A stretch of 64,000 nucleotides of DNA, taken from NCBI GenBank assembly GCA_902782465.1, contig CACZNH010000005.1, forward strand, positions 124,001 to 188,000. The letters are read 5' to 3'. Below the pieces are notes generated by a model. It did not search any database. It was given only the letters and a program-made list of their open reading frames with translations, and had not been told where the DNA came from. The translations under genes were made by a program, and so were the position numbers. The stretch is from an uncultured Bacteroidales bacterium (GTDB taxonomy: Bacteria > Bacteroidota > Bacteroidia > Bacteroidales > Muribaculaceae). Shown in pieces: positions 1 through 64,000 of the stretch. Numbering within the stretch: the first letter of the stretch is position 1; each line of letters starts with the position of its first letter.

Positions 1-1
1 C

Positions 2-1234
2 GGCAAGACGCTGTTTGTGCTGGGCAGCAGCAAGATGCAGAAACTCACCGTGTCGAGTGACAAGCTCGCCAGCATCGACTACAAGGCCGACATGAAGATG
101 GACCTGTTTGCCGAGCGCGAGTACATGCTCAACCATGTGGACAAGCAGATTGAGAAGCGTTTCTACAACCTCAACTACCACGGCTGCGACTGGAAGGCCA
201 ACGTGGAGACCTACCGCAAGTTCTTGCCCCACATCAACAACAACCAGGACTTTGCCGACCTGCTCAGTGAGCTGCTGGGCGAGCTCAACGCCTCGCACAC
301 CGGTGGCCGCTACTATCCCACCAGCGGTGAGGCCACGAGCGACCTGGGTCTCATCTACGACTGGAGCTACACCGGCAACGGACTCCTGGTGGACGAGGTC
401 ATCGAGGGCGGTCCCCTGGCCAAGGCCAAGAGCCAAATCAAGCCCGGCGTTGTCCTTGAGCAAATCAACGGCACCTACATCAACCTGGAGAACGACTACA
501 CCGAGCTGCTCAACGGCCAGGCCGGCAAGAAGGTTCTGCTCTCGCTGTTCAACCCCAACACCGGCAAGCGCTGGGAAGAGGTGGTGAAGCCCATCAGCAA
601 GGGCGCCTTGAGCGAACTGATGTACAAGCGCTGGGTAAAACGCAACGCCCACATCGTGGACAGCCTGTCGGGCGGTCGCCTGGGCTATGTCCACCTGGAG
701 TCGATGAACGACGCCAGCTACCGCGACATCTACAGTGACGTGCTGGGTAAGTACAACAAGCGCGACGGTATCGTCATCGACACCCGCTTCAACGGCGGTG
801 GTCGCCTGCATGAGGACATCGAAATCCTGTTCAGCGGCAAGAAGTACTTCACCCAGGTGGTGCGCGGCCGTGAGGCGTGCGACATGCCCAGCCGCCGCTG
901 GAACAAGCCCAGCATCATGCTGCAGTGCGAGGCCAACTACAGTAACGCCCACGGCACGCCCTGGGTTTACAGCCACGACGGATTGGGCAAGCTTGTGGGT
1001 ATGCCCGTTCCCGGCACGATGACCAGCGTGTCGTGGGAGCGCCTGCAGGACTCGTCGCTCATCTTCGGCATCCCCATCATCGGCTACCTGCTGCCCGAGG
1101 GCAACTACCTCGAGAACACGCAGCTTGAACCGGACATCAAGGTTGCCAATAATCCCGAGACCGTGATCAACGGTGAAGACCTGCAGCTCAAGGCTGCCGT
1201 CGAGGAACTGATGCGTGAGTGCGGACTGAAATAA
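2..1234 (+). CDS. S41-family (tricorn-like) peptidase, 5' end missing
   Basis: The reading frame is open to the left edge of the window, so this is the C-terminal part (about 410 residues) of a larger protein. A PDZ-like stretch (GLLVDEVIEGGPLAKA...PGVVLEQING, around visible residues 120-155) precedes a tricorn/C-terminal-processing peptidase core: GRLGYVHLESMND, then GIVIDTRFNGGG, then a likely nucleophile serine in ANYSNAHGTPW, then the GKLVGMPVPGT segment. Family members are secreted or periplasmic serine peptidases that degrade peptides; tricorn-type proteins of this phylum usually exceed 1000 residues with beta-propeller repeats upstream, which would lie outside this window. An in-frame GTG at 17 exists but is unlikely to be the true start. 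A strong terminator follows the stop. The family call is confident; the substrate is unknown. Confidence 0.85.
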   Translation, partial: GKTLFVLGSSKMQKLTVSSDKLASIDYKADMKMDLFAEREYMLNHVDKQIEKRFYNLNYHGCDWKANVETYRKFLPHINNNQDFADLLSELLGELNASHTGGRYYPTSGEATSDLGLIYDWSYTGNGLLVDEVIEGGPLAKAKSQIKPGVVLEQINGTYINLENDYTELLNGQAGKKVLLSLFNPNTGKRWEEVVKPISKGALSELMYKRWVKRNAHIVDSLSGGRLGYVHLESMNDASYRDIYSDVLGKYNKRDGIVIDTRFNGGGRLHEDIEILFSGKKYFTQVVRGREACDMPSRRWNKPSIMLQCEANYSNAHGTPWVYSHDGLGKLVGMPVPGTMTSVSWERLQDSSLIFGIPIIGYLLPEGNYLENTQLEPDIKVANNPETVINGEDLQLKAAVEELMRECGLK

Positions 1235-1246
1235 CGTAAAAACCAT

Positions 1247-1273
1247 GTGGGGCCCTTTTGGGTCCCACTTTTT
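1247..1273 (+). terminator. Rho-independent terminator of the S41 gene
   Basis: GTGGGGCCC (1247-1255), a TTTT loop and GGGTCCCAC (1260-1268) form a 9-bp stem with one G-U pair, followed by five T. It covers the ATG at 1245, so that upstream start is unlikely for the next gene. Confidence 0.9.
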
Positions 1274-1289
1274 AAATACCTATACTATT

Positions 1290-1586
1290 ATGATGGACTT
1301 TATCACCAACAACCTGACCGACATCATTGGTTACACTGCGTCGATTTGCATGATTCTGGGTTACATGCCCCAGGCCATTTACACTATCCGCACCCATGAT
1401 ACCGATGGTATTGCCTTGCCTACCTTTCTGATGATGGGACTGGGTAGCACCTTTTTTGCCATCCAGGGCCTGATGCTCAAGAACTGGCCCCTGTTCATCA
1501 CCAATGTCATTACGACGGTCTCGAGTGCTATTGTATTCGGCATCAAGATGTACAATGACTATTTCAAGAAAGACCGCGACAAGTGA
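1290..1586 (+). CDS. SemiSWEET / PQ-loop sugar transporter
   Basis: A 98-residue protein with three predicted membrane segments (about residues 8-28, 38-58 and 64-84), the size of a SemiSWEET half-transporter, which works as a homodimer moving mono- or disaccharides across the inner membrane. The PQ motif is visible in GYMPQAIYTIRTHDTDGI, followed by a conserved FLMMGLGSTFFAIQG segment. I start it at ATG 1290 (ATG 1293 is equally possible) because the in-frame ATG at 1245 lies inside the terminator hairpin of the previous gene. The substrate cannot be read from sequence. It appears to be monocistronic, with the promoter of the TonB-receptor operon about 80 nt downstream. Confidence 0.85.
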   Translation: MMDFITNNLTDIIGYTASICMILGYMPQAIYTIRTHDTDGIALPTFLMMGLGSTFFAIQGLMLKNWPLFITNVITTVSSAIVFGIKMYNDYFKKDRDK

Positions 1587-1644
1587 GTGTCTCACCGAGG
1601 TCCCAAACCGATGGAGCCGGAGACATAAAATAATGCGTTTTTCT

Positions 1645-1674
1645 TTGGAAACTCGAAAAATAGGTGTAATTTTG
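1645..1674 (+). promoter_or_regulatory. Bacteroidetes-type promoter for the TonB receptor operon
   Basis: TTG at 1645-1647 and TAATTTTG at 1667-1674, separated by 19 nt, match the -33/-7 pattern of this phylum. Transcription would start near 1679, giving a leader of about 90 nt in which ATTTCG and GAGC/GCTC inverted segments recur. Confidence 0.7.
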
Positions 1675-1769
1675 AGCAAATTTCGTTGGTGCTCAAGTAT
1701 TTGAGCTCGAAATTTCGTTAAATTAACCTAATTATTGAGATAATCAATAACTTAATATATGATGAATTT

Positions 1770-4529
1770 ATGAGACTTAAACTATTTCTGTTATTAGCCC
1801 TCTTTGCCACCCTGCCCACGCTGGCTCAGCTCACGGGTGTGCAAGGTATGGTGATTGACGCAAAGAGCGGTCTGCCCGTAGCCGGTGCTACCGTTCTGCT
1901 CGACAATCAGGGCAATGCTGCCACGACAGGAGCCGACGGTGCATTCATCATCGACGACGCCTATCCTGGCACCGATCAGCTGCTCGTTCTGGCCTATGGC
2001 TACAAGGATTGGGAAAGCACGGTCGTTGTTGTCTCGGGTACAGTCGAGAACATGGGTACGATTCAAATCGAGCCAGTATCCTTTGAATCGGCCGAGGCTC
2101 TGGAGTATCGCAGCTCCGTTGCCGATTTGGCACTTACCGAGTCCCAACTCGAGGACGAGGAGGGTAACACCCAGGAGGTGGCACTGTTGAGCGGTGCTAC
2201 CGACAATCCTTTCTATCAGGCTGCAAGTTACAACTTCAGCACAGCCCGTTTCCGCATCCGCGGTTATGAGAACCAGAAGACCGAGACCTACATCAACAGC
2301 ATCCCGTTCAACGACGGTGTGCGTTTCTCGTTCAACTACTCGATGACCGGTGGTCTGAACCAGGCGTTCAAGAACAAGACCGTCGGCCTGGGTCTGGAGG
2401 AAAACAACTACGGTTTTGGCGGCATCGGTGGTGCCAACAACATCAAGACCTTTGCAGCCGACTATGCTCCCGGCACCCGCGTGAGCCTGGCCTACACCAA
2501 CGGTAACTACCGCTGGCGCGGCATGGTCACCCACAGCACTGGTCTGAACAAGCACGGCTGGGCCTTGACCGTATCGGCCGTGGCACGTTATGCCGACGAG
2601 GGTGTCTATCCCGGTTCGTTCTACAACAGCGTGGGTTACTTCCTGGCCTTGCAGAAGGTCTTCAACCCGCAGCACTCACTGTCGCTGACCACCTTTGGCG
2701 CTCCCACCAAGCGTGCCGCCAACTCGGCGATATTTGAGGAGACCGGCCGTCTGATCAACAACATGTACAACCCCGATTGGGGCTGGCAGGATGGCAAGAA
2801 GCGCAATTCCAAGGTGGTTGAATCGTTTGACCCCACCGCCATCCTGAACTGGTTGTGGAAGCCCAACGACCACACGTCGCTGAACACCGGTTTTGCTTTC
2901 CACAAGTCGTTCTACAGCAAGGCCGCCCTGAACTGGAACAAGGCCGCCGACCCCAACCCCAGCTACTACCGCTACCTGCCGTCCTACTATACTGATCCTG
3001 AAATCAAGGATTTCTATACCAACCTGTGGACCAGTGAGAGCGAAATCACCCAAATCCGCTGGGATGACCTCTACCAGGTGAACTACCGCAACAACATGCA
3101 GGCCGACCAGACCGGCAAGGAGATGGGTTCGACCTACATCCTCGAGAACCGCCACAGCAACCAGACCAGCTTCACGCTGTCGTCGGTGCTGAACAAGCGA
3201 CTCACCCATAGCCTGACGATGCAGACCGGCGCCAATGCCAACTACACCATCGCCTCCTACTACAAGACCATCAAGGACCTGCTGGGTGGACGCTACTGGC
3301 TGGATGTGGACAACTTCAGCGAGCGCGACTTCCCCGACAATCCTGAATTGGCACAGAACGACCTGGACAACCCCAACCGCAAGATTGCAAAGGGTGACCG
3401 CTTCGGTTACGACTACAACGTCCTGACCATGAAGGCCGAGTTGTGGAACCAGTGGGTACTCAACCTCGCCAAATGGGAGATGTTTGCCAGCGTCAAGGGC
3501 AACTACTTCCAGTTCCAGCGCGACGGTAAGATGCGCAACGGACGTGCTCCCGAGAACTCCTTTGGCAAGGGTAAGACCCACAGCTTCTTGACCTACGGTG
3601 CCAAGGGTGGTATCACCTACAAGCTCGACGGCCGCAACAGCTTCACGGGCCATGTATTCTATGGCACCGAGGCTCCTCGCCCCTATGATGCCTACATCTC
3701 ATCGCGCACCAAGGATGACGTCATCGACCTGAAGGTGGAGAAAATCTTCTCGGCCGACCTGGGCTATGCGATGAACTTCCGCAGGTTCAAGAGCAATGTC
3801 ACCGTCTTCTTCACCGACCAGCGCGACAACACCGAGCGCACGGCGTTCTATGACGACGTGCGCAGCACGTTCATGAACTATGCGCTCACCGGTGTCCACA
3901 AGCAGTACAAGGGCGTTGAGGTAGGCCTGAGCTACAAGCTGTCGTCCTCGCTCACCGTGAGCGGTGCCGCCAACATTGCCCGCTACCAGTACAAGAACAA
4001 CCCCTTCGGTACCCGCAGCTATGAGAACGGTTCGGAGGCTGATGTGACCAAGCAGGTTTTCCTCAAGAACTACTACGTTGCCGGAACGCCTCAGGAGTGC
4101 TACTCGCTGGCATTCAACTGGGCAGGTCCCCACATGTGGTTCTTTGAGCTGAACGGCTCCTGGATGAACCGCTCCTACGTGAGCATGTCGCCCATCCGCC
4201 ACGAGATGCAGGAAGAGTTCTTCTTCCTTGCCAATACCGAGGAGGAAATCATGTCGTTGATCAAGGACTTCAGCGCACAGGATAAACTCAACGAGGCACT
4301 GATTATCAATGCCAGCATCGGCCACGTGATTTACCTGAACCGCACCGCTTCGTTCAACATCAACCTGAACCTGAACAACATTCTTGACAACAGGAACATC
4401 CAGACGGGTGGTTATCAGCAGGGTCGTACCGACACCAACGATTACACCAACACGTCGACCAAGTTCCCCAATAAGTACTACTATGGCCAGGGCTTCAAGA
4501 TTTTCCTGAACCTGGGCTTGCGTTTCTAA
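1770..4529 (+). CDS. TonB-dependent outer-membrane receptor with carboxypeptidase-like N-domain
   Basis: 919 residues. An N-terminal signal peptide (MRLKLFLLLALFATLPTLAQ) is followed by a carboxypeptidase-D regulatory-like beta-sandwich (about residues 22-100, GMVIDAKSGLPVAGATVLLD), a plug domain (about 140-230, with FRIRGYENQKTETYINSIP) and a long 22-strand-type barrel ending in NLGLRF with the aromatic C-terminus of outer-membrane proteins. It is shorter than typical SusC proteins (about 1000 residues) and no SusD follows, so it is a TonB receptor outside the classic glycan SUS pairing. It heads an operon with two DUF5689 lipoproteins (gaps 47 and 35 nt) and a secreted EEP-family nuclease. 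The partner genes suggest import of something derived from nucleic acid or phosphoester, which is an inference. Confidence 0.9.
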   Translation: MRLKLFLLLALFATLPTLAQLTGVQGMVIDAKSGLPVAGATVLLDNQGNAATTGADGAFIIDDAYPGTDQLLVLAYGYKDWESTVVVVSGTVENMGTIQIEPVSFESAEALEYRSSVADLALTESQLEDEEGNTQEVALLSGATDNPFYQAASYNFSTARFRIRGYENQKTETYINSIPFNDGVRFSFNYSMTGGLNQAFKNKTVGLGLEENNYGFGGIGGANNIKTFAADYAPGTRVSLAYTNGNYRWRGMVTHSTGLNKHGWALTVSAVARYADEGVYPGSFYNSVGYFLALQKVFNPQHSLSLTTFGAPTKRAANSAIFEETGRLINNMYNPDWGWQDGKKRNSKVVESFDPTAILNWLWKPNDHTSLNTGFAFHKSFYSKAALNWNKAADPNPSYYRYLPSYYTDPEIKDFYTNLWTSESEITQIRWDDLYQVNYRNNMQADQTGKEMGSTYILENRHSNQTSFTLSSVLNKRLTHSLTMQTGANANYTIASYYKTIKDLLGGRYWLDVDNFSERDFPDNPELAQNDLDNPNRKIAKGDRFGYDYNVLTMKAELWNQWVLNLAKWEMFASVKGNYFQFQRDGKMRNGRAPENSFGKGKTHSFLTYGAKGGITYKLDGRNSFTGHVFYGTEAPRPYDAYISSRTKDDVIDLKVEKIFSADLGYAMNFRRFKSNVTVFFTDQRDNTERTAFYDDVRSTFMNYALTGVHKQYKGVEVGLSYKLSSSLTVSGAANIARYQYKNNPFGTRSYENGSEADVTKQVFLKNYYVAGTPQECYSLAFNWAGPHMWFFELNGSWMNRSYVSMSPIRHEMQEEFFFLANTEEEIMSLIKDFSAQDKLNEALIINASIGHVIYLNRTASFNINLNLNNILDNRNIQTGGYQQGRTDTNDYTNTSTKFPNKYYYGQGFKIFLNLGLRF

Positions 4530-4576
4530 ATGTGACAGGAAGAAGAGATATTAACCAAGAAAAAAATCGCACAAGA

Positions 4577-5404
4577 ATGAAACGTTATAATATTTATCTG
4601 AGCCTGCTGCTCTTGTTGGTGTTCGCTTCGGCTTGTAACGACAAGTTTGACGATCCCGCAATTGCCAACCCTGTTGCCAAGCACAGTCCCAACATGACCA
4701 TTGCCGACTTCAAGGCCAAATACTGGCAAGACGACGTCAACTACATCGACACTGTCAAGGAGGATATCGTCATCCACGGTTGGGTGACCAGCACCGATAT
4801 CAGCGGCAATATCTACAAGAATCTGTACATCAGTGACGGCACCGCCGCCTTGTCCATTTCCATCAACCAGAACAACCTGTGCAACAAGTACCGCCTGGGC
4901 CAGGACATCGTGATTCCGCTCAAGGGCCGTTATGTGGGCAAGTATAATGGCCAGCAGCAGCTGGGTTATCCCGCATGGTACCAGAAGGGACTCACCTGGG
5001 AGGCTACCTTCCTGCCCCAATACCTGTGGGAGTCGATGGCTGAGCTCAATGGACAGCCCGACCTGAGCAGGGTGGTTCCCATGGAAGTGACCCTGGAAGA
5101 TTTCTGCAACAAATTCGACAAAGCCACATTGTTGAAGTACCAGGCCCAACTGGTGCGCATCAATGGTGTCACCTTTGACGAAGCTGGTGAGGCACCTTAC
5201 GCCGAGAAGGAATCGTCCACCAACCGCACCATCAGTGACGACCGAGGCAACACGTTGACCCTGCGCAACAGCAACTATGCTGACTTCCGTTCCCTCACTT
5301 TGCCCAAAGGCAAGGTGGACATTATCGGTATGCTCGGCTCCTATTCCAGCAATACCTGGCAGCTCTACCTGCGCACCATTGATGACGTAATACCCGCCGA
5401 GTAA
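4577..5404 (+). CDS. DUF5689 lipoprotein (short copy)
   Basis: 275 residues from ATG 4577; an in-frame ATG at 4532 would add 15 polar residues before the signal peptide and is rejected. Signal peptide with lipobox-like VFASAC, Cys about residue 20. The rest is a DUF5689 domain (VIHGWVTSTDISGNIYKNLYISDG...GQDIVIPLKG), whose strand pattern and YISDGTAALSI motif resemble OB-folds in secreted nucleases such as YhcR. It is clearly a paralogue of the next gene: both start MKR(Y/F)N and share PNMT(I/L)A(D/E)FKAK and VIHGWVT(S/A)(T/N)DIS, so this is a tandem duplication. Probably a surface or periplasm-facing lipoprotein partner of the preceding TonB receptor. Biochemical function unknown. Confidence 0.85.
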   Translation: MKRYNIYLSLLLLLVFASACNDKFDDPAIANPVAKHSPNMTIADFKAKYWQDDVNYIDTVKEDIVIHGWVTSTDISGNIYKNLYISDGTAALSISINQNNLCNKYRLGQDIVIPLKGRYVGKYNGQQQLGYPAWYQKGLTWEATFLPQYLWESMAELNGQPDLSRVVPMEVTLEDFCNKFDKATLLKYQAQLVRINGVTFDEAGEAPYAEKESSTNRTISDDRGNTLTLRNSNYADFRSLTLPKGKVDIIGMLGSYSSNTWQLYLRTIDDVIPAE

Positions 5405-5439
5405 TTGGATATAATCAAGCTAAAAACAGAAAAAAAGAT

Positions 5440-7689
5440 ATGAAACGCTTTAATTATTATCTGGGACTGATGTTTGCGCTGGTACTCATGACAGGTTGCC
5501 ATGACGAGTTTGACCAGCCGCCAGTTTACATCCCTGTTGCCGATGCCGTCCCCAATATGACCCTTGCTGAGTTTAAGGCTAAACACTGGCAGGAAAGCGC
5601 CAACTATGTGGACACCGTGACCGAGGATGAGGTGATTCACGGCTGGGTAACGGCTAACGACATCAGCAATAACATCTACAAGACGATTTACATTAGTGAC
5701 GGCACCGCCAGCCTGTCCATCTCGGTTAACCAGAACGAGTTGTACAAGAAGTACCGCGTGGGACAGGAAATCGTCCTGCCCATGAAGGGACACTATGTGG
5801 GCAAGGCTACGGGCCAGATGTATGTGGCTGCACCCTACTATTATGTCAACAAGAATACTGGTGCCAGCACGCTCGAGTGCCTGAACATGTCGAGCGACGA
5901 GATGGAATCGCTCGTGCAGTTCAACAAACTGCCCGACGTGAGCAAGATTGACACCATCGACGTCAACATCAGCGACTTCCAGGACAAGTTTGACTCCGAG
6001 ACCCTGCTCAAGTATCAGGGACTGCTCGTGCGCTTCAAGGATGTCGAGATTGTGGAGGCCGATGGCATTACCGCGTTTGTCAACGCTACCGAGAGCAGCA
6101 CCAACCGCTACCTCATGGACAAAGACGGCAACAAGCTCATCCTGCGCAACAGCCGCAGTGCCGACTTCTCGACCGAGCTCCTGCCGTTAGGCCGCCATGA
6201 CATCGTGGGTATCCTCGGTTTCTATCAGACCGGTTCAGCCATGTGGCAGTTCTATCTGCGCACCTTCGACGACATCATCGGTGAAGGCAAGAAGGGCACC
6301 AAGACCTACCCCTACTCGGTAGCCGATGCTATCGCTGCCCAGAATTCTGGTGAAAAGGGATGGATTGACGGATATATCGTTGGTGCCGTGGGTCCCGAGG
6401 TGACCACCGTGAGCAGCAATTCTGACATCGAGTGGAAGGCTCCCACCCATCTCGACAACACGATTGTTATCGCCGATGACCCGGACTGCAAGGACTACAC
6501 CAAGTGCCTCATCGTGCCCCTGCCTCAGGGCTCACCGTTCCGCGAGGATGCCAACCTGAAGAACGCTGACAATTCCAATGTCTACAAGGCCCACCTCAAG
6601 GTGCTGGGTGTTCCCGCCACCTATATGGGTGCTGCTGGCGTCACGGGCAACACTGGCTCCAGCGAGGAGTATGAGATTGACGTGGCTATGCTCAAGTTGA
6701 ACGAGCAGTTCAGCTCCAGCGCCATCCCGGGCCGCTGGACCAACATCGACCTGATTGGCAGCAAGCTGTGGTCAGTCTATGCTTACTCCAACGTATCCTG
6801 TGCTCAGATCAGGCCGTTGAGCAGCAACACTGGTGTTGACTCCTGGCTCATCACGCCGCGCCTTGACATCAAGAAGGCCAAGAGCAAAGTGTTCAACTTC
6901 ACCTCCGAGGTCAACAATGTGGGCAACAACGTCATTGAGGTTTATCTGCTCAACACCAACGATCCCAGGACGGCAACCGTCAAGGTGAAACTGAATCCCA
7001 TCCTGCCCTCCAAGCCGTCAGGCAAGACCTATAGCGACTGGACGCCATCGGGCGACATTGACCTGAGCGATTGGGCCGACGGTGAGTACTACATCGGCTT
7101 CAACTTCAGTGCACCTGCCGGCAGCAACTACACCACCTGGTGTATCGACGACGTGACCTTCGGTATGGGTGATCCCGCACCGGCCGACAACCGCGCCGAC
7201 TTCGAGTCGATGGGACCCAAGCTGGGCGAGTGGGGCACCTATGTTTCCAAGAAGGGCTGGACTGCCACCAACTGCATGCTGCTCAAGGGTAGCGACGTTG
7301 ATAACAACCCCGAGTTCAAGTTCATCGGCCTGGTTCCCGGTTCGACCAAGACTTATGCTGTTGCACCGACCATGAATGGTAACACCACCAGCGTGGGCAA
7401 GATTGTTTCGCCTGTTCTCAAGGGCGGCATGAAGGGCTTGAAGTTCAACTACGGCTATGCCTTCTCGGGCAAGGTCATCAGCTTCCGCGTCGATGTGAAG
7501 CAGAATGGCAATGTCATCAAGAGTTGGGAGGTTGGCCAGCAGGGCGTGACCAAGTACACCATCTTCAACTTTGAGGAGTACCTGAACGTCAGCGGCGACT
7601 TCACCATCGAGTTTACCAACCTGTGCCCGTCTAATGCGGCTTCCGAGAAGGACCGTCTGTCCATCTGGAATGTCGAGTGGGAACAGTAA
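5440..7689 (+). CDS. DUF5689 / DUF6359-like / choice-of-anchor lipoprotein (long copy)
   Basis: 749 residues with lipoprotein signal MKRFNYYLGLMFALVLMTGC. Domains in order: DUF5689 (about 35-275), a second OB-like domain resembling DUF6359 (about 288-410, TYPYSVADAIAAQNSGEKGWIDGYIVG written here in part), then two beta-sandwich 'choice-of-anchor J'-like modules (about 420-580 and 595-749) with the pattern SWLITPRLD and WCIDDVTFG. It is a longer paralogue of the upstream gene, with the extra modules added at the C-terminus. Such modules commonly bind ligands at the cell surface. Position between the TonB receptor and a nuclease suggests a substrate-binding role. The stop is followed by a perfect 16-bp palindrome. 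Confidence 0.85.
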   Translation: MKRFNYYLGLMFALVLMTGCHDEFDQPPVYIPVADAVPNMTLAEFKAKHWQESANYVDTVTEDEVIHGWVTANDISNNIYKTIYISDGTASLSISVNQNELYKKYRVGQEIVLPMKGHYVGKATGQMYVAAPYYYVNKNTGASTLECLNMSSDEMESLVQFNKLPDVSKIDTIDVNISDFQDKFDSETLLKYQGLLVRFKDVEIVEADGITAFVNATESSTNRYLMDKDGNKLILRNSRSADFSTELLPLGRHDIVGILGFYQTGSAMWQFYLRTFDDIIGEGKKGTKTYPYSVADAIAAQNSGEKGWIDGYIVGAVGPEVTTVSSNSDIEWKAPTHLDNTIVIADDPDCKDYTKCLIVPLPQGSPFREDANLKNADNSNVYKAHLKVLGVPATYMGAAGVTGNTGSSEEYEIDVAMLKLNEQFSSSAIPGRWTNIDLIGSKLWSVYAYSNVSCAQIRPLSSNTGVDSWLITPRLDIKKAKSKVFNFTSEVNNVGNNVIEVYLLNTNDPRTATVKVKLNPILPSKPSGKTYSDWTPSGDIDLSDWADGEYYIGFNFSAPAGSNYTTWCIDDVTFGMGDPAPADNRADFESMGPKLGEWGTYVSKKGWTATNCMLLKGSDVDNNPEFKFIGLVPGSTKTYAVAPTMNGNTTSVGKIVSPVLKGGMKGLKFNYGYAFSGKVISFRVDVKQNGNVIKSWEVGQQGVTKYTIFNFEEYLNVSGDFTIEFTNLCPSNAASEKDRLSIWNVEWEQ

Positions 7690-7702
7690 GGCATCAGGTT
7701 AC

Positions 7703-7773
7703 AGTTTCTAGGCGTCAGATGGCTGACGCCTAGAAACTAAACCTTAGAACTAAGGACTAAAAACTAAAAACCA
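7703..7773. repeat. Perfect 16-bp hairpin followed by a heptad array
   Basis: AGTTTCTAGGCGTCAG (7703-7718), loop ATGG, and its exact complement (7723-7738). From there 7-nt units of the type ACTAAGG, ACTAAAA, ACTAAAA run to the start codon of the nuclease gene. No core nonamer is present, but the arm ends in the same TAGAAACTAA wording as the arrays near 10.4 and 12.4 kb. It may stabilise or attenuate mRNA within the operon. Confidence 0.75.
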
Positions 7774-7778
7774 AGCAT

Positions 7779-8876
7779 ATGACTAAGAAAGCATTATTCA
7801 TGACCCTGGCGCTGGTAGCGTTGCTGCCGGCACTGGCCTGGGGCCAGGAGCAGCAAGACAGCATCCTGGACCAGCAGGAACGTCGTTACACGATGTATGG
7901 CGTGATGTTCTATAACCTGGAGAACCTGTTCGACACCATCAATACCCCGGGTGTCAACGACATCGAGTTCACGCCCCAGGGTGCACGCCAGTGGAACGGC
8001 ACCAAGTATTGGCAGAAGCAGCACAACATGGCCTACGCCATCAGCCAGATGGAGGTCAAGGGTTCGCCTGCCGAAGGTCCCGTCATCATCGGTGTGAGCG
8101 AGCTTGAGAACATCACCGTCCTGCAGGACCTCGTGCGCCAGCCCGAGCTCAAGGACCGCCGCTACCAGATTGTACACCACGACAGTCCTGACCGCCGTGG
8201 TGTGGACGTGGCATTCCTGTACAATCCCCGTTTCTTCAAGGTGCTCAACGTCACCACCCAGCGTGTCAACAAGTACCTGCCTGACGACCCCGACTTCCTG
8301 ACCCGCGACCAGCTAACCGTCACCGGCATGCTGGCTGGCGAGAAGGTGTCGCTCATCGTCAACCACTGGCCCTCACGTCTGGGCGGTGAGGAACGCTCGA
8401 GCTACCTGCGTGAGGCTTGTGGCCGCATGGCACGCGAGACCATGGACTCCCTGCTGCGCGATGACCCCAACCAGGGCATCATCTTCATGGGCGACTTGAA
8501 CGATGACCCGCAGAATAAGAGCTGCAGCGAGGCTCTGGGCGCCAAGCGCGAGATTAAGGAATGCACCGAGCCCGGCTCGTGCTTCAACCCCTGGTGGAAT
8601 ATCCTGAACAAGGGTATCGGCACCCTGGGTTACAAGGGCAACTGGAACCTGTTTGACCAGATTATCTTTACCGACTACTTCCTGAAGAATTACGACAGCA
8701 AGGACAAGCCCACCCTGACCTTCTCACGCGCCGAGGTGCTCAACCGCAAGTTCCTGCGTGGCGATGAAGGCGACCGTCAAGGCTACCCCCTGCGCACCTA
8801 CTCGGGAGGTATCTTTGTGAACGGCTACAGCGACCACTTCCCCACGATGATTTATCTGGTGAAGGAAATCAAGTGA
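7779..8876 (+). CDS. Secreted endonuclease/exonuclease/phosphatase family protein
   Basis: 365 residues with a cleavable signal peptide (MTKKALFMTLALVALLPALAWG). The EEP fold is readable from its motifs: MFYNLENLFDT near the N-terminus, GVSELEN (metal-binding Glu), NHWPSR, GDLNDDP (Asp/Asn) and the C-terminal SDHFPTM Asp-His pair. These are the active-site residues of DNase I-like Mg-dependent phosphodiesterases. It is the last gene of the TonB receptor/DUF5689 operon and is followed by a strong terminator. Export plus nuclease motifs suggest it cuts extracellular nucleic acid or another phosphodiester substrate; which one cannot be told from sequence. Confidence 0.88.
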   Translation: MTKKALFMTLALVALLPALAWGQEQQDSILDQQERRYTMYGVMFYNLENLFDTINTPGVNDIEFTPQGARQWNGTKYWQKQHNMAYAISQMEVKGSPAEGPVIIGVSELENITVLQDLVRQPELKDRRYQIVHHDSPDRRGVDVAFLYNPRFFKVLNVTTQRVNKYLPDDPDFLTRDQLTVTGMLAGEKVSLIVNHWPSRLGGEERSSYLREACGRMARETMDSLLRDDPNQGIIFMGDLNDDPQNKSCSEALGAKREIKECTEPGSCFNPWWNILNKGIGTLGYKGNWNLFDQIIFTDYFLKNYDSKDKPTLTFSRAEVLNRKFLRGDEGDRQGYPLRTYSGGIFVNGYSDHFPTMIYLVKEIK

Positions 8877-8909
8877 CCTTCTGAAAACCGACAACACAGC
8901 CTTTAGCAC

Positions 8910-8950
8910 CGCTCCGTAACCCCAATAAACGGATTACGGAGCGTTTTTTT
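8910..8950 (+). terminator. Terminator of the TonB receptor/nuclease operon
   Basis: CGCTCCGTAA (8910-8919) pairs perfectly with TTACGGAGCG (8934-8943) and is followed by seven T, then another T-rich run. Confidence 0.92.
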
Positions 8951-9034
8951 ATTTTTTTGGCCTTATCCTGTAGCTTTTTGAGGCTCTGTTGCGTCTAATG
9001 GTCAAAACAAGAACCCAATCAATACACAACAATC

Positions 9035-10408
9035 ATGATGATCAAATCATTAGGCCATATCATTCTGCTGGCAAGCTGCCTGATGACGGCAGCAAGTGCC
9101 AGTGCACAAGACAGCACCGCAGCCGTGGAGGAAACCCCATACGCCTGGACCCTGCAGGACTGCATCGGCTGGGCCCAGCAACACAGCATCACCGTGCAAC
9201 GCAACAAGGTAGACGTGCGCTCGTCACAGGTCGCCTTGAAGGACGCCAAGGCCAACCGACTGCCGTCGGTAGACTTCAGCACGAGCCAGTATGTGAGCAA
9301 CCGCCCGTTCCAGGAGACCCATAGCGGCGTCATCGGCAACGAGGTCGTCTCGTTCAGCAACAAGAACACCTACAGCGGCAACTACAGCCTGGGGGCATCC
9401 ATGAACCTGTATGACGGCCGAAAGACCAAGAACAACATCCGGTTGGCGGAAATCAATTCGCAGATTGCCGAGCTCAGGGTGCAGGCGAGCGAACTGAACC
9501 TCGAGGAGCAGATTACGCAGCTGTATATCCAAATCCTGTACTCGCAGGATGCCGTCAAGCACGATGAGGAACTCATCGCACTGGCCGAGAAGCAGCTCGA
9601 ACAGGCACGTGCCCGCAAGCAGGCGGGGCTGCTCAACAAGGCCGACGTGTCGCAGTTTGAGTCACAGCTGGCGCAGGACAAGTACCAGAAAGTTGCCGAC
9701 GAGACCACCCTGGACGGCTACCGCCTGCAACTCAAACAGCTCATGGAACTTGACGGCGACGAGAATCTCGTTCTCGCCGACCCGCGACTCTCGGACAACG
9801 TGCTAGCCGAGCTACCTGACAAACACATTGTGTTCCAAAACGCCGTCGCCTCGCGACCCGAACTCAAGGTGCAACAGCTGGCAATGGACAGGACCTATAT
9901 CGACGAGGAAATCGCCAAGGCTGGCAACAAGCCCATCATCAACGCCAATGCGGGCATCAGCACCACCAACTCGTCGGGCAACGGCAACATGTTCACCCAA
10001 CTGAAGAACCAGTGGAGCAACGGCATCGGCGTGTCGATGACCCTACCCATCTGGAACGGCGGCAAGACTAAGAATGCTGTCGCCCGCGCCCGCCTGGAGC
10101 GCGAGAGCACCTACCTGGACATGGTCGAGACGCAGAAAGCCCTGTGGAAGACCATCGAGACCTACTGGCTCCAAGCCCGCAACAACCAGCAGCGCTATGT
10201 CGCCGCACAAGAGAATGTGGACTACTGCCGCGAGAGCTACAACCTGACCAGCGAGCAATTTCGCCTGGGCCTGAAGAACATCGTGGAACTCACCCAGGAC
10301 AAGACCAACCTGAGCACCGCCATCCAGCGGATGCTGCAGGCAAAATATGAGGCACTGCTCAACATGGCACTGCTCAAGTACTACAACGGCGAGAGCATAG
10401 ACTTTTAA
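9035..10408 (+). CDS. TolC-family outer-membrane efflux channel
   Basis: 457 residues with signal peptide ending near ASASAQ. Two outer-membrane efflux protein repeats are visible, each with long helical, Gln/Ala/Lys-rich segments (for example EKQLEQARARKQAGLLNKAD, about residue 190, and the C-terminal LTSEQFRLGLKNIVELTQDK). TolC trimers form a channel across the outer membrane and periplasm. It is the first gene of a complete MacAB-type tripartite pump, 69 nt ahead of the adaptor with a heptad array in between. Start at ATG 9035; ATG 9038 is equivalent. Confidence 0.92.
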   Translation: MMIKSLGHIILLASCLMTAASASAQDSTAAVEETPYAWTLQDCIGWAQQHSITVQRNKVDVRSSQVALKDAKANRLPSVDFSTSQYVSNRPFQETHSGVIGNEVVSFSNKNTYSGNYSLGASMNLYDGRKTKNNIRLAEINSQIAELRVQASELNLEEQITQLYIQILYSQDAVKHDEELIALAEKQLEQARARKQAGLLNKADVSQFESQLAQDKYQKVADETTLDGYRLQLKQLMELDGDENLVLADPRLSDNVLAELPDKHIVFQNAVASRPELKVQQLAMDRTYIDEEIAKAGNKPIINANAGISTTNSSGNGNMFTQLKNQWSNGIGVSMTLPIWNGGKTKNAVARARLERESTYLDMVETQKALWKTIETYWLQARNNQQRYVAAQENVDYCRESYNLTSEQFRLGLKNIVELTQDKTNLSTAIQRMLQAKYEALLNMALLKYYNGESIDF

Positions 10409-10409
10409 A

Positions 10410-10474
10410 AGTGAGAAGTGGGCGGATGCCAACTAGAAACTAAGGACTAAGGACTAAAAACTAAAAAAAACAAA
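10410..10474. repeat. Heptad array with GCGGATGCC core (tolC-macA gap)
   Basis: Left arm AGTGAGAAGTGG, core GCGGATGCC at 10422-10430, then 7-nt units AACTAGA, AACTAAG, GACTAAG, GACTAAA, AACTAAA leading into the A-rich start region of the adaptor gene. Confidence 0.8.
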
Positions 10475-10477
10475 CAT

Positions 10478-11638
10478 ATGAAAAAGGGTAAGAAAATCAT
10501 CTTGGCGCTGGTTGGCCTGCTGTTGGTCGCCGGGATTATCGCCATTGTGAACAAGAAAGGTGGCAATGAGCAAATCAGTTTCCAGACCACCCAAATCGAA
10601 TCTGGCGACATCGCCACCAACATCACAGCAACGGGCACTATCGAGCCGGTCAAGACCGTTGACGTGGGCACGCAGGTGTCGGGTATCGTCAAGCGGCTGT
10701 ATGTGGACTATAACAGCGTGGTCAAGCGTGGACAGATCATCGCCGAACTGGACCGTACCAACCTATTGAGCGACTTGTCAACGGCCCAAGCCCGCCTGAG
10801 AGCAGAGCAGATTGAACTGGATTATCAAAAGAAGAACTACGCACGCTATGCCGAACTCAAGCAGAAGGACCTCGTGAGCCTGCAGGAATATGACGTTGCA
10901 CTCGAGAGTTACCGCAAAGCGCAGGAAAGCGTCAGGATTGCCCAGCAGGATGTTGCCAGGGCCAAAACCAACCTGAGCTATGCCACGGTCTATTCACCCA
11001 TTGACGGCGTGGTTATCGGCAAGTCGGTAGAAGAGGGTCAGACTGTGGCATCGGCCTTCAGCACCCCCTCCATCGTCAAGATTGCCAAGGACTTGACCGA
11101 CATGCAGTGCATCGCCAAGGTGGATGAGGCCGACATCGGCGAGGTACGTGAGGGCCAGCGCGTGACGTTCACCGTCGATGCCTACCCCGACGACGTGTTC
11201 TCGGGTACTGTCAAGCAGGTGCGTCAGAATCCTGTCATCACCAACAATGTAGTCACCTATGAGGTGGTCGTCAGCGCCCCCAATGCCGACCTCAAACTCA
11301 AGCCAGGCCTCACGGCCAGCATCACCATCTACACGCTGGAACGCAGTGGCGTCAAGAGCGTACCATCGGCGACCTTGCGCTTCACGCCCGAGCCCAGCGT
11401 CTTCGGCAACAAGTATGTCATCAAGGACACCACCGCCGAGCACAAGCTGTGGACCCTCGAGGGCAACGTTCTCACTGCCCACAAGGTGGAAATCGGCGTG
11501 ACCGACGGCATCCGCACCGAGATTATCAGCGGCCTGGACGAGGGCACGACGGTCATCCAATCATTTGAGATTGGGGCTGCCACCCAACCTGACAAAAAGG
11601 AGGCTGACAAGAAAGACAAAAAAGATAACAAGAAGTAA
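10478..11638 (+). CDS. macA: MacA-like periplasmic adaptor of a tripartite efflux pump
   Basis: 386 residues with one N-terminal membrane anchor (about 6-25). Barrel-sandwich (lipoyl-like) halves (GTIEPVKTVDVGTQVSGIVKR, about 60-80 given in part, and SPIDGVVIGKSVEEGQTV, about 170-190) flank a coiled-coil hairpin (about 95-160); a beta-barrel and membrane-proximal domain follow. This is the membrane-fusion protein that joins a MacB ABC transporter to TolC. The C-terminus is a short Lys/Asp-rich tail (KKEADKKDKKDNKK) that the family does not need. The stop is 2 nt before the ATPase gene, so the two are probably translationally coupled. The exported substrate is unknown. Confidence 0.9.
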   Translation: MKKGKKIILALVGLLLVAGIIAIVNKKGGNEQISFQTTQIESGDIATNITATGTIEPVKTVDVGTQVSGIVKRLYVDYNSVVKRGQIIAELDRTNLLSDLSTAQARLRAEQIELDYQKKNYARYAELKQKDLVSLQEYDVALESYRKAQESVRIAQQDVARAKTNLSYATVYSPIDGVVIGKSVEEGQTVASAFSTPSIVKIAKDLTDMQCIAKVDEADIGEVREGQRVTFTVDAYPDDVFSGTVKQVRQNPVITNNVVTYEVVVSAPNADLKLKPGLTASITIYTLERSGVKSVPSATLRFTPEPSVFGNKYVIKDTTAEHKLWTLEGNVLTAHKVEIGVTDGIRTEIISGLDEGTTVIQSFEIGAATQPDKKEADKKDKKDNKK

Positions 11639-11640
11639 CC

Positions 11641-12387
11641 ATGGCACAGAAACCAGTCATAGAACTTGAGGGAATACGCCGCGACTTCGTCGTGGGCGAG
11701 GAGACGGTGCATGCCCTGCGAGGGGTCTCCTTCACCATCCACGAGGGTGAGTTCGTCACCATCATGGGCACCTCGGGCTCGGGAAAATCGACCCTGCTCA
11801 ACATCCTGGGTTGCCTGGACACGCCCACTAGCGGCGAATACCGTCTGGACGGCATTCCGGTGCGCACCATGAGCAAGACGCAGCGGGCGGTGCTCAGGAA
11901 CCGTAAAATCGGCTTCGTCTTCCAGAGTTACAACCTGCTGGCCAAGACCACGGCAGTCGAGAACGTGGAACTGCCGCTGATGTACAATAGCGAGGTAGGC
12001 TCCCGCGAGCGCCGCGAACGTGCCGTCACCGCCTTGCAGCGCGTGGGACTGGGCGACCGCCTGAACCACAAGAGCAACCAGATGTCCGGCGGACAGATGC
12101 AACGTGTGGCCATTGCCCGTGCCCTGGTCAACGACCCTGCGGTCATCCTCGCCGACGAGGCAACAGGTAACCTGGACACCCGCACCTCGTTTGAAATCCT
12201 GGTGCTGTTCCAGCAACTGCATGCCGAGGGGCGCACCATCATTTTTGTGACCCACAATCCCGAAATCGCTCAGTATTCCACGCGCACCATCACCTTGAGT
12301 GACGGCAAGCTGCGCGAGGACCGCATGAACGATACCATCCTGAATGCCGCCGACAAGCTGGCAACACTCCCTGTCGAGGAAGAATAA
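11641..12387 (+). CDS. MacB-type ABC transporter ATP-binding subunit
   Basis: 248 residues. Walker A GTSGSGKST (about residues 42-50), Q-loop in FVFQSYNLL, signature MSGGQMQRVAIARAL, Walker B VILADEAT with the catalytic Glu, and H-loop FVTHNPE are all intact. It is a LolD/MacB-class cytoplasmic ATPase energising the permease encoded 72 nt downstream. In many proteobacteria MacB is one polypeptide; here ATPase and permease are separate genes, the usual arrangement in this phylum. Confidence 0.94.
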   Translation: MAQKPVIELEGIRRDFVVGEETVHALRGVSFTIHEGEFVTIMGTSGSGKSTLLNILGCLDTPTSGEYRLDGIPVRTMSKTQRAVLRNRKIGFVFQSYNLLAKTTAVENVELPLMYNSEVGSRERRERAVTALQRVGLGDRLNHKSNQMSGGQMQRVAIARALVNDPAVILADEATGNLDTRTSFEILVLFQQLHAEGRTIIFVTHNPEIAQYSTRTITLSDGKLREDRMNDTILNAADKLATLPVEEE

Positions 12388-12390
12388 TCA

Positions 12391-12458
12391 CAAGTTAGAA
12401 GTGAGGAGTTGGCGGATGCCAACTAAGGACTAAGGACTAGAAACTAAGGACTAAAAAC
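12391..12458. repeat. Heptad array with GCGGATGCC core (ATPase-permease gap)
   Basis: Left units AAGTTAG, AAGTGAG, GAGTTGG; core GCGGATGCC at 12412-12420, with AGTTGGC and GCCAACT as a perfect stem around GGAT; right units AACTAAG, GACTAAG, GACTAGA, AACTAAG, GACTAAA up to the permease ATG. It fills the whole gap between two genes whose products form one complex. Confidence 0.85.
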
Positions 12459-12459
12459 A

Positions 12460-13701
12460 ATGAATATCACCAATCTGTTCAAGATAGCTTTGAAGGCCAT
12501 CGGTGCCAACAAGATGCGCAGCTTCCTGACCATGCTGGGCATCATCATCGGCGTGTCGTCGGTCATCATCATGCTCGCCCTGGGAACCGGTTCCAAGGCG
12601 ACCATCATGCAAGAAATCGAGGGCGTGGACCCAGGCGCATTGAATGTTATACCTGGACCGAGTTATGAGGACATCGACGGTAACTGGTTGCCTGAATATA
12701 GCCAAACCATCACCCAGGCCGACTATCAGAGTATTCTAGAAAAGAACAAGTATCTTAAAGCTATCTGTCCCATGGTTTACACTTCGGGACAATTCATCAA
12801 CGGCAAGAACAACCATAGCGGCTCGGTACAAGGTGTAAACAATGAGTTCCTTGACATCAATGGACTCTCAATTTCTCAAGGAGATATGTTCACCGACCCT
12901 GAGGTCAAGGGTGCGTCCAAGGTCTGCATCCTTGGTAAGACTGTCGTTGACAAGCTTTTCCCCAATGAGGCCGACCCCATAGGAGCCGTCATCCGCATCA
13001 ACAGTATCCCCGTGAGGGTTGTGGGTGTGCTCAAGAGCAAGGGCCGCACCGCCTTTGGTCAAGACCAGGACGACATCGTGCTCATGCCTTACACGACCGT
13101 GATGAAACGCATGATTTCACAGGACTATTTCGATATGATCTATGTCGCCGCCACTAGCAAGGAAATGGCCTCATTGGCCAAACAGGATTTGACAGAGATT
13201 CTGCGTGAAAATCACAAACTGCGAGAGGGCGACATCCAGGATTTCAGAGTCAATTCACTGGAAGAAGCCACATCGATGGTAGATTCGGTCATGAATGTCC
13301 TCACCCTGCTGCTCTCGTGCATCGCCGGCATCTCGCTGCTGGTGGGCGGCATCGGCATCATGAACATCATGTATGTGAGCGTTACCGAGCGCACACGTGA
13401 AATCGGCCTGCGCATGAGCGTGGGTGCCCGCACTGTCGATATCATGAGCCAGTTCCTCATCGAGGCCATCCTCATCAGTGTCACCGGTGGACTCATCGGC
13501 GTGCTCATCGGCAGTGGCATCTCTTATCTGGCCCGCTTCGTCCTGCTGAATTTCACCGAGTACCATATCCTTATCAGTGTGGAGCCGTGGACCGTGCTGC
13601 TCTCGTTTGCCATCTGCACCATCACGGGCATCTTCTTCGGCTGGTATCCCGCCAAGAAGGCCGCCAATCTCGACCCCATCGACGCCCTGCGCTACGAGTG
13701 A
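12460..13701 (+). CDS. MacB-type ABC transporter permease
   Basis: 413 residues with the MacB/FtsX layout: one membrane helix near residues 20-40 (MRSFLTMLGIIIGVSSVIIM), a large MacB-PCD periplasmic domain (about 45-270) and three C-terminal helices (about 285-310, 330-365, 375-400). The conserved MNIMYVSVTERTREIGLRMS motif of the FtsX domain and the terminal NLDPIDALRYE are present. It works by mechanotransmission with the ATPase, adaptor and TolC channel encoded just upstream. Substrates may be antimicrobial peptides, macrolides or lipids; sequence does not decide. Confidence 0.92.
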   Translation: MNITNLFKIALKAIGANKMRSFLTMLGIIIGVSSVIIMLALGTGSKATIMQEIEGVDPGALNVIPGPSYEDIDGNWLPEYSQTITQADYQSILEKNKYLKAICPMVYTSGQFINGKNNHSGSVQGVNNEFLDINGLSISQGDMFTDPEVKGASKVCILGKTVVDKLFPNEADPIGAVIRINSIPVRVVGVLKSKGRTAFGQDQDDIVLMPYTTVMKRMISQDYFDMIYVAATSKEMASLAKQDLTEILRENHKLREGDIQDFRVNSLEEATSMVDSVMNVLTLLLSCIAGISLLVGGIGIMNIMYVSVTERTREIGLRMSVGARTVDIMSQFLIEAILISVTGGLIGVLIGSGISYLARFVLLNFTEYHILISVEPWTVLLSFAICTITGIFFGWYPAKKAANLDPIDALRYE

Positions 13702-13737
13702 TTTTGTCTATTGGATTTGCGTTTTTATCTATATTAT

Positions 13738-13768
13738 TTGTAGTAGCGAGAATTGTTGATTATCTTTG
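13738..13768 (+). promoter_or_regulatory. Promoter of the LytS/LytTR two-component genes
   Basis: TTG at 13738-13740 and TATCTTTG at 13761-13768 with a 20-nt spacer, the textbook pattern for this phylum. It gives the regulators their own transcription separately from the pump genes. Confidence 0.85.
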
Positions 13769-13792
13769 CGATACCTAAAAATCGATTGCATA

Positions 13793-14860
13793 ATGTCAAC
13801 TGATCTCGAAAAATCCAAATCTAAGTACCGCTATCTCATTTTGCACCTGCTATGCTGGGCGGTGCTGATTGTTGTACCCTTGTTTTTCCACAGTTCCAAT
13901 GACGACTGGCAGACAGTGTGGAACCGTTATGTGCGGTGGGTGGGTAACCCGCTGGCCTACATCCTGGTTTTCTATCTGAATTACCTGTGGGTGGTGCCCC
14001 GCTTCCTGCTGAAGAAGAACTGGAAAATGTTCATATTGATTAACGTGTTTGTCATCGTGGGTGGCATCTTTGTCATGGATTTGTGGCACTGGAGTGGCAT
14101 GCAGCTCCTGCCCGAGATCCACAGTGACCAGCCCCGAAGGCCGTTCGTCAGGTTGCCCCGTTACTTCTGGGCAATCATGACGCTTTACCTGATTATCGCG
14201 CTTGCCGTGGCCGTGCGCATGGTGAAGCACTGGCACCACATCGAGGAGGTGCGTCAGGAGGCCGAGACGGCGCGTGCCGAGGCCGAGTTGAGCAACCTGC
14301 GCAACCAGATGAATCCCCACTTCCTGCTCAACACGCTGAACAACATCTATGCCCTGATCGCCTTTGACCAGGAAAAGGCCCAGACGGCAGTGGGCGAACT
14401 GAGCAAACTGCTGCGCCATGTGCTCTACGAGAACCAGCGGGACATGGTGCCGCTGTGCAAGGAGGCCGACTTCATGCGCAACTACATCGAACTGATGAAA
14501 ATCCGCGTGACCGAGGGCGTGAAAATCGATGCCAACATCAACGTGCATCCCACCGACTCGACGCCCATCGCACCGCTACTGTTCATCTCACTCATCGAGA
14601 ACGCCTTCAAGCACGGTATCTCGCCTCAGGGCACCGGCGAAATCAAGGTTGACATCCATCAAACGGATGGCGACGTCACCTGCGAGATATACAACACCTG
14701 CTATCCCAAGCGAGCCAACGACAAGAGCGGCTCGGGCATCGGACTGGAGCAAGTGTCACGCCGTCTGGAGCTCATGTACCCTAACCGCTACACCTGGGAA
14801 AAGGGCACGACGCCCGACGGCAAGCAGTATTATTCCAAAATCACCCTTAAGAAACAATAG
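13793..14860 (+). CDS. LytS-type sensor histidine kinase
   Basis: 355 residues from ATG 13793 (an upstream ATG at 13766 overlaps the -7 box and is rejected). Four membrane helices (about 12-32, 52-72, 80-100, 130-150) lead by a short coiled coil (EEVRQEAETARAEAELSNLR) into a His_kinase domain with phospho-acceptor His in NQMNPHFLLNTLNN. The ATPase domain shows the N box (LIENAFKHG) and G box (SGSGIGLEQV). There is no extracellular sensor domain, so signals are probably felt in the membrane. It pairs with the LytTR regulator downstream. Its place behind a MacAB-TolC pump suggests it may control that pump. Confidence 0.92.
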   Translation: MSTDLEKSKSKYRYLILHLLCWAVLIVVPLFFHSSNDDWQTVWNRYVRWVGNPLAYILVFYLNYLWVVPRFLLKKNWKMFILINVFVIVGGIFVMDLWHWSGMQLLPEIHSDQPRRPFVRLPRYFWAIMTLYLIIALAVAVRMVKHWHHIEEVRQEAETARAEAELSNLRNQMNPHFLLNTLNNIYALIAFDQEKAQTAVGELSKLLRHVLYENQRDMVPLCKEADFMRNYIELMKIRVTEGVKIDANINVHPTDSTPIAPLLFISLIENAFKHGISPQGTGEIKVDIHQTDGDVTCEIYNTCYPKRANDKSGSGIGLEQVSRRLELMYPNRYTWEKGTTPDGKQYYSKITLKKQ

Positions 14861-14946
14861 TTTTCAGTTCTCAGTTGTCAGTTGTCAGCGGCATCCGCAT
14901 TCAACTGAAGACTGAAAACTGAAGACTGAAAACTGAAAAACTAAAA
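14861..14946. repeat. Heptad array with GGCATCCGC core (kinase-regulator gap)
   Basis: A variant based on ACTGAAG/ACTGAAA units. Left arm CAGTTCTCAGTTGTCAGTTG, core GGCATCCGC at 14890-14898, right arm CAACTGAAGACTGAAAACTG and onward, so the arms are largely complementary. It directly follows the kinase stop and ends at the A-rich leader of the regulator gene. Confidence 0.85.
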
Positions 14947-14950
14947 AGAT

Positions 14951-15673
14951 ATGATTATCAAGTGTGCCATCGTTGACGACGAGCCGCTGGCAGTGGAACT
15001 GCTGGCGAGCTACGTGAGTAAAATACCGTTCCTGGAACTGTGCGGCAAATATACCAATGCCACCGATGCCCTGCATGGCATCGGCAAGCAACCGGTTGAC
15101 CTGCTCTTCCTGGACATTCAGATGCCTGAGCTCAACGGACTTGAACTGAGCCGTATGGTGCCCGAGAACACGCGCATCGTGTTCACCACAGCATTCAACC
15201 AGTATGCGGTTGACGGTTTCCGCGCCAATGCACTCGACTACCTGCTGAAACCCATCAGCTATGCCGACTTCATGGAGGCCTGCAACAAGGCGCTGCAGTG
15301 GTTCCAACTCGTGCAGCAGAACGAGCAGCAGCCCGCCGCCAAAACCGATGAAGAGCCTACCAGCATCTTTGTCAAGAGTGAATACAAACTGCTGCAAATC
15401 AACCTTGACGAAATCCGCTACATCGAGGGACTGAAGGACTATGTGAAAATCTACACCGAACAGTCACCCCACCCCATCCTGTCGCTGATGAACATGAAAG
15501 CCATCGAGCAGATGCTGCCCACATCGCGTTTCATCAGGGTTCACCGCTCCTTTATCGTACAGAAGAGCAAAATCCGCGAGATTGAGCGCAACCGCATCGT
15601 CTTTGGCGACGTGTATATTCCCATCGGCGACAGTTACAAGCAGGCGTTCCTTGACTTCATCAACGCCCGCTAA
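14951..15673 (+). CDS. LytTR-family response regulator
   Basis: 240 residues. The receiver domain has the acidic pair in VDDE, phospho-acceptor Asp55 in LLFLDIQMPELNG, the conserved Thr in VFTTAF and Lys in DYLLKPIS. After a Gln-rich linker (about 120-135) comes a LytTR DNA-binding domain (about 137-238, with FVKSEYKLLQINLDEIRYIE and SRFIRVHRSFIV written in part). Phosphorylation by the upstream LytS-type kinase should switch DNA binding. Targets are not visible; the neighbouring efflux operon is a reasonable guess. Confidence 0.93.
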   Translation: MIIKCAIVDDEPLAVELLASYVSKIPFLELCGKYTNATDALHGIGKQPVDLLFLDIQMPELNGLELSRMVPENTRIVFTTAFNQYAVDGFRANALDYLLKPISYADFMEACNKALQWFQLVQQNEQQPAAKTDEEPTSIFVKSEYKLLQINLDEIRYIEGLKDYVKIYTEQSPHPILSLMNMKAIEQMLPTSRFIRVHRSFIVQKSKIREIERNRIVFGDVYIPIGDSYKQAFLDFINAR

Positions 15674-15819
15674 CCCACCTGACGACATCACCCGTTGTAA
15701 AATCAAAACAACTGTTAATATCAAGCATAAATCCGCCCATATTTGTGAATTATCGTTAATTTTTGGCGGATTTATGCCAAAAGATTATGTTATAAAACAT
15801 ATTTTGCACTAAATTTGCA

Positions 15820-15977
15820 CTGGTTTTTCATGGTAATAGTTTTTAAGGTTAGGAAAAATCAGGTGTCGTGAGGCAGTTGCTTTTTCTTGTAAAAACAAAA
15901 TGTTTTAAGGTTTATGTTAATGGTATTAGAAGGTTAATTAGTTAAGCAATCCCCGACGTGAGTCGAGGATTTTTTTT
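15820..15977 (+). ncRNA. Candidate small RNA in a 369-nt gene-free stretch
   Basis: No gene is visible in 15674-16042. A -7 box TAAATTTG at 15810-15817 is followed by CTGGTTTTTC (15820-15829), which pairs with GAAAAATCAG (15853-15862) through 10 bp with one G-U. The stretch ends in a terminator: ATCCCCGAC (15949-15957), loop GTGA, GTCGAGGAT (15962-15970) and eight T. Promoter, structured 5' end and terminator about 160 nt apart without an ORF fit a small RNA. No clear TTG is found 20 nt upstream of the -7 box, and I do not recognise a known RNA family. Confidence 0.45.
15949..15977 (+). terminator. Rho-independent terminator
   Basis: Nine-bp stem (ATCCCCGAC with GTCGAGGAT, one mismatch-type C/A-G position read as wobble) and an eight-T tail. 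It could end either the LytTR operon or the candidate small RNA just upstream. Confidence 0.85.
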
Positions 15978-16011
15978 GACCTTTTCCCGATGGTTTCTCA
16001 CCAATAATAAG

Positions 16012-16019
16012 TAATTTTG
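16012..16019 (+). promoter_or_regulatory. -7 promoter box of the RsiV-like lipoprotein gene
   Basis: TAATTTTG 23 nt upstream of the ATG at 16043, followed by C as is usual in this phylum. No good TTG lies 19-21 nt upstream. Confidence 0.6.
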
Positions 16020-16042
16020 CCGACACAACACATCAACTGACA

Positions 16043-16888
16043 ATGACTATGAGCAAGAATCTTATCATCACGTTTCAAGCCTTCATCGTCTTGACCGCGC
16101 TCAGCTCCTGCGGTATGGACAATAAGGGCAATATGGAGGGCGACAGCACCTTGTGCCAGTTCAACAACTTCAAGCAGGAAAAGATGTACCAGTATGCCGA
16201 TGAGGAGGGCAAGACGTTCTTCATTGACAACAAGGTGACCGCCTTCTGGCCCGTGACCATCAACGGCAAGCCATGTCCCGAGCTCCAGAAAGCCTTGCTG
16301 CTCGCCATGACCGACAGTGCCGAGCTCAACACGCTGGACCTGGCCATGGATGCTATTCTCGCGCCCAACACCTACCTGGATATGGACTCGTCCACGCTCA
16401 AACAGGTTGATACCATTACCATCGAGAGCGACAACCTCTCGTCCTCGGAGTACAGAATTCGCCTCCAGGACATGGGCGACAGGCTGCTCACCTATCACAT
16501 CCACTATTACGCCTTTATGGCTCGCGCCGCCCACGGCATCTACAATAACAGCTATGTCACCTATGACCTGAAAACAGAGAAAACTGTCGCCCTGGACGAC
16601 ATCATCGCCGACACGACCCTGCTGCGCGATGTAACGCTCAAGTCCATCAAGCAGACCTACGACTACGGCATCGACGACCTGTTCCTTCCCGACAACGGCC
16701 TGCTACCACGCCCCAGCGACTTCTACTTCGAGGATTCGGTGCTGCATCTGGTTTATCAAGTCTATGAGATTGCCAGCTATGCCCAGGGTATGATTGACGC
16801 GCCCATCTACCCCTACATGCTCAAGCCCGAGGAGATGAAACGCTTATATACCCCCTACGGCCTGGAACTCATTGACTACACCGAATAA
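16043..16888 (+). CDS. RsiV-like (DUF3298) lipoprotein
   Basis: 281 residues. The signal peptide ends in a lipobox (VLTALSSC), so the protein is probably a lipoprotein. The C-terminal half carries the DUF3298/RsiV signature: AAHGIYNNSYVTYDLKTEKT, then LDDII, then FYFEDSVLHLVYQVYEIASY and the terminal PYMLKPEEMKRLY. RsiV in Bacillus is an anti-sigma factor that binds lysozyme through this domain; in Bacteroidetes the domain is common in stand-alone lipoproteins whose role is unknown. Only 3 nt separate its stop from the convergent phospholipase gene. Confidence 0.82.
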   Translation: MTMSKNLIITFQAFIVLTALSSCGMDNKGNMEGDSTLCQFNNFKQEKMYQYADEEGKTFFIDNKVTAFWPVTINGKPCPELQKALLLAMTDSAELNTLDLAMDAILAPNTYLDMDSSTLKQVDTITIESDNLSSSEYRIRLQDMGDRLLTYHIHYYAFMARAAHGIYNNSYVTYDLKTEKTVALDDIIADTTLLRDVTLKSIKQTYDYGIDDLFLPDNGLLPRPSDFYFEDSVLHLVYQVYEIASYAQGMIDAPIYPYMLKPEEMKRLYTPYGLELIDYTE

Positions 16889-16891
16889 TCT

Positions 16892-17743
16892 CTAGAAATC
16901 GCTGAAGAAGTGAGGTCGAATCAGCAGACCGAAACGGATGCGCGAGTGGTACTGGTTGTAATCCAGCATGTGCTCGCCGTAGCCGTTGTAGTACTGCAGC
17001 ATGATGAACTGGTTGGAATTGTGGTTGATGCGGTATCCTAACTGCACAATCGTGTTGAAATTCAGGTTCCAACCCGACCGCTTGACCAGTGTCATGTCAA
17101 GCACCCACTTGTCATCAAGGCTTTTGGCCTGGAATCCCGCCTGATACAATCCCATATACTTGAGAATGTCGCGGTTATACTTGCCGTCAACGATGGGAAT
17201 CCAATATTTGGCGTGAGCCATCAGATAAGGTGAGATATAAGCCTCGCCAGCAATAGACACCTTATTCCAGCTGCGTGATGCCGTGCCATCACGTCCGTTG
17301 GATTCATGCTCAGCCATCAAGGTCACTTTTCCCAGCAGGCGGTTCTTCATGATGATGTATTTTGAAAGACCGATACCAGGATTGAAGTTGAGGTCATAGA
17401 ACGGCAATGAGTTGCGGAACACGTGCCAAATCGCCTTTTGGCTATAGAACAGGTACAAATAGGTGTGAAACGGCAGCACACTCTTGGTGAGGCGCTGCTG
17501 GAAACTGATTTGGAACTTGACATCGCTGTTATAGCCGTCGGGCTTGCCGCCCAGCACCGTACCCCCTACAAAGTACGTGTCCTTATACAGGCTGAAGTAT
17601 GGCCTGTCGTCAAGCTCTTCACGAATACTGTCAGCAATCTCTCCACCGGATTTTCCGGTTACGATTTGTGCCGAAACAGGAAAATTCACACCAAAACAAA
17701 GAGCTATACAGCTCATCAAGATATAATGCCAGCAATGATTCAT
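16892..17743 (-). CDS. pldA: Outer-membrane phospholipase A
   Basis: 283 residues with signal peptide ending near PVSAQ. The OMPLA catalytic residues are in place: His and Ser in EHESNGRDG (about residues 140-148) and the Asn in SRSWNKVS. The rest is a 12-strand beta-barrel ending in phenylalanine (HFFSDF). The enzyme hydrolyses phospholipids that reach the outer leaflet and helps keep outer-membrane asymmetry; it dimerises with calcium when active. It is transcribed from its own promoter, divergently from the LOG gene. Confidence 0.9.
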   Translation of the reverse strand: MNHCWHYILMSCIALCFGVNFPVSAQIVTGKSGGEIADSIREELDDRPYFSLYKDTYFVGGTVLGGKPDGYNSDVKFQISFQQRLTKSVLPFHTYLYLFYSQKAIWHVFRNSLPFYDLNFNPGIGLSKYIIMKNRLLGKVTLMAEHESNGRDGTASRSWNKVSIAGEAYISPYLMAHAKYWIPIVDGKYNRDILKYMGLYQAGFQAKSLDDKWVLDMTLVKRSGWNLNFNTIVQLGYRINHNSNQFIMLQYYNGYGEHMLDYNQYHSRIRFGLLIRPHFFSDF

Positions 17744-17786
17744 AGTTTTACAGAATATTATCTAATCAATATGGTTTTATAGAGGG

Positions 17787-17794
17787 CAAAAGTA
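17787..17794 (-). promoter_or_regulatory. -7 promoter box of pldA
   Basis: CAAAAGTA on the plus strand, TACTTTTG on the minus strand, about 43 nt upstream of the pldA start codon. Confidence 0.65.
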
Positions 17795-17915
17795 CACATT
17801 TTCCGTCATTCCTGCAAGGATACATCGGGCCAGGCAACGCATCCTGTTCCACAAGAGACGGCTCGCTGGGCACAAGCCTTCAAGAAAAAATTAGCGCTGG
17901 TTGGAGCTTTTTTTG

Positions 17916-17923
17916 TAATTTTG
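17916..17923 (+). promoter_or_regulatory. -7 promoter box of the LOG gene, very close to ATG
   Basis: TAATTTTG followed by C; only five bases lie between this box and the ATG at 17929, so the transcript probably begins at or next to the start codon (leaderless or nearly so). Confidence 0.65.
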
Positions 17924-17928
17924 CAGCC

Positions 17929-18513
17929 ATGAAAACAGAAAACAAGGGCAACGTGTGTGTGTTTTGCGCTTCGAGCGCCAACATCGACGTGCGGTATCTT
18001 GATGCCGCGCGAGAGCTGGGCAGCCTGCTGGCACAAGGTGGATGGCGCTGTGTCAACGGCGGCGGGGCCGTGGGACTGATGGGAGCCTTGACCGATGGCG
18101 CCCTCGACGCCGGAGGCGATGTGACGGGTGTCATTCCCAAATTCATGGTGGACAACGGATGGTGCTATGACCGCCTGGAGGATGTCATCGTCAGCGCCGA
18201 CATGCACCAGCGCAAGCAGATGATGAGCGAGATGGCCGATGCCGTGATTGCCATGCCTGGAGGCGTGGGCACATTTGAGGAACTGCTCGAGACTCTCACC
18301 TGGCGGCAACTGGGTCTTGTCAAGGTACCCGTCATCATTCTCAATACCCTAGGCTACTATGATCCGTTGCTGGCGATGCTGCATCATGCCATCGACGAGG
18401 GTTTCATGAAGCCTTCACACGGCCAGCTGTGGGCCGTTGCCTCAACGCCCGTTGAAGCCATCGCCCTGCTTGAAGAGAGCGACACGAATACGTCGTTTGA
18501 ATCCAAATACTAA
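17929..18513 (+). CDS. LOG-family nucleoside 5'-monophosphate phosphoribohydrolase
   Basis: 194 residues, the normal length for TIGR00730 proteins. A Rossmann-like fold begins with VCVFCASSANIDVRY; NGGGAVGLMGALTDGAL and the diagnostic MPGGVGTFEELLETLTWRQLG (quoted in part: PGGVGTFEE) are intact. Family members split N6-substituted or plain nucleoside monophosphates into base and ribose 5-phosphate; many were once called lysine decarboxylases, which they are not. It may be transcribed from an almost leaderless start. DUF4271 and hemD follow, 8 and 10 nt apart. Confidence 0.88.
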   Translation: MKTENKGNVCVFCASSANIDVRYLDAARELGSLLAQGGWRCVNGGGAVGLMGALTDGALDAGGDVTGVIPKFMVDNGWCYDRLEDVIVSADMHQRKQMMSEMADAVIAMPGGVGTFEELLETLTWRQLGLVKVPVIILNTLGYYDPLLAMLHHAIDEGFMKPSHGQLWAVASTPVEAIALLEESDTNTSFESKY

Positions 18514-18521
18514 TCCCCGCT

Positions 18522-19376
18522 ATGCCTGTCACTGCCAATCCTGCTCCTGCCACCCTGCAATCAGATACTGTGGACCAGCATTCACAGCCGCAGCCCCTCA
18601 AGGGGGTCACTGCCCAATCGGCAGCTGACACGTCATTGGCGCCCCGTGACACACTGGCTGTGATGGAGAAGCCCGCCCCTGGCGAGGCCAGACCATTCAC
18701 TTCCTCGCCCATGCATGACACCCCGTCGATGGCACTGCTGCTGATGGGTCTGCTGGCCGTAGCACTAAGCTATCACACGGGCTACAAGTACATCGAGAAC
18801 TTTTTCCACAATATGTTCTCCACACGCCGTCGCGAGAACCTGTTCGAAGACCACACCGTCAACGAGACGAGCATCCTGGTGGCACTTATTGCCAACACAT
18901 GCATTGTCGAGGGGTTCATCATGTATTTCGCCGTCAGGCTGTTCAGGCCCGACCTGGCACAGGCGCTGCAATCCAACGTTTTCCTGCACATAGCCGCCTT
19001 CTGTGCCATCGCCATCGGGTTTTACGTCATCCAGTGGATGGTTTACAAGCTGTTGGGGTACACTTTCAGCGACAGCGTGGGTTCCAAACTTTGGCTCGAC
19101 GGATTCAAGGCCTCCCAATCATTCCTTGGGCTGCTGTTGCTGTGTGTACTCGTTCCATTGATGCTATTTCCAGCACATAGCAAAATGCTATTGATTGTTG
19201 CAGCCTTGTTTTATCTCCTAGCCCGATTAATATTTATTTATAAGGGTTATCGAATTTTTTATGGCAAAGTGACATCACTATTTTATTTTTTGTTGTACCT
19301 TTGCGCCGTCGAAATCGCACCCTTAGCCCTTGTGGCGAGCGTAACGATTTGGGTATGTGATAATTTAAGTATATAA
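18522..19376 (+). CDS. DUF4271 membrane protein
   Basis: 284 residues. The first 70 are Pro/Ala/Gln/Thr-rich and without clear structure; then come about six membrane helices (roughly 72-90, 108-130, 150-172, 200-222, 226-246, 254-276). It fits the Bacteroidetes DUF4271 family, which is regularly found just before the uroporphyrinogen-III synthase gene, as here (10 nt upstream of hemD). Function unknown; the constant pairing hints at a link to tetrapyrrole synthesis or membrane stress. A TACCTTTG box near its 3' end could give hemD extra transcription. Confidence 0.82.
   Translation: MPVTANPAPATLQSDTVDQHSQPQPLKGVTAQSAADTSLAPRDTLAVMEKPAPGEARPFTSSPMHDTPSMALLLMGLLAVALSYHTGYKYIENFFHNMFSTRRRENLFEDHTVNETSILVALIANTCIVEGFIMYFAVRLFRPDLAQALQSNVFLHIAAFCAIAIGFYVIQWMVYKLLGYTFSDSVGSKLWLDGFKASQSFLGLLLLCVLVPLMLFPAHSKMLLIVAALFYLLARLIFIYKGYRIFYGKVTSLFYFLLYLCAVEIAPLALVASVTIWVCDNLSI
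19296..19303 (+). promoter_or_regulatory. Possible internal -7 box for hemD
   Basis: TACCTTTGCG lies inside the 3' end of the DUF4271 gene, 83 nt before the hemD ATG. No TTG is visible at the right distance, so this is tentative. Confidence 0.4.
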
Positions 19377-19386
19377 AAGAACCTGA

Positions 19387-20406
19387 ATGAACATTAAAAA
19401 GATCCTGGTTTCCCAACCGAGACCAACTTCTGAAAAGTCTCCTTATTTTGAACTGGAGAAAAAATTTGGTGTTGAAATAGTATTCCGACCGTTCATTAAA
19501 GTCGAGGGGCTGTCTTCCAAGGAATTCAGACAGTCGAAGGTGAATGTACCCGATTATTCGGCCATCATCCTCACCGCGCGCACCGCTATCGACCACTTCT
19601 TCAGGCTCTGCAAGGAACTCCGCTATAATGTCCCCGACACTCTGAAGTATTTCTGTGTGAGCGAGACTATTGCCCACTATCTTCAGAAGTATGTCATCTA
19701 CCGCAAACGCAAGATTTTCTATAGTGAGTCGGGTCTTATGGAGGATCTCATCCCCATCATCGCCAAGCACAACAAGGAAACTTACCTGATGCCCGTGAGC
19801 GATGTACACAACGACAAGGCCGTTGTCCTCGACAACAACAAGGTGAAATATGTCAAGGCCGTCATGTACCGCACGGTGAGCAATGACTTCAAGCCCGGTG
19901 AGAAACTGGACTATGACATGCTCGTGTTCTTCACCCCGGCGGGCATCAAGTCCTATACCACCAACTTCCCCGACTACAGGCAGCGCAACGTGGTAATCGC
20001 CGCTATGGGACAGACCACCCTCGAAGCTGCCGCCAAGGCAGGCATCAATGTGGATGTCACCATCACACCCGAGGCCCCCTCGATGGCAGGTGCCATTGAA
20101 CTCTACCTCAAGAAAATGCGTGCCGAGGAGGAGAAAGAAGAACGCAAAGCTGCCCGTGAGGCCGCCAAGCTGGAAAAGGAACGCAAGGAGCAGTTCGCCA
20201 AGCGCTCGGCTGCTGCCAAGAAGGCTGCCGCCACCCGCAAGGCTAAGGAGGAAGAAGCCGCTAAGAAAGCTGCCGAAGCTGCCGCAAAGCGTTCGGCTGC
20301 CGCAAAGAAAGCTGCCGCCACCCGCAAGGCCAAGGCTGAAGCCGAGGCTAAGGCTGCCAAGAAAGCTGCTACGGCCAAGAAAGCCGCTCCCGCTAAGAAG
20401 AAATAA
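19387..20406 (+). CDS. hemD: Uroporphyrinogen-III synthase with histone-like C-terminal tail
   Basis: 339 residues. The first 245 form a HemD domain (ILVSQPRPTSEKSPYFELE at the start, then YSAIILTARTAIDHFF, FFTPAGIKSY and AAMGQTTLEAA), which closes hydroxymethylbilane into uroporphyrinogen III on the way to haem. From about residue 245 the chain changes to a strongly basic Lys/Ala/Glu-rich region. In it KRSAAAKKAAATRKAK occurs twice (about 272-287 and 301-316), ending AKKAAPAKKK, much like a histone H1 tail. This extra 90 residues is not needed for catalysis and might bind nucleic acid or act as a charged spacer. A terminator follows 24 nt after the stop. Confidence 0.85.
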   Translation: MNIKKILVSQPRPTSEKSPYFELEKKFGVEIVFRPFIKVEGLSSKEFRQSKVNVPDYSAIILTARTAIDHFFRLCKELRYNVPDTLKYFCVSETIAHYLQKYVIYRKRKIFYSESGLMEDLIPIIAKHNKETYLMPVSDVHNDKAVVLDNNKVKYVKAVMYRTVSNDFKPGEKLDYDMLVFFTPAGIKSYTTNFPDYRQRNVVIAAMGQTTLEAAAKAGINVDVTITPEAPSMAGAIELYLKKMRAEEEKEERKAAREAAKLEKERKEQFAKRSAAAKKAAATRKAKEEEAAKKAAEAAAKRSAAAKKAAATRKAKAEAEAKAAKKAATAKKAAPAKKK

Positions 20407-20430
20407 TCAAGCTTTTTTCATGAGCTTAAT

Positions 20431-20460
20431 ATGGGGTGTGCTTAGCGTACCCCATTTTTT
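20431..20460 (+). terminator. Terminator between hemD and rnpA
   Basis: ATGGGGT (20431-20437) pairs with ACCCCAT (20449-20455), followed by a T-run. It lies 10 nt before the rnpA start, so rnpA must either read through or use another start signal. Confidence 0.85.
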
Positions 20461-20469
20461 ACTCAATTG

Positions 20470-20889
20470 ATGGATTACACGCTGAGGAAAAACGAGAAAC
20501 TGAGAAGCCGCACAGCAGTCAACCGGCTCTTTGACGAGGGAAAGTCGCTCATGGCCTTTCCCTTGCGCGCTGCCTACCGGTTGCGCGAGCCTGGCGAGAA
20601 CAACGTGCAGTTTCTTGTCACCATTCCCAAGAAACGCATCCGCAGGGCCGTCAATCGTGTGACCCTGCGCCGCCGCGTGCGTGAATCCTACCGTCTTGCC
20701 CGTCGCCAGCTGCTCACCCCCGCGCTCGAGCAGTATGGTGCAGGCGTGGATATCGCCTTTGTCTATCTTGACAACACCCCCGCCCCTTTCAGTGTCATCC
20801 AGGAAAAGATGGAATCACTGCTCACCCGTATTGCCCAGGCTGTCGCTGAGCAGGAAGCCGCCAATAGCGAGTCGAATCACCAGCAATGA
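20470..20889 (+). CDS. rnpA: Ribonuclease P protein component
   Basis: 139 residues from ATG 20470 (a TTG at 20467 is possible). Starts [22 protein letters not shown] and carries the RNR basic helix in [21 protein letters not shown] (quoted in part), the hallmark of RnpA, which helps the RNase P RNA bind and cut pre-tRNA 5' leaders. The stop overlaps the yidD start by 4 nt (ATGA), and yidD overlaps the TatD gene in the same way, so these three form a tight unit. Confidence 0.93.
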
Positions 20890-21149
20890 AAAAGATTCTC
20901 GATTTCATCAATAAGGCGGTTAAGGCGGTGCTGCGATTCATCGGCTGGCTGCTGATTTTGCCCATCCGTTTTTACCAGAAGTATATCTCGCCCCTCACGC
21001 CGGCGACATGCCGCTTTACGCCCACATGCAGCCACTATGCCATCGAGGCTATCCGCAAGCATGGGCCCTTCAAGGGACTGGCGCTGGCGGTGTGGCGCAT
21101 CCTGCGCTGTAACCCGTGGGGCGGCAGCGGCTATGACCCAGTGCCATGA
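20886..21149 (+). CDS. yidD: Membrane protein insertion efficiency factor YidD
   Basis: 87 residues. Contains the complete YidD signature: [30 protein letters not shown] (in part), three conserved cysteines, then [24 protein letters not shown]. It is a small amphipathic membrane-associated protein that assists YidC-dependent insertion. The rnpA-yidD order is widely conserved. It overlaps both neighbours by 4 nt. Confidence 0.95.
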
Positions 21150-21784
21150 ACCCCTATCCGTTTGACTTCCACACCCATTGCCTTAAGGCGACCGAGGCAC
21201 TCATCTCGGTGAGTCCTCATCATTTCACGCCCGAACCAGGCAAATGGTACTCGGTGGGCATCCATCCGTGGTACACGACCGAGCGATTAGGCACTGCCGA
21301 CTATGACCTGCTAGAGCAATGCGCCAGCCACCAGCAGGTGTTGGCCATCGGAGAGACGGGAATGGACAGGCGACAAGGTGCAGACCTGGATATTCAACGT
21401 CAGGTGTTTGCCCACCACTTGCAGCTGGCGGCAGCTCTGGGCAAGCCCGTGGTTGTGCATTCGGTGAAGACAAGCCAGGAGGTTCTTGCCGTGCGGCGCA
21501 CCCTGGGACTCACTGACGTTATACTGGCCATTCATGGCATGAGGGCCAACGAACACGTCGCCCGGCAGTTGCTCGACGAGGGATGCTACCTGTCCTTTGG
21601 CGCACGTTTCAACCCTCGCGCCCTTCAAGAGACCCCGATTGAACGGTTACTCATCGAGAGCGACGAGAACCCCACCCCAATTGAGGAGGTTGCCGCAACA
21701 GTCGCAACGCATTTGGGCGTCAGCACAGAAGCAGTCATCAGCCAGACCAGCATCAATGCCCGGCGGCTGCTCCAGATACCCTGA
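21146..21784 (+). CDS. TatD-family metal-dependent hydrolase
   Basis: 212 residues, somewhat short for TatD (about 255). The N-terminal metal motif DFHTHC, GIHPWY, the glutamate in [10 protein letters not shown], the histidine in [18 protein letters not shown] and the Asp in [12 protein letters not shown] are all present. TatD enzymes are Mg-dependent 3'-5' nucleases or amidohydrolases. Third gene of the rnpA-yidD unit. Nothing clear lies in the next 250 nt except the secDF promoter box. Confidence 0.88.
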
Positions 21785-21953
21785 TTTTTACTTTTTGTTC
21801 ACATTGTCCAAACAGGTGATTCAGCGGCAAAAATGAATCGTGTTGACCCTATTTCCGGTGGATTTTGGACCTAAAAAGCTGATTATCCCTTTAAAATATA
21901 TAAGGTAGAAACAAAATCTTGCAAAAAATATGCCCCACTTTCAGAAAAAGCAG

Positions 21954-21961
21954 TATATTTG
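21954..21961 (+). promoter_or_regulatory. -7 promoter box of secDF
   Basis: TATATTTG followed by CAGG, 70 nt upstream of the secDF ATG; the leader is A/T-rich. Confidence 0.6.
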
Positions 21962-22031
21962 CAGGCTGAAAAAGTCAAATGAGGCGAAAATTAACAAAAA
22001 TTAATTAAATAATTCACAATTCAAACAACAA

Positions 22032-25000
22032 ATGCAAACTAAAGGTTTTATCAGAGTCCTTACTTGGTTGTTGATCTTGATTTGCCTGTTCTATCTGGGG
22101 TTCACGTTCGTGAGCAATCACTACCAGAACAAAGCAGAACAGAAGGCACTCGCTGTTGCCGGCATTAAGAGCCCGGACACCAGCAACGAGCAGTACAAGA
22201 TTGCTTTGAATGAGTATTTGGATTCTATCGCTAACAAGAAGGTGTATCCTATCCTGATGTCCAAGTGGTTTGACAAGGGTTATACCTTCCAGGAAGTTCG
22301 TGAGAAAGAGTTGGGCCTCGGCCTTGACTTGAAGGGTGGTATGAACGTGACACTGCAAATCTCAGTGCCCGACATCCTGCGCGCTCTCGCGAACAACAAT
22401 CCCGACAAGAAGTTTAACCAGGCTATCGACAACGTTGCCAACAACCAGACCGCACAGGATGACTTCGTTGGCTCCTTCTGCAAGGAGTACAAGAAGCTCG
22501 CTCCCGAGGGCAATCTGGCTCAGATTTTCCGCAACATTGAGCGTGTGAAGGAAAAACCCAATGCCACCGACGCTGAGGTACAGAGCATCCTCAACGAAGA
22601 GGTGAACAGCATGGTGGACAATTCCTACAAGGTGCTGCGCAACCGTATCGACCGCTTTGGCGTGGTTCAACCTAATATCCAGAAACTGGCGAGCACTGGA
22701 CGCATCCTGCTCGAGCTCCCGGGTGTGAAGGAACCTGAGCGCGTCCGCAAACTGTTGCAGGGTGCCGCCAACCTCGAGTTCTACACGACCTATAAGTTGA
22801 GCGATGTCATTGGTGCATTGCGTCAGCTCAGTGATCAGGCTATTGCCGAGACCACGACCACGACCGCAACCGACACCACTGCCACCACCGACGCTGCTCC
22901 CAAGCCTGCTGCTGCTCCTGAGGCTGCTGCCGATAGCGCTGCTGCCAAGAAGGAAGCCCCCAAGGCTAAGAAGGAGACTGCCGAGACCCTCGCCCAGCTC
23001 ACCAGCTTTGAGGCTCTGGCAGCTAACCAGGGTGGCTCGCCCGTTGTAGGTTATGTCCTCGCTAGCGACACCTCAAAGGTTAATGCCATCATCAACTCTA
23101 AGGTTGCCAAGACGATCCTGCCCTCAGACCTGAAGCTGGCTTGGACCGTTAAGCCCGAGAAGATGCAGGGTGGCCATGAGACCTTCCAGCTCGTAGCACT
23201 GCAGACCGTTAACGGCCAGCCCGTCCTGAACGGTGATGTCGTTACCCGTGCTACCAGCGAGTATGATAACCTGCAGGGTCAGGTCGTTTCGATGACCATG
23301 AACGATGAAGGCGCCCGCCAGTGGAGCCGCATCACCGGTCAGAACATCGGTAAGGCTATCGCCATCGTCCTTGACGACCAGGTTTACTCCTTCCCCAATG
23401 TGAACAGCCAGATTGACGGTGGTCGCTCACAGATTAGCGGTCGCTTCACCGTTGAGGAGGCTAGTGACCTTGCCAACGTGCTCGAGTCCGGTAAGATGGT
23501 GGCACGTGTCAATGTTGCCAGTGAGAGTGTGATTGGCCCGTCGCTGGGTAAGGAATCCATCCAGAAGGGTCTCCGTTCGTTCGGTATCGCCCTGGTACTG
23601 TTAATGATCTTCATGTGGTTGGCTTACGGCTGGCAGGCTGGTTCAATCGCCATCCTCGGTCTGATTCTCAACCTGTTCTTCACGATGGGTATTCTCGCCT
23701 CGTTCCAGAGCGTGCTCACCCTGCCTGGTATCGCCGGTATCGTGCTGACGCTGGGTATGGCGGTAGACGCCAACGTGCTTATCTTCGAACGTTGTAAGGA
23801 GGAGCTGCGTGCCGGCAAGGGTCTCAAGGCTGCTGTCAGCGATGGTTACAAGAACGCGTTCTCGGCCATCTTCGACTCCAACTTGACCACCATCATCACC
23901 GGTATCATCCTGATTCTGCTGGGTTCCGGTCCCATCCGCGGTTTTGCCGTTACCCTGGTAATCGGTATCTGCTGCTCGTTCTTCACTGCAGTGTTCGCAA
24001 CCCGTCTGGTAATGGAGCACTTCGTGAACAAGGGCACCTTCGACAACATGACCTTCAACACCCGCTTCACCCGTCACCTGATGGAGAATGTAAGCTTCGA
24101 CTTCATGGGCGCTGCCAAGAAGACCGCCTTCTTCGTTCTCGGTCTCATCGTGCTGATGGGCATCCTGTTCGCCGCCCGCGGCTTGAACCGTGGTATCGAC
24201 TTCTCGGGTGGTCGCAACTTTGTCGTACAATTTGACCATCCCGTCAAGACCCAGGCGCTGGAAGACCAGCTGACCCCGTTGTTCGACGGCGCAAACACCT
24301 CGGTTATCACCATTGATAATGACACCAAGGTGCGCGTATCGACCAACTACAAGATTAAGGATACCAGCGAGGGTGTTGATGACGAGATTATGGACAAGCT
24401 GTACACCGGACTGAAGAGCGAACTTGGCAACATGACCAAGGATGACTTCAGCATGTCGAACGAGAGCGTCGGTGTTGTTTCGAGTGAGACCGTCGGTCCG
24501 AGCATCGCTAGCGATATGACCCGCCAGGCCATCTGGGCTGTGCTGTTCTCGCTGCTTGCCATGGCACTGTACATCCTGATCCGCTTCCGCAACATCGCCT
24601 TCTCGATTGGCGCTCTGGCTGCCGTAGCATTCACCGCATTCATCGTTATCGGCTTCTACAACCTGCACGGCCTGCTGCCCTTCTCCATGGAGATTGATCA
24701 GACCTTTATCGCCGCTATCCTGACCGTTATCGGTTACCAGGTGAACGATACCGTGGTTGTATTTGACCGTGTGCGTGAGTACCGCTCGCTGTATCCCAAG
24801 CAGGATCTGTACACCACCTTCAACAAGGCCTTGTGCAGCACTCTGTCGCGTACCATGATGACTTCTATCACGACGTTGCTCGTGCTGATCATCATGTTGA
24901 TCTTCGGTGGTGAGTCCATCCGCAGCTTCATCTTCGCGATGATCCTCGGTGTCATCATCGGTACCTGCTCCTCACTGTTCATCGCTTCGCCCGTGGCTTA

Positions 25001-25058
25001 CTGGATTGCCCGTCGCAGCGACAAGAAGGAGGCTAAGCTTGCTACCGCCAGGAAGTAA
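22032..25058 (+). CDS. secDF: SecDF fusion, protein translocase accessory subunit
   Basis: 1008 residues. SecD half: first membrane helix (about 6-26), D1 motif ELGLGLDLKGGMNVTL, large P1 domain, five helices with GMAVDANVLIFERCKEELRAG. SecF half: helix near 690-710, FSGGRNFVVQF, then the helix bundle with NDTVVVFDRVREY. The Asp/Arg residues of the proton path are present. It pulls secreted proteins through SecYEG using the proton gradient. An unusual Thr/Ala/Pro/Lys-rich insert (about residues 272-318, ETTTTTATDTTATTD then KKEAPKAKKE) lies in the P1 region. Monocistronic, with a terminator hairpin before the tRNA gene. Confidence 0.95.
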   Translation: MQTKGFIRVLTWLLILICLFYLGFTFVSNHYQNKAEQKALAVAGIKSPDTSNEQYKIALNEYLDSIANKKVYPILMSKWFDKGYTFQEVREKELGLGLDLKGGMNVTLQISVPDILRALANNNPDKKFNQAIDNVANNQTAQDDFVGSFCKEYKKLAPEGNLAQIFRNIERVKEKPNATDAEVQSILNEEVNSMVDNSYKVLRNRIDRFGVVQPNIQKLASTGRILLELPGVKEPERVRKLLQGAANLEFYTTYKLSDVIGALRQLSDQAIAETTTTTATDTTATTDAAPKPAAAPEAAADSAAAKKEAPKAKKETAETLAQLTSFEALAANQGGSPVVGYVLASDTSKVNAIINSKVAKTILPSDLKLAWTVKPEKMQGGHETFQLVALQTVNGQPVLNGDVVTRATSEYDNLQGQVVSMTMNDEGARQWSRITGQNIGKAIAIVLDDQVYSFPNVNSQIDGGRSQISGRFTVEEASDLANVLESGKMVARVNVASESVIGPSLGKESIQKGLRSFGIALVLLMIFMWLAYGWQAGSIAILGLILNLFFTMGILASFQSVLTLPGIAGIVLTLGMAVDANVLIFERCKEELRAGKGLKAAVSDGYKNAFSAIFDSNLTTIITGIILILLGSGPIRGFAVTLVIGICCSFFTAVFATRLVMEHFVNKGTFDNMTFNTRFTRHLMENVSFDFMGAAKKTAFFVLGLIVLMGILFAARGLNRGIDFSGGRNFVVQFDHPVKTQALEDQLTPLFDGANTSVITIDNDTKVRVSTNYKIKDTSEGVDDEIMDKLYTGLKSELGNMTKDDFSMSNESVGVVSSETVGPSIASDMTRQAIWAVLFSLLAMALYILIRFRNIAFSIGALAAVAFTAFIVIGFYNLHGLLPFSMEIDQTFIAAILTVIGYQVNDTVVVFDRVREYRSLYPKQDLYTTFNKALCSTLSRTMMTSITTLLVLIIMLIFGGESIRSFIFAMILGVIIGTCSSLFIASPVAYWIARRSDKKEAKLATARK

Positions 25059-25081
25059 TTCCTGACGAGTGAAATAATGAG

Positions 25082-25116
25082 TCGGCTGGCCGGGCGCCAA
25101 GCCTCGAGCCAGCCGA
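25082..25116 (+). terminator. Hairpin after secDF
   Basis: TCGGCTGGC (25082-25090) pairs exactly with GCCAGCCGA (25108-25116); only a short T-run follows, so it may be a weak terminator or an mRNA 3'-end stabiliser. Confidence 0.65.
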
Positions 25117-25125
25117 TTTCCTGAT

Positions 25126-25197
25126 GCTCCTGTAGTTCAATGGATAGAATGGAGGTTTCCTAAACCTTAGATTTGGGTTCGATTCCCAGCGGGAGTA
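25126..25197 (+). tRNA. tRNA-Arg (anticodon CCT)
   Basis: Cloverleaf folded by hand: acceptor GCTCCTG with CGGGAGT, D-stem GTTC/GAAT, anticodon stem GAGGT/ACCTT around loop TTCCTAA (anticodon CCT, reads AGG), T-arm TTGGG-TTCGATT-CCCAG. The discriminator is A and the 3' CCA is not encoded. A terminator follows. Confidence 0.93.
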
Positions 25198-25210
25198 CAA
25201 TTTTCGAATT

Positions 25211-25250
25211 AAAGCGCTGAAGCACAATGTGTTTCGGTGCTTTTTGTTTT
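25211..25250 (+). terminator. Terminator of tRNA-Arg
   Basis: AAAGCGCTGAAGCAC (25211-25225), loop AAT and GTGTTTCGGTGCTTT (25229-25243) pair along 15 bp with three G-U pairs, then T-rich sequence. Confidence 0.9.
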
Positions 25251-25377
25251 ATACATCCCGTTGAGGTTTTTTAGGCAGTTTTCACCTCCTTGGTAAAGAC
25301 TATAAACCTGCCTTCCTAATACGTTTATTTTTCTCAATTATTTCGCCTTATACATAACAAAGTACACAAAAATTCAC

Positions 25378-25385
25378 TATCTTTG
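25378..25385 (+). promoter_or_regulatory. -7 promoter box of the fused oxidoreductase gene
   Basis: TATCTTTG followed by TGC, 80 nt upstream of the ATG at 25466. Confidence 0.65.
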
Positions 25386-25465
25386 TGCACATTAAGAATG
25401 TTCATTTTCCTCTAATTGGAGTTAAATCGCTGAATTAGAAACAATAACCATATAAACCAATCAAT

Positions 25466-28400
25466 ATGTATAAAATCGAAAATCATCCTATTCTTGACCT
25501 TCCAAAAGAAGAATATGTTGAATTCCAGTTTGAAGGGAGAACCGTTCGCGGTCAGAAAGGCAAAACCATTGCTGCCGCCCTTCATCAGGCAGGACTTATC
25601 GTGCACAGCCACAGCACCACGGGCCGCAACCGCAGTCTGGAGTGCGGCATCGGCAAGTGCGGTGCCTGCGAGATGCTCGTCGATGGCCAGGTGCGCCGCA
25701 TCTGCATCACCAGCGTTGACGGCGTGAAAGAGGTGCGCGAGATTCCCAAGGACTATATGCCCGAGGGCAAGGCCCGTGCTGCCAGCGAGACCAAGATTTA
25801 CAAGACCACGGTAGCCATCGTCGGTGGCGGCCCTGCCGGACTGGCATGCCGCGAGCAGCTCACCGCACTGGGCATCCCCAACATCGTAGTGGACAACAAC
25901 GCTACTGAGGGCGGTCAGTTCAATATGCAGACCCACCAGTTCTTCTTCTTTGAGAAAGAGCAGAAGTTTGGTGGCATGCGCGGTTTTGACATCGCCAAGA
26001 CCCTTGCCGGCGACAGCCACGACGGCATCCTGCTCAACAATACCGTGTGGGACCTGCTCGAAGGCCGCCGCATCGCCTTGAAGAACATCGTCACCCAGGA
26101 AGTGAGCTACATCGATGCCGACCATCTGGTGGTAGCCACCGGTGCCGTTCCCTTCATGCCCGTGTTTGAGAACGACGACGTGCCCGGTGTTTACACCGCA
26201 GCCGTCTTCCAGAAGATGATGAACCAGGAGCACACTCTGCTGGGCAAGCGCGTGCTCACCGTGGGTGCCGGCAACATCGGCTACCTGACCAGCTATCAGG
26301 CCATGCAGGCCGGTGCCACCATCAAGGCCATCATCGAGGGTATGGACCACGAGGGCGGTTTCCCCGTTCAGGCAAACCGTGTTCGCCGTCTGGGTATCCC
26401 CATCATGACCTCGCACGTGCTCATCCGCGCCATCCCCAATGAGGACTACACCGGCGTTACCGGTGCCGTGATTGCCGAGTGCAAGAATTTCCAGCCCATC
26501 CCCGGCACCGAGCGCGTGATTGACGACATCGACATCATCAACATCTGCACGGGTCTGATTCCCGACAACCAGCTGTTGGTGAAGGGCCGTTCGGTATTTG
26601 GCCGCAACGTCTATGGTGCCGGCGATGCCGTTCGCATCGGCGAGGGCACTAGTGCCGTGTTGCGCGGCCGTCAGGTGGCCTACGAGGTAGCTCAGGAACT
26701 GGGACTCCGCTATAACTATGAGGACTATCTGGAAGTTTCCCGCCAGTATATCGATTCGCAGCAGCGCCCCGTGCGCCTGCTCGACAAGCCCAACGCCCCC
26801 ACCGAGGAGCGCATGGCTGCGAAGCCCTATGTGCAGATTAACTGCTTGTATGGTTTCGCCTGCAACCCCTGCACCTTTGCCTGCCCACAGGGTGCCATCA
26901 CCAAGCCCACCACGTCGTCGGTTCCCGTTGTCGATTATGACAAGTGCATCGGCTGTATGCAGTGTGTGAACCACTGTCCCGGCTTGGCCATCTTCGGCTA
27001 CGACAAGCGCAAGAACGTGGCGTTCCTGCCCGTAGAATATGACGTGGAAGAAGGCAAGGAAGTCTTCCTGGTTGATGACAACGGCGCCAAGGTTGGCGAG
27101 GGCGTCATCGAGAAGGTGCTCAAGAAGGACAACAAGACCCATGTGGCCCGCGTCCAGGTCACCAAGGCCGATGAACTGAATCAAATCAAGGGCTTCATCC
27201 TCAAGGAGCGCTATCCCGAGCCCCTGAACCTGCGTCCCCTCACCAATCCCGAGGAAGGCAAGTCCTTTGTCTGCCACTGCGAGGATGTGGACGTGAAGAC
27301 CCTGCTCGCCCTGGTCGGCGACCGCAAGTATATCTCGGTGGATGAACTCAAGCACACCACCCGCATGGGTATGGGTCCCTGCCGCGGCAAGCGCTGTGTG
27401 TCGCGCGCCAAACAGATTCTGCGCGCCCACGGCATCGAGGTGACCGGCGACAGCACCCCGCGTGCACCGCTGGCCAACCAGGTCACCCTGGGCGACGTCT
27501 ATAACGGCGAGGCCAAGGAGACCTTCGTCTTTGAGCATGGCTCAGTCATTGAGAAGGCCGAAACCGAAATCCTCGTTGCCGGTGGCGGTATGGCCGGTAG
27601 TGCGGCATTCCGCTACTTTGCCGAGGCCGGTAAGCGCACTGTCCTGGTCAACTATGACCGCGGTTCGACGTGGCGCTGCATCGGCGGCGGACGTCCTGCC
27701 TTCTCCAACCCCGACATCAGCGACATCGCCATGCACAACCTGGAAATCTTCCGCGACGACCAGGAGCATTGCAACATCGACCTGAAGATGACCCGCTATG
27801 TCAACCTCGTGCACGATGACGCCACCTACCGCTCTCTGGACGCCTCACGCGCCTGGAGCGAGGCCTATATGATTGACCGCAAGGACTTCACCAAGGAGAT
27901 TTCGCCCTACTGGAATCCCAACGACAACATCTACAGCCACGCCCTGATTTCCATGAACTGCTGGCAGGCCACGCCGGGCCGCACCATCGAGTATGTGCGC
28001 AACGTGGGCAAGCAGCATGGCGGCGAGGTGCTCGAGGACTGCGAGGTGCTGCATGTGGAGCGTGCAGGCGACAAATACCGCGTGCTGGTGCGCCGCCACG
28101 ACAAGCACTACGTGGAATACACCTGTGACCACTTTGTTAACGCCATGGGATGGGGCTCGGAGAAGTTTACCGACATGCTCGGCATCGACACCCAGCTCTT
28201 CCCCGTCAAGCACCAGGCATTCATCACCCGCCGTCTGCCCAACATGGGTATCAACGGCGACTCGCTCGACATGATTATCGACCGCCGTCACTACAAGGGC
28301 TTCAACGCCGTTTACGGCCAGCAGTTCCTGCACACAGGCCAAATCATCGGCTGCGCATCGCCAGACTGCGACCCCTATGAGGCACGCCAGAACCTGAAGT

Positions 28401-28687
28401 ACAACAGCCAGGCCTTCCTCAAGATTGTGAGCGAGATGTTTGCCCAGTGGATTCCCAACCTGGCATCGGTCGGCTTCCATGCCGTTTGGGCAGGCTACTA
28501 CATCGAGCCGCGCTACATCATCGACCCCGAGGTGGGTCTGCTCACGGGTCTGCGTGGCCACGGCTTCATGCTCGGCCAGTACCTTGCCAAGCTCTATGTG
28601 GACAAGTATCTGGGCAAGCCCGTTCCCGAATACATGAAGGACCTCGCCATCGGCGGCAAGGGCCTCAGCGAGAACGCCTTCCAGTAA
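25466..28687 (+). CDS. Five-module FAD/Fe-S oxidoreductase (sarcosine/amino-acid oxidase-like fusion)
   Basis: 1073 residues. Modules in order: an N-terminal [2Fe-2S] ferredoxin with Cys60, 65, 68 and 80 (LECGIGKCGACEM...RRIC); an FAD/NAD oxidoreductase (VAIVGGGPAGLACRE about 116-130, a second dinucleotide site LTVGAGNIGY about 268); a ferredoxin-like 4Fe-4S pair (CNPCTFACPQG, then CIGCMQCVNHCPG, about 458-507); a BFD-like [2Fe-2S] domain (VCHCEDVD...GPCRGKRC, about 600-645); and a C-terminal DAO-type FAD domain (ILVAGGGMAGSAAFRYF, about 698). In other bacteria such modules are separate subunits (HcnABC, SoxAB, hydroxyproline/D-proline dehydrogenases). It probably oxidises an amino acid or imino acid and passes electrons along the Fe-S chain. 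No signal peptide; monocistronic with own promoter and hairpin. Confidence 0.85.
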   Translation: MYKIENHPILDLPKEEYVEFQFEGRTVRGQKGKTIAAALHQAGLIVHSHSTTGRNRSLECGIGKCGACEMLVDGQVRRICITSVDGVKEVREIPKDYMPEGKARAASETKIYKTTVAIVGGGPAGLACREQLTALGIPNIVVDNNATEGGQFNMQTHQFFFFEKEQKFGGMRGFDIAKTLAGDSHDGILLNNTVWDLLEGRRIALKNIVTQEVSYIDADHLVVATGAVPFMPVFENDDVPGVYTAAVFQKMMNQEHTLLGKRVLTVGAGNIGYLTSYQAMQAGATIKAIIEGMDHEGGFPVQANRVRRLGIPIMTSHVLIRAIPNEDYTGVTGAVIAECKNFQPIPGTERVIDDIDIINICTGLIPDNQLLVKGRSVFGRNVYGAGDAVRIGEGTSAVLRGRQVAYEVAQELGLRYNYEDYLEVSRQYIDSQQRPVRLLDKPNAPTEERMAAKPYVQINCLYGFACNPCTFACPQGAITKPTTSSVPVVDYDKCIGCMQCVNHCPGLAIFGYDKRKNVAFLPVEYDVEEGKEVFLVDDNGAKVGEGVIEKVLKKDNKTHVARVQVTKADELNQIKGFILKERYPEPLNLRPLTNPEEGKSFVCHCEDVDVKTLLALVGDRKYISVDELKHTTRMGMGPCRGKRCVSRAKQILRAHGIEVTGDSTPRAPLANQVTLGDVYNGEAKETFVFEHGSVIEKAETEILVAGGGMAGSAAFRYFAEAGKRTVLVNYDRGSTWRCIGGGRPAFSNPDISDIAMHNLEIFRDDQEHCNIDLKMTRYVNLVHDDATYRSLDASRAWSEAYMIDRKDFTKEISPYWNPNDNIYSHALISMNCWQATPGRTIEYVRNVGKQHGGEVLEDCEVLHVERAGDKYRVLVRRHDKHYVEYTCDHFVNAMGWGSEKFTDMLGIDTQLFPVKHQAFITRRLPNMGINGDSLDMIIDRRHYKGFNAVYGQQFLHTGQIIGCASPDCDPYEARQNLKYNSQAFLKIVSEMFAQWIPNLASVGFHAVWAGYYIEPRYIIDPEVGLLTGLRGHGFMLGQYLAKLYVDKYLGKPVPEYMKDLAIGGKGLSENAFQ

Positions 28688-28713
28688 TCGGAAGCCTTCC
28701 CTTTGACAAACAA

Positions 28714-28749
28714 GTTCCCCCGAAAGCCAAACCATGTTTTCGGGGGAAC
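28714..28749 (+). terminator. Strong GC hairpin after the oxidoreductase gene
   Basis: GTTCCCCCGAAA (28714-28725) pairs exactly with TTTCGGGGGAAC (28738-28749); the T-run after it is poor. Confidence 0.7.
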
Positions 28750-28859
28750 ATCATTTAAATTGGAGTGTAGTGAAGCTGTATCTATTATTGGCTACGATAA
28801 TCAGCAATAATGGGTATTTTATAACGTTAATAATTGTGATAGTTAATGTATGGCAAAAC

Positions 28860-29555
28860 ATGAAGCAGTTGACATACATATTGGCGCTGATACTAGTGCT
28901 CGGGGCAGTGGTCCCGGGGTGCCATGAGGCGCCCCGCTACGACGGCCGTCTGGCGCAGGCCGACAGCCTGATGCTCGACAAACCCGACAGCGCCTTGGCG
29001 CTGCTGGAGGGGTTGGACGGTGCCACGCTTGCCACCAAAGGCGACAGTGCCTACCGCGACCTGCTGCTGACGCAGGCACGTTACCGTTGCTACATCACAG
29101 CCACCAGCGACAGCGCCATCAACCGCGCCCTGGCCTATTACCGCGCCCACCCTAGCGAACGCGAGAAACTTACCCGCGCCTACATTTACAAGGGTGCCGT
29201 CATGGAGGAACTCAACCACCCCGATAGCGCCATGCTCTACTACAAGCACGCCGAAGCTGTTGCTGACCCTAGTGACTACTTCAACTTGGGATACGTGAAA
29301 AATGCGCATGGGCACATTGTACCGAGACTATTATTCAATGGACGGATATGACATTCAAAAATATGAAGAAGCTCTGGAATGCTTTAATCACACCAATGAA
29401 AAGCATTACCAACTGGTATGCAAAATTTGTCTAGCATCATTATGCCGATTGAATAATGATCAGAAAGCTCAAGACCTGTTGACGGAGTCCATGACTCTGG
29501 CGATGCAACTGAAAGATACCATCAACTATGCAGTCTGTCTCAAGAGCCTAACTGG
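28860..29555 (+). pseudogene. TPR lipoprotein remnant, frameshifted and truncated
   Basis: Starts MKQLTYILALILVLGAVVPGC, a lipoprotein signal, followed by helical TPR-type repeats (ADSLMLDKPDSALALLEGLD, LTRAYIYKGAVMEELNHPDSAMLYYKHAE). The frame breaks in an A5 run (29298-29302): with one A removed, ...NLGYVK reads straight into MRMGTLYRDYYSMDGYDIQKY in the next frame and continues to about 29550. There the text changes abruptly to a CotH-type sequence in the third frame. Complete relatives continue with more TPRs, a membrane helix and often a DNA-binding C-terminus, none of which is here. The single-base indel could be an assembly error or slippage; the truncation is independent of it. Confidence 0.75.
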
Positions 29556-30037
29556 CCATGTTCTATATCATTGGCGAAATGATGGACGACCTGGAGTACT
29601 TTGCAGGCAGTTGCTTCATGTACAAGCATCGCGGCGACACCACCAAGTTGATATTCGGACCGGTATGGGACTTCGGAAACGCATTCCAGCGATGGGCCGC
29701 CTATGGTGACACTGAGTTCAACAAATTCATCTACCAGCAGCCCACACCGTTCAAGTCGCACTGGATTGAGGAAATCTACAAGTTCCCCCGCTTCAGGAAA
29801 ACCGTGCGCCGACACTGGCGGAAATTCTATGGCTCGGGGTTCAATGGTTTGGATATCGACCGATACATCAACGACTTTGTCAACATGATCAAACCCGCAT
29901 TTGACGCAGACGTGACTAGATGGCCCCAATATGACATCGAGTACCAGAAATACGACTTCTCATTGTTCCTCCACAGCAAAATAGACTGGCTGCAGTCGCA
30001 ATGGGGTGATGAAACAATGGCGGGTGCTCCTGAATGA
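29556..30037 (+). pseudogene. CotH kinase-family protein, C-terminal fragment
   Basis: About 160 residues reading FYIIGEMMDDLEYFAGSCFM and KLIFGPVWDFGNAFQRWAAYG, the C-terminal part of CotH-like secreted kinases (the GPVWDFGNAF motif carries the metal-binding Asp). The N-terminal two thirds, including signal peptide and ATP-binding residues, are missing; the fragment is joined directly to the TPR remnant. The ATG at 29558 is probably just an internal Met, with no promoter upstream. The final codons also form one arm of the terminator at 30016-30050. Confidence 0.7.
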
Positions 30038-30050
30038 AACACCCGCCATT
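30016..30050. terminator. Hairpin shared by the CotH remnant and rubrerythrin
   Basis: AATGGCGGGTG (30016-30026) and CACCCGCCATT (30040-30050) pair over 11 bp. The left arm lies inside the last codons of the CotH fragment. Between convergent genes it can serve both strands. Confidence 0.6.
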
Positions 30051-30074
30051 ATTAGAATGTCTTGAAGTAAAGGT

Positions 30075-30626
30075 TTACTTCTTGAAGAAGCGGTTGTACA
30101 GGCCGGTGAAGCCTTGTCCGTGGCGGGCCTCGTCGCGGGCCATCTCGTGAACAGTGTCGTGGATGGCATCGAGGTTCTGAGCCTTGGCGAGCTTGGCGAT
30201 GCGGAACTTGTCCTCACAGGCGCCTGCCTCGGCGGCCATGCGTTTCTCAAGGTTGGTCTTGGTGTCCCAAACGACCTCGCCCAGCAGCTCGGCAAACCTG
30301 GCGGCATGCTCGGCCTCCTCAAAGGCGTAGCGCTTGAAGGCCTCGGCCACCTCGGGATAGCCCTCGCGGTCGGCCTGGCGCGACATGGCCAGATACATAC
30401 CCACCTCGGAGCATTCGCCCTCGAAGTGAGCCTTCAGTCCGGCAAGGATTTCGGGGTCAACGCCCTTGGCAACGCCCAGCACGTGCTCGGCGGCATAGGT
30501 TACTTCCTCGTCCTCCTTGAGTTCCTTGAACTTCTCGGCGGGTTGTTTACACTGCGGACATTTCTCGGGAGGCGTGTCGCCCTCGTGTACATAACCGCAC
30601 ACGGTGCAGATCCATTTCTTAGCCAT
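30075..30626 (-). CDS. Reverse rubrerythrin
   Basis: 183 residues. The rubredoxin-like Fe(Cys)4 domain is at the N-terminus ([20 protein letters not shown]), followed by a four-helix ferritin-like diiron domain ([43 protein letters not shown]), the order called reverse rubrerythrin. Such enzymes reduce hydrogen peroxide or oxygen to water in anaerobes, taking electrons from NADH-dependent reductases. The mini-rubredoxin gene lies 84 nt upstream on the same strand and may be co-transcribed. Confidence 0.93.
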
Positions 30627-30710
30627 AATAGTCAGTTAGTTGATGCTTGATTTAGATTAAGTTAAACAGATTATTGGTTGATGATTTACTCTTACTCGTA
30701 GGGGGAGGTG

Positions 30711-30824
30711 TCACTCGGTCACTTCCTCAAAGTCCTCGGGTCCAACGCCGCACAGCGGGCATTCTTCGGGAGGTGTGTCACCCTCATGGATGTAACCACA
30801 CACATTGCATTTCCATTTCTTCAT
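30711..30824 (-). CDS. 37-residue rubredoxin-like protein
   Basis: A short reading frame, [20 protein letters not shown] and on to [18 protein letters not shown], with both CxxC knuckles of a rubredoxin. It lacks about 15 residues between the knuckles compared with classic rubredoxin (about 52 residues) and instead matches the N-terminal knuckle domain of the rubrerythrin next door, of which it may be a split-off copy. Likely a one-iron electron carrier feeding the rubrerythrin. A -7 box sits about 47 nt upstream. Confidence 0.82.
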
Positions 30825-30870
30825 TGTCGTTGATGTCGTATTAAAGATTAATAATGATAGTTATCGCTCA

Positions 30871-30878
30871 CAAAGTTA
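30871..30878 (-). promoter_or_regulatory. -7 promoter box of the rubredoxin/rubrerythrin genes
   Basis: CAAAGTTA on the plus strand, TAACTTTG on the minus strand, upstream of the mini-rubredoxin start codon at 30824. Confidence 0.65.
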
Positions 30879-31022
30879 AAGCAAGAGTAAGCTACATTCC
30901 AAATTATTTTTCTTTTTTTTTGTAAAACAACCAAAACTATATACCAACAACCGAAAACACATCATATCCATCATCTAACAGCTATTTGCTAAAAGCTGAT
31001 TGCTAAAATCTAAAGAAACACC

Positions 31023-31172
31023 ACTTTGCCTCATGGCGAAGATAGGCGGCGCCTCGGATATATCCAAATAAATTTGGTATATCTCTCGGCTTGCACTACT
31101 TTGCCTCGCGGCGAAGATAGGCGGCGCCTCGGATATATCCAAATAAATTTGGTATATCTCTCGGCTTGCACT
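31023..31172 (+). repeat. 75-bp direct tandem duplication ending in a promoter
   Basis: Two copies (31023-31097 and 31098-31172) differing at two bases (AT versus GC near the start). Each holds GGCGGCGCC, an inverted repeat GATATATCCAAAT/ATTTGGTATATC with one base missing, and CTCGGCTTGCACTA. Only at the downstream copy does the junction create an intact TATCTTTG; the upstream one reads TACTTTG, one base short. Confidence 0.9.
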
Positions 31173-31179
31173 ATCTTTG
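31149..31179 (+). promoter_or_regulatory. Promoter of NAD kinase, supplied by the repeat
   Basis: TTG at 31149-31151 and TATCTTTG at 31172-31179 with exactly 20 nt between. Six bases separate the box from the ATG at 31186, so the mRNA should have little or no leader. Confidence 0.8.
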
Positions 31180-31185
31180 TCCCCC

Positions 31186-32055
31186 ATGAAACAGATGGTT
31201 ATCTTTGGAAACACTTATCAGGATGTCCCGTCTGCGCGGGTACTAGCGCTGCTGGACGCATTGCGCCAGCGTGGAGTGGGCATTGCCGTCGAGAAGGAGT
31301 ACCTGCAGTACCTGTGCGGCGACAGTGGCCGTGAGCGGGGTTTGGAGGCCTTTGAGGCGAGCCAGGTCCCCGATGCCGACATGGCGTTGTCACTGGGCGG
31401 AGACGGCACGTTCCTGACAACCGCAATGTGGGTATCAAGGCAGGGAATGCCCATCCTGGGCATCAACCTGGGGCACCTGGGTTACCTGACGGCCGGATGC
31501 CTTGACGAGGGCATGGAAATCATCGACGAGGTGATGGCGGGAAAATACCGCATCGAGGAGCGCTCGATGCTGCAAGTCAGCTGCGATGCAGTGGAGATTC
31601 CCCACCCCTGGGCACTTAACGAAATCGCCATCCTGCGACACGATACGTCATCGATGCTGGACATGCTGACGAGCCTGTGCGGCAGCGAACTGACCACCTA
31701 CCGCGGCGACGGCCTGATTGTGAGCACGCCGACGGGCAGCACGGCCTATAACATGAGTGTGGGCGGTCCCATCCTGGAGCCCACCACGGCCTGCCTGGTG
31801 CTATCGCCCATCTCGCCTCACTCGTTGACAATGCGCCCGCTTGTCGTGCGCGATGACAGCCAAATTGCTGTTCGCACCCACACGCGAGCGACGCACTACG
31901 AGGTGAGTATCGACGGTGAAGTCACCTTGTGCCCCACGGGCTCGGTGCTGACGATAGAACGTGCACCCTACTGCGCACGCGTCGTGCAGCTGCAGGGTAA
32001 GGACTTTGCCAATACGTTACGTCAAAAACTGCTCTGGGGTACCGACCGGCGATAA
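31186..32055 (+). CDS. nadK: NAD kinase
   Basis: 289 residues from ATG 31186. Contains the GGDGT motif (MALSLGGDGTFLTTA), NLGHLGYLT, the NE motif (ALNEIAILR), GDGLIVSTPTGSTAYNMSVGGPI and SPISPHSLTMRPLV. It phosphorylates NAD to NADP in the cytoplasm. Its promoter lies in the 75-bp tandem repeat immediately upstream and transcription should begin at or next to the ATG. A MITE-like inverted repeat follows the stop. Confidence 0.95.
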   Translation: MKQMVIFGNTYQDVPSARVLALLDALRQRGVGIAVEKEYLQYLCGDSGRERGLEAFEASQVPDADMALSLGGDGTFLTTAMWVSRQGMPILGINLGHLGYLTAGCLDEGMEIIDEVMAGKYRIEERSMLQVSCDAVEIPHPWALNEIAILRHDTSSMLDMLTSLCGSELTTYRGDGLIVSTPTGSTAYNMSVGGPILEPTTACLVLSPISPHSLTMRPLVVRDDSQIAVRTHTRATHYEVSIDGEVTLCPTGSVLTIERAPYCARVVQLQGKDFANTLRQKLLWGTDRR

Positions 32056-32065
32056 TGGGTTTACA

Positions 32066-32245
32066 TAAAAACAGGACGCTGTGTCATAATTGCTACATGG
32101 TAATATAACCGTGCTTTCGCACGGGAAAGCTTGTGCAAACTGAAGGCAAACGAGTTTACTCGATTTGCTGTAATTTGCTTAATTTCCCGCCTGCAGGGCG
32201 GATATAATCTTTGCAATTGAATTATGACACGCCCTCCTGTTTTTA
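32066..32245. repeat. MITE-like inverted-repeat element, copy 1
   Basis: Terminal arms TAAAAACAGGA...GTGTCATAATT (32066-32091) and the complement AATTATGACAC...CCTGTTTTTA (32220-32245). The first 36 nt after GACGCTGTGTCATAATT (including CATGGTAATATAA) match copy 2 at 40259. Inner GGGAAA/TTTCCC arms suggest a longer fold. No transposase inside. It fills the gap between convergent nadK and the glycosyltransferase and could also end transcription from both sides. Confidence 0.75.
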
Positions 32246-32262
32246 TACACGAATCTGTCTGA

Positions 32263-33405
32263 TTACTTCTTAAACAGTCGGCGGTGCATCAAGATTGAGC
32301 GGTAGATGTGAACCATGTGGTCGGCCAGTACCTGACTGGTGAAGCGCTCGCTATTCTCGCGGGCAGCCTTCAGGATAGCCTGAATCTTGTTCTCGTCCTC
32401 CAAGACATCGCTCAACTTGTCGGCTCCATCCTCAAAGTCAGTATAATAGATGGCACCCTCGCCGCCAAACTCCCTGGCCTGAGGGGAATCCTTGCAGATG
32501 ACAAGACCACCCGAGCGCTGGGCGTTAATCAACTTGTACAGGTCACGGATGCGCTCAGTATTGGGGATGATGACGGCCTCGGCCATCTTGCACACAGCGG
32601 TAAGGTCGGAATGATGCACCTTATCGACCTGCTTGAAACGGTGGAAGATGTGCAGGTTATGGGCCTGCTCCTTGATAACGTGGTCAAAATGGTTGGTGCG
32701 GTAACCGAGCATCACGATCGAAATCTTGCGGTTCCTGAGCTCGTGAAGCAGCTTCATGGCCTCCTCCAGGTTATCGTCTTTATCGAGACGTCCCTTGTAC
32801 AGGATAAAACGCTCGGGCAGACGGTATTTCTTGGTCAGGATATCATACATGTTCTCGGGCACAGAGTCATCGCAGCCGTCAAAGAAGCAGGGGTGAACCA
32901 CCTCGACGATATCAGGACTGACGTGATAGTGGTTGATGATGGTCTGACGGTCGGGCTCGTGCAGGGCGATGATGCGCTTGGCAATCTTGCACGCCTTGCG
33001 GGCACGACGCTGCATCTTCATGCGAATGAACCAGTTCTTGGCTGTCTTGTACAAGGGGTCGGTCATAGTGAAGACCGTGGGGAAACTGCCACCGGCAAAT
33101 CCCGACGGGATGCCGTCGTCGATGCCGTGGAAGGTGTTCACACCATGGGCCTTGGCCGACTTGACAATGCCAGTGTGCGTGTACCAGCGATTGGTATCAT
33201 GAATGTGGCTGCGCGGGAACTTCACGCGCACACCTTCCTCATTCAACAAGGCTGTAAGTCTCTTGTTCTGGTCATGGTCGGGGGAATAGAGAATATAATA
33301 ATTATCCGGATAGTGCTTTGCCAGAGCTTTAATAAGGATGCGTCCGTAATAGGAAGTATCATTATTCTCCATGACAATCTTGCGGCCACCGTAACCTACT
33401 ACCAT
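32263..33405 (-). CDS. GT4-type glycosyltransferase
   Basis: 380 residues with a GT-B layout. The N-terminal half holds SYYGRILIKALAKHYPDNYY and FHGIDDGIPSGF; the C-terminal half holds RFILYKGRLDKDDNLEEAMK (typical of GT4 after the hinge), then IPNTERIRDLYKLINAQRSG and a shifted E(X)7E-like region. It probably transfers a sugar from a nucleotide donor to a surface glycan or lipid. No glycan cluster surrounds it, so the acceptor is unknown. Own promoter, divergent from the DUF4923 gene. Confidence 0.8.
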   Translation of the reverse strand: MVVGYGGRKIVMENNDTSYYGRILIKALAKHYPDNYYILYSPDHDQNKRLTALLNEEGVRVKFPRSHIHDTNRWYTHTGIVKSAKAHGVNTFHGIDDGIPSGFAGGSFPTVFTMTDPLYKTAKNWFIRMKMQRRARKACKIAKRIIALHEPDRQTIINHYHVSPDIVEVVHPCFFDGCDDSVPENMYDILTKKYRLPERFILYKGRLDKDDNLEEAMKLLHELRNRKISIVMLGYRTNHFDHVIKEQAHNLHIFHRFKQVDKVHHSDLTAVCKMAEAVIIPNTERIRDLYKLINAQRSGGLVICKDSPQAREFGGEGAIYYTDFEDGADKLSDVLEDENKIQAILKAARENSERFTSQVLADHMVHIYRSILMHRRLFKK

Positions 33406-33465
33406 AATCTATCGTTGTTTTGTTATTTTTTAATGAAAAACCTGTTTGATAGTTGTTAAAACGTG

Positions 33466-33473
33466 CAAAGTTA
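33466..33473 (-). promoter_or_regulatory. -7 promoter box of the glycosyltransferase gene
   Basis: CAAAGTTA on the plus strand reads TAACTTTG on the minus strand, 60 nt upstream of the start codon. Confidence 0.65.
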
Positions 33474-33534
33474 CTACTTTTTTTTTGTACTACGGCTTTT
33501 CGCCCCGTTTTTTTGGGAAAAAGGGGGAAATCTT

Positions 33535-33565
33535 TTGCTACTTCCCTCGGCTTGCACTATCTTTG
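33535..33565 (+). promoter_or_regulatory. Promoter of the DUF4923 gene, sharing 20 nt with the nadK repeat
   Basis: TTG at 33535-33537, 20-nt spacer, TATCTTTG at 33558-33565. The 20 bases CTCGGCTTGCACTATCTTTG (33546-33565) are identical to the promoter end of the 31023-31179 repeat. Confidence 0.85.
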
Positions 33566-33584
33566 CCTTCAAAATTGTTGAGCT

Positions 33585-34190
33585 ATGAACCGAATAATGA
33601 TATTTTTTAGCATCGTCATAATGCTGACGTTGACGACCAGTTGCAAGTCGTCGCAGCAGGCTACCGGAAACCTTCATCCCGACCAGGTCTTCACCATGAC
33701 CGAGGACGATATAGCCCGTGAGACCCTGCGAATCAATCAGATGCTGAGTGGTGAATGGAAGTATAACGGCCCCAGCGTGGGCGTGAGCGGGAAAAATGTA
33801 CTGGCCGGCATTGCTAAGCCCATTGCAAAGGGCAAAATCAAGAAGAAACTCAAGAAGGCCTACAAGAGCATCGGCCTCGACAAGATGCGCCCCAACTTCG
33901 TCTTCAACGAGGACGGCACCTGCTCCATCTCGGTGATGGGAGCCAGTGTGAAAGGCAGCTACAACTACAATCCCAGCACCGAGAAGCTGGCCCTCAAGTG
34001 GCACGGTATCCCTCTGAGTGCCAACTTGAAGCGTGACGGCAAGAAACTGCACATAACCTTTGAGGCCGACAAGCTGATATCGTTAATCACACTGATGGGA
34101 CGTTTCAGCGACAGCTCGACCATCAAAGCGCTCACGCAGCTGCTGGACAATTACGAGGACGTGATGGTGGGCTTTGAACTCAAGAAGTAG
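33585..34190 (+). CDS. DUF4923-family lipoprotein
   Basis: 201 residues, lipoprotein signal MNRIMIFFSIVIMLTLTTSC. The mature part matches the Bacteroidales DUF4923 pattern: INQMLSGEWKYNGPSVGVSGKN (in part), a basic stretch IAKGKIKKKLKKAYKSIGL, then a small beta-sheet (FVFNEDGTCSISVMGASVKGSY) and the closing LTQLLDNYEDVMVGFELKK. Likely a periplasm-facing beta-barrel-like or lipocalin-like lipoprotein; role unknown. Its promoter shares a 20-nt block with the one for nadK. Confidence 0.82.
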   Translation: MNRIMIFFSIVIMLTLTTSCKSSQQATGNLHPDQVFTMTEDDIARETLRINQMLSGEWKYNGPSVGVSGKNVLAGIAKPIAKGKIKKKLKKAYKSIGLDKMRPNFVFNEDGTCSISVMGASVKGSYNYNPSTEKLALKWHGIPLSANLKRDGKKLHITFEADKLISLITLMGRFSDSSTIKALTQLLDNYEDVMVGFELKK

Positions 34191-34227
34191 CCTGCCTTAA
34201 ATTGGTTTAGTTTGTAATTATGCGGCT

Positions 34228-35745
34228 ATGATGGATTTCACCCCTTTGTTCCGCAGCCATTTCCTGGACCGCCTGCAGGAACACACACGCTATATCGACC
34301 ATGCCGACGCCGTTCAGCAGGGCGAATTGGTGCGCCTTATTGAGAAGGCGGCACTGACGCGCATCGGCCGCAAGTATGACTTTTCGTCCATCAGGACCTA
34401 CAGGCAGTTCGCCTCTACCCTGCCGCTGTACAGCTACGAGAACCTGCAGCCGCAGATTATGCGCATGATCAACGGCGCCAAGGACGAGTTGTGGCCCGGA
34501 CGTTGCATGCATTTTGCGCAATCGTCGGGCACTAGCGACGGCCGCAGCAAGTACATCCCCATCACGCCCGAGTCCCTCAAGTGGAACCACTACCAGGGCA
34601 GCAGCGACGTGGTGTCACACTACCTGAACCTGAATCCTGCCAGCCGCATCTTCTCGGGCAAGGCGTTTATCCTGGGCGGCAGCTTCTCTAACCGCCTGAA
34701 ACTGCCCCGTGGCGTGAAGGTCGGTGACTTGAGTGCCAACCTCATCGAGAACATGAACCCACTGGCCAACCTGGTGCGCATTCCCAGCCGCCAGGTAGCG
34801 CTCATGGAGGACTGGAACGCCAAGCTGCCCCTGCTGGTGGACGCTGCCATCGGGCAGAACGTGACCAACCTGAGCGGCGTGCCGTCATGGTTCCTCACCG
34901 TGCTCCGCGAGGTGTTGAAAAAGACAGGCAAGTCCAGCATCCACGACGTATGGCCCAATCTGGAAGTGTTCTTCCACGGCGGCATCGCCTTTGAGCCCTA
35001 CAGGGAACAGTACGAGGAAATCTGCGACATGGACAAGATGCATTTCCTGGACACCTACAATGCCAGCGAGGGTTTCTTTGCCGTGCAGAGCGACTGGTCC
35101 ACCGAGGCGATGCTCCTGCTGCTCGACGCGGGCGTGTTCTACGAGTTCCTGCCCGTCGAAGAGAGCGGTAGCGAGACCCCCGAGGTCTATCCCATCTGGG
35201 AAATCGAGGCAGGGCGCACCTATGAACTCATCATCACTGCCGCCAACGGCCTGTGGCGTTATCGCCTGGGCGATACGGTGACCATCCAACAGCTCAATCC
35301 CGTCAAAATCACCATTGCGGGACGCACACACAGCTTCATCAACGCCTTTGGTGAGGAGCTGATGGTTCACAATGCCGACCACGCCATCACGCTGGCGGCT
35401 CAAGAGACGGGCGCCGAGATACTCAACTACACTGCCGCGCCGGTTTATTCCATCAGCGGACAACGCGGCCACCACCAGTGGCTCATCGAGTTTGCCCGCG
35501 AGCCCCAGGACACAAGCCGCTTCATGCAGCTGCTCGACCAGCACCTGCGCGAGGTGAACAGCGACTACGACGCCAAGCGCACGGGCGACATCTTCCTGGC
35601 CCCACCCACCCTTGTCATCGCTCCGCAGGGCCTGTTTGACCGCTGGCTCGCCTCCACGGGCAAGCTGGGCGGCCAGCGCAAGGTCCCCCGCCTGAACAAC
35701 AACCGCAACATCATCGACCAGATGCTCCAGCTGATGAATCACTGA
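34228..35745 (+). CDS. GH3 auxin-responsive-family acyl-adenylating enzyme
   Basis: 505 residues. It has the plant-GH3-like adenylation motifs FAQSSGTSDGRSKYIPITPE (about residue 92-111), LDTYNASEGFFAVQ, YELIITAANGLWRYRLGDTV and the C-terminal GQRKVPRLNNNR. Plant enzymes join amino acids to jasmonate or auxin through an acyl-AMP; the role of the bacterial members is not established. A weak TAATTATG lies upstream. Only 5 nt separate its stop from the LtaS-like gene, so the two are an operon. Confidence 0.85.
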   Translation: MMDFTPLFRSHFLDRLQEHTRYIDHADAVQQGELVRLIEKAALTRIGRKYDFSSIRTYRQFASTLPLYSYENLQPQIMRMINGAKDELWPGRCMHFAQSSGTSDGRSKYIPITPESLKWNHYQGSSDVVSHYLNLNPASRIFSGKAFILGGSFSNRLKLPRGVKVGDLSANLIENMNPLANLVRIPSRQVALMEDWNAKLPLLVDAAIGQNVTNLSGVPSWFLTVLREVLKKTGKSSIHDVWPNLEVFFHGGIAFEPYREQYEEICDMDKMHFLDTYNASEGFFAVQSDWSTEAMLLLLDAGVFYEFLPVEESGSETPEVYPIWEIEAGRTYELIITAANGLWRYRLGDTVTIQQLNPVKITIAGRTHSFINAFGEELMVHNADHAITLAAQETGAEILNYTAAPVYSISGQRGHHQWLIEFAREPQDTSRFMQLLDQHLREVNSDYDAKRTGDIFLAPPTLVIAPQGLFDRWLASTGKLGGQRKVPRLNNNRNIIDQMLQLMNH

Positions 35746-35750
35746 AAATC

Positions 35751-37703
35751 ATGTGGAAGAAACTGATTCATAGTAATGTTGGGGCGGCGCTGCTGAATAT
35801 GCTGGTGGCTTACCTGGTGTGGATGCTGTCAAGGGTGGCGTTCTTTGCCGAGAACTGGTCCACCTTTGCCCCCTATATGTCGTGGTCGCTGTTCAAGAGC
35901 ATGCTGCACGGGGCGCTGGTGTTTGACACCTCGGCATTGCTCTACGTCAACAGCCTCTACCTGGTGCTCATGCTGCTGCCGTTGCATCTCAAGGAGCGCC
36001 CGGGCTTCCACAAAGGGCTGAAGTGGCTGTTTGTGGTCACCAATGCCATCGCCTTGGCGATGAACCTGATGGACGCGGTCTATTTCCAGTACACGGGCCG
36101 CCGCTCGACGGTGTCGGTGTTCACCGAGTTTGCCAACGAGGGCAACATCGCTTCCATCATCCTCACCGAATTTGCCCGCCACTGGTACCTGGTACTGGCG
36201 TTCATCGCGCTGGTGTTCATCCTGTGGCGCTGCTATACCAAGCCGCGTCTGGAGGTCTATCGCTTCGGGCACCACTATTACATCTCGCAACTCGTCGCCC
36301 TGCTGGTGATGATACCGCTCGCCATCGTGGGCATCCGTGGCAGCGTCACGGCAGGCACACGCCCCATCACCATCAGCAACGCCAACCAGTTTGTCAACCG
36401 TCCTGTCGAGTCGTCGGTGGTGCTGAACACGCCGTTCTCGATGATTCGCAGCATCGGCAAGAAAGCCTTTGTCACACCCGACTACATGACGCCCCAGGAG
36501 ATGGAGGCCATCTACAGTCCCGTCCACGAGCATCCCGCGATGGATGGAGGCATCCCTGGCAAGAACGTGGTCATCCTCATCGTCGAGAGCATGGGCAAGG
36601 AATACATCGGCTCGTTCAACCGCGACCTGGACGGCGGCACCTATCAGGGCTATATGCCCTTTATCGACAGCCTCGTGAGCCAGTCGCTGACCTTCAAGTA
36701 CAGCTATGCCAACGGACGCATCAGCATGGATGCCATGCCCTCCATCCTCTCGGGCCTGCCCATGATGGTCGAGCCGTTCTTCCTCACTCCCGCCTCGCTC
36801 AACGATGTCGAGGGGCTACCCATGATGCTGGGCCGTGAGGGCTACAGCAGCGCTTTCTTCCACGGGGCGCACAACATCTCGATGGGATTCAGCGCCTATG
36901 CCCACAGCATCGGTTACAAGCATTACTACGGCCTGGACGAGTATTGCCAGTCACCCAAGTATGGCGGCATGGACGATTTCGACGGCAAGTGGGCCATCTG
37001 GGACGAGCCGTTCCTGCAGTTCACGCTCGATGGCATCGGCGGCATGAAGCAGCCCTTCCTCGCCACGGTGTTCACCGCATCGTCGCATCACCCTTACAAG
37101 TTGCCCGAGCAGTACCGCGACTCCCTCAAGGACGAGGGCGGCCAGCCCATCCACAAGTGCGTGCGCTACACCGACCTGGCGCTGCGCCACTTCTTTGAGC
37201 GCGCCAGCCGAGAGCCCTGGTACCACAACACCATCTTTGTCCTCGTTGCCGACCACACCAACCAGACCAGCCACGACGTCTATAAGACCGACCTGGGGCT
37301 ATACAGTATCCCCATCATCTTCTTTGCCCCCGACGGCAGCATCCAGCCCGCCGTGCGCGAGGACGTCATCGTCCAGCAGACCGACATCACCCCCACCCTG
37401 CTGCACCTGCTGGGCTACGGCAAGCCCTACGTGGCCTTCGGCGACGACCTGCTGTCGGTACCCCCCGACCAGTCGTGGGCATTCAGTTACAATGCCGGCA
37501 TCTATCAATTGGTGCAGGGTGACCTGCTGCTGCAGTTCGACGGCAACAGGACCACCGCCGTCTATCGCTTCAAGGCCGACCCGCTGCTGCGCGAGAACCT
37601 CGTGGACCGCCTGCCCGAACAGCAGCCCCTGGAGCAACGCCTCAAGGCCATCATCCAGCAATACATGTCCCGCATGAACGAGAACCGCCTGATGCCGAAA
37701 TAA
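35751..37703 (+). CDS. LtaS-like membrane sulfatase (phosphoglycerol transferase type)
   Basis: 650 residues. Five N-terminal membrane helices (about 12-34, 48-72, 84-104, 138-160, 180-202) precede an extracytoplasmic sulfatase-fold domain: NVVILIVESMGKEYIGSFN with the metal-binding Glu, YANGRISMDAMPSILSGLP at the nucleophile site, FHGAHN, SHHPYKLP and LVADHTNQT. In LtaS the nucleophile is Thr; here the matching residue looks like Ser in GRISMDAM. It probably transfers a phospho-head group to a lipid or glycan at the outer face of the inner membrane. Co-transcribed with the GH3-family gene. Confidence 0.85.
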   Translation: MWKKLIHSNVGAALLNMLVAYLVWMLSRVAFFAENWSTFAPYMSWSLFKSMLHGALVFDTSALLYVNSLYLVLMLLPLHLKERPGFHKGLKWLFVVTNAIALAMNLMDAVYFQYTGRRSTVSVFTEFANEGNIASIILTEFARHWYLVLAFIALVFILWRCYTKPRLEVYRFGHHYYISQLVALLVMIPLAIVGIRGSVTAGTRPITISNANQFVNRPVESSVVLNTPFSMIRSIGKKAFVTPDYMTPQEMEAIYSPVHEHPAMDGGIPGKNVVILIVESMGKEYIGSFNRDLDGGTYQGYMPFIDSLVSQSLTFKYSYANGRISMDAMPSILSGLPMMVEPFFLTPASLNDVEGLPMMLGREGYSSAFFHGAHNISMGFSAYAHSIGYKHYYGLDEYCQSPKYGGMDDFDGKWAIWDEPFLQFTLDGIGGMKQPFLATVFTASSHHPYKLPEQYRDSLKDEGGQPIHKCVRYTDLALRHFFERASREPWYHNTIFVLVADHTNQTSHDVYKTDLGLYSIPIIFFAPDGSIQPAVREDVIVQQTDITPTLLHLLGYGKPYVAFGDDLLSVPPDQSWAFSYNAGIYQLVQGDLLLQFDGNRTTAVYRFKADPLLRENLVDRLPEQQPLEQRLKAIIQQYMSRMNENRLMPK

Positions 37704-37812
37704 GCGGCTTGCGCCGCTGTGTAGGGTGTATGGAATGCGCTAACCAATTAGTTTATCGTGAGTTTTAATGAAATGAAATTAACTGAAATCAGGAATATAG
37801 TGGAAATTTTAG

Positions 37813-37820
37813 TAATTTTG
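37813..37820 (+). promoter_or_regulatory. -7 promoter box of the DUF805 gene
   Basis: TAATTTTG, 57 nt upstream of the ATG at 37878. No TTG lies at the expected distance. Confidence 0.55.
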
Positions 37821-37877
37821 TAGTGTAAAAAAAACCAAAAATAACCGCAATATTTCCTGATAGCAAAACTACAGATA

Positions 37878-38495
37878 ATGGAACTTAACAATGAAAACAA
37901 TCCTGTTTTGAACCAGGAACCGACTCATGAGCCGATGAACGAGTATCAGTCCACAATGCCTCAGGCGCTCCCCATGATAGAGTTCTGGGAGGCCGTGGGC
38001 ACCTGTTTCAGGAAGTTTATTGACTTTAAAGGCCGTGCCCGTCGCAGCGAGTTCTGGTGGTTTATGCTGTTTGTGTTATTGGTGGCTTTACTTTGCTCTT
38101 TTCTGGATGGTTTTCTGAGTGTTTTTCAAGGTGTTTTTCTGGGCCCTGTCGTTGGATTCTCATTTATCGGCTTAGTGGAGGCATTGGTGCTTTTCTTCCC
38201 CGCTATAGCGGTGACTTTCCGCCGTCTGCATGATACCGGCCGTAGCGGCTGGTGGATTGGCGGAGTGTTCATCCTGGTTGCTATCGGTTTGATTGGTATG
38301 TATTTTATTAAGACTTACAAGTTAGGTGAAACGGCTGCTTTTTCGATGTGGTTACCGATTATCCTAGCGATCTTTATCATCCATATCATTGTCCTCATAT
38401 CATGCGTGTCAGACAGCCATCCTGGTGAGAACAAGTATGGTCCATCACCCAAGTACCAGCAATCAGTTAAAAGAACAAGTCCTCGACAATCGTGA
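37878..38495 (+). CDS. DUF805 membrane protein
   Basis: 205 residues. An acidic, Asn/Pro-rich N-terminus (about 40 residues) precedes the DUF805 core: FWEAVGTCFRKFIDFKGRARRSEFWWFMLF, membrane helices at about 62-84, 88-112, 130-150 and 158-178, and FRRLHDTGRSGWW between them. The FKGRARRSEFWW and RRLHDTGRSGWW motifs are diagnostic (quoted in part). Inner-membrane protein of unknown function. Confidence 0.88.
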   Translation: MELNNENNPVLNQEPTHEPMNEYQSTMPQALPMIEFWEAVGTCFRKFIDFKGRARRSEFWWFMLFVLLVALLCSFLDGFLSVFQGVFLGPVVGFSFIGLVEALVLFFPAIAVTFRRLHDTGRSGWWIGGVFILVAIGLIGMYFIKTYKLGETAAFSMWLPIILAIFIIHIIVLISCVSDSHPGENKYGPSPKYQQSVKRTSPRQS

Positions 38496-38515
38496 TGACT
38501 GTCAAGGACTCGTGG

Positions 38516-38600
38516 TGGTGCCCAGGGCGGGACTCGAACCCGCACACCTCGCGGCACACGCACCTGAAACGTGCGCGTCTACCAATTCCGCCACCTGGGC
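38516..38600 (-). tRNA. tRNA-Leu (anticodon CAG)
   Basis: On the minus strand: acceptor GCCCAGG with CCTGGGC, D-arm GGCGGAATTGGTAGACGC, anticodon stem CACGT/GCGTG around TTCAGGT (CAG), a long class-II variable arm (GCCGCGAGGTGT), T-arm GCGGG-TTCGAGT-CCCGC. CCA is encoded here (38516-38518), unlike the tRNA-Arg in this window. Confidence 0.95.
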
Positions 38601-38624
38601 ATGTTGGTTTGCGTTTAGCGGGTG

Positions 38625-38653
38625 CAAAGATACTACTTTTTTTTAATATGCAA
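38625..38653 (-). promoter_or_regulatory. Promoter of tRNA-Leu
   Basis: TATCTTTG on the minus strand (38625-38632) with TTG (38651-38653) 18 nt further upstream. Confidence 0.65.
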
Positions 38654-38737
38654 GCCTTTTGGCAAAAAAAATGCCGAAAAATCTTTTTTTTGCGCTCTTC
38701 AGGGGTGTTTTTGGCTCATTTTTTAGACGAAAAACAT

Positions 38738-38745
38738 TACCTTTG
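38738..38745 (+). promoter_or_regulatory. -7 promoter box of the aminopeptidase P gene
   Basis: TACCTTTG followed by C, 87 nt upstream of the ATG at 38833. Confidence 0.6.
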
Positions 38746-38832
38746 CTATCCTTAATAGCTCTTATCAGCTAAGGTAAGCTGCTAACTCAACGAGAATACA
38801 TTAACAACCTTAATAAACAGTATTGATAGATT

Positions 38833-40233
38833 ATGTTCAGTAAAGAAACTTACATCAGTCGCCGCAACGAGCTCAAGAAGCTCGTGGGCGATGGCGTGAT
38901 TTTACTCTTCGGCAACAACGAGTCGCCGTGTAATTATCCCAACAACGCCTATTACCCCTTCCGCCAGGACTCGACGTTCCTGTACTACTTCGGCCAGCAG
39001 CGTGACGGCCTGGTGGGTGTCATCGACATCGACAACAATGTGGAGACACTCGTGGGCGATGATATCGACATCGAGGACATCGTGTGGTATGGCTCGGTCG
39101 ACAGCGTGGCCGACATGGCTGCCCAGGTGGGCGTCGCCAACTCGGCACCCATGAAGCAGCTGCAGGCCATCTGTGACGAGGCTCGCGCCAAGGGTCGCCG
39201 CATCCACTTCCTGCCCCCCTACCGCCACGACACCAAGATTCAGATCATGGACCTGCTGGGCATCCATCCCGACAAGCAGGCCGAGGCCGTGTCCCACGAC
39301 CTGCGCATGGCGGTCATCAACATGCGCTCGGTCAAGACGGCCGAGGAGATTGCCGAGCTGGAGCGTGCCGCCGAGGTGGGCTACCTGATGCACACCACCG
39401 CCATGCGCCTCATCAAGCCGGGCGTGACCGAGAAATACATCGGCGGGCAGATTGACGGCATCGCCGAGAGCTATGGTGCCAAGAACAGTTTCGCCACCAT
39501 CTTCTCGCAGCACGGCGAGATCATGCATGGTGCACCGTCGATGAATCCCCTGGAGGCTGGACGTCTGGCCCTGTGTGACTGCGGTGCCGAGACGATGGAG
39601 TTCTACTGCAGCGACAACACGCGCACGATGCCCGTGAGCGGCAAGTATGACCAGCGCCAGCTGGACATCTACCGCATCGTCGAGGAGTGCCATGACCACG
39701 CCCTGGAAATCTCCAGGCCGGGCATGAAATATATGGACGTCCACTTCTCGGTATGCCGACTGATGACCCAGCGCCTCAAGGAACTGGGATTGATGAAGGG
39801 CGACGTGGACGAGGCCGTTGCCGCCGGTGCCCATGCCATGTTCCTGCCCCACGGACTGGGACACATGATGGGTATGGACGTGCACGACATGGAAGGTCTT
39901 GGACAGATTTACGTCGGCTTTGACGACGAGACGCGCCCCAACCTGGAACAGTTCGGCACCAACTGCCTGCGCATGGGTCGCCGCCTGCAGGAGGGCTTTG
40001 TCGTGACCGACGAGCCGGGCATCTACTTCATCCCCGCCCTCATCGACGACTGGCGTGCCAGCGGACACTGCGCCGAGTTCCTCAACTTCGACAAGCTGGA
40101 GACCTACAAGGACTTTGGTGGCATCCGCATCGAGGACGACATCCTCATCACTGCTGACGGCTGCCGCTTCCTGGGCGAGAAGCGCATCCCCTACCATCCC
40201 CAGGACGTAGAGGACTTCATGGCCGCCAACTGA
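38833..40233 (+). CDS. pepP: Aminopeptidase P family (M24B) metallopeptidase
   Basis: 466 residues. N-terminal creatinase-like domain (RRNELKKLVGDGVILLFGNNE) and pita-bread catalytic domain with all metal ligands visible: two Asp in LCDCGAETMEFYCSDNTRTM, His in LPHGLGHMMGMDVHD, Glu in VTDEPGIYFIP and Glu in GGIRIEDDILIT. Aminopeptidase P removes the N-terminal residue from X-Pro peptides using two manganese or similar ions. Cytoplasmic. Followed by a repeat element, not another gene on this strand. Confidence 0.93.
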   Translation: MFSKETYISRRNELKKLVGDGVILLFGNNESPCNYPNNAYYPFRQDSTFLYYFGQQRDGLVGVIDIDNNVETLVGDDIDIEDIVWYGSVDSVADMAAQVGVANSAPMKQLQAICDEARAKGRRIHFLPPYRHDTKIQIMDLLGIHPDKQAEAVSHDLRMAVINMRSVKTAEEIAELERAAEVGYLMHTTAMRLIKPGVTEKYIGGQIDGIAESYGAKNSFATIFSQHGEIMHGAPSMNPLEAGRLALCDCGAETMEFYCSDNTRTMPVSGKYDQRQLDIYRIVEECHDHALEISRPGMKYMDVHFSVCRLMTQRLKELGLMKGDVDEAVAAGAHAMFLPHGLGHMMGMDVHDMEGLGQIYVGFDDETRPNLEQFGTNCLRMGRRLQEGFVVTDEPGIYFIPALIDDWRASGHCAEFLNFDKLETYKDFGGIRIEDDILITADGCRFLGEKRIPYHPQDVEDFMAAN

Positions 40234-40258
40234 CGCTCATAAAAAACGTACCCTACAC

Positions 40259-40508
40259 AAGACGCTGTGTCATAATTCCTCCATGGTAATATAAGAGGGT
40301 GTTGCAAAACTAATGCCTCAATATATAATCGCGCTACGCGCGAGAAATTAAGCAAAATTATAAATAAAATTATAATAAAAATTTATTTTGTTTAATTTAT
40401 ATACAAATTTTGTTTAATTTCTCGGCCGATAGGCCGATTAAAACTGCATCAAATGAAGTTTTGCAACAGCGTCTTATAATTCTTGCAAGAATTATGACAC
40501 AGCGTCTT
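40259..40508. repeat. MITE-like inverted-repeat element, copy 2 (nested)
   Basis: Perfect 19-bp terminal arms AAGACGCTGTGTCATAATT (40259-40277) and complement (40490-40508). Inside is a second inverted pair, GTTGCAAAAC (40301-40310) with GTTTTGCAAC (40458-40467), and inside that CGAGAAATTAAGCAAAATT-type arms around an AT-only centre. It looks like one element inserted in another. Shares its first 36 nt with copy 1 at 32066. Fills the 300-nt gap between convergent genes; no ORF. Confidence 0.8.
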
Positions 40509-40533
40509 TTTTAATCCCTATAATTCTTTTCCT

Positions 40534-41451
40534 TTACCCTTCAATCATCATTTGGATTTGTTGTGTCAGGGCCTCGATGACGTGGGCGGTGTGAGCCTCG
40601 GGAATCTTCTGCGACTCACTGATGGCAGCACGTGTTTCCAACCATTTGTCAAGCAGTTGGAGCACATTCTCGCCACGTTTTTTCATATCGTCGAGCGTTT
40701 CCTGGTAGTGCGGGTCATCATTCATTTCGTCCCCATCCAGGCTGCTAGCATCAGCCATCTGGCGGGCCAATTCGGCGCGCGCCTCGCTGATTGGCATTTC
40801 ACACTCGGCAAACTCGCCGCCTGAGTGGAATTGGCTATAGTCCTTGTTGCGCAGTTCTAACACGTCTGCCATGGTAGCACAGGCATTGAGGCGGGCAATC
40901 GACCCACCCCAGTTGGCCAGCATCGCCAGGTCGCCAAAGTATTTCACCAGCTCCTCCTCGAGCGTGAGCCAACTGCTCATCTCGTTCTGGTAGGACTCAT
41001 CCTTACTGTTTTTCTTGCAATACTCCTTAGCAGTGAAATAGCGCGACACGGCAGCCCCTATCTCGGCACCACGCATCATGTCGGGCGTGACAGGGCTTGC
41101 CGAGAGTTTATCGGCCAGGGTCATCATGTCAAAGGCCACGTTGTTGGCCAATTGGTCCAGTTCCAGATTCTCGTCATTGTAGTTCAAAGCCCAATAGGAC
41201 CGCATGGCCGACGTTTGGTCCTCGTACTGACTAACCACATCTTCCACCAAGTGGCTCTTGTACAGATCACCAATCATCAAATCGGCCAGCGAGTCAATCG
41301 ACGCATAGCGTGGATTGAGAACAAACGCCTTGTCACCCTGGGCTGCCTTCTCGTCAGCAGTTTTGCCCAAGTTGCCGCACGAAGCGCAACACAAGGCCAC
41401 ACACAACACAATCCCGGCACACTGCAGGATGCTGAAAAACCTGTTTTTCAT
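40534..41451 (-). CDS. Lipoprotein of an unnamed family (paralogue A)
   Basis: 305 residues from the ATG at 41451; the longer frame to 41595 would place 48 residues before the signal peptide. Signal MKNRFFSILQCAGIVLCVAL and a lipobox ending CCASC. The mature protein is mostly helical: SIDSLADLMIGDLYKS, MRSYWALNY, MMRGAEIGAAVSRYFTAKEYC, LAMLANWGGSIARLNA, EARAELARQM, and the end IPEAHTAHVIEALTQQI. It is clearly related to the gene at 56629 along its whole length, with the ends EAHTAHxIE...QQIxxMIE most alike. I do not recognise the family. Own promoter. Confidence 0.75.
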   Translation of the reverse strand: MKNRFFSILQCAGIVLCVALCCASCGNLGKTADEKAAQGDKAFVLNPRYASIDSLADLMIGDLYKSHLVEDVVSQYEDQTSAMRSYWALNYNDENLELDQLANNVAFDMMTLADKLSASPVTPDMMRGAEIGAAVSRYFTAKEYCKKNSKDESYQNEMSSWLTLEEELVKYFGDLAMLANWGGSIARLNACATMADVLELRNKDYSQFHSGGEFAECEMPISEARAELARQMADASSLDGDEMNDDPHYQETLDDMKKRGENVLQLLDKWLETRAAISESQKIPEAHTAHVIEALTQQIQMMIEG

Positions 41452-41480
41452 TTCTCTATTTTTTATGGTTATCACAGCCA

Positions 41481-41488
41481 CAAAGGTA
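41481..41488 (-). promoter_or_regulatory. -7 promoter box of lipoprotein paralogue A
   Basis: CAAAGGTA on the plus strand (TACCTTTG on the minus), 30 nt upstream of the chosen ATG; it supports that start because the longer frame would begin above the promoter. Confidence 0.7.
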
Positions 41489-41621
41489 ATCAGAATTCTC
41501 GGAAAGCCACGACCAAACCCAAAAGAAAACCCCACCATATCAGCGGCGTCAACCACAAAAATCGACGATTCTTGCTGGAGTCTGTTGAAAAACAAAAGTT
41601 TACAGTGGGAGTCGCGATAGA

Positions 41622-42227
41622 CTACATTGTGGGCTCGAGGGAGTTGCCAGCGATGATGATGAAGACCAGGAGGGCGAGCAGCAGGGCAATGATGATATAG
41701 GCAATGACCTTGAAGGCCGTGCCCGGCATGGTGCCGTTCTGATGCAGGCGCGGATGTACGCTGGTATAGTGCCGCGAAACGGTGCGCAGTTTTTCCTCGA
41801 CATGATTGGCGGCTTCACGAGGCCTCTCGGCAGCCTGCTGCTTTCTGGCGGCTGGCTGCGGTTTCTCTCTCACGGGTTGCGGTTTGGCCTCCTGGACAGG
41901 TTCCTGCACGGGTGCCTTGGGGGCTGGCGCCTCTTTTTTGTCAAAGGGGGCCGCCAGGTCAGCCCCGCAATAGGGGCAGAAGCTGATGCCTGCGGGCAAA
42001 TGCTTGCCGCAGCTGTGACAATAATTGGAACTGTCGTGCTTAGTGGTGGAGTCCACAGTGGCGGTGTGGCGGTAAGGCGCATCAGAGTCGTCACGCGCCT
42101 CGAGCTTGCCGTTCTGATAGAGGCACACGGCAAGGCACTGGGGGCACACGACCTGACTGTCGTGCATCACCAGTTCCTCAAGGGATACTGCCATCCATTT
42201 ACCGCATTGCGGACACTGTAGTTCCAT
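41622..42227 (-). CDS. Zinc-ribbon membrane protein
   Basis: 201 residues from ATG 42227. Two zinc-ribbon units: MELQCPQCGKWMAVSLEELV with VVCPQC (residues 1-40), and YCHSCGKHLPAGISFCPYCGADL (about 68-90). A Pro/Ala/Lys/Glu/Gln-rich linker follows, then one membrane helix near the C-terminus (AYIIIALLLALLVFIIIAG). This N-in topology resembles small regulatory or scaffold proteins, but function is unknown. Divergent from the TPR gene, each with its own -7 box. Confidence 0.78.
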   Translation of the reverse strand: MELQCPQCGKWMAVSLEELVMHDSQVVCPQCLAVCLYQNGKLEARDDSDAPYRHTATVDSTTKHDSSNYCHSCGKHLPAGISFCPYCGADLAAPFDKKEAPAPKAPVQEPVQEAKPQPVREKPQPAARKQQAAERPREAANHVEEKLRTVSRHYTSVHPRLHQNGTMPGTAFKVIAYIIIALLLALLVFIIIAGNSLEPTM

Positions 42228-42248
42228 AATTGACAAAAAATCTGGGCG

Positions 42249-42256
42249 CAAAGTTA
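42249..42256 (-). promoter_or_regulatory. -7 promoter box of the zinc-ribbon gene
   Basis: CAAAGTTA on the plus strand, 21 nt upstream of the ATG at 42227; it rules out the longer upstream frame. Confidence 0.7.
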
Positions 42257-42373
42257 ATGCTTTGAGACCAAAAAACCAAAAAAAATTGCCCTGCAAGCCA
42301 TTATAAATGTGTCAAAAACGCACTGAAAAGAAAAAATGTTCCCGTTTTCCTTTTTCATTTTAACTAATAATAT

Positions 42374-42381
42374 TACTTTTG
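42374..42381 (+). promoter_or_regulatory. -7 promoter box of the TPR membrane protein gene
   Basis: TACTTTTG followed by CAGCC, 43 nt upstream of the ATG at 42425. Confidence 0.7.
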
Positions 42382-42424
42382 CAGCCGCTAAAGTGTCGAA
42401 AACATTAAAATTAACGCAATAGAA

Positions 42425-43105
42425 ATGGCAAAAAGAAAAGACCAAGGTGCCCGCACAACCCTTGAAGAGGTGAATGAATCCCTCACCAGTGCGGCACAAC
42501 GCATTGAGGACAACAAGAAGTACATCAACTGGGCTCTCATCGCTATCGCAGTGATTGCCGTGCTCGCTATGGGCTACATCTACGGCATCCGCAACCCGAA
42601 CATGGAGAAGGCCAAGGACCAAATCGGCAAGGCTGACCTGGAGCTGATTCAGGGCCAGAATGATGAAGCATTGAAGGATTATGAGAAGGTAGCTGCCGAG
42701 TTCAGCAACAAGCCTGCCGAGCGTGCTCATCTGAACGCTGCCATCCTGCTGTACGAGAAAGGCGAATATGAGAAGGCTGTTAAGCACCTCGAGGACTATA
42801 GCCACGATGGTGACCTGGTAGGTCCCGCATCGCTCTCGCTGATGGGTGACTGCTATGTGAACCTGAAGAAGTATGACAAGGCTATGGCTGCCTACGACAA
42901 GGCTATCAGCATGACTACCGATAACGAAGCCTATGCTCCCGCTTTCATGATTAAGAAGGCTACCCTGCTGCATGAGCAGAAGAAGTATGCCGAGGAGGCC
43001 GAAATCTATGAGACCATCAAGTACAAGTACCCCATGTACATGCAGATGACCGGCTTCAACGCCGAGAAGTACCTGGAGCGTGCCAATGCCCTCGCAGGCA
43101 AGTGA
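42425..43105 (+). CDS. Membrane-anchored tetratricopeptide protein (YfgM-like)
   Basis: 226 residues. A cytoplasmic basic N-terminus, one membrane helix (about 39-58, WALIAIAVIAVLAMGYIYG), then TPR-like helical pairs (LIQGQNDEALKDYEKVAAEF, AILLYEKGEYEKAVKHLEDY, CYVNLKKYDKAMAAYDKAIS, LLHEQKKYAEEAEIYETIKY). The arrangement resembles YfgM/CpoB-type periplasmic adaptors that dock to Sec or envelope machines. Conserved in Bacteroidales; exact partner not known. A terminator separates it from pyrH. Confidence 0.85.
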   Translation: MAKRKDQGARTTLEEVNESLTSAAQRIEDNKKYINWALIAIAVIAVLAMGYIYGIRNPNMEKAKDQIGKADLELIQGQNDEALKDYEKVAAEFSNKPAERAHLNAAILLYEKGEYEKAVKHLEDYSHDGDLVGPASLSLMGDCYVNLKKYDKAMAAYDKAISMTTDNEAYAPAFMIKKATLLHEQKKYAEEAEIYETIKYKYPMYMQMTGFNAEKYLERANALAGK

Positions 43106-43141
43106 TTCTAGTGAGAAAAGGATAATGATTTTTCATAATGG

Positions 43142-43179
43142 AAGGCTGGACAAAACAATGGTTTTGAACCAGCCTTTTT
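43142..43179 (+). terminator. Terminator between the TPR gene and pyrH
   Basis: AAGGCTGG (43142-43149) with CCAGCCTT (43169-43176), continued inward by CAAAAC/GTTTTG, and a T-run. Confidence 0.9.
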
Positions 43180-43199
43180 CTTAGACAAATAATAAACCA

Positions 43200-43862
43200 A
43201 TGACACCGATTTATCATCGCATATTGCTCAAGCTCAGCGGCGAGTCGCTGGCAGCCGAGCAGGGCAGCGGCATTGACGCACAGCGCGTGGCCGACTATGC
43301 CACCCAAATCAAGGAAATCGTGGATGCCGGCGTACAGGTGGCCATCGTCGTGGGCGGCGGCAACATCTTCCGTGGCTTGAAGGGCGCCGCACAAGGCTTT
43401 GACCGCGTCAAGGGCGACCAGATGGGTATGCTTGCCACGGTCATCAACGCACTGGCACTGTCGTCGGCCCTTGAGGCCATCGGCCAACCCGCACAGGTAT
43501 TCACCGCCATCGGCATGTTCCCCATCGGTGAGCCTTACAGCAAGTGGCGCGCCATCGAGGCCATGCAGGCCGGCAAGGTAGCCATCTGCTCCTGCGGCAC
43601 GGGCAGCCCCTTCTTCACCACCGACACGGGCAGCACCCTGCGCGCCATCGAAGTCGAGGCCGACGTCATGCTCAAGGGTACCCGCGTGGACGGCATCTAC
43701 ACCGCCGACCCCGAGAAGGACCCCACCAAGGTCATGGACATGACCGCCACCGTGATGGCCCGCGACAACAAGCTGCCCATCCATGTCTTCAACATGGACG
43801 TGTACGGCAATCTGCTCAAGGTGATGTCCGGTGAAGCCATCGGCACCGTCGTCACCCTCTGA
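43200..43862 (+). CDS. pyrH: UMP kinase
   Basis: 220 residues, slightly shorter than usual (about 235). Amino-acid-kinase fold with RILLKLSGESL, VVGGGNIFRGL, the GDQMGMLATVINALAL segment, GTGSPFFTTDTGSTLRAIE and VDGIYTADPEKDPTK. It phosphorylates UMP to UDP as a hexamer, in pyrimidine nucleotide synthesis. It has a terminator on both sides. Confidence 0.94.
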   Translation: MTPIYHRILLKLSGESLAAEQGSGIDAQRVADYATQIKEIVDAGVQVAIVVGGGNIFRGLKGAAQGFDRVKGDQMGMLATVINALALSSALEAIGQPAQVFTAIGMFPIGEPYSKWRAIEAMQAGKVAICSCGTGSPFFTTDTGSTLRAIEVEADVMLKGTRVDGIYTADPEKDPTKVMDMTATVMARDNKLPIHVFNMDVYGNLLKVMSGEAIGTVVTL

Positions 43863-43919
43863 TTCCGCCATCAGACAACAGGGACAACCTGATTGACAAC
43901 ACTGACTACTCATTGAAAT

Positions 43920-43953
43920 AACAAGCGCAGCCGATAATCAGGTTGCGCTTGTT
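43920..43953 (+). terminator. Terminator of pyrH
   Basis: AACAAGCGCA (43920-43929) and TGCGCTTGTT (43944-43953) pair perfectly and extend inward by three more pairs; T-rich sequence follows. Confidence 0.88.
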
Positions 43954-44140
43954 TCCATTTTACTCTTATTATTCGTGGGAGTGAGTTGTTTGAGCTTTAA
44001 TCTCGTGGTTTTGGGGATTATGGGTGATTTTCCTGCGATTTTAACAGTTTAGGATTGTTAAAAAGTGTAACAATGTGGCGATTTGGGGCAAAATGGCCAT
44101 TTTTTGTGACTTTTTGCCCATTTATGTTGTGTGATAGCAG

Positions 44141-44148
44141 TAATTTTG
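44141..44148 (+). promoter_or_regulatory. -7 promoter box of the FadL-type gene
   Basis: TAATTTTG followed by C, 58 nt upstream of ATG 44207. The rest of the 340-nt gap after pyrH is AT-rich and shows a terminator but no gene. Confidence 0.65.
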
Positions 44149-44206
44149 CTGCCCTAAAGAAAAAAATCTCCACTTCAGGTTTGTTTTATATATAAATATG
44201 ATAGCA

Positions 44207-45673
44207 ATGAAAAGAATTACGACATTAGTGCTCTCTCTCGCAGCCGTTGGCCTGACCGCTTTTGCCGGTGGCCTGCTGCACAACACCAACCAGCATATCG
44301 CCTTCATGCGCATGATGGCTCGCGGTGCCAGCCACGAGATTGATGGCGTTTACACCAACCCTGCCGGCCTGGCATTCATGGACCACGAAGGCTGGACCCT
44401 GTCACTGAACATCCAGAGCGCTTCGCAGAGGCGCGACGTGCTCACCACGTTCGCCCTGTTCCCCGAGACTGACCACACCCGCCTGTACAAGGGCAAGGCC
44501 GAGGCTCCCGTCATCCCGTCGCTTTACGGTGCCTACAAGAAGGACCGCTGGACGTTCTCGGGCTTCTTTGGCTTCACCGGTGGAGGCGGCAAGTGCAACT
44601 TCGACAGTGGCCTGCCTGTGTTTGACGCAAGCATCATCGCTGGCATCTATGGCCAGACCGCAGCCTTGCGTCAGCAGCTGGCTTCCAACCCCGCGATTGC
44701 TCCCATCATGGCCGATCCCCGCTTTGCTGGTCTGCTGCCGCTGACGGCCGACAAGTATGACATCAACTCGGCAATGAAGGGCCGCCAGTACATCTACGGC
44801 CTGCAGCTGGGTGCCACCTACAAGATTCTCGACTGGCTGAGTGCCTATGCCGGTGGCCGCATGAACTACTTCAGCGGCAACTACCGCGGCTTTGTCAAGG
44901 TCATGCCCAAGCCCGAACTGGCTGCCACGGTACAGCAGGTTGCCCTCGCCGTTCCCGCTCTGGCTCCCGTGTTGGGACAGCTGATGAATGACAAGGGTGA
45001 AATGGCCAACATCGAGCTGGACTGCAACCAGACCGGTTGGGGCCTCACCCCCATCATCGGTGTGGACCTGGTGTGGAAAGGCTTCACGCTGGCTGCCAAG
45101 TATGAGTTCAAGACCAATCTCAACATCGAGAACGACACCAAGACCGCCACGGCCGAGCCCGCCGCCTTTGAGGCCGCGCTGAACGACTACAAGCATGGCG
45201 TGAACACCCCCAACGACCTGCCCGCAGTGCTCTATACCGCCCTGGGCTACGAAATCATCCCCGACAAGCTGCGTGCCACCGTCGAGTACCACTACTATGA
45301 CGACAAGCATGCCGAGATGGCCAAGGACAAGCAGAAAGCCCTGCGTCACGGTACCCATGAGGTGCTGGCCGGCGTGGAGTGGGACATCAACAAGACCTTC
45401 ACCGTGAGCGGCGGTTTCCAGAACACCGACTATGGCTTGAGCGACGCTTACCAGACCCACACCTCCTTCTCTTGCGACAGCTACAGCATCGGCTTTGGCG
45501 GTGCCGTCAACCTGAGCGAGAAGGTGAAACTGAACGTGGGTTACTTCTGGACCACCTACAAGGACTACAAGCGCAACGAGCCCGAGAACTACTTTGGCAC
45601 CACGCTGCCCGGTAGTGACACTTACAGCCGCACCAACAAGGTATTTGGTGCCGGCATCGACTTCAAGTTCTAA
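44207..45673 (+). CDS. OmpP1/FadL/TodX-family outer-membrane channel
   Basis: 488 residues from ATG 44207 (ATG 44198 is also in frame). Signal peptide MKRITTLVLSLAAVGLTAFA; the typical N-terminal hatch motif follows (MARGASHEIDGVYTNPAGLAFM, in part), then a 14-strand barrel with QTGWGLTPIIGVDLVWKGFT, LAAKYEFKTNL and the C-terminal SDTYSRTNKVFGAGIDFKF ending in Phe. FadL relatives let hydrophobic compounds such as fatty acids cross the outer membrane. Substrate unknown. Confidence 0.88.
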   Translation: MKRITTLVLSLAAVGLTAFAGGLLHNTNQHIAFMRMMARGASHEIDGVYTNPAGLAFMDHEGWTLSLNIQSASQRRDVLTTFALFPETDHTRLYKGKAEAPVIPSLYGAYKKDRWTFSGFFGFTGGGGKCNFDSGLPVFDASIIAGIYGQTAALRQQLASNPAIAPIMADPRFAGLLPLTADKYDINSAMKGRQYIYGLQLGATYKILDWLSAYAGGRMNYFSGNYRGFVKVMPKPELAATVQQVALAVPALAPVLGQLMNDKGEMANIELDCNQTGWGLTPIIGVDLVWKGFTLAAKYEFKTNLNIENDTKTATAEPAAFEAALNDYKHGVNTPNDLPAVLYTALGYEIIPDKLRATVEYHYYDDKHAEMAKDKQKALRHGTHEVLAGVEWDINKTFTVSGGFQNTDYGLSDAYQTHTSFSCDSYSIGFGGAVNLSEKVKLNVGYFWTTYKDYKRNEPENYFGTTLPGSDTYSRTNKVFGAGIDFKF

Positions 45674-45714
45674 AGGTAGAATATTTTCATCATACAGAAT
45701 CTATTCCTATGGCA

Positions 45715-45748
45715 CGCCGCCGCCCGAATGTAATTCTGGGCGGCGGCG
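45715..45748 (+). terminator. GC-rich hairpin after the FadL-type gene
   Basis: CGCCGCCGCCC (45715-45725) and GGGCGGCGGCG (45738-45748) are exact complements. No T-run follows. Confidence 0.65.
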
Positions 45749-45822
45749 TTGCTTATAGCATTAAACCTGCTCGAGATGAATATATCTTCTGTTTTCAACA
45801 AGTTACTTCCATACAACATGTA

Positions 45823-45898
45823 GAGACGCAAAATCTTGCGTCTCCCATTGTAAGAAGTCACCAGTTTGTCTCACTTGAGACGCAAAATCTTGCGTCTC
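45823..45898. repeat. Pair of 22-bp REP-like palindromes
   Basis: The same palindrome, GAGACGCAAAAT followed by CTTGCGTCTC, occurs at 45823-45844 and 45877-45898, 54 nt apart in the same orientation. The arms are GAGACGCAA/TTGCGTCTC. No associated REP transposase gene is in the window. Confidence 0.9.
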
Positions 45899-45924
45899 TA
45901 CAGGCCGCCCTCTTGTTCCCCAAA

Positions 45925-45964
45925 GCCTAATGCCTAGAGCCTAGAGCCTAGAGCCTATAACCTA
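45925..45964. repeat. CCTAGAG heptad array without core
   Basis: CCTAATG, CCTAGAG, CCTAGAG, CCTAGAG, CCTATAA, CCTACC: a 7-nt tandem repeat. The minus-strand gene that ends here takes its stop codon (TAG, 45962-45964) from it. Confidence 0.85.
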
Positions 45965-46504
45965 CCTCATCAGATTGCTCATCATCGTGTTCCAGTCCTG
46001 GGCGTCGGCGATGCTCCTGAGCATTCCGCCGTGAGGGGGGAAGGCCAGGCTGTCGTTGAGGGTGTAGGTCACTTGGGGCAGCTTCACGTACAGGCTGAGC
46101 GTGTTCAGCGTCTCACCCGTCTTGTACTGTTCGCCCAGCTGCTTGAAGTCATCAGCATTGATATAGTACAGGCGGTCACCCTTGTTACACAGGTAGATGC
46201 GACTGAAGTCACGTTCGCCCAGCTGCTGGGCGCACTGCAGCAGGCAGCGCGTCACGTCAAAGCGGTCAAAGCTGCGTTCATCGGGCTCGCCCACATTGAA
46301 GGACAGCTCCTTCATGGGATTATACCAGGGCTTCACTACCTCGATGTTGATGCCATTGTTGGCCGGGTCCAAGTTCTTGAGTTCAACGCGCGAAATGACA
46401 GTCCTACCCCCCTTCACAAAGTCCACCGACAGGAAGGCATGAACCGCCACCAGAGCCAGCACGGCTATTATAGCGAGCAACAAAAATTTGTCTTTCCTTG
46501 TCAT
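45962..46504 (-). CDS. Small membrane-anchored protein, unknown
   Basis: 180 residues. One N-terminal helix (about 6-24, FLLLAIIAVLALVAVHAFL), then a soluble domain with VELKNLDPANNGINIEVVKP and GERDFSRIYLCNKGDRLYYI and no motif I recognise. It starts 4 nt inside the end of the S66 peptidase gene (ATGA overlap), so both are translated together; it may assist cell-wall peptide recycling, but that rests on context only. Its stop codon lies in a heptad array. Confidence 0.65.
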   Translation of the reverse strand: MTRKDKFLLLAIIAVLALVAVHAFLSVDFVKGGRTVISRVELKNLDPANNGINIEVVKPWYNPMKELSFNVGEPDERSFDRFDVTRCLLQCAQQLGERDFSRIYLCNKGDRLYYINADDFKQLGEQYKTGETLNTLSLYVKLPQVTYTLNDSLAFPPHGGMLRSIADAQDWNTMMSNLMR

Positions 46505-47544
46505 CTATTCTCAAATTGCAAGGTCACACCATCAGGAGTAACATTCAGTGTCGCGGGACAACCCTCGATGAGGGGATAATTCCAATTCTCGTCGTGGCTG
46601 GCGGGGAAGTCGTAGCACACGGGGATATCGTACCCGTTCAACGTCTCGGCGAGCATCTCGTTCATGTCGGCGTAGCCGTCACGCGGCTCATACTCGGTGA
46701 AACGGCCCACGATGATGCCCTTGACGCGGTCAAGCACACCCTTAAGGCGCAACTGCTGCAACATGCTGTTGACACGCGGCATGCTCTCGCTCACGTCCTC
46801 AAAGAACAGGATGATGTCCTTGCCACGCACGTTGTCGCGGTCCAGGAAATCCCACTCACGGCTACCGCCGATGTTGGTAAATACCGCCATGTTGCCGCCG
46901 ATGACCATGCCCTTAGCTGTACCCACCTTGTTCAACGGATGGGCGGGAACGCTGTAACGGGGCAGTTTGCCCATCAGCACGTCGCGCAGCATCAGGTTGA
47001 TGCTGTCATTAGCGCCTCGCTCGCCCAGGGCTCCACCCATGTTGGCATGCAGGCTCATCACACCGCTGCACACCATCGCACTGTGCAGTGCAGTGATGTC
47101 GCTGTAGCCCACGATCCACTTGGGGTGGCGCCTGAAGTCCTCGCGTGTCATCGGGTCGAGCAACATCGCCGAGCCGTAGCCACCGCGGGTACATACAATC
47201 GCCTTGATGTCAGGGTCATTGAGCGCCCACAGCAGGTCGGAGCAGCGCTCACGAATGGTTCCGGCATACATGTGATGCTTGGTGAGCACATGCTGCCCCA
47301 TGACAGGCTCAAAGCCCCAGGCGCGCAGTGTGGCAGCAGCCTTTTCGGGGTTCTGGTCACCGGGTGTGCTGGCGGGCGAAATGATAGCGATTTTGTCACC
47401 AGGCTTAAGCGCCTCGGGCATCCTGAGGGCTACAGGCTTGTGCGGACGGGGCGTCTTGGTGCGACGGGGCGCCCTGTCGCTTGCCATGACGGTTGCTGAT
47501 GCGAGTAATGCGATTGTTGCAATAAGAATAATCCGTTTCATCAT
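46501..47544 (-). CDS. S66-family LD-carboxypeptidase
   Basis: 347 residues from ATG 47544 (ATG 47541 equivalent; the frame reaches 47562). Signal peptide MKRIILIATIALLASATVMA. S66 motifs: GDKIAIISPAS near the start, the nucleophile region VCTRGGYGSAMLLD, GYSDITALHSAM, and the C-terminal GRFTEYEPRDG and CYDFPASHDENWNYPLIEG with catalytic Glu and His. It trims the terminal D-Ala from murein tetrapeptides (L-Lys/DAP-D-Ala bond). The signal peptide suggests a periplasmic enzyme. In the same block as a hexosaminidase, which fits peptidoglycan turnover. Confidence 0.9.
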   Translation of the reverse strand: MMKRIILIATIALLASATVMASDRAPRRTKTPRPHKPVALRMPEALKPGDKIAIISPASTPGDQNPEKAAATLRAWGFEPVMGQHVLTKHHMYAGTIRERCSDLLWALNDPDIKAIVCTRGGYGSAMLLDPMTREDFRRHPKWIVGYSDITALHSAMVCSGVMSLHANMGGALGERGANDSINLMLRDVLMGKLPRYSVPAHPLNKVGTAKGMVIGGNMAVFTNIGGSREWDFLDRDNVRGKDIILFFEDVSESMPRVNSMLQQLRLKGVLDRVKGIIVGRFTEYEPRDGYADMNEMLAETLNGYDIPVCYDFPASHDENWNYPLIEGCPATLNVTPDGVTLQFENR

Positions 47545-47608
47545 CGTTGTTTCTTGTTTCACTAAATTTTCCAGATGATCTGGAATATCTAGACTGTTTT
47601 TCTAATTC

Positions 47609-48736
47609 TTAATCTGTTACTAGTTGTACCGAGATTCCTAACATCCAGATTCTCTCATACGATTCTTGCAGGCGCTCCCAGGGGATGCGTCCCTCTTTCA
47701 CCGAGTTGACAATCATGTCCACGAGTTTGAAGGGGCGGTCAGCCTCAAAGCCTGTGCTGATGTTGTTGCCCACGCAGATGAGGTCTGCCCCCGCGTTGAT
47801 GGCGAGTTCCAGCGCCGTCGGGATGCTGTAGTTGTTGCGGATGGCCTGCATATACAGGTCATCGGTAACAATCACGCCGTCATAGCCCATCTCGACGCGC
47901 AGCAGGTCGGTGAGGGTCTTCTTGGACAGCGTGGCAGGATACTCGTCATCGATATTGCGATTGAACAAGTGGGCGGTCATGATGAGGTCGGCCTTGCCCT
48001 CGTCGATAAGCATTTTGAACGGCTCCAATTCCTTGGCGGTCCAGCCGTTGGTCACATCCACAAAGCCGTAGTGTGAGTCATCGATAGCGTTGCCGTGACC
48101 CGGAAAGTGCTTGAGGGTACACACTACGCTCTGGCCGTGGCACTCGTCAATGAACCAGCTGGCATGGCGGGCGATAACCTGCGGGTCGGTAGAGTAGCAG
48201 CGGTTATAGTGGCCCACGGCGGCGCAGTCATGGTTCAGCACATCGACCACGGGCGCCAGGTTGACGTTCACGCCACATTCACGCATCTCACGCGCCAGCC
48301 GTGCGGCATAGTAGCGCGTGGTGTCCTCGTTATCGACTGTTCCCAGGTATTCGGCAGTGACCGTGGGCAGGAAGCCGTATTGCGGCTTGAGGCGGGCCAC
48401 CTTGCCGCCTTCCTGGTCGGTGGCGATGAGCAGGGGATAGTCGGCCCAGGCCTGCAGTTGTGACGTCATGCGCATGAGGCGCTCCTTGCTGGTGATATTG
48501 CGCGAGCCCAACGTGGCATCACCCGTCACGTCGATATCAAACAGCACGATGGCGCCCACATGCAGGTCACGCACATAACGTGCCGCGTCACAATCCTCGG
48601 TGACGCTGTCGCCCTTGAAGCCCACCATGAGCATGCCCGCGGCATAGCGTCGCAGCACCGAGTCAGGCGGCAGTTGCGCAAAAAGGCTATTGGCTGCCAG
48701 CAGCACAATAGCCAAGGTCAACAATATCCTCTTCAT
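47609..48736 (-). CDS. Glycoside hydrolase family 3 beta-N-acetylhexosaminidase
   Basis: 375 residues, single TIM-barrel domain of NagZ size. Signal peptide MKRILLTLAIVLLAANSLFA. The NagZ-type motif KHFPGHGNAIDDSHYG with its Asp-His dyad and the nucleophile Asp in GVIVTDDLYMQAI are present, as are TDQEGGKVARL and YPATLSKKTL. NagZ removes N-acetylglucosamine from muropeptides. Between it and the next gene upstream is a long AT-rich hairpin (48760-48833). Confidence 0.88.
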   Translation of the reverse strand: MKRILLTLAIVLLAANSLFAQLPPDSVLRRYAAGMLMVGFKGDSVTEDCDAARYVRDLHVGAIVLFDIDVTGDATLGSRNITSKERLMRMTSQLQAWADYPLLIATDQEGGKVARLKPQYGFLPTVTAEYLGTVDNEDTTRYYAARLAREMRECGVNVNLAPVVDVLNHDCAAVGHYNRCYSTDPQVIARHASWFIDECHGQSVVCTLKHFPGHGNAIDDSHYGFVDVTNGWTAKELEPFKMLIDEGKADLIMTAHLFNRNIDDEYPATLSKKTLTDLLRVEMGYDGVIVTDDLYMQAIRNNYSIPTALELAINAGADLICVGNNISTGFEADRPFKLVDMIVNSVKEGRIPWERLQESYERIWMLGISVQLVTD

Positions 48737-48759
48737 TTATCGTCACATCAATTAAAAAG

Positions 48760-48833
48760 AAGACAATAAATACAATAAAAACAATTTTGGACTGAAAAAG
48801 GGAATGAATTGTATTTATTGTACTTATTGTTTT
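48760..48833. repeat. 27-bp AT-rich inverted repeat with internal tandem units
   Basis: The arms (48760-48786 and 48807-48833) match at 24 of 27 positions and each is built from near-repeats ACAATAAAT, ACAATAAAA, ACAATT. It sits between two minus-strand genes, resembling the heptad arrays in plan but not in sequence, and may end the beta-flower transcript. Confidence 0.75.
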
Positions 48834-48846
48834 CCTATTCTAGTCT

Positions 48847-49278
48847 TTACTTCTCGAAGAAGCGGAAGAAATAGTAGCAGGCAATCCAGTCGACCCTGAC
48901 GCCACGGGCAAAGCCGATGGTCTTCTTCTCGGCGTCGGTAACCTTGCCGTCGCTGATGCTGATGTAGCCCAGCACGTTGCTCTCGCCGTCATGGACGGTG
49001 CCATCGGTGCTGATGTAACCGATGCGCTTGCCTTCCATATCAAAAATTTCGAGGTCCTTGATGACTCCCACAGCCGTTCCCTTGACGTTGAGCACTGTGC
49101 CGTCGGCGTCAAATGAGCCTGCCGAGCGGCCCGTGCCGTCACGCACGACGCCATTGCCGTTGATGCGACCGATGCTGTTGAAGTCGGCATCGCGCAGCAC
49201 CTGTGCGCTAGCCTGTGTTCCCATGATGCCGGCCAGCGCCAGCACAAGAACTGTCATGTATAGTTTAATCCTTTTCAT
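48847..49278 (-). CDS. 5-fold beta-flower protein
   Basis: 143 residues from ATG 49278. Signal peptide ending near ASAQ. The mature part is a row of short beta repeats of the pattern IGRINGNGVVRDGTG, AGSFDADGTVLNVKG, IGYISTDGTVHDGES, LGYISISDGKVTD, IGFARGVRVDWIACYYFFRFF, as in the five-bladed beta-flower proteins of Bacteroidales. Secreted or periplasmic; function unknown. Own -7 box. Confidence 0.85.
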   Translation of the reverse strand: MKRIKLYMTVLVLALAGIMGTQASAQVLRDADFNSIGRINGNGVVRDGTGRSAGSFDADGTVLNVKGTAVGVIKDLEIFDMEGKRIGYISTDGTVHDGESNVLGYISISDGKVTDAEKKTIGFARGVRVDWIACYYFFRFFEK

Positions 49279-49336
49279 AGTCGTTTCCTCCTTCATCTGT
49301 TTTGAACAATGTATCCGTTAGACTGATAACAAGCCA

Positions 49337-49344
49337 CAAAGTTA
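49337..49344 (-). promoter_or_regulatory. -7 promoter box of the beta-flower gene
   Basis: CAAAGTTA on the plus strand, TAACTTTG on the minus strand, 58 nt upstream of the ATG. Confidence 0.6.
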
Positions 49345-49455
49345 AAAAGTTTTTTGCAAAAAACAAAATTTCACTCCTCTCCTCCACTGTAATCAAGGAG
49401 GGTGGGCCGTTACTCCGGCTCACCCTCCCACATGATAGTTCTGTTAGACAACTAA

Positions 49456-50952
49456 TTAATTATTCCACTCACCATTCAGGAGGTAGTCAATTAATACTGT
49501 GATGTCATTAATGTCAACAATGCCACTCTCGTCACAGTCTGCTGCATTCAGATTGACAACGGAAACATTGCCATTCAGGATGTAATCAATCAATGACGTG
49601 ACATCAGAGATCGTCACATTGCCGTCTCTGTCCACATCACCACGCACGAAGGCAGGTACATCCTCGCCAGCCAGGGTCACGATAATCTCGGTGAAACGGA
49701 CCTGCCTGTTGATTTTGAAGGCAACAAACTGGCTCATGCCTTCCCATACGCCGTCATTGCCACCGGTGGTCCAGGTGCCCTCGTTACCCTCAGCCAGCGA
49801 CAGGTTGCTTGCGGTGTAGCCGCTCAAGCCCTTGAACTCAATCCTGATGATGGGCTGGCCAGTCGAGGTGAAGTTCAATGCGGTGCTGTCGCTGTTATAC
49901 ATGCGATAGTGGTCCTCGTAGACAGTACCGTCGCCAACATACATGGTCACGGGCTCCTTCACAATGGTGTAGGAGTGGCGGTTAACGTCACCATTACCCT
50001 TATCAACGGTAGCGTCAAAAGTCACGTCAACAGTAGTGTCAGGCAGCTTGGTATAGGTTGCAATGGCAGTCTCGCTCTCAACGTCACCCACAACGGCCTT
50101 GGCCCAGATGGTGATATCTTCGGTAACGGGGATGGCATCTACATACACGCTCCACAGCTCATTGTCAAGGCTGTAGTAAATCGTGGCGCCAGGGGTTGCG
50201 CAGGTCAGGGTCACATCGAGGCGGTCCCTGAAGTAGCACGATGCAGGGGTGAACTCGGGAGCATCGACGGTCAACTCTACCTTGGTAAAGGTCACGGTCA
50301 CATAGTCACTTATCTCCTCGCCCTTAACCGAGTAGGCAGTCAGCGTGGTGGTCTCGGTGACGTAGATGGGGCCATTGTAGAAGTTGTGCATGCCCTGGTC
50401 TTCCTCGGTACCGTAGAACCAGAAAATCTGGGCGTTCTCGGTAGCACAGGTCAGCGTAACGGCCAGGCTGCCAGTGAATTCGCCACCATCGGGATGGAAG
50501 ACGGGAGCTACCAGCTCCTCGACGGTCTCTTCGGCAATGGTGAAGACAATCTGGGTGCAACGCACCTGCGAGGCGGTATTCAGCTGGAAGGTAGCGGCAT
50601 CGCCCTGCCACTTGCCCACCTTGCTGCCCGACTGGGTGGTGTAGCCTTCGCCGTAGAACTGGTTGGGGCCATAAGCGTCGTTATAGGTGCCGACGCAGGT
50701 AAATTCCACCTTCTTGATGTTACCAACGGTAGAGGTGAACGTGGCAGTGCTACCGGCAGCAAAACGGTACTGTGCAGCATTGAAAGCTGCCGTCGTGCAG
50801 CTGACGGTAATGCCATCCTTCGTCATCTGGTCAGCCTTATTGGCACTGGAGTTCGAGCCAACGGTCTCACCAGGAATAAAGGTTACAGTGAAGTCTGCCC
50901 ATGCCGACAAAGCCAGCATTGAGACAAAGAGGAGAGAAAACAATTTCTTCAT
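49456..50952 (-). CDS. Secreted CHB_HEX_C protein with dockerin-type C-terminus
   Basis: 498 residues with signal peptide MKKLFSLLFVSMLALSAWA. Two beta-rich regions (about 25-130 and 310-420) resemble each other (TVEF and TRQVRFTEI endings), flanking two CHB_HEX_C-type sandwich domains (about 140-220 and 225-300, VTLTCATENAQIFW and VTLTCATPGATIYYSLD). The C-terminus has two calcium-binding dockerin-like loops (GDVDRDGNVTISDVTSLIDY and DCDESGIVDINDITVLIDYL). In this phylum such tails are common on secreted proteins without a known cohesin partner. Role unknown; probably surface or exported binding protein. Confidence 0.85.
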   Translation of the reverse strand: MKKLFSLLFVSMLALSAWADFTVTFIPGETVGSNSSANKADQMTKDGITVSCTTAAFNAAQYRFAAGSTATFTSTVGNIKKVEFTCVGTYNDAYGPNQFYGEGYTTQSGSKVGKWQGDAATFQLNTASQVRCTQIVFTIAEETVEELVAPVFHPDGGEFTGSLAVTLTCATENAQIFWFYGTEEDQGMHNFYNGPIYVTETTTLTAYSVKGEEISDYVTVTFTKVELTVDAPEFTPASCYFRDRLDVTLTCATPGATIYYSLDNELWSVYVDAIPVTEDITIWAKAVVGDVESETAIATYTKLPDTTVDVTFDATVDKGNGDVNRHSYTIVKEPVTMYVGDGTVYEDHYRMYNSDSTALNFTSTGQPIIRIEFKGLSGYTASNLSLAEGNEGTWTTGGNDGVWEGMSQFVAFKINRQVRFTEIIVTLAGEDVPAFVRGDVDRDGNVTISDVTSLIDYILNGNVSVVNLNAADCDESGIVDINDITVLIDYLLNGEWNN

Positions 50953-51045
50953 AAAGCTGAATGAATTAAAGAGTTAAATATGTGAATAACAATACTTTCA
51001 TCTTGGGCTAAACTTACAAGCTTGTATATCCAATCTTTTTCACCG

Positions 51046-51053
51046 CAAAATTA
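51046..51053 (-). promoter_or_regulatory. -7 promoter box of the dockerin-tail gene
   Basis: CAAAATTA on the plus strand (TAATTTTG on the minus), 93 nt upstream of the start codon. Confidence 0.6.
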
Positions 51054-51119
51054 CAAAAAATCCATAAATTTAACTACGAATCCCGCAAATTTATCGAAAA
51101 TGTCGTCCGCCACCATGAA

Positions 51120-51184
51120 CTGTCGGCGGATTATGGGTATTAGCACCTAAGCGAATCCCATTAATCCGTATAATCCGCCGACAG
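51120..51184. repeat. 15-bp inverted repeat in a 410-nt gene-free stretch
   Basis: CTGTCGGCGGATTAT (51120-51134) and its exact complement (51170-51184), with further pairing (GGGTATTAG/CTAA...CCCAT) in the loop. A short GCAGATGCC-ACTAGAAACT fragment like the heptad arrays follows at 51198-51217. No gene is seen in 50953-51363. Confidence 0.8.
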
Positions 51185-51291
51185 AAAAGAAACGAGGGCA
51201 GATGCCGACTAGAAACTGTTAATATTGGGGTGTTGTGGTTAAATTTGGTCAAATTCGGGGAAAACGGCACCTTATTTTAAAAGATTATGAG

Positions 51292-51299
51292 TAATTTTG
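51292..51299 (+). promoter_or_regulatory. -7 promoter box of the DUF2723 gene
   Basis: TAATTTTG followed by C, 64 nt upstream of ATG 51364. Confidence 0.65.
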
Positions 51300-51363
51300 C
51301 CGTTTAGTATTTAGAAAACTGGAAAAACAAGAAATACAAACATAATTATTTGACAAAAAACCG

Positions 51364-54300
51364 ATGAAGAAGTACAAGCTCATCAACAACGTGCTGGGAT
51401 GGCTTATCTTTGCAATAGCGGCAGTGACCTATCTGCTGACCATCGAGCCCACCGCCAGCTTCTGGGACTGCCCAGAATTTATCGCACAAGGTTTTAAGAC
51501 TGAAATCGGCCACCCGCCCGGCAACCCCATCTTTATCCTGGCTGCCAACTTCGCCAGCAAGTTTGCCGGCGGTAACGTGATGGCTGTCGCCAAGTGCGTC
51601 AACGCCATGTCGGCCATCTTCAGTGCGCTGACGATATTACTGCTCTTCTGGTCCATCACCCATCTGGTGAAGAAACTCGTCGTCAAGGACGGCGAGGAGG
51701 ACAAGATGAGCCTGGCACAATACCTCGTGGTCATGGGCAGCGGTATCTGCGGTGCCCTGGCCTACACGTGGAGTGACACCTTCTGGTACAGTGCTGTCGA
51801 GGCCGAGGTCTATGCCTTCTCCTCGTTCTGCACCGCACTGGTATTCTGGCTCATCCTCAAGTGGGAAAACCGTGCCGACGAGCCTGGCAGCGACCGCTGG
51901 ATTGTGCTCATCGCCTACGTGCTGGGCGTGTCACTGGGTGTGCACCTGCTGAACCTGCTGTGCATCCCCGCCATCGCGCTGATATTCTACTACCGCCAGT
52001 GCCGTGCCAAGGGCAAGGAATCGACGGTTAAGGGCTCGCTGCTGACGCTGCTCGTGTCGTTCGTCATCGTGGGCCTGATTCTGTACGGACTGGAGCCCGG
52101 ATTCGTGGAGTGGGGTCAAAAGTTTGACCTGTTCTTCGTCAACACCCTGGGCATGTCCTTCAACACGGGTGTGCTCTTCTATGCCATCCTGCTGATGGCC
52201 GTGCTGGCTTGGGCGTTGTGGGAGCTGTACACGGGCAAGAGCGACTTCCGCATCAAGTTGTCGTTTGCCATAGCTATCGTGCTGTCGGGCATGGTGCTCC
52301 TGGGTGACAACCCGTTTATTCCTATCGTGCTGATCATCGCATTGTGCGTCTATCTGTTCAAGTTCTGCAAGCACGTGCCTGTCAGGGTGTTTACCAACAT
52401 CGTATCGTGCATCCTGGTCATTTTCATCGGCTTCAGCTGCTATGCTCTGATTCTTATCCGCAGCTCGCAGAACACGCCGCTGGACGAGAACTCGCCCAAC
52501 AACACCTACGCCCTGGCCAAGTACCTGAGCCGTGAGCAGTACGGTGAGACACCGCTGCTCTATGGCCGCACGCTCTACAGCGACGTGATGTACGAGCCCA
52601 GCAGCACTGGTGCCATGCAGCCTGCAGTGAAAAACGGTCCCATGCAGTATGCCCCCGAGGTGAAGAACAGTCCCGATGAACCTGACCACTACAAGGAACT
52701 GGGTCCCAAGAAGATATTCCGCTACAGTCCCGAGCAGAACATGCTGTTCCCGCGCATCCACGACCCGAACCACACCAGCGAGTATATCGACTGGCTGGGC
52801 ATGCAGGGCACCCAGGTGGAGGCCACGACGCAGCTCGATGCTGACGGCAATCCTGCCAACAAAGAGACCAAGATGAAGCCCACAATGATGGAGAACCTGC
52901 GTTTCTTTGTGGACTACCAGTTGAACTATATGTACTGGCGCTACTTCTTGTGGAACTTCGCCGGCCGCCAGAACGACATCCAGGGCATGGGTGAGATTAC
53001 CCACGGTAACTGGATTTCGGGCTTCTCATTCATCGATAACCCGCGCCTGGGCGACCAGAGCCTGCTGCCCGATGACCTGGGCAAGGGCAACAAGGGCCAC
53101 AACGTGTTCTACCTGCTGCCGTTGCTGATGGGTATCATCGGACTGTTGTGGCAGGCTTACCGTGGCCGCCGCGGCATCGAGCAGTTCTGGGTCATCTTCT
53201 TCCTGTTCTTCATGACGGGTATCGCCATCGTGCTTTACCTGAACCAGACGCCCAGCCAGCCCCGTGAGCGTGACTACGCCTACGCCGGCTCGTTCTATGC
53301 CTACAGCATCTGGATCGGCATGGGTGTTGCCGGACTGTGGAGCCTCGTGATGTGGTTCTTCAAGAAGAAAGGCAAGAAGGCCGCTAAGGAAGAGGAGAAT
53401 GCCGCTCTGGCAGACAACAGCAATCGTGGTGGCGTGGCTACCGCCGTAGCTGCCGTGGCTGCCATCATCGGCATCCTCGTGCCCCTGCAGATGGTGAGCC
53501 AGACGTGGGATGACCATGACCGCAGCGGACGCTATGCTGCGCGTGACTTCGGCCGCAACTACCTGTCGAGCGTTGCGCCCAACGGCATCATCTTCTGTAA
53601 CGGTGACAACGACACCTTCCCATTGTGGTACCTGCAGGAGGTTGAAGGTTACCGCACCGACGTGCGCGCTGTCAACCTGAGCTACCTCTCGACTGACTGG
53701 TACATCAGCCAGATGCAGCGCGCCGCCTATGAGTCGGCTCCGCTGCCCATGTTGGCTGACAAGAACACCTTCGCCTACGACGACCGTCAGTTCTGCTACT
53801 TCGTGCAGCCCGAAGACACCCCCACCGAGGCGCTCAAGTCGCTGGCATGGATTTACGGTCCCGAGAGCAAGAACAACCTCTACGGAATCACCGAAATCCG
53901 TTATCCCAAGGTATATATCCCCATAGATGCTGAGCAGGCCGTCAAGGCAGGCGTTGTCAAGGCTGAGAATCGTGACAAGATTGAGCAGTCCATCAACCTC
54001 GACCTGCAGCGCATGGGCTCGGGCATGACCGCCAGCCAACTGATGTCGTTTGACATGATTGCCAGCAGCATCGCTCAGGGCTGGAACCGTCCCTGCTACT
54101 TCGCCATGACAGTTCCCAACAGCTACTACCTGGGTCTGGATCCCTACCTGCAACTGACCGGTCTTGCCTATCAGGTAACTCCTGTCGTGAGCGACTTAAA
54201 CCGCGGCAGCATGGGTGTCTCGACCGACATCATGTATGACAACGTGGTGAACAAGTTCCGTTGGGGTGGTCTGGACACCGCTAAGCCCGGTTCCCTCTAT

Positions 54301-54930
54301 CTTGACGAGACCATCAGCCGCATGGTAACCACGATGCGCAGTGCCCTGTTAGACCTTGCTACCAGCCTGATGAACGAGGGCATTATGGCCAAGAATGGCG
54401 ACCAAGCCGTTCCCGCTGGCATGACCACCGAAGCCTATGTTGCCGACCGTTACAAGAAGGCTGGCCAAATCCTTGACCTCATGATGGAGAAGTTGCCCAT
54501 TGCAACCTGTCCGTTCGCTGTCCAGATGGGTGAGCAGGTGGCTCGCACCTACTTCAAGCTGGGTGAGGTTAGCGACAACCAGGCCTACAAGGATAAGGGC
54601 AACAAGGTGCTGGAGGACGAAATCATGCGTTATGCAGGTTACCTGCGCTACTACCAGTCGTTGTCGGCATCGCAGTATGAGCGCCTGTCACGCATCGACA
54701 AAATCGTTGACCAGCAGCACATGCTTGACCTGCTTGGTGACTACGGCCAGCAGTGTGGAGACGAGCAATACCAGAAACTCGCTGCCAAGCTGTCGGCTGC
54801 AGGTTTGAACATGGACCGCCTGCAGAGCTACCAGCGTGCCTACGAGGAGTCGCTGATGCGTCAGTACAGGCAGCAACAGGAGGCAGCCCAACAAGCTGGA
54901 CAAGAGGCTGCCGAATCAGAGGAGGAGTAA
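51364..54930 (+). CDS. DUF2723 membrane protein (PMT-like)
   Basis: 1188 residues. Starts with a membrane helix and the family's signature EPTASFWDCPEFIAQGFK and IGHPPGNPIFILAANFAS, placing it in DUF2723, a group related to protein O-mannosyltransferases. About ten to twelve membrane helices lie in residues 8-370 and 550-700; the acidic pair in FWDCPEF may act like the Asp-Glu of PMTs. The soluble C-terminal part (about 715-1188) has GIIFCNGDNDTFPLWYLQE and ends in a Gln/Glu-rich tail. It may glycosylate secreted proteins, a process known in Bacteroidetes, but this protein's role is unproven. A heptad array follows. Confidence 0.85.
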   Translation: MKKYKLINNVLGWLIFAIAAVTYLLTIEPTASFWDCPEFIAQGFKTEIGHPPGNPIFILAANFASKFAGGNVMAVAKCVNAMSAIFSALTILLLFWSITHLVKKLVVKDGEEDKMSLAQYLVVMGSGICGALAYTWSDTFWYSAVEAEVYAFSSFCTALVFWLILKWENRADEPGSDRWIVLIAYVLGVSLGVHLLNLLCIPAIALIFYYRQCRAKGKESTVKGSLLTLLVSFVIVGLILYGLEPGFVEWGQKFDLFFVNTLGMSFNTGVLFYAILLMAVLAWALWELYTGKSDFRIKLSFAIAIVLSGMVLLGDNPFIPIVLIIALCVYLFKFCKHVPVRVFTNIVSCILVIFIGFSCYALILIRSSQNTPLDENSPNNTYALAKYLSREQYGETPLLYGRTLYSDVMYEPSSTGAMQPAVKNGPMQYAPEVKNSPDEPDHYKELGPKKIFRYSPEQNMLFPRIHDPNHTSEYIDWLGMQGTQVEATTQLDADGNPANKETKMKPTMMENLRFFVDYQLNYMYWRYFLWNFAGRQNDIQGMGEITHGNWISGFSFIDNPRLGDQSLLPDDLGKGNKGHNVFYLLPLLMGIIGLLWQAYRGRRGIEQFWVIFFLFFMTGIAIVLYLNQTPSQPRERDYAYAGSFYAYSIWIGMGVAGLWSLVMWFFKKKGKKAAKEEENAALADNSNRGGVATAVAAVAAIIGILVPLQMVSQTWDDHDRSGRYAARDFGRNYLSSVAPNGIIFCNGDNDTFPLWYLQEVEGYRTDVRAVNLSYLSTDWYISQMQRAAYESAPLPMLADKNTFAYDDRQFCYFVQPEDTPTEALKSLAWIYGPESKNNLYGITEIRYPKVYIPIDAEQAVKAGVVKAENRDKIEQSINLDLQRMGSGMTASQLMSFDMIASSIAQGWNRPCYFAMTVPNSYYLGLDPYLQLTGLAYQVTPVVSDLNRGSMGVSTDIMYDNVVNKFRWGGLDTAKPGSLYLDETISRMVTTMRSALLDLATSLMNEGIMAKNGDQAVPAGMTTEAYVADRYKKAGQILDLMMEKLPIATCPFAVQMGEQVARTYFKLGEVSDNQAYKDKGNKVLEDEIMRYAGYLRYYQSLSASQYERLSRIDKIVDQQHMLDLLGDYGQQCGDEQYQKLAAKLSAAGLNMDRLQSYQRAYEESLMRQYRQQQEAAQQAGQEAAESEEE

Positions 54931-54933
54931 AAA

Positions 54934-55018
54934 GGCTTTAGGTATTTAGGTTTTAGGCATTAGCAGGCAACTGCCTCCAAATCCTAAAGCCTAAAAACCT
55001 ATAACCTAAAAACCTACA
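54934..55018. repeat. CCTAAAG/CCTAAAA heptad array, hairpin type
   Basis: Left units GGCTTTA, GGTATTTA, GGTTTTA, GGCATTA; centre AGGCAACTGCCT; right units CCTAAAG, CCTAAAA, ACCTATA, ACCTAAA. It fills the gap between the DUF2723 and deacetylase genes. The GCGGATGCC nonamer is absent. Confidence 0.85.
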
Positions 55019-55026
55019 GTTTAGAG

Positions 55027-55644
55027 ATGCTGGTAGAACGCCCTCCGCTGATTTACCGAATGATATTTCCCGAGACCGTGTGGCGCATCCACAAGCGCGA
55101 CCACACGGTCTATTTGACCTTTGACGACGGGCCGATTCCCGAAGTCACGCCATGGGTCCTCGACACGCTGGACCGTTACGGCATCAAGGCGACCTTCTTC
55201 ATGGTGGGTGAAAACGTGGAGCGCCACCCTGAACTGCTCGAGGAAGTGCGGCGCCGCGGTCACTCGGTCGGCAACCACACCATGAGCCACCTGCAGGGCT
55301 CCCATGTGGGCACCAAGCACTACCTGCACAACGTGTTCCGTGCCAACGAGCTGATTGGCAGCACGCTGTTCCGTCCGCCCCACGGCCTGTTACGCTGGGG
55401 ACAAAGCAAGGTGCTGCGTTCACGATTCGCCATCATCATGTATGACCTGGTGACGCGAGACTACAGCCGCAAACTCACTGGCGAGCAGGTGCTGGATAAC
55501 GTCAAGCGCTATGCCCGCAACGGTTCGATAATCGTGTTCCATGATTCGCTCAAGGCCGAGAAAAACATGAAATATGCCCTGCCGCGTGCCATCGAATGGC
55601 TGCAGGAGCAGGGTTACAAGTTCGATGCCATCCCCGAGCATTGA
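55027..55644 (+). CDS. NodB-type polysaccharide deacetylase
   Basis: 205 residues. NodB motifs are intact: TFDDGPIPEVTPWVLD (catalytic Asp and metal Asp), HSVGNHTMSH (metal His pair), RPPHGLLRWG and the terminal FHDSLKAEKN. No clear signal peptide, although MLVERPPLIYRMIFPETVWRI could be a short membrane-associated N-terminus. It removes acetyl groups from an N-acetylated sugar, probably in the envelope. It overlaps queG by 20 nt. Confidence 0.9.
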   Translation: MLVERPPLIYRMIFPETVWRIHKRDHTVYLTFDDGPIPEVTPWVLDTLDRYGIKATFFMVGENVERHPELLEEVRRRGHSVGNHTMSHLQGSHVGTKHYLHNVFRANELIGSTLFRPPHGLLRWGQSKVLRSRFAIIMYDLVTRDYSRKLTGEQVLDNVKRYARNGSIIVFHDSLKAEKNMKYALPRAIEWLQEQGYKFDAIPEH

Positions 55645-56560
55645 CATAGCACAACAAATCAAGTCCCAGGCCCGCAGCCTGGGATTTGACGCATGCGGCT
55701 TTGCCGAGGCAACACCCGTCGATGCCGAGGCTGTTGCCCGCTATGACCGATGGATAGAATTGGGGCACAACGGCTGTATGCAATGGGCCGCGAATCACCG
55801 CGACCTGCGCCGCGACCCGTCAAAACTGCTGGAAGGTGCCCAAACGGTCATTTCGCTCGCCCTGAATTACTACCCAGCCCGATTCCAGCCCCACGATGCG
55901 CTGCAAATCGCCTATTATGCCTACGGCCGGGATTACCACGAGGTTTTGCGGGAGAAATTGACAGAATTGGCCCATTTCATCGAACAAATCACCCATTGCA
56001 CCACCCGCCCCTGCGTGGATTCGGCACCCATCCGTGAGCGCTATTGGGCGCAGCGTGCAGGCATCGGTTTCATTGGGCAAAATAACTGTTTAATCATTCC
56101 AGGCAAGGGGTCTTACTTCTTCCTGGGCGAAATCGTCACGACGGCCCAACTGCCGGCAGACGCACCCTGCGACATGACTTGCGGCAGCTGCGGCAAGTGC
56201 ATCAAGGCATGCCCCACCGGTGCCCTGAACGGTAACGGTGCCGCCGACGCCTCGCGTTGTCTCTCGTGCCTGCTCATCGAGAATCATGACGAAGAACTTC
56301 CCGACTGGGTACCCGAAGTGGTGGGAGACCGCATCGTGGGGTGTGACGAGTGCCAGCGGTGCTGCCCCCACAATGCCCATGCCACGGCGACGGCTATCGA
56401 GGACTTCTCTCCCACCGAGACCGTGATGAACCTCACGCGCGACCGCATTCAGGGGATGACCGCTGGCGAGTTCAAACGCACCTTCGCCCACAGCGCCATC
56501 TCACGCCTGCGCTACAAGACGCTGCTGCGCAACGCCAACCTGCATGAAAAGTGCAAGTAA
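55625..56560 (+). CDS. queG: Epoxyqueuosine reductase
   Basis: 311 residues from ATG 55625; the frame extends to 55574 but the earlier Met is deep within the deacetylase gene. N-terminal DUF1730 domain (LGFDACGFAEATPVD, ALNYYPA, YGRDYHEVLREKL), then two 4Fe-4S sites CGSCGKCIKACPTGAL and CDECQRCCPHN with ENHDE between. QueG uses cobalamin and Fe-S to reduce epoxyqueuosine to queuosine at position 34 of tRNAs for Asn, Asp, His and Tyr. No signal; cytoplasmic. Confidence 0.93.
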   Translation: MPSPSIDIAQQIKSQARSLGFDACGFAEATPVDAEAVARYDRWIELGHNGCMQWAANHRDLRRDPSKLLEGAQTVISLALNYYPARFQPHDALQIAYYAYGRDYHEVLREKLTELAHFIEQITHCTTRPCVDSAPIRERYWAQRAGIGFIGQNNCLIIPGKGSYFFLGEIVTTAQLPADAPCDMTCGSCGKCIKACPTGALNGNGAADASRCLSCLLIENHDEELPDWVPEVVGDRIVGCDECQRCCPHNAHATATAIEDFSPTETVMNLTRDRIQGMTAGEFKRTFAHSAISRLRYKTLLRNANLHEKCK

Positions 56561-56596
56561 TCGGGCAGTTATAGGGATTATTCCGCTTGATTGTTT

Positions 56597-56604
56597 TACT
56601 TTTG
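56597..56604 (+). promoter_or_regulatory. -7 promoter box of lipoprotein paralogue B
   Basis: TACTTTTG followed by C, 24 nt upstream of ATG 56629; it lies below an in-frame upstream Met at 56587, supporting the chosen start. Confidence 0.7.
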
Positions 56605-56628
56605 CAAAAAAGATTAAAGTTTAGCGAT

Positions 56629-57519
56629 ATGAAAAAAAGAAGATTTAGCACAACTGTTTTTATTGCGATGATGCTGTGTGTGGCCATGAGCTTCACAGCA
56701 TGCGGCAACAAGGTGAATTCGTCAACTGCCGTTGAAGAGACTGAACCCGATTCCAGATTTGCTGACATTGATTCGTTGGCCGAGTTCATGACCCAGCAAT
56801 TTACCGAGAATGCCACTCCCAGTAATCTCGAGTCCAACTATCAAGCCTGCTCTGACGCAATGATGTCCCATTGGGCATTAAGTCACAAGGGCGAAGATGA
56901 AAACGCGATGACAGATATTGTGTTCAATGAGTTAAAGGACGTGGCCGGAAAATTGGCCGAGGGAAGTACAGTTGACATGATGAGAAGCGGTGAAATCAAC
57001 TGCGCCGTTGCACAATATCACACTGCCAAGGTCTATTGTGATGAGAATCGGGGGAATCCCCTCTATCAGGCCGAGATGAGTGACTGGCTACAGCTTGAAA
57101 ATGAGCTGTCAAACTTCTATGGAGAACTGGCTACATTGGCCAACTGGGATGGTACCATCTCCAAAGTCATCGCAAGTGGTTCGCGTGTTTTTGTGGCCGA
57201 GAGCCGTGATGATGACTATAGCCAACTCAAGAAGGGCGGCAACTTTGCCGGCAGCGATGACATGACGATTGCCGAGGCCCGCGCTAACCTGATCCAGGAG
57301 TTGGAAGATGCCAAGAGCCTGGAGGACGACCTGGTGGATGACCCCAACTTTAAGAAAACCCTTCAGAGCATGCGCGAGCGTGCCGACCGCATCGTTCCCC
57401 TGCTTGACGAGTGGCTTGCTGCACGTGCCGAACTGGGCAATGCCGAAGCCATTCCCGAAGCCCATACTGCCCATTTCATCGAAAAAATGGGCCAACAAAT
57501 CATGAAAATGATTGAATAA
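56629..57519 (+). CDS. Lipoprotein of an unnamed family (paralogue B)
   Basis: 296 residues from ATG 56629. Signal MKKRRFSTTVFIAMMLCVAM with lipobox FTAC. Aligns by eye with the protein at 40534-41451 from end to end: ADIDSLAEFMTQQF, MMSHWALSHKGED, VDMMRSGEINCAVAQYHTAK, ELATLANWDGTISKV, EARANLIQELEDAKSLE and IPEAHTAHFIEKMGQQIMKM. Mostly helical and acidic. Unknown family; two diverged copies 15 kb apart, each with its own promoter. It converges on the metallophosphoesterase with a heptad array between. Confidence 0.75.
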   Translation: MKKRRFSTTVFIAMMLCVAMSFTACGNKVNSSTAVEETEPDSRFADIDSLAEFMTQQFTENATPSNLESNYQACSDAMMSHWALSHKGEDENAMTDIVFNELKDVAGKLAEGSTVDMMRSGEINCAVAQYHTAKVYCDENRGNPLYQAEMSDWLQLENELSNFYGELATLANWDGTISKVIASGSRVFVAESRDDDYSQLKKGGNFAGSDDMTIAEARANLIQELEDAKSLEDDLVDDPNFKKTLQSMRERADRIVPLLDEWLAARAELGNAEAIPEAHTAHFIEKMGQQIMKMIE

Positions 57520-57520
57520 G

Positions 57521-57603
57521 GGTTTAGGCGTTAGGCGTTAGGCATTAGGTGGCATCCGCATCCCTAAAGCCTAAAACCTAAAACCTTAAACCTAAAGCCT
57601 AAT
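57521..57603. repeat. Heptad array with GGCATCCGC core between convergent genes
   Basis: Left units GGTTTAG, GCGTTAG, GCGTTAG, GCATTAG; core GGCATCCGC at 57551-57559; right units CCTAAAG, CCTAAAA, CCTAAAA, CCTTAAA, CCTAAAG. The minus-strand phosphoesterase ends inside it (stop TAG at 57592-57594), while the plus-strand gene stops at its edge. Confidence 0.9.
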
Positions 57604-59064
57604 AACGAGGTGCAAGTCATCGGCGTGAGTCTCGCCTTGAGTTCCCACGGCATTGCGGTCCTCGAGGATGCTGCGCACCACAGGTTCCAGCTTGGGATAG
57701 ACATCATTGAGAAAAAATGCCCACAAGAGGTCGGCCTGTTCGGGTACGACCTCTTCTATCATGGCACGAATGCCCTGTTTGCCCTCATCGATGATATCAT
57801 CGACATCCATTTCCTGCTCATTGCCCTCGACCACGGCCAGCATGGTGCGCGAGAGCACGCCGTTCAGATGGCGCAATACCAGTTGGGATGCCTGCTGGGA
57901 AGTTTCGGGCAGGCTGGTCTTGCTGCCATCGGCTTCGAGAAATTTCTTAATCTGGCCCATACGTGAAGCCACCTTGTTCCACACTTTGCCCGACAACATT
58001 GTCGCCATACCAGGCGTGGCGTTGAGAATGCGCTGGCGTCCCATCTCGCGCAGGTCGGGGCAAGCCGGGGCTTCATTGAGCCAACGTGTGTCGATGTCCA
58101 AGCTGCGTTTCTTGTCGGTGAGAGTTGCCACCCTCATCGCGAAGGGATAACAGATGGCAGAGCCCGTACCCACGTCAACAATGCTGTCAGAGTACTCGCC
58201 ATTGTGATAAGTGGCGGCATCGGTCACATGCAGATGTCCCGTGAACACGACGTGCACACCCGCCTGTATCAGCTGCTGGGTGATATTGTCATAATCCTTG
58301 ATAATGTAATTGCCAAGCAGCTTATCCTCCTGGTCGAAGTGCGGCACCAGGTGGTGATGCATCATGGCAATGATGCTTTTGCCTTTCTTGTGCGCCTTGC
58401 TGGCCACATCGATGACCCACTGCAACGTCTCGGGCTTGATGCGCCCGCCATTGTTATAGTTGTCGACGCTGTCGCCACAGCTGGTGAGCTTGTTCAGCTC
58501 GTCCATATTGCTGTCGATACCGATAACGACCACGCCCTTAACGGGTTCATAGCAATAGCTGAGCGATGATGGGTCACGCTGGAAACCCTCGCCGTAGCCG
58601 TAGTTGCTGTAAAGCTGCGCGAACTCCTCGCGCGTGACGGTGGTTGTGGGCAGAGTATTGTCCCCGTCATAACGCTTGGCATAGGGGTTGTTGCAGTCGT
58701 GGTTGCCGGGGATGACCAGCGGTTGGATGCCATGCTGGGCCATGCGGGCCAAATGCTGCACCATGCGCTCGTGGCTCATGCGCTCGCCATTATTGGTCAA
58801 GTCACCCGTAATGAGCACAAAAGCCGGTTGAATTGCTATTACACTGTCGGTGATAGCGCGCATGATATCATCGCTGTGCGCCATCATCTTGGTCTCGGCA
58901 GCATCGGCGGCATCAATTGCAGCACCAGGTACCACAAGTTCGGGACTCAGCAGGTGCGGGTCACTGATGATGACGAAACGGTCAGTCACTGTACGAGCAG
59001 TTGATGCTGATGCAAACAAAGAGGATATTACCATTAATGCAATAATAATCAATCTTGAATTCAT
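57592..59064 (-). CDS. Secreted calcineurin-like metallophosphoesterase
   Basis: 490 residues from ATG 59064. Signal peptide MNSRLIIIALMVISSLFASA. The metal and catalytic motifs are all present: ISDPHLL, VLITGDLTNNGE, VIPGNHDCNNP, MMHHHLVPHF and VFTGHLHVTD. A helical C-terminal region of about 150 residues follows. It hydrolyses a phosphomono- or diester in the periplasm or outside the cell. Its last two codons and stop are provided by the heptad array. Confidence 0.9.
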   Translation of the reverse strand: MNSRLIIIALMVISSLFASASTARTVTDRFVIISDPHLLSPELVVPGAAIDAADAAETKMMAHSDDIMRAITDSVIAIQPAFVLITGDLTNNGERMSHERMVQHLARMAQHGIQPLVIPGNHDCNNPYAKRYDGDNTLPTTTVTREEFAQLYSNYGYGEGFQRDPSSLSYCYEPVKGVVVIGIDSNMDELNKLTSCGDSVDNYNNGGRIKPETLQWVIDVASKAHKKGKSIIAMMHHHLVPHFDQEDKLLGNYIIKDYDNITQQLIQAGVHVVFTGHLHVTDAATYHNGEYSDSIVDVGTGSAICYPFAMRVATLTDKKRSLDIDTRWLNEAPACPDLREMGRQRILNATPGMATMLSGKVWNKVASRMGQIKKFLEADGSKTSLPETSQQASQLVLRHLNGVLSRTMLAVVEGNEQEMDVDDIIDEGKQGIRAMIEEVVPEQADLLWAFFLNDVYPKLEPVVRSILEDRNAVGTQGETHADDLHLVIRL

Positions 59065-59101
59065 AGTCATGCGGGTTATATGCATATATCGTGCCAAGTT
59101 A

Positions 59102-59180
59102 GTTTTTAGTTGTCAGTCCTTAGTCCTTAGTCCTTAGTTGGCATCCGCACTTCTAACTTCTAACTTCTAACTCCTAACTA
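59102..59180. repeat. Heptad array with GGCATCCGC core between two minus-strand genes
   Basis: TTAGTCC units, core GGCATCCGC at 59140-59148, then ACTTCTA units. Read on the minus strand this is the same order as at 10.4 and 12.4 kb (TAGAAGT units, GCGGATGCC, ACTAAGG units), so orientation follows the genes. The aroA stop codon (TAG, 59174-59176) lies in it. Confidence 0.88.
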
Positions 59181-60394
59181 ATGTGAAATCCTGCCTGCTC
59201 CAGATGGTTCCAGAATGAGGGGTAGGATTTGGTAACCACTTCGGCGTTGTTGATGACCAGTCCGGGGAAACGCACCGCAGCGGGAGCAAAAGCCATCGCC
59301 ATACGGTGGTCGTCGTGGGTGTCGATGACGGGAGCGGTTGTGACGGGCACTTTCTCGCCATACCACGAGATGGCATCGTCGCCCTCGATGGTCAGGACAT
59401 AGCCCAAGCGTCGCAATCCTTCGGCAAGGGCCGCGATGCGGTCACTCTCCTTGAGGCGCAGCGTGCGTACGCCCGTCATGCGGAACGAGCGTTCCAGCAG
59501 ACACAGCAGCACCGCCCACGACAGAACGAGGTCGGGCGTGGCGCTCATGTCGGCGAACGCCGAGCAGCAGCACCCGATGAAATGGCTCGTATCAAGCGTC
59601 GCTCCATGGCTGTCAAAACGCGTCTCGATGCCCAGTTGCCGCCCCAAATCCACCAGGCGGGCATCACCCTGGATGCTATGGGGAGCAAGCCCTAAAAGCG
59701 TGAGTTGGGACTGCGGGAGCAAGGCCGCCAGGGCATACCATGGCGCTGCGGCACTCCAGTCGGCCTCGACGAGGTAATTATCTGCAACATAACCGCCAGC
59801 GACGGTGATCAGGTCACCCGCGATGTCCACACTGGCGCCCATATCGTTCATCACGCTGGCAGTCATGTGGATATAGGGCCAGGAAACGATGTCGCCCGTG
59901 AGACGGATGCTGCCGCCACCCAGTTTGGGCAGAATCATCATCACTGCCGAGATGAATTGCGAACTCACGCCGCCCGGCATGGTGATGTCGCCGCCGTGCA
60001 TCGCGGTACCAGATACCCTCAACGGGGGAAAACCCTCCTGCCCCATATATTTGATATTTGCTCCCAATTCACGCAGCGCATCCACCAGGGGACCGATAGG
60101 CCGCTGGCGCATGCGTTCATTTCCGTCAATGACGACGGTAACGCCCTCGCGTGTAGCAAAATAAGCCGTCAGGAACCGCATCGCAGTCCCCGCCGCCCCC
60201 ACGTTGATGTTGCCACTGCCACGGGCCAGTGCATCAACCATAACGGCAGTGTCGTCACAACAGGCTGGCTGCAGCACTAGCGGGCCGCCATCGCACAACG
60301 CGGCAATGACAAGGGCACGGTTGCTGATGCTCTTGGACTTGGGTAGTACGATGGTGCCGTGAAGGCTGTCAGGAGCCGAAAGTCGTAGATTCAT
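59174..60394 (-). CDS. aroA: 3-phosphoshikimate 1-carboxyvinyltransferase (EPSP synthase)
   Basis: 406 residues. Substrate-binding motifs KSKSISNRALVIAAL, GNERMRQRPIGPLVDALREL (in part), the Gly-rich GAAGTAMRFLTAYFATREG region and LRLKESDRIAAL, THDDHRMAMAFA near the C-terminus are intact. It joins phosphoenolpyruvate to shikimate 3-phosphate in aromatic amino acid synthesis. Its -7 box ends 4 nt before the ATG, so the mRNA is probably leaderless. Only its last codons touch the heptad array. Confidence 0.95.
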   Translation of the reverse strand: MNLRLSAPDSLHGTIVLPKSKSISNRALVIAALCDGGPLVLQPACCDDTAVMVDALARGSGNINVGAAGTAMRFLTAYFATREGVTVVIDGNERMRQRPIGPLVDALRELGANIKYMGQEGFPPLRVSGTAMHGGDITMPGGVSSQFISAVMMILPKLGGGSIRLTGDIVSWPYIHMTASVMNDMGASVDIAGDLITVAGGYVADNYLVEADWSAAAPWYALAALLPQSQLTLLGLAPHSIQGDARLVDLGRQLGIETRFDSHGATLDTSHFIGCCCSAFADMSATPDLVLSWAVLLCLLERSFRMTGVRTLRLKESDRIAALAEGLRRLGYVLTIEGDDAISWYGEKVPVTTAPVIDTHDDHRMAMAFAPAAVRFPGLVINNAEVVTKSYPSFWNHLEQAGFHIS

Positions 60395-60398
60395 ACTG

Positions 60399-60406
60399 CA
60401 AAGGTA
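60399..60406 (-). promoter_or_regulatory. -7 promoter box of aroA, adjacent to ATG
   Basis: CAAAGGTA on the plus strand (TACCTTTG on the minus). Four bases lie between it and the aroA ATG at 60394. Confidence 0.65.
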
Positions 60407-60427
60407 CTCATTTCAGAGAATTATTTA

Positions 60428-60435
60428 TAATTTTG
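60428..60435 (+). promoter_or_regulatory. -7 promoter box upstream of cvpA
   Basis: TAATTTTG followed by C, giving a leader of about 130 nt that contains the heptad array at 60464-60566. Confidence 0.65.
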
Positions 60436-60463
60436 CACCCGATTTAGCAATGGAAATAGCTTA

Positions 60464-60566
60464 AAGAGTTAGAAGTTAGAAATTAGGAGTTAGAAGTTAG
60501 AAGTTAGAAGTGCGGATGCCAGCTAAGGACTAAAAACTAAGGACTAAAACTAAGGACTAAAAACTG
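60464..60566. repeat. Longest heptad array, GCGGATGCC core, in the cvpA leader
   Basis: Left units AGTTAGA repeated six times with small changes; core GCGGATGCC at 60512-60520; right units AGCTAAG, GACTAAA, AACTAAG, GACTAAA, ACTAAGG, ACTAAAA, up to the start codon. Confidence 0.9.
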
Positions 60567-60569
60567 AAC

Positions 60570-61145
60570 ATGACACTCATTGACGCCATACTGATACTGA
60601 TAGTGCTCGGTGGCATCGTGCTGGGCTATCGCAAGGGCCTGGTGGGCCAGCTGTCGTCGCTCATCTCGTGGGCGGCAGCCATCCTGCTGTGCTACCATTG
60701 CAGCGACTTTGCCCATGACCTGTTTCTTGCGTTGGTTCCCAGCGCGGCGCAGTGGCCGCTGGCGAGCATCACTGTCAGGACGGTGTCGGCAGCGTTCATG
60801 TTCCTCATTGTGATGGTGGCAGTCCGATTGGTGCTGCGCGTTTTCAAGGGGACGCTGAAGGCAGCCAAACTGGGCTTTATCGACAAGTTGGGCGGCTCGC
60901 TGCTGTTCATGTTCAAGTATGCCTTTGTCGTGAGTGTCGCCCTCAATCTGCTGTATGCCATCAATCCCGACATGGAAACCTTCGGGACCATGCACATGAT
61001 GAAGAATAAGCCCTATGAGCTCACACTTGATCTGATGCCGACCGTCCTAGGCAGCGACAAGATGCCCAGCGACTCGCTCAAGCTCTACCGTGACCTCATC
61101 GAGCCCATCCCCACTGAAACTCCCACCCTAAAGCCTAACACCTAA
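60570..61145 (+). CDS. CvpA-family membrane protein
   Basis: 191 residues. Four membrane helices (about 4-22, 30-48, 62-86, 104-124) and the family's N-terminal pattern LIDAILILIVLGGIVLGYRKG. CvpA is named for a role in colicin V export and has since been linked to envelope stress; its mechanism is not settled. The last residues (TLKPNT) and the stop are encoded by a CCTAAAG heptad array, so the C-terminus may have been altered by that array. The MATE gene follows 18 nt later. Confidence 0.85.
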   Translation: MTLIDAILILIVLGGIVLGYRKGLVGQLSSLISWAAAILLCYHCSDFAHDLFLALVPSAAQWPLASITVRTVSAAFMFLIVMVAVRLVLRVFKGTLKAAKLGFIDKLGGSLLFMFKYAFVVSVALNLLYAINPDMETFGTMHMMKNKPYELTLDLMPTVLGSDKMPSDSLKLYRDLIEPIPTETPTLKPNT

Positions 61146-61159
61146 AGCCTAAAGCCTTA
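61127..61159. repeat. CCTAAAG heptad array overlapping the cvpA 3' end
   Basis: CCTAAAG, CCTAACA, CCTAAAG, CCTAAAG, CCTTAA. It begins inside the coding sequence, supplies the stop codon TAA and runs to just before the MATE start codon. Confidence 0.88.
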
Positions 61160-61163
61160 ATAG

Positions 61164-62522
61164 ATGCGCAAGCGAGACAACCATACGTTCCTGACCACCG
61201 CCCCCATCCGCCACGTCATTCCGGCGATGGCGGTGCCCACGGTCATCAGTATGCTTGTCACGAGCATCTACAACCTGGTGGATACCTATTTTGTGGGGCT
61301 CATCAACACGCAGGCAACGGCAGCCGTGGGCGTGGTATTCCCCATGATGGCGATTATCCAGTCCATCGGTTTCCTTTTCGGCCAGGGTTCAGGCACCTAT
61401 ATGTCACGACACCTGGGCGCCAAGCGCCTTGACGAGGCACGCCAGATGGCTGCCACCTCGTTTGTCGGCAGCATCATCTATGGCTTGCTCATCACTATTG
61501 TGGGCCTGATTTTCCTCAAGCCGCTGTCCATCGCACTGGGCTCCACCCCCACCATTCTGCCCTACACCATGCAGTTTATGGGTGTCATCCTGCTGGGCGC
61601 ACCGCTGATGACCGCCTCGATGGTCATCAACAACCAGATGCGTTTCCAGGGCAACGCCACCCAAGCGATGTACGGTATGATTTCGGGTGCCGTGCTCAAT
61701 GTGCTGCTTGTGCCGCTGTTCATGTTCACCTTCGGCCTGGGCATCCTGGGCACCGCCATCGGCACCGTGCTGAGCCAGCTGTTCGGCTTCATCGTCCTGT
61801 GGGTGATGTCGCGCCGTGGCGAGAACATTCCCATCGAACTCAAGCAGGCGTCCCGCAAGTGGCATTTCCAACAGGAAATCCTCAAGGGCGGTACACCGTC
61901 GCTCACGCGTCAGGCGCTGGCCAGCGTCGCCACGCTAATGCTCAATGTGGCAGCGGGCGTGTATGGCGACGCAGCGATTGCCGGCATGTCCATTGTCTCG
62001 AGAATCGCGTTCATCATCTTTGCCATCATCATCGGCATCGGACAAGGTTATCAGCCCTTCTGCGGCTTCAACTACGGCGCTGGCCTGTACAAACGCCTGC
62101 GCAGGGGCTTCTATTTCACCATCCTGCTCGATATGGCAGTGCTTGTGGTGATGTGCGGCCCCGCCTATGTGTTTGCCGAGCAGCTCGTCCATCTGTTGCG
62201 TGACGACCCCGCAGTCGTCGCCGTCGGTTCTGTGGCCTTGCGCTGGCAACTCATCACCCTGCCCATGGCCGCTGTCATCACTGTGTGCAACATGACCCTG
62301 CAGACCAGCGGCCAGAGCCTGAGCGCCAACATCCTTGCCGCCGCCCGCAACGGCATCTTCTTCATCCCTCTGATTCTCCTGCTGCCCCGCCTGCTGGGCC
62401 TCTTTGGCGTCGAAATCTGCCAGGCCGTCTGCGACGTCCTCTCCTTCCTCCTCGCCATCCCCCTCATCATCCACTTCTTCCGCACCACCCTCCACAAGCC
62501 AACAACTTTTCAAAACAACTGA
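61164..62522 (+). CDS. MATE-family efflux transporter
   Basis: 452 residues with twelve predicted membrane helices in two MatE repeats. The N-terminus (IRHVIPAMAVPTVISMLVTSIYNLVDTYFVG, in part) and GQGSGTYMSRHLGAKR are typical of the DinF/NorM-like MATE class; the second half starts near residue 235 with GGTPSLTRQALASVA. It exports cationic compounds or drugs in exchange for Na+ or H+. Probably co-transcribed with cvpA. Confidence 0.92.
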   Translation: MRKRDNHTFLTTAPIRHVIPAMAVPTVISMLVTSIYNLVDTYFVGLINTQATAAVGVVFPMMAIIQSIGFLFGQGSGTYMSRHLGAKRLDEARQMAATSFVGSIIYGLLITIVGLIFLKPLSIALGSTPTILPYTMQFMGVILLGAPLMTASMVINNQMRFQGNATQAMYGMISGAVLNVLLVPLFMFTFGLGILGTAIGTVLSQLFGFIVLWVMSRRGENIPIELKQASRKWHFQQEILKGGTPSLTRQALASVATLMLNVAAGVYGDAAIAGMSIVSRIAFIIFAIIIGIGQGYQPFCGFNYGAGLYKRLRRGFYFTILLDMAVLVVMCGPAYVFAEQLVHLLRDDPAVVAVGSVALRWQLITLPMAAVITVCNMTLQTSGQSLSANILAAARNGIFFIPLILLLPRLLGLFGVEICQAVCDVLSFLLAIPLIIHFFRTTLHKPTTFQNN

Positions 62523-62780
62523 AAAGTCTGATATTTCTGAAAAGCATCCGCGCTTAATTATTTAAACGACAAGAAAGACAAGAAAAACTAAGCTATCCAC
62601 CCCACAACAAAAACTAATACTACTTTAACAACATAAACAATAGTCGGGGGTGGGTTCGTTCGATAAAACCGTTGTCTTGGGGTTAATATTTTGTTTACTT
62701 TGAAATTGATGTCTGTCGCATAAAATTTGCTGGCAGACAGGATATTAACGTTTTGGAGTGTTTACTATATTCTTCCATCG

Positions 62781-62812
62781 TTGTTTTTAGGACGAAATAT
62801 TTTATATTTTTG
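62781..62812 (+). promoter_or_regulatory. Promoter of the repeat-domain secreted protein
   Basis: TTG at 62781-62783 and TATTTTTG at 62805-62812 (21-nt spacer), 48 nt before the ATG. The preceding 250 nt (from 62523) are AT-rich without a gene or clear hairpin. Confidence 0.7.
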
Positions 62813-62860
62813 TGACCACAACACCATTTTTATTCATCCTACTAATATCAATACATTATT

Positions 62861-64000
62861 ATGAAACAAACAAAACACTTCCCATTCTTGTGGATGTTGC
62901 TGGCCTTGGTGCTGGCAGTGCCCGCTACGGTGTCGGCCCAGACCTTCTGGAACTTCAGCGACACCGACATGTTCCCTAACGACACGTTGTGGGAAACCAC
63001 GACGATGTACGGACTGACTCTTGTCACCGACGGTTCGTCGATTGACCGTGTGCCCATTTTCCAGAGCTGCTCGGAGCGTTCGTGGACCTCGGCCGACGGC
63101 ACTGAGATGCTGACCTTCACGCAGCGCCTGAAAATCAACGGCAAGTCGAGCAGTGCCTACCGTTGGGTGTACTTCACCGCCCAACCCGGTGACACCATCG
63201 AGGTGTGGGGCAATTCCACCTCATCGTCATCGGCCAGGACGCTTACTTTCAAGAGCGGCGGCTACAACGGCGTGTCGTGGGGCGACGTGGACCTGGCAAC
63301 AGGCTCCAACCCCTCCTACGGCTACGTGGTGTATAGCGGCAGCGAGGAGACCATGATGGCCATGGTTTCCAGCGGCTCGTGGTACACCTACGCCATCCGC
63401 CTGAAACCCAATCCCGACTTTGACGGTGGCGACACCCCGCCGACACCCACCAAGCGGTGGTTCCTGAAGCACCCGTGGGCCGGCGGCTCATGGGAGTGGC
63501 GCGAAGTCTTTGCCAACGAGGATGCCAGTGCCTACTCGAGGATGGACATCTTTGGCGGCAGCGGCTGCAACTATGCCGACAACATCAATGGCAGCGGCTC
63601 GTCATGGGTGCCTCTGGAGAATATTGAGGTCATCGGCACCCCTGCCATCGGCGACTCGTGCGAATTCACCTTCTATCCCGCTACGGGCGCCATCACCATC
63701 CGCCTGACCAAGGAATACGAACCCGACCCCGTGCAGCACTGGTACTTCAAGCACGGCTGGGGCGACGGTCTGGATGCTTCGTGGGAGTGGCGAGAGCTCT
63801 ATCCCAACGCTGACTCGACACTGTATATCCGTCAGGACATCTACGGCGGCACCGGCTGCAACTATGCCGATAACGCCACTGGCTTCAATTCGGTATGGGT
63901 ACCGCTGGCCGACATCACGCTGATTGACAATCCCGTTGTGGGTGACTCGGCAGAATTCGTCTTTGACCCTGCCACCAAGGCCATCAGCATCCGCCTGACC
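62861..64000 (+). CDS. Secreted tandem-repeat protein, 3' end outside the window
   Basis: 380 residues visible, open at the right edge. Signal peptide MKQTKHFPFLWMLLALVLAV ending in VSAQ. An N-terminal beta-domain (about 28-180; FWNFSDTDMFPNDTL, then a pectate-lyase-like or BACON-like pattern I cannot name) is followed by two copies of an 85-residue unit (about 190-284 and 290-380): WFLKHPWAGGSWEWREVF against WYFKHGWGDGLDASWEWREL, GGSGCNYADN against GGTGCNYADN, and ITIRLTK against ISIRLT. More copies may follow. Likely exported binding or structural protein; function unknown. Confidence 0.75.
   Translation, partial: MKQTKHFPFLWMLLALVLAVPATVSAQTFWNFSDTDMFPNDTLWETTTMYGLTLVTDGSSIDRVPIFQSCSERSWTSADGTEMLTFTQRLKINGKSSSAYRWVYFTAQPGDTIEVWGNSTSSSSARTLTFKSGGYNGVSWGDVDLATGSNPSYGYVVYSGSEETMMAMVSSGSWYTYAIRLKPNPDFDGGDTPPTPTKRWFLKHPWAGGSWEWREVFANEDASAYSRMDIFGGSGCNYADNINGSGSSWVPLENIEVIGTPAIGDSCEFTFYPATGAITIRLTKEYEPDPVQHWYFKHGWGDGLDASWEWRELYPNADSTLYIRQDIYGGTGCNYADNATGFNSVWVPLADITLIDNPVVGDSAEFVFDPATKAISIRLT

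Follow-up and report, generated by a model that had tools for sequence, protein, structure and literature searches.

Tandem repeats of 7-nt words (heptads) fill intergenic gaps in the window, the whole 64,000-nt stretch of DNA analyzed here, which is part of a 3.13 Mb Bacteroidales draft genome. Sequence comparison indicates that these arrays are probably the arms of small mobile elements carrying an IVP gene (23S_rRNA_IVP, PF05635/TIGR02436), together with copies of the element without the gene. Kin of the arrays bracket IVP genes at other sites of this genome as well as across its genus and other phyla, and we are highly confident that IVP genes are bracketed by period-7 arms. Action of the elements at the RNA level is a more tentative part of this reading, to which we give slightly less than even chances.

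Heptad arrays in the window and the genome

The original prediction had listed at least eleven gaps with tandem heptads, six exact copies of the nonamer GCGGATGCC (hereafter the core), and a seventh, variant core. Heptads were found by TRF or a period-7 scan of the window in ten of these gaps, but the gap at 51.2 kb (51163..51206, +) contained a short 9-nt repeat (TTAATCCGT ATAATCCGC) beside the variant core and no heptads. This repeat resembles the arms of the GxxExxY elements described below (compare L429). The six exact cores were confirmed, three on the plus strand (10422, 12412, and 60512) and three on the minus strand (14890, 57551, and 59140), as was the variant, which reads GCAGATGCC (51198-51206).

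The putative solo elements had an arm on each side of the core. Between co-directional genes, the element at 10409..10477 (+; fold z -1.8) joined a short AGTGAGA-like arm, the core (10422-10430), and an ACTAAGG arm. An AGTTAGA arm was combined with an ACTAAGG arm in the ABC ATPase/permease gap (12388..12459, +; core 12412-12420; fold z -3.1), at 59098..59183 (-; core 59140-59148; fold z -1.8), and 5' of the start codon of a divergent gene (60462..60566, +; core 60512-60520; fold z -0.6). The remaining two combined TTGTCAG with ACTGAAG arms (14861..14950, -; core 14890-14898; fold z -6.2) and TTAGGCG with CCTAAAA arms (57516..57603, -; core 57551-57559; fold z -3.2). The arrays without a core, which are given here without strand, included inverted AGGTTTT/AAAACCTA arms of mixed 7-8 nt (54931..55026; fold z -5.3) and two one-armed arrays, AGCCTAG (45919..45966) and CCTAAAG 5' of a start codon (61127..61161). 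At 7703..7774 (fold z -7.4), a hairpin with a long perfect stem (TTTCTAGGCGTCAG/CTGACGCCTAGAAA, 7703-7738) adjoined a heptad array (7743-7774), also without the core. Elsewhere in the window, a tandem 75-nt repeat (31019-31179; 2.1 copies, 95 percent matches) was located in an intergenic-looking region.

Seven regions of the window passed the strict period-7 scan, whereas none did in 30 first-order Markov sequences, so that the random-sequence control proposed with the original prediction came out in its favor and a chance origin of the arrays was rejected. When periods 4-16 were scanned in the window, only 7 and its double, 14, scored. The strict scan was also applied to a 464 kb sample consisting of the window and twenty 20-kb stretches of the genome; it returned 63 intergenic period-7 arrays versus two "coding" ones. 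Of the latter, the array at 61127 overlaps the end of a gene that was called mechanically. Other periods were represented by 0-3 intergenic arrays each (periods 5, 6, 8, 10, and 11), 7 arrays (period 9), and 51 arrays (period 14). Among gaps of at least 20 nt, arrays were present in 45 of 166 co-directional, 6 of 34 convergent, and 2 of 34 divergent gaps. The words found in this single genome included CCTAAAR, ACTGAAR, ACTAAGG, AGTTAGA, ACTTAAA, and others, in line with the prediction that the heptad differs between sites; array words were also common to several sites.

RNA folding z-scores were obtained for eight gaps (7.7, 10.4, 12.4, 14.9, 54.9, 57.5, 59.1, and 60.5 kb). Five of them folded strongly (z -3 to -7), as would be expected of ordinary terminators or mRNA-stability hairpins enlarged by slippage, but the other three folded at z -1.8 or weaker, arrays favor co-directional gaps, where termination would often be harmful, and the period of 7 would be left unexplained. 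Rfam at gathering scores matched two tRNAs only in the whole window and none of the arrays, and a known RNA family was rejected for them on this ground. An origin as terminators or stability hairpins is the least credible of the explanations weighed here.

The core and the orthologous gaps

The core occurred 203 times in the genome, against 26 occurrences of the reversed control. Three further exact cores in the window (11507, 40120, and 42584), absent from the list in the original prediction, had no adjoining array. In the 464 kb sample, 43 of 65 array rows had no exact core within 30 nt, and 19 of 42 cores adjoined heptads as judged by eye; some of the remaining cores were in coding sequence and some were beside 8-10-nt repeats. 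The core was also found joined to 8-9-nt arrays. Since many arrays lack the core and many cores lack heptads, core and heptads are overlapping but separate things, and the idea of a family defined by its core was abandoned.

Left-right pairing was scored for 30 cores flanked by a heptad arm, a sample in part chosen because of the core. Pairing averaged 25.4 within sites versus 20.6 between sites, a value reached in 69 of 5,000 shuffles, and the arm's own partner was the best match at one site. Arms from different word families were combined at 9 of the 30 sites (by eye), and one mixed site joined a CTTAGCG arm to a heptad arm. The complementary arms of the original prediction are therefore partly present but had been overstated, the pairing at core sites being weak and three of eight folds having z of -1.8 or weaker; given the weak pairing and mixed arms, a joint rewriting of both arms at core sites is not supported either. 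In L177 and, in this genome, L432, the core was preceded by a stop codon, that of IVP in the former and of a GxxExxY gene in the latter, and was followed by the right arm; in L155, L187, and L188 it was inside the left flank. Within 200 nt of IVP it was found at one of the four loci of this genome (L155 only). The core is thus no fixed part of the element, and it may serve as a joint for the exchange of arms.

Comparison of orthologous gaps for empty sites, as had been suggested, showed some relatives to be empty and others filled. For the ABC transporter gap (12388-12459 here), 11 relatives were compared, and three more came from a one-strand search. AGTTAG-type heptads without the core were present in five of the 11 (two one-armed, three with a different middle), GATTAGA-type heptads in one, and TTTAGGC with ACTGAAA arms in one. 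Two others had unrelated hairpins and no arrays, and one had 50 nt without repeats; in the remaining genome, G005 (L127), TTAGTGG heptads were followed by an IVP reading frame inside the transporter operon. The gap was 32, 21, and 3 nt long in the three further relatives. In G020 (L122), the ABC-permease gap held a GAGACGCAAAATCTTGCGTCTC hairpin, another dispersed-looking element where relatives have heptads.

The gap orthologous to that at 10.4 kb measured 26-99 nt in eight relatives, two with other heptads and six without an array. At 14.9 kb it was 0-2 nt in all five relatives, three of which had, in our reading, the genes overlapping as ATGA, and at 60.5 kb the gaps of four relatives were shorter and the array was absent. 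At 59.1 kb, four of six relatives had a gap of 0-1 nt, and in the other two the same GTGCCAA preceded CGCTAAG-type repeats that flanked this very core. In the truA gap, four genomes (L145, L149, L152, and L178) carried IVP together with heptads. In the sixteen other genomes this gap held heptads alone (one), CGCTAAG hairpins (three), a short empty gap (one), a CTAGA-type 9-nt array (eight same-genus species; L399, L402-L404, L406, and L409-L411), CTATAG 9-mers (this genome), 9-mers after a GxxExxY-like frame (one), or another sequence (one). Likewise, IVP was found in the yidC gap of four genomes (L144, L148, L153, and L155), and pieces of GxxExxY (PDDEXK_3) proteins were found there in several others. 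No clear target-site duplication was seen by eye at the junctions of two gaps.

Because arrays are present or absent at orthologous gaps, they are not ordinary conserved leaders, an explanation that was rejected as these gaps are empty or filled with unrelated arrays. The same pattern supports the dispersed family with changing heptads of the original prediction. It also bears on the proposal that the arrays exert translational or post-transcriptional control on downstream genes, as proposed for TAACTGA heptamers (MacGregor, 2015). Arms do reach up to a start codon at several sites in the window (12.4, 14.9, 60.5, and 61.1 kb), and heptamer repeats 5' of starts are described for other bacteria (PMC4679880). 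However, orthologous genes have no array or an unrelated one, so that any array-based control is not conserved, and arrays were also present in the 6 of 34 convergent gaps. We consider this explanation very unlikely.

IVP genes and their flanks

The IVP reading frame in G005 was the clue linking the arrays to PF05635, a family of four-helix bundles akin to Avd/S23. Four IVP proteins matched PF05635 with 120-148 bits (cut-off 33.8) and TIGR02436 with 118-143 bits (cut-off 24), and related solved structures were 2gsc and 2rld. In Pfam and NCBIfam scans, IVP belonged to no transposase family. Phage cargo was rejected as an explanation, one IVP protein having no match in 50,697 phage records. Of 41 same-genus genomes, 37 had a PF05635 match, which exceeded the cut-off in 35 of them, and none of 14 control genomes had one; this genome had four PF05635 rows, one with an internal stop.

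We fetched 70 IVP loci of the genus, 30 by automatic choice and 40 hand-picked from a list, of which 68 were usable. In the strict scan, heptads were present on both sides in 31 of the 70 loci, on one side in 25, and on neither in 14, several of which showed inverted arms with other periods by eye (L146, L150, L151, L166, L183, and L196). A looser test of the 68 usable loci gave period 7 on both sides in 38, on one side in 17, and on neither in 13. The same test of 28 control genes of this genome (90-160 aa) gave period 7 on both sides in one and on one side in eight, arrays being common in this genome. An inverted-arm score above 31 was reached by 53 of the 68 genus loci, 39 of 73 loci from named genomes, and none of the 28 control genes.

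The named-genome loci came from a scan with an alignment of fourteen IVP proteins. The best 80 of 589 loci were taken, which biases the sample toward close proteins; 73 were usable, and two of the 80 (L214 and L215) repeat loci of the genus set. Their titles covered Bacteroidota, Clostridia, Selenomonadales, Treponema, Kiritimatiellae, Verrucomicrobia, Lentisphaerae, Planctomycetes, Proteobacteria, Nitrospirae, Acidobacteria, Chloroflexi-type Thermomicrobiales, and several candidate phyla. Period 7 was found in 64 of the 146 flanks, against 0.2 after shuffling. Period 14 (2 x 7) was found in 43 flanks, period 8 in 18, period 15 in 4, period 9 in 1, and the rest in 0-1 each. With Bacteroidota removed, period 7 remained in 55 of 116 flanks and in at least one flank of 37 of 58 loci. 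The signal lay close to the gene, with period-7 windows in 67 of 150 cases at 0-130 nt from IVP, 7 of 148 at 130-260 nt, and 1-6 of 141-147 in each bin beyond 260 nt. In addition, opposite arms matched each other although words varied among loci: the match exceeded the 99th percentile of cross pairs for 39 of the 73 loci, and in 37 loci the own opposite arm was the best of all 73; the mean was reached in 0 of 5,000 permutations. In 30 of the 73 named loci, the test applied detected no period-7 flank. According to PMC5524665, a four helix bundle gene separates the guanylate kinase gene from that for nicotinate-nucleotide adenylyltransferase in both genomes of Flavobacterium columnare.

Twelve plasmid IVP loci, most of them cyanobacterial, were hand-picked from 25 listed, and 10 had a period-7 flank, 7 of them on both sides. 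On these plasmids IVP occupied a gap from nrdB to nrdA and, at two loci, a gap from cas6 to cas4. The latter two loci (L435 and L436), with IVP and heptads, belong to cyanobacterial plasmids of different genera, and in L435 the identical A-rich word was present on both flanks, not inverted. A figure legend in a survey of CRISPR-linked proteins lists 23S rRNA IVP (PMC10910872).

GxxExxY genes represented a second gene type, and two of their proteins were confirmed as PF13366. Those of L428, L429, L431-L433, and L446-L451 were located in gene gaps between inverted arms of 8-9 nt words. Eleven GxxExxY loci (five same-genus, six plasmid), scored at the same threshold as the IVP flanks, had period 7 in none of 22 flanks, period 8 in 2, and period 9 in 5, which suggests, in a small sample, that the period depends on the gene family. 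GxxExxY genes with 8-9 nt arms may form a second class of elements parallel to that with IVP. When the fetched loci were searched for GxxExxY genes by motif, none was found, and a broader motif returned fragments.

The presence of IVP was also compared with array density. No arrays were found in 310 kb from five genomes of the genus that lack a clear IVP gene (G011, G012, G028, and G061 with no PF05635 row and G025 with one weak row), and 35 arrays were found in 665 kb from fourteen IVP-bearing ones, some of this sequence having been chosen for synteny with the window; as these genomes are related, the two samples are not independent. G025, with no arrays in 80 kb, and G024 were similarly close to this genome (yidC, 80 and 81 percent, respectively). 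A small difference was seen across 20 further families of the order, with five arrays in 295 kb of 13 genomes with IVP versus one in 210 kb of 7 genomes without.

These data bear on the order of events. The arrays could have come first, as slippage-prone or regulatory repeats with a different origin, and IVP would then be a passenger inserting in the hairpin loops of arrays, much as rRNA intervening sequences are placed in rRNA hairpins. Arrays without IVP are indeed far more numerous than IVP genes (400 kb of the genome contained 48 merged arrays, against the four IVP rows genome-wide), and 23S rRNA intervening sequences sit in helices 9, 25, and 45 (PMC4990558). On the other hand, no arrays were present in the same-genus genomes sampled that lack a clear IVP gene, and IVP loci of many phyla have locus-specific matching arms, which would have to be in place beforehand at every site that a passenger enters. 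We regard this order as unlikely, and prefer the arrays as arms of an element that carries IVP.

The proposed element and known systems

A complete element of this kind would consist of a tandem-word arm, one short IVP gene, and an inverted tandem-word arm, and would be located in a short gap between two genes, mostly within one operon. Most copies in this genome would lack the gene, and their middle in the genus would often be GCGGATGCC. IVP may be the element's own protein, acting in trans on the copies without it and recognizing the 7-nt spacing, not the sequence. The arms would lengthen and change through slippage and exchange between copies. Slippage in 7-nt steps together with exchange would account for changing words but not for a period of 7 kept across phyla, which would follow from a protein reading the spacing. 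Co-directional gaps may be favored because neither coding sequence nor promoter is broken there. If the arms pair in the transcript, RNase III may excise the resulting hairpin, as it does with rRNA intervening sequences.

A wider reading, which we think doubtful, would be a bacteria-wide mobile class without a known transposase, in which a four-helix protein reads a 7-nt spacing and not the sequence, so that every copy could have a word of its own on its two matching arms, a PD-(D/E)XK (GxxExxY) class uses 8-9 nt, and many bacterial heptamer arrays, such as those of cyanobacteria and Beggiatoaceae, are remains. If the proposed element is real, heptamer arrays reported without a mechanism would gain an origin, and IVP/S23 would, outside rRNA, become a marker for small elements that are widespread in operon gaps. 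A link between IVP and heptad arrays was not found described in the open-licence PubMed Central literature, preprints excluded.

Recognition of a constant period irrespective of the word would be unusual, with no obvious parallel known among mobile elements. REPIN-RAYT systems have a few gene copies and hundreds of short intergenic palindromic copies without a gene; RAYT is a tyrosine transposase, and the REP words are fixed. Few genes and many gene-less copies are also found here, but IVP matched no transposase family in the scans and the words vary. The short tandemly repeated repetitive (STRR) heptamers of cyanobacteria form arrays between genes. Since IVP genes on cyanobacterial plasmids have heptad flanks, we infer that STRR may be linked to IVP.

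TAACTGA repeats of Beggiatoaceae, Cyanobacteria, and some Bacteroidetes are likewise intergenic heptamer arrays, often 5' of starts, with indels in 7-nt steps between close strains, and both a mobile element and a repeat-binding protein were considered for them (MacGregor, 2015; PMC4679880). The present arrays share with TAACTGA and STRR the tandem intergenic heptamers, but not a single defined word: TAACTGA is one word, whereas many occur here, and the parts of PMC4679880 consulted describe neither a two-armed plan nor an IVP gene, with "four helix" and "intervening" occurring zero times in its main text.

Avd, the accessory protein of diversity-generating retroelements, is a distant relative of IVP, a homology stated in PMC10053308. 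Avd models (bAvd and DivGenRetAVD) matched the IVP proteins below their cut-offs, an Avd model reaching 32-43.5 bits in three of the four (cut-off 80), and on this count the loci do not qualify as diversity-generating retroelements.

The closest likeness in protein family is to the intervening sequences of rRNA in Coxiella and Leptospira, in which an S23/IVP frame is located between complementary ends; their presence is sporadic, and they are suspected to be mobile, are cut out by RNase III, and have a mobility that is unexplained (PMC4990558). Complementary borders around IVP were also found here, as judged from the inverted-arm scores. In contrast to rRNA intervening sequences, which lie inside 16S or 23S rRNA genes, the elements described here lie in gaps between protein genes, have arms of tandem words with a period of 7, and include numerous gene-less copies. 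If the proposed element is real, the old question of the role of the S23 protein in intervening sequences would become directly testable.
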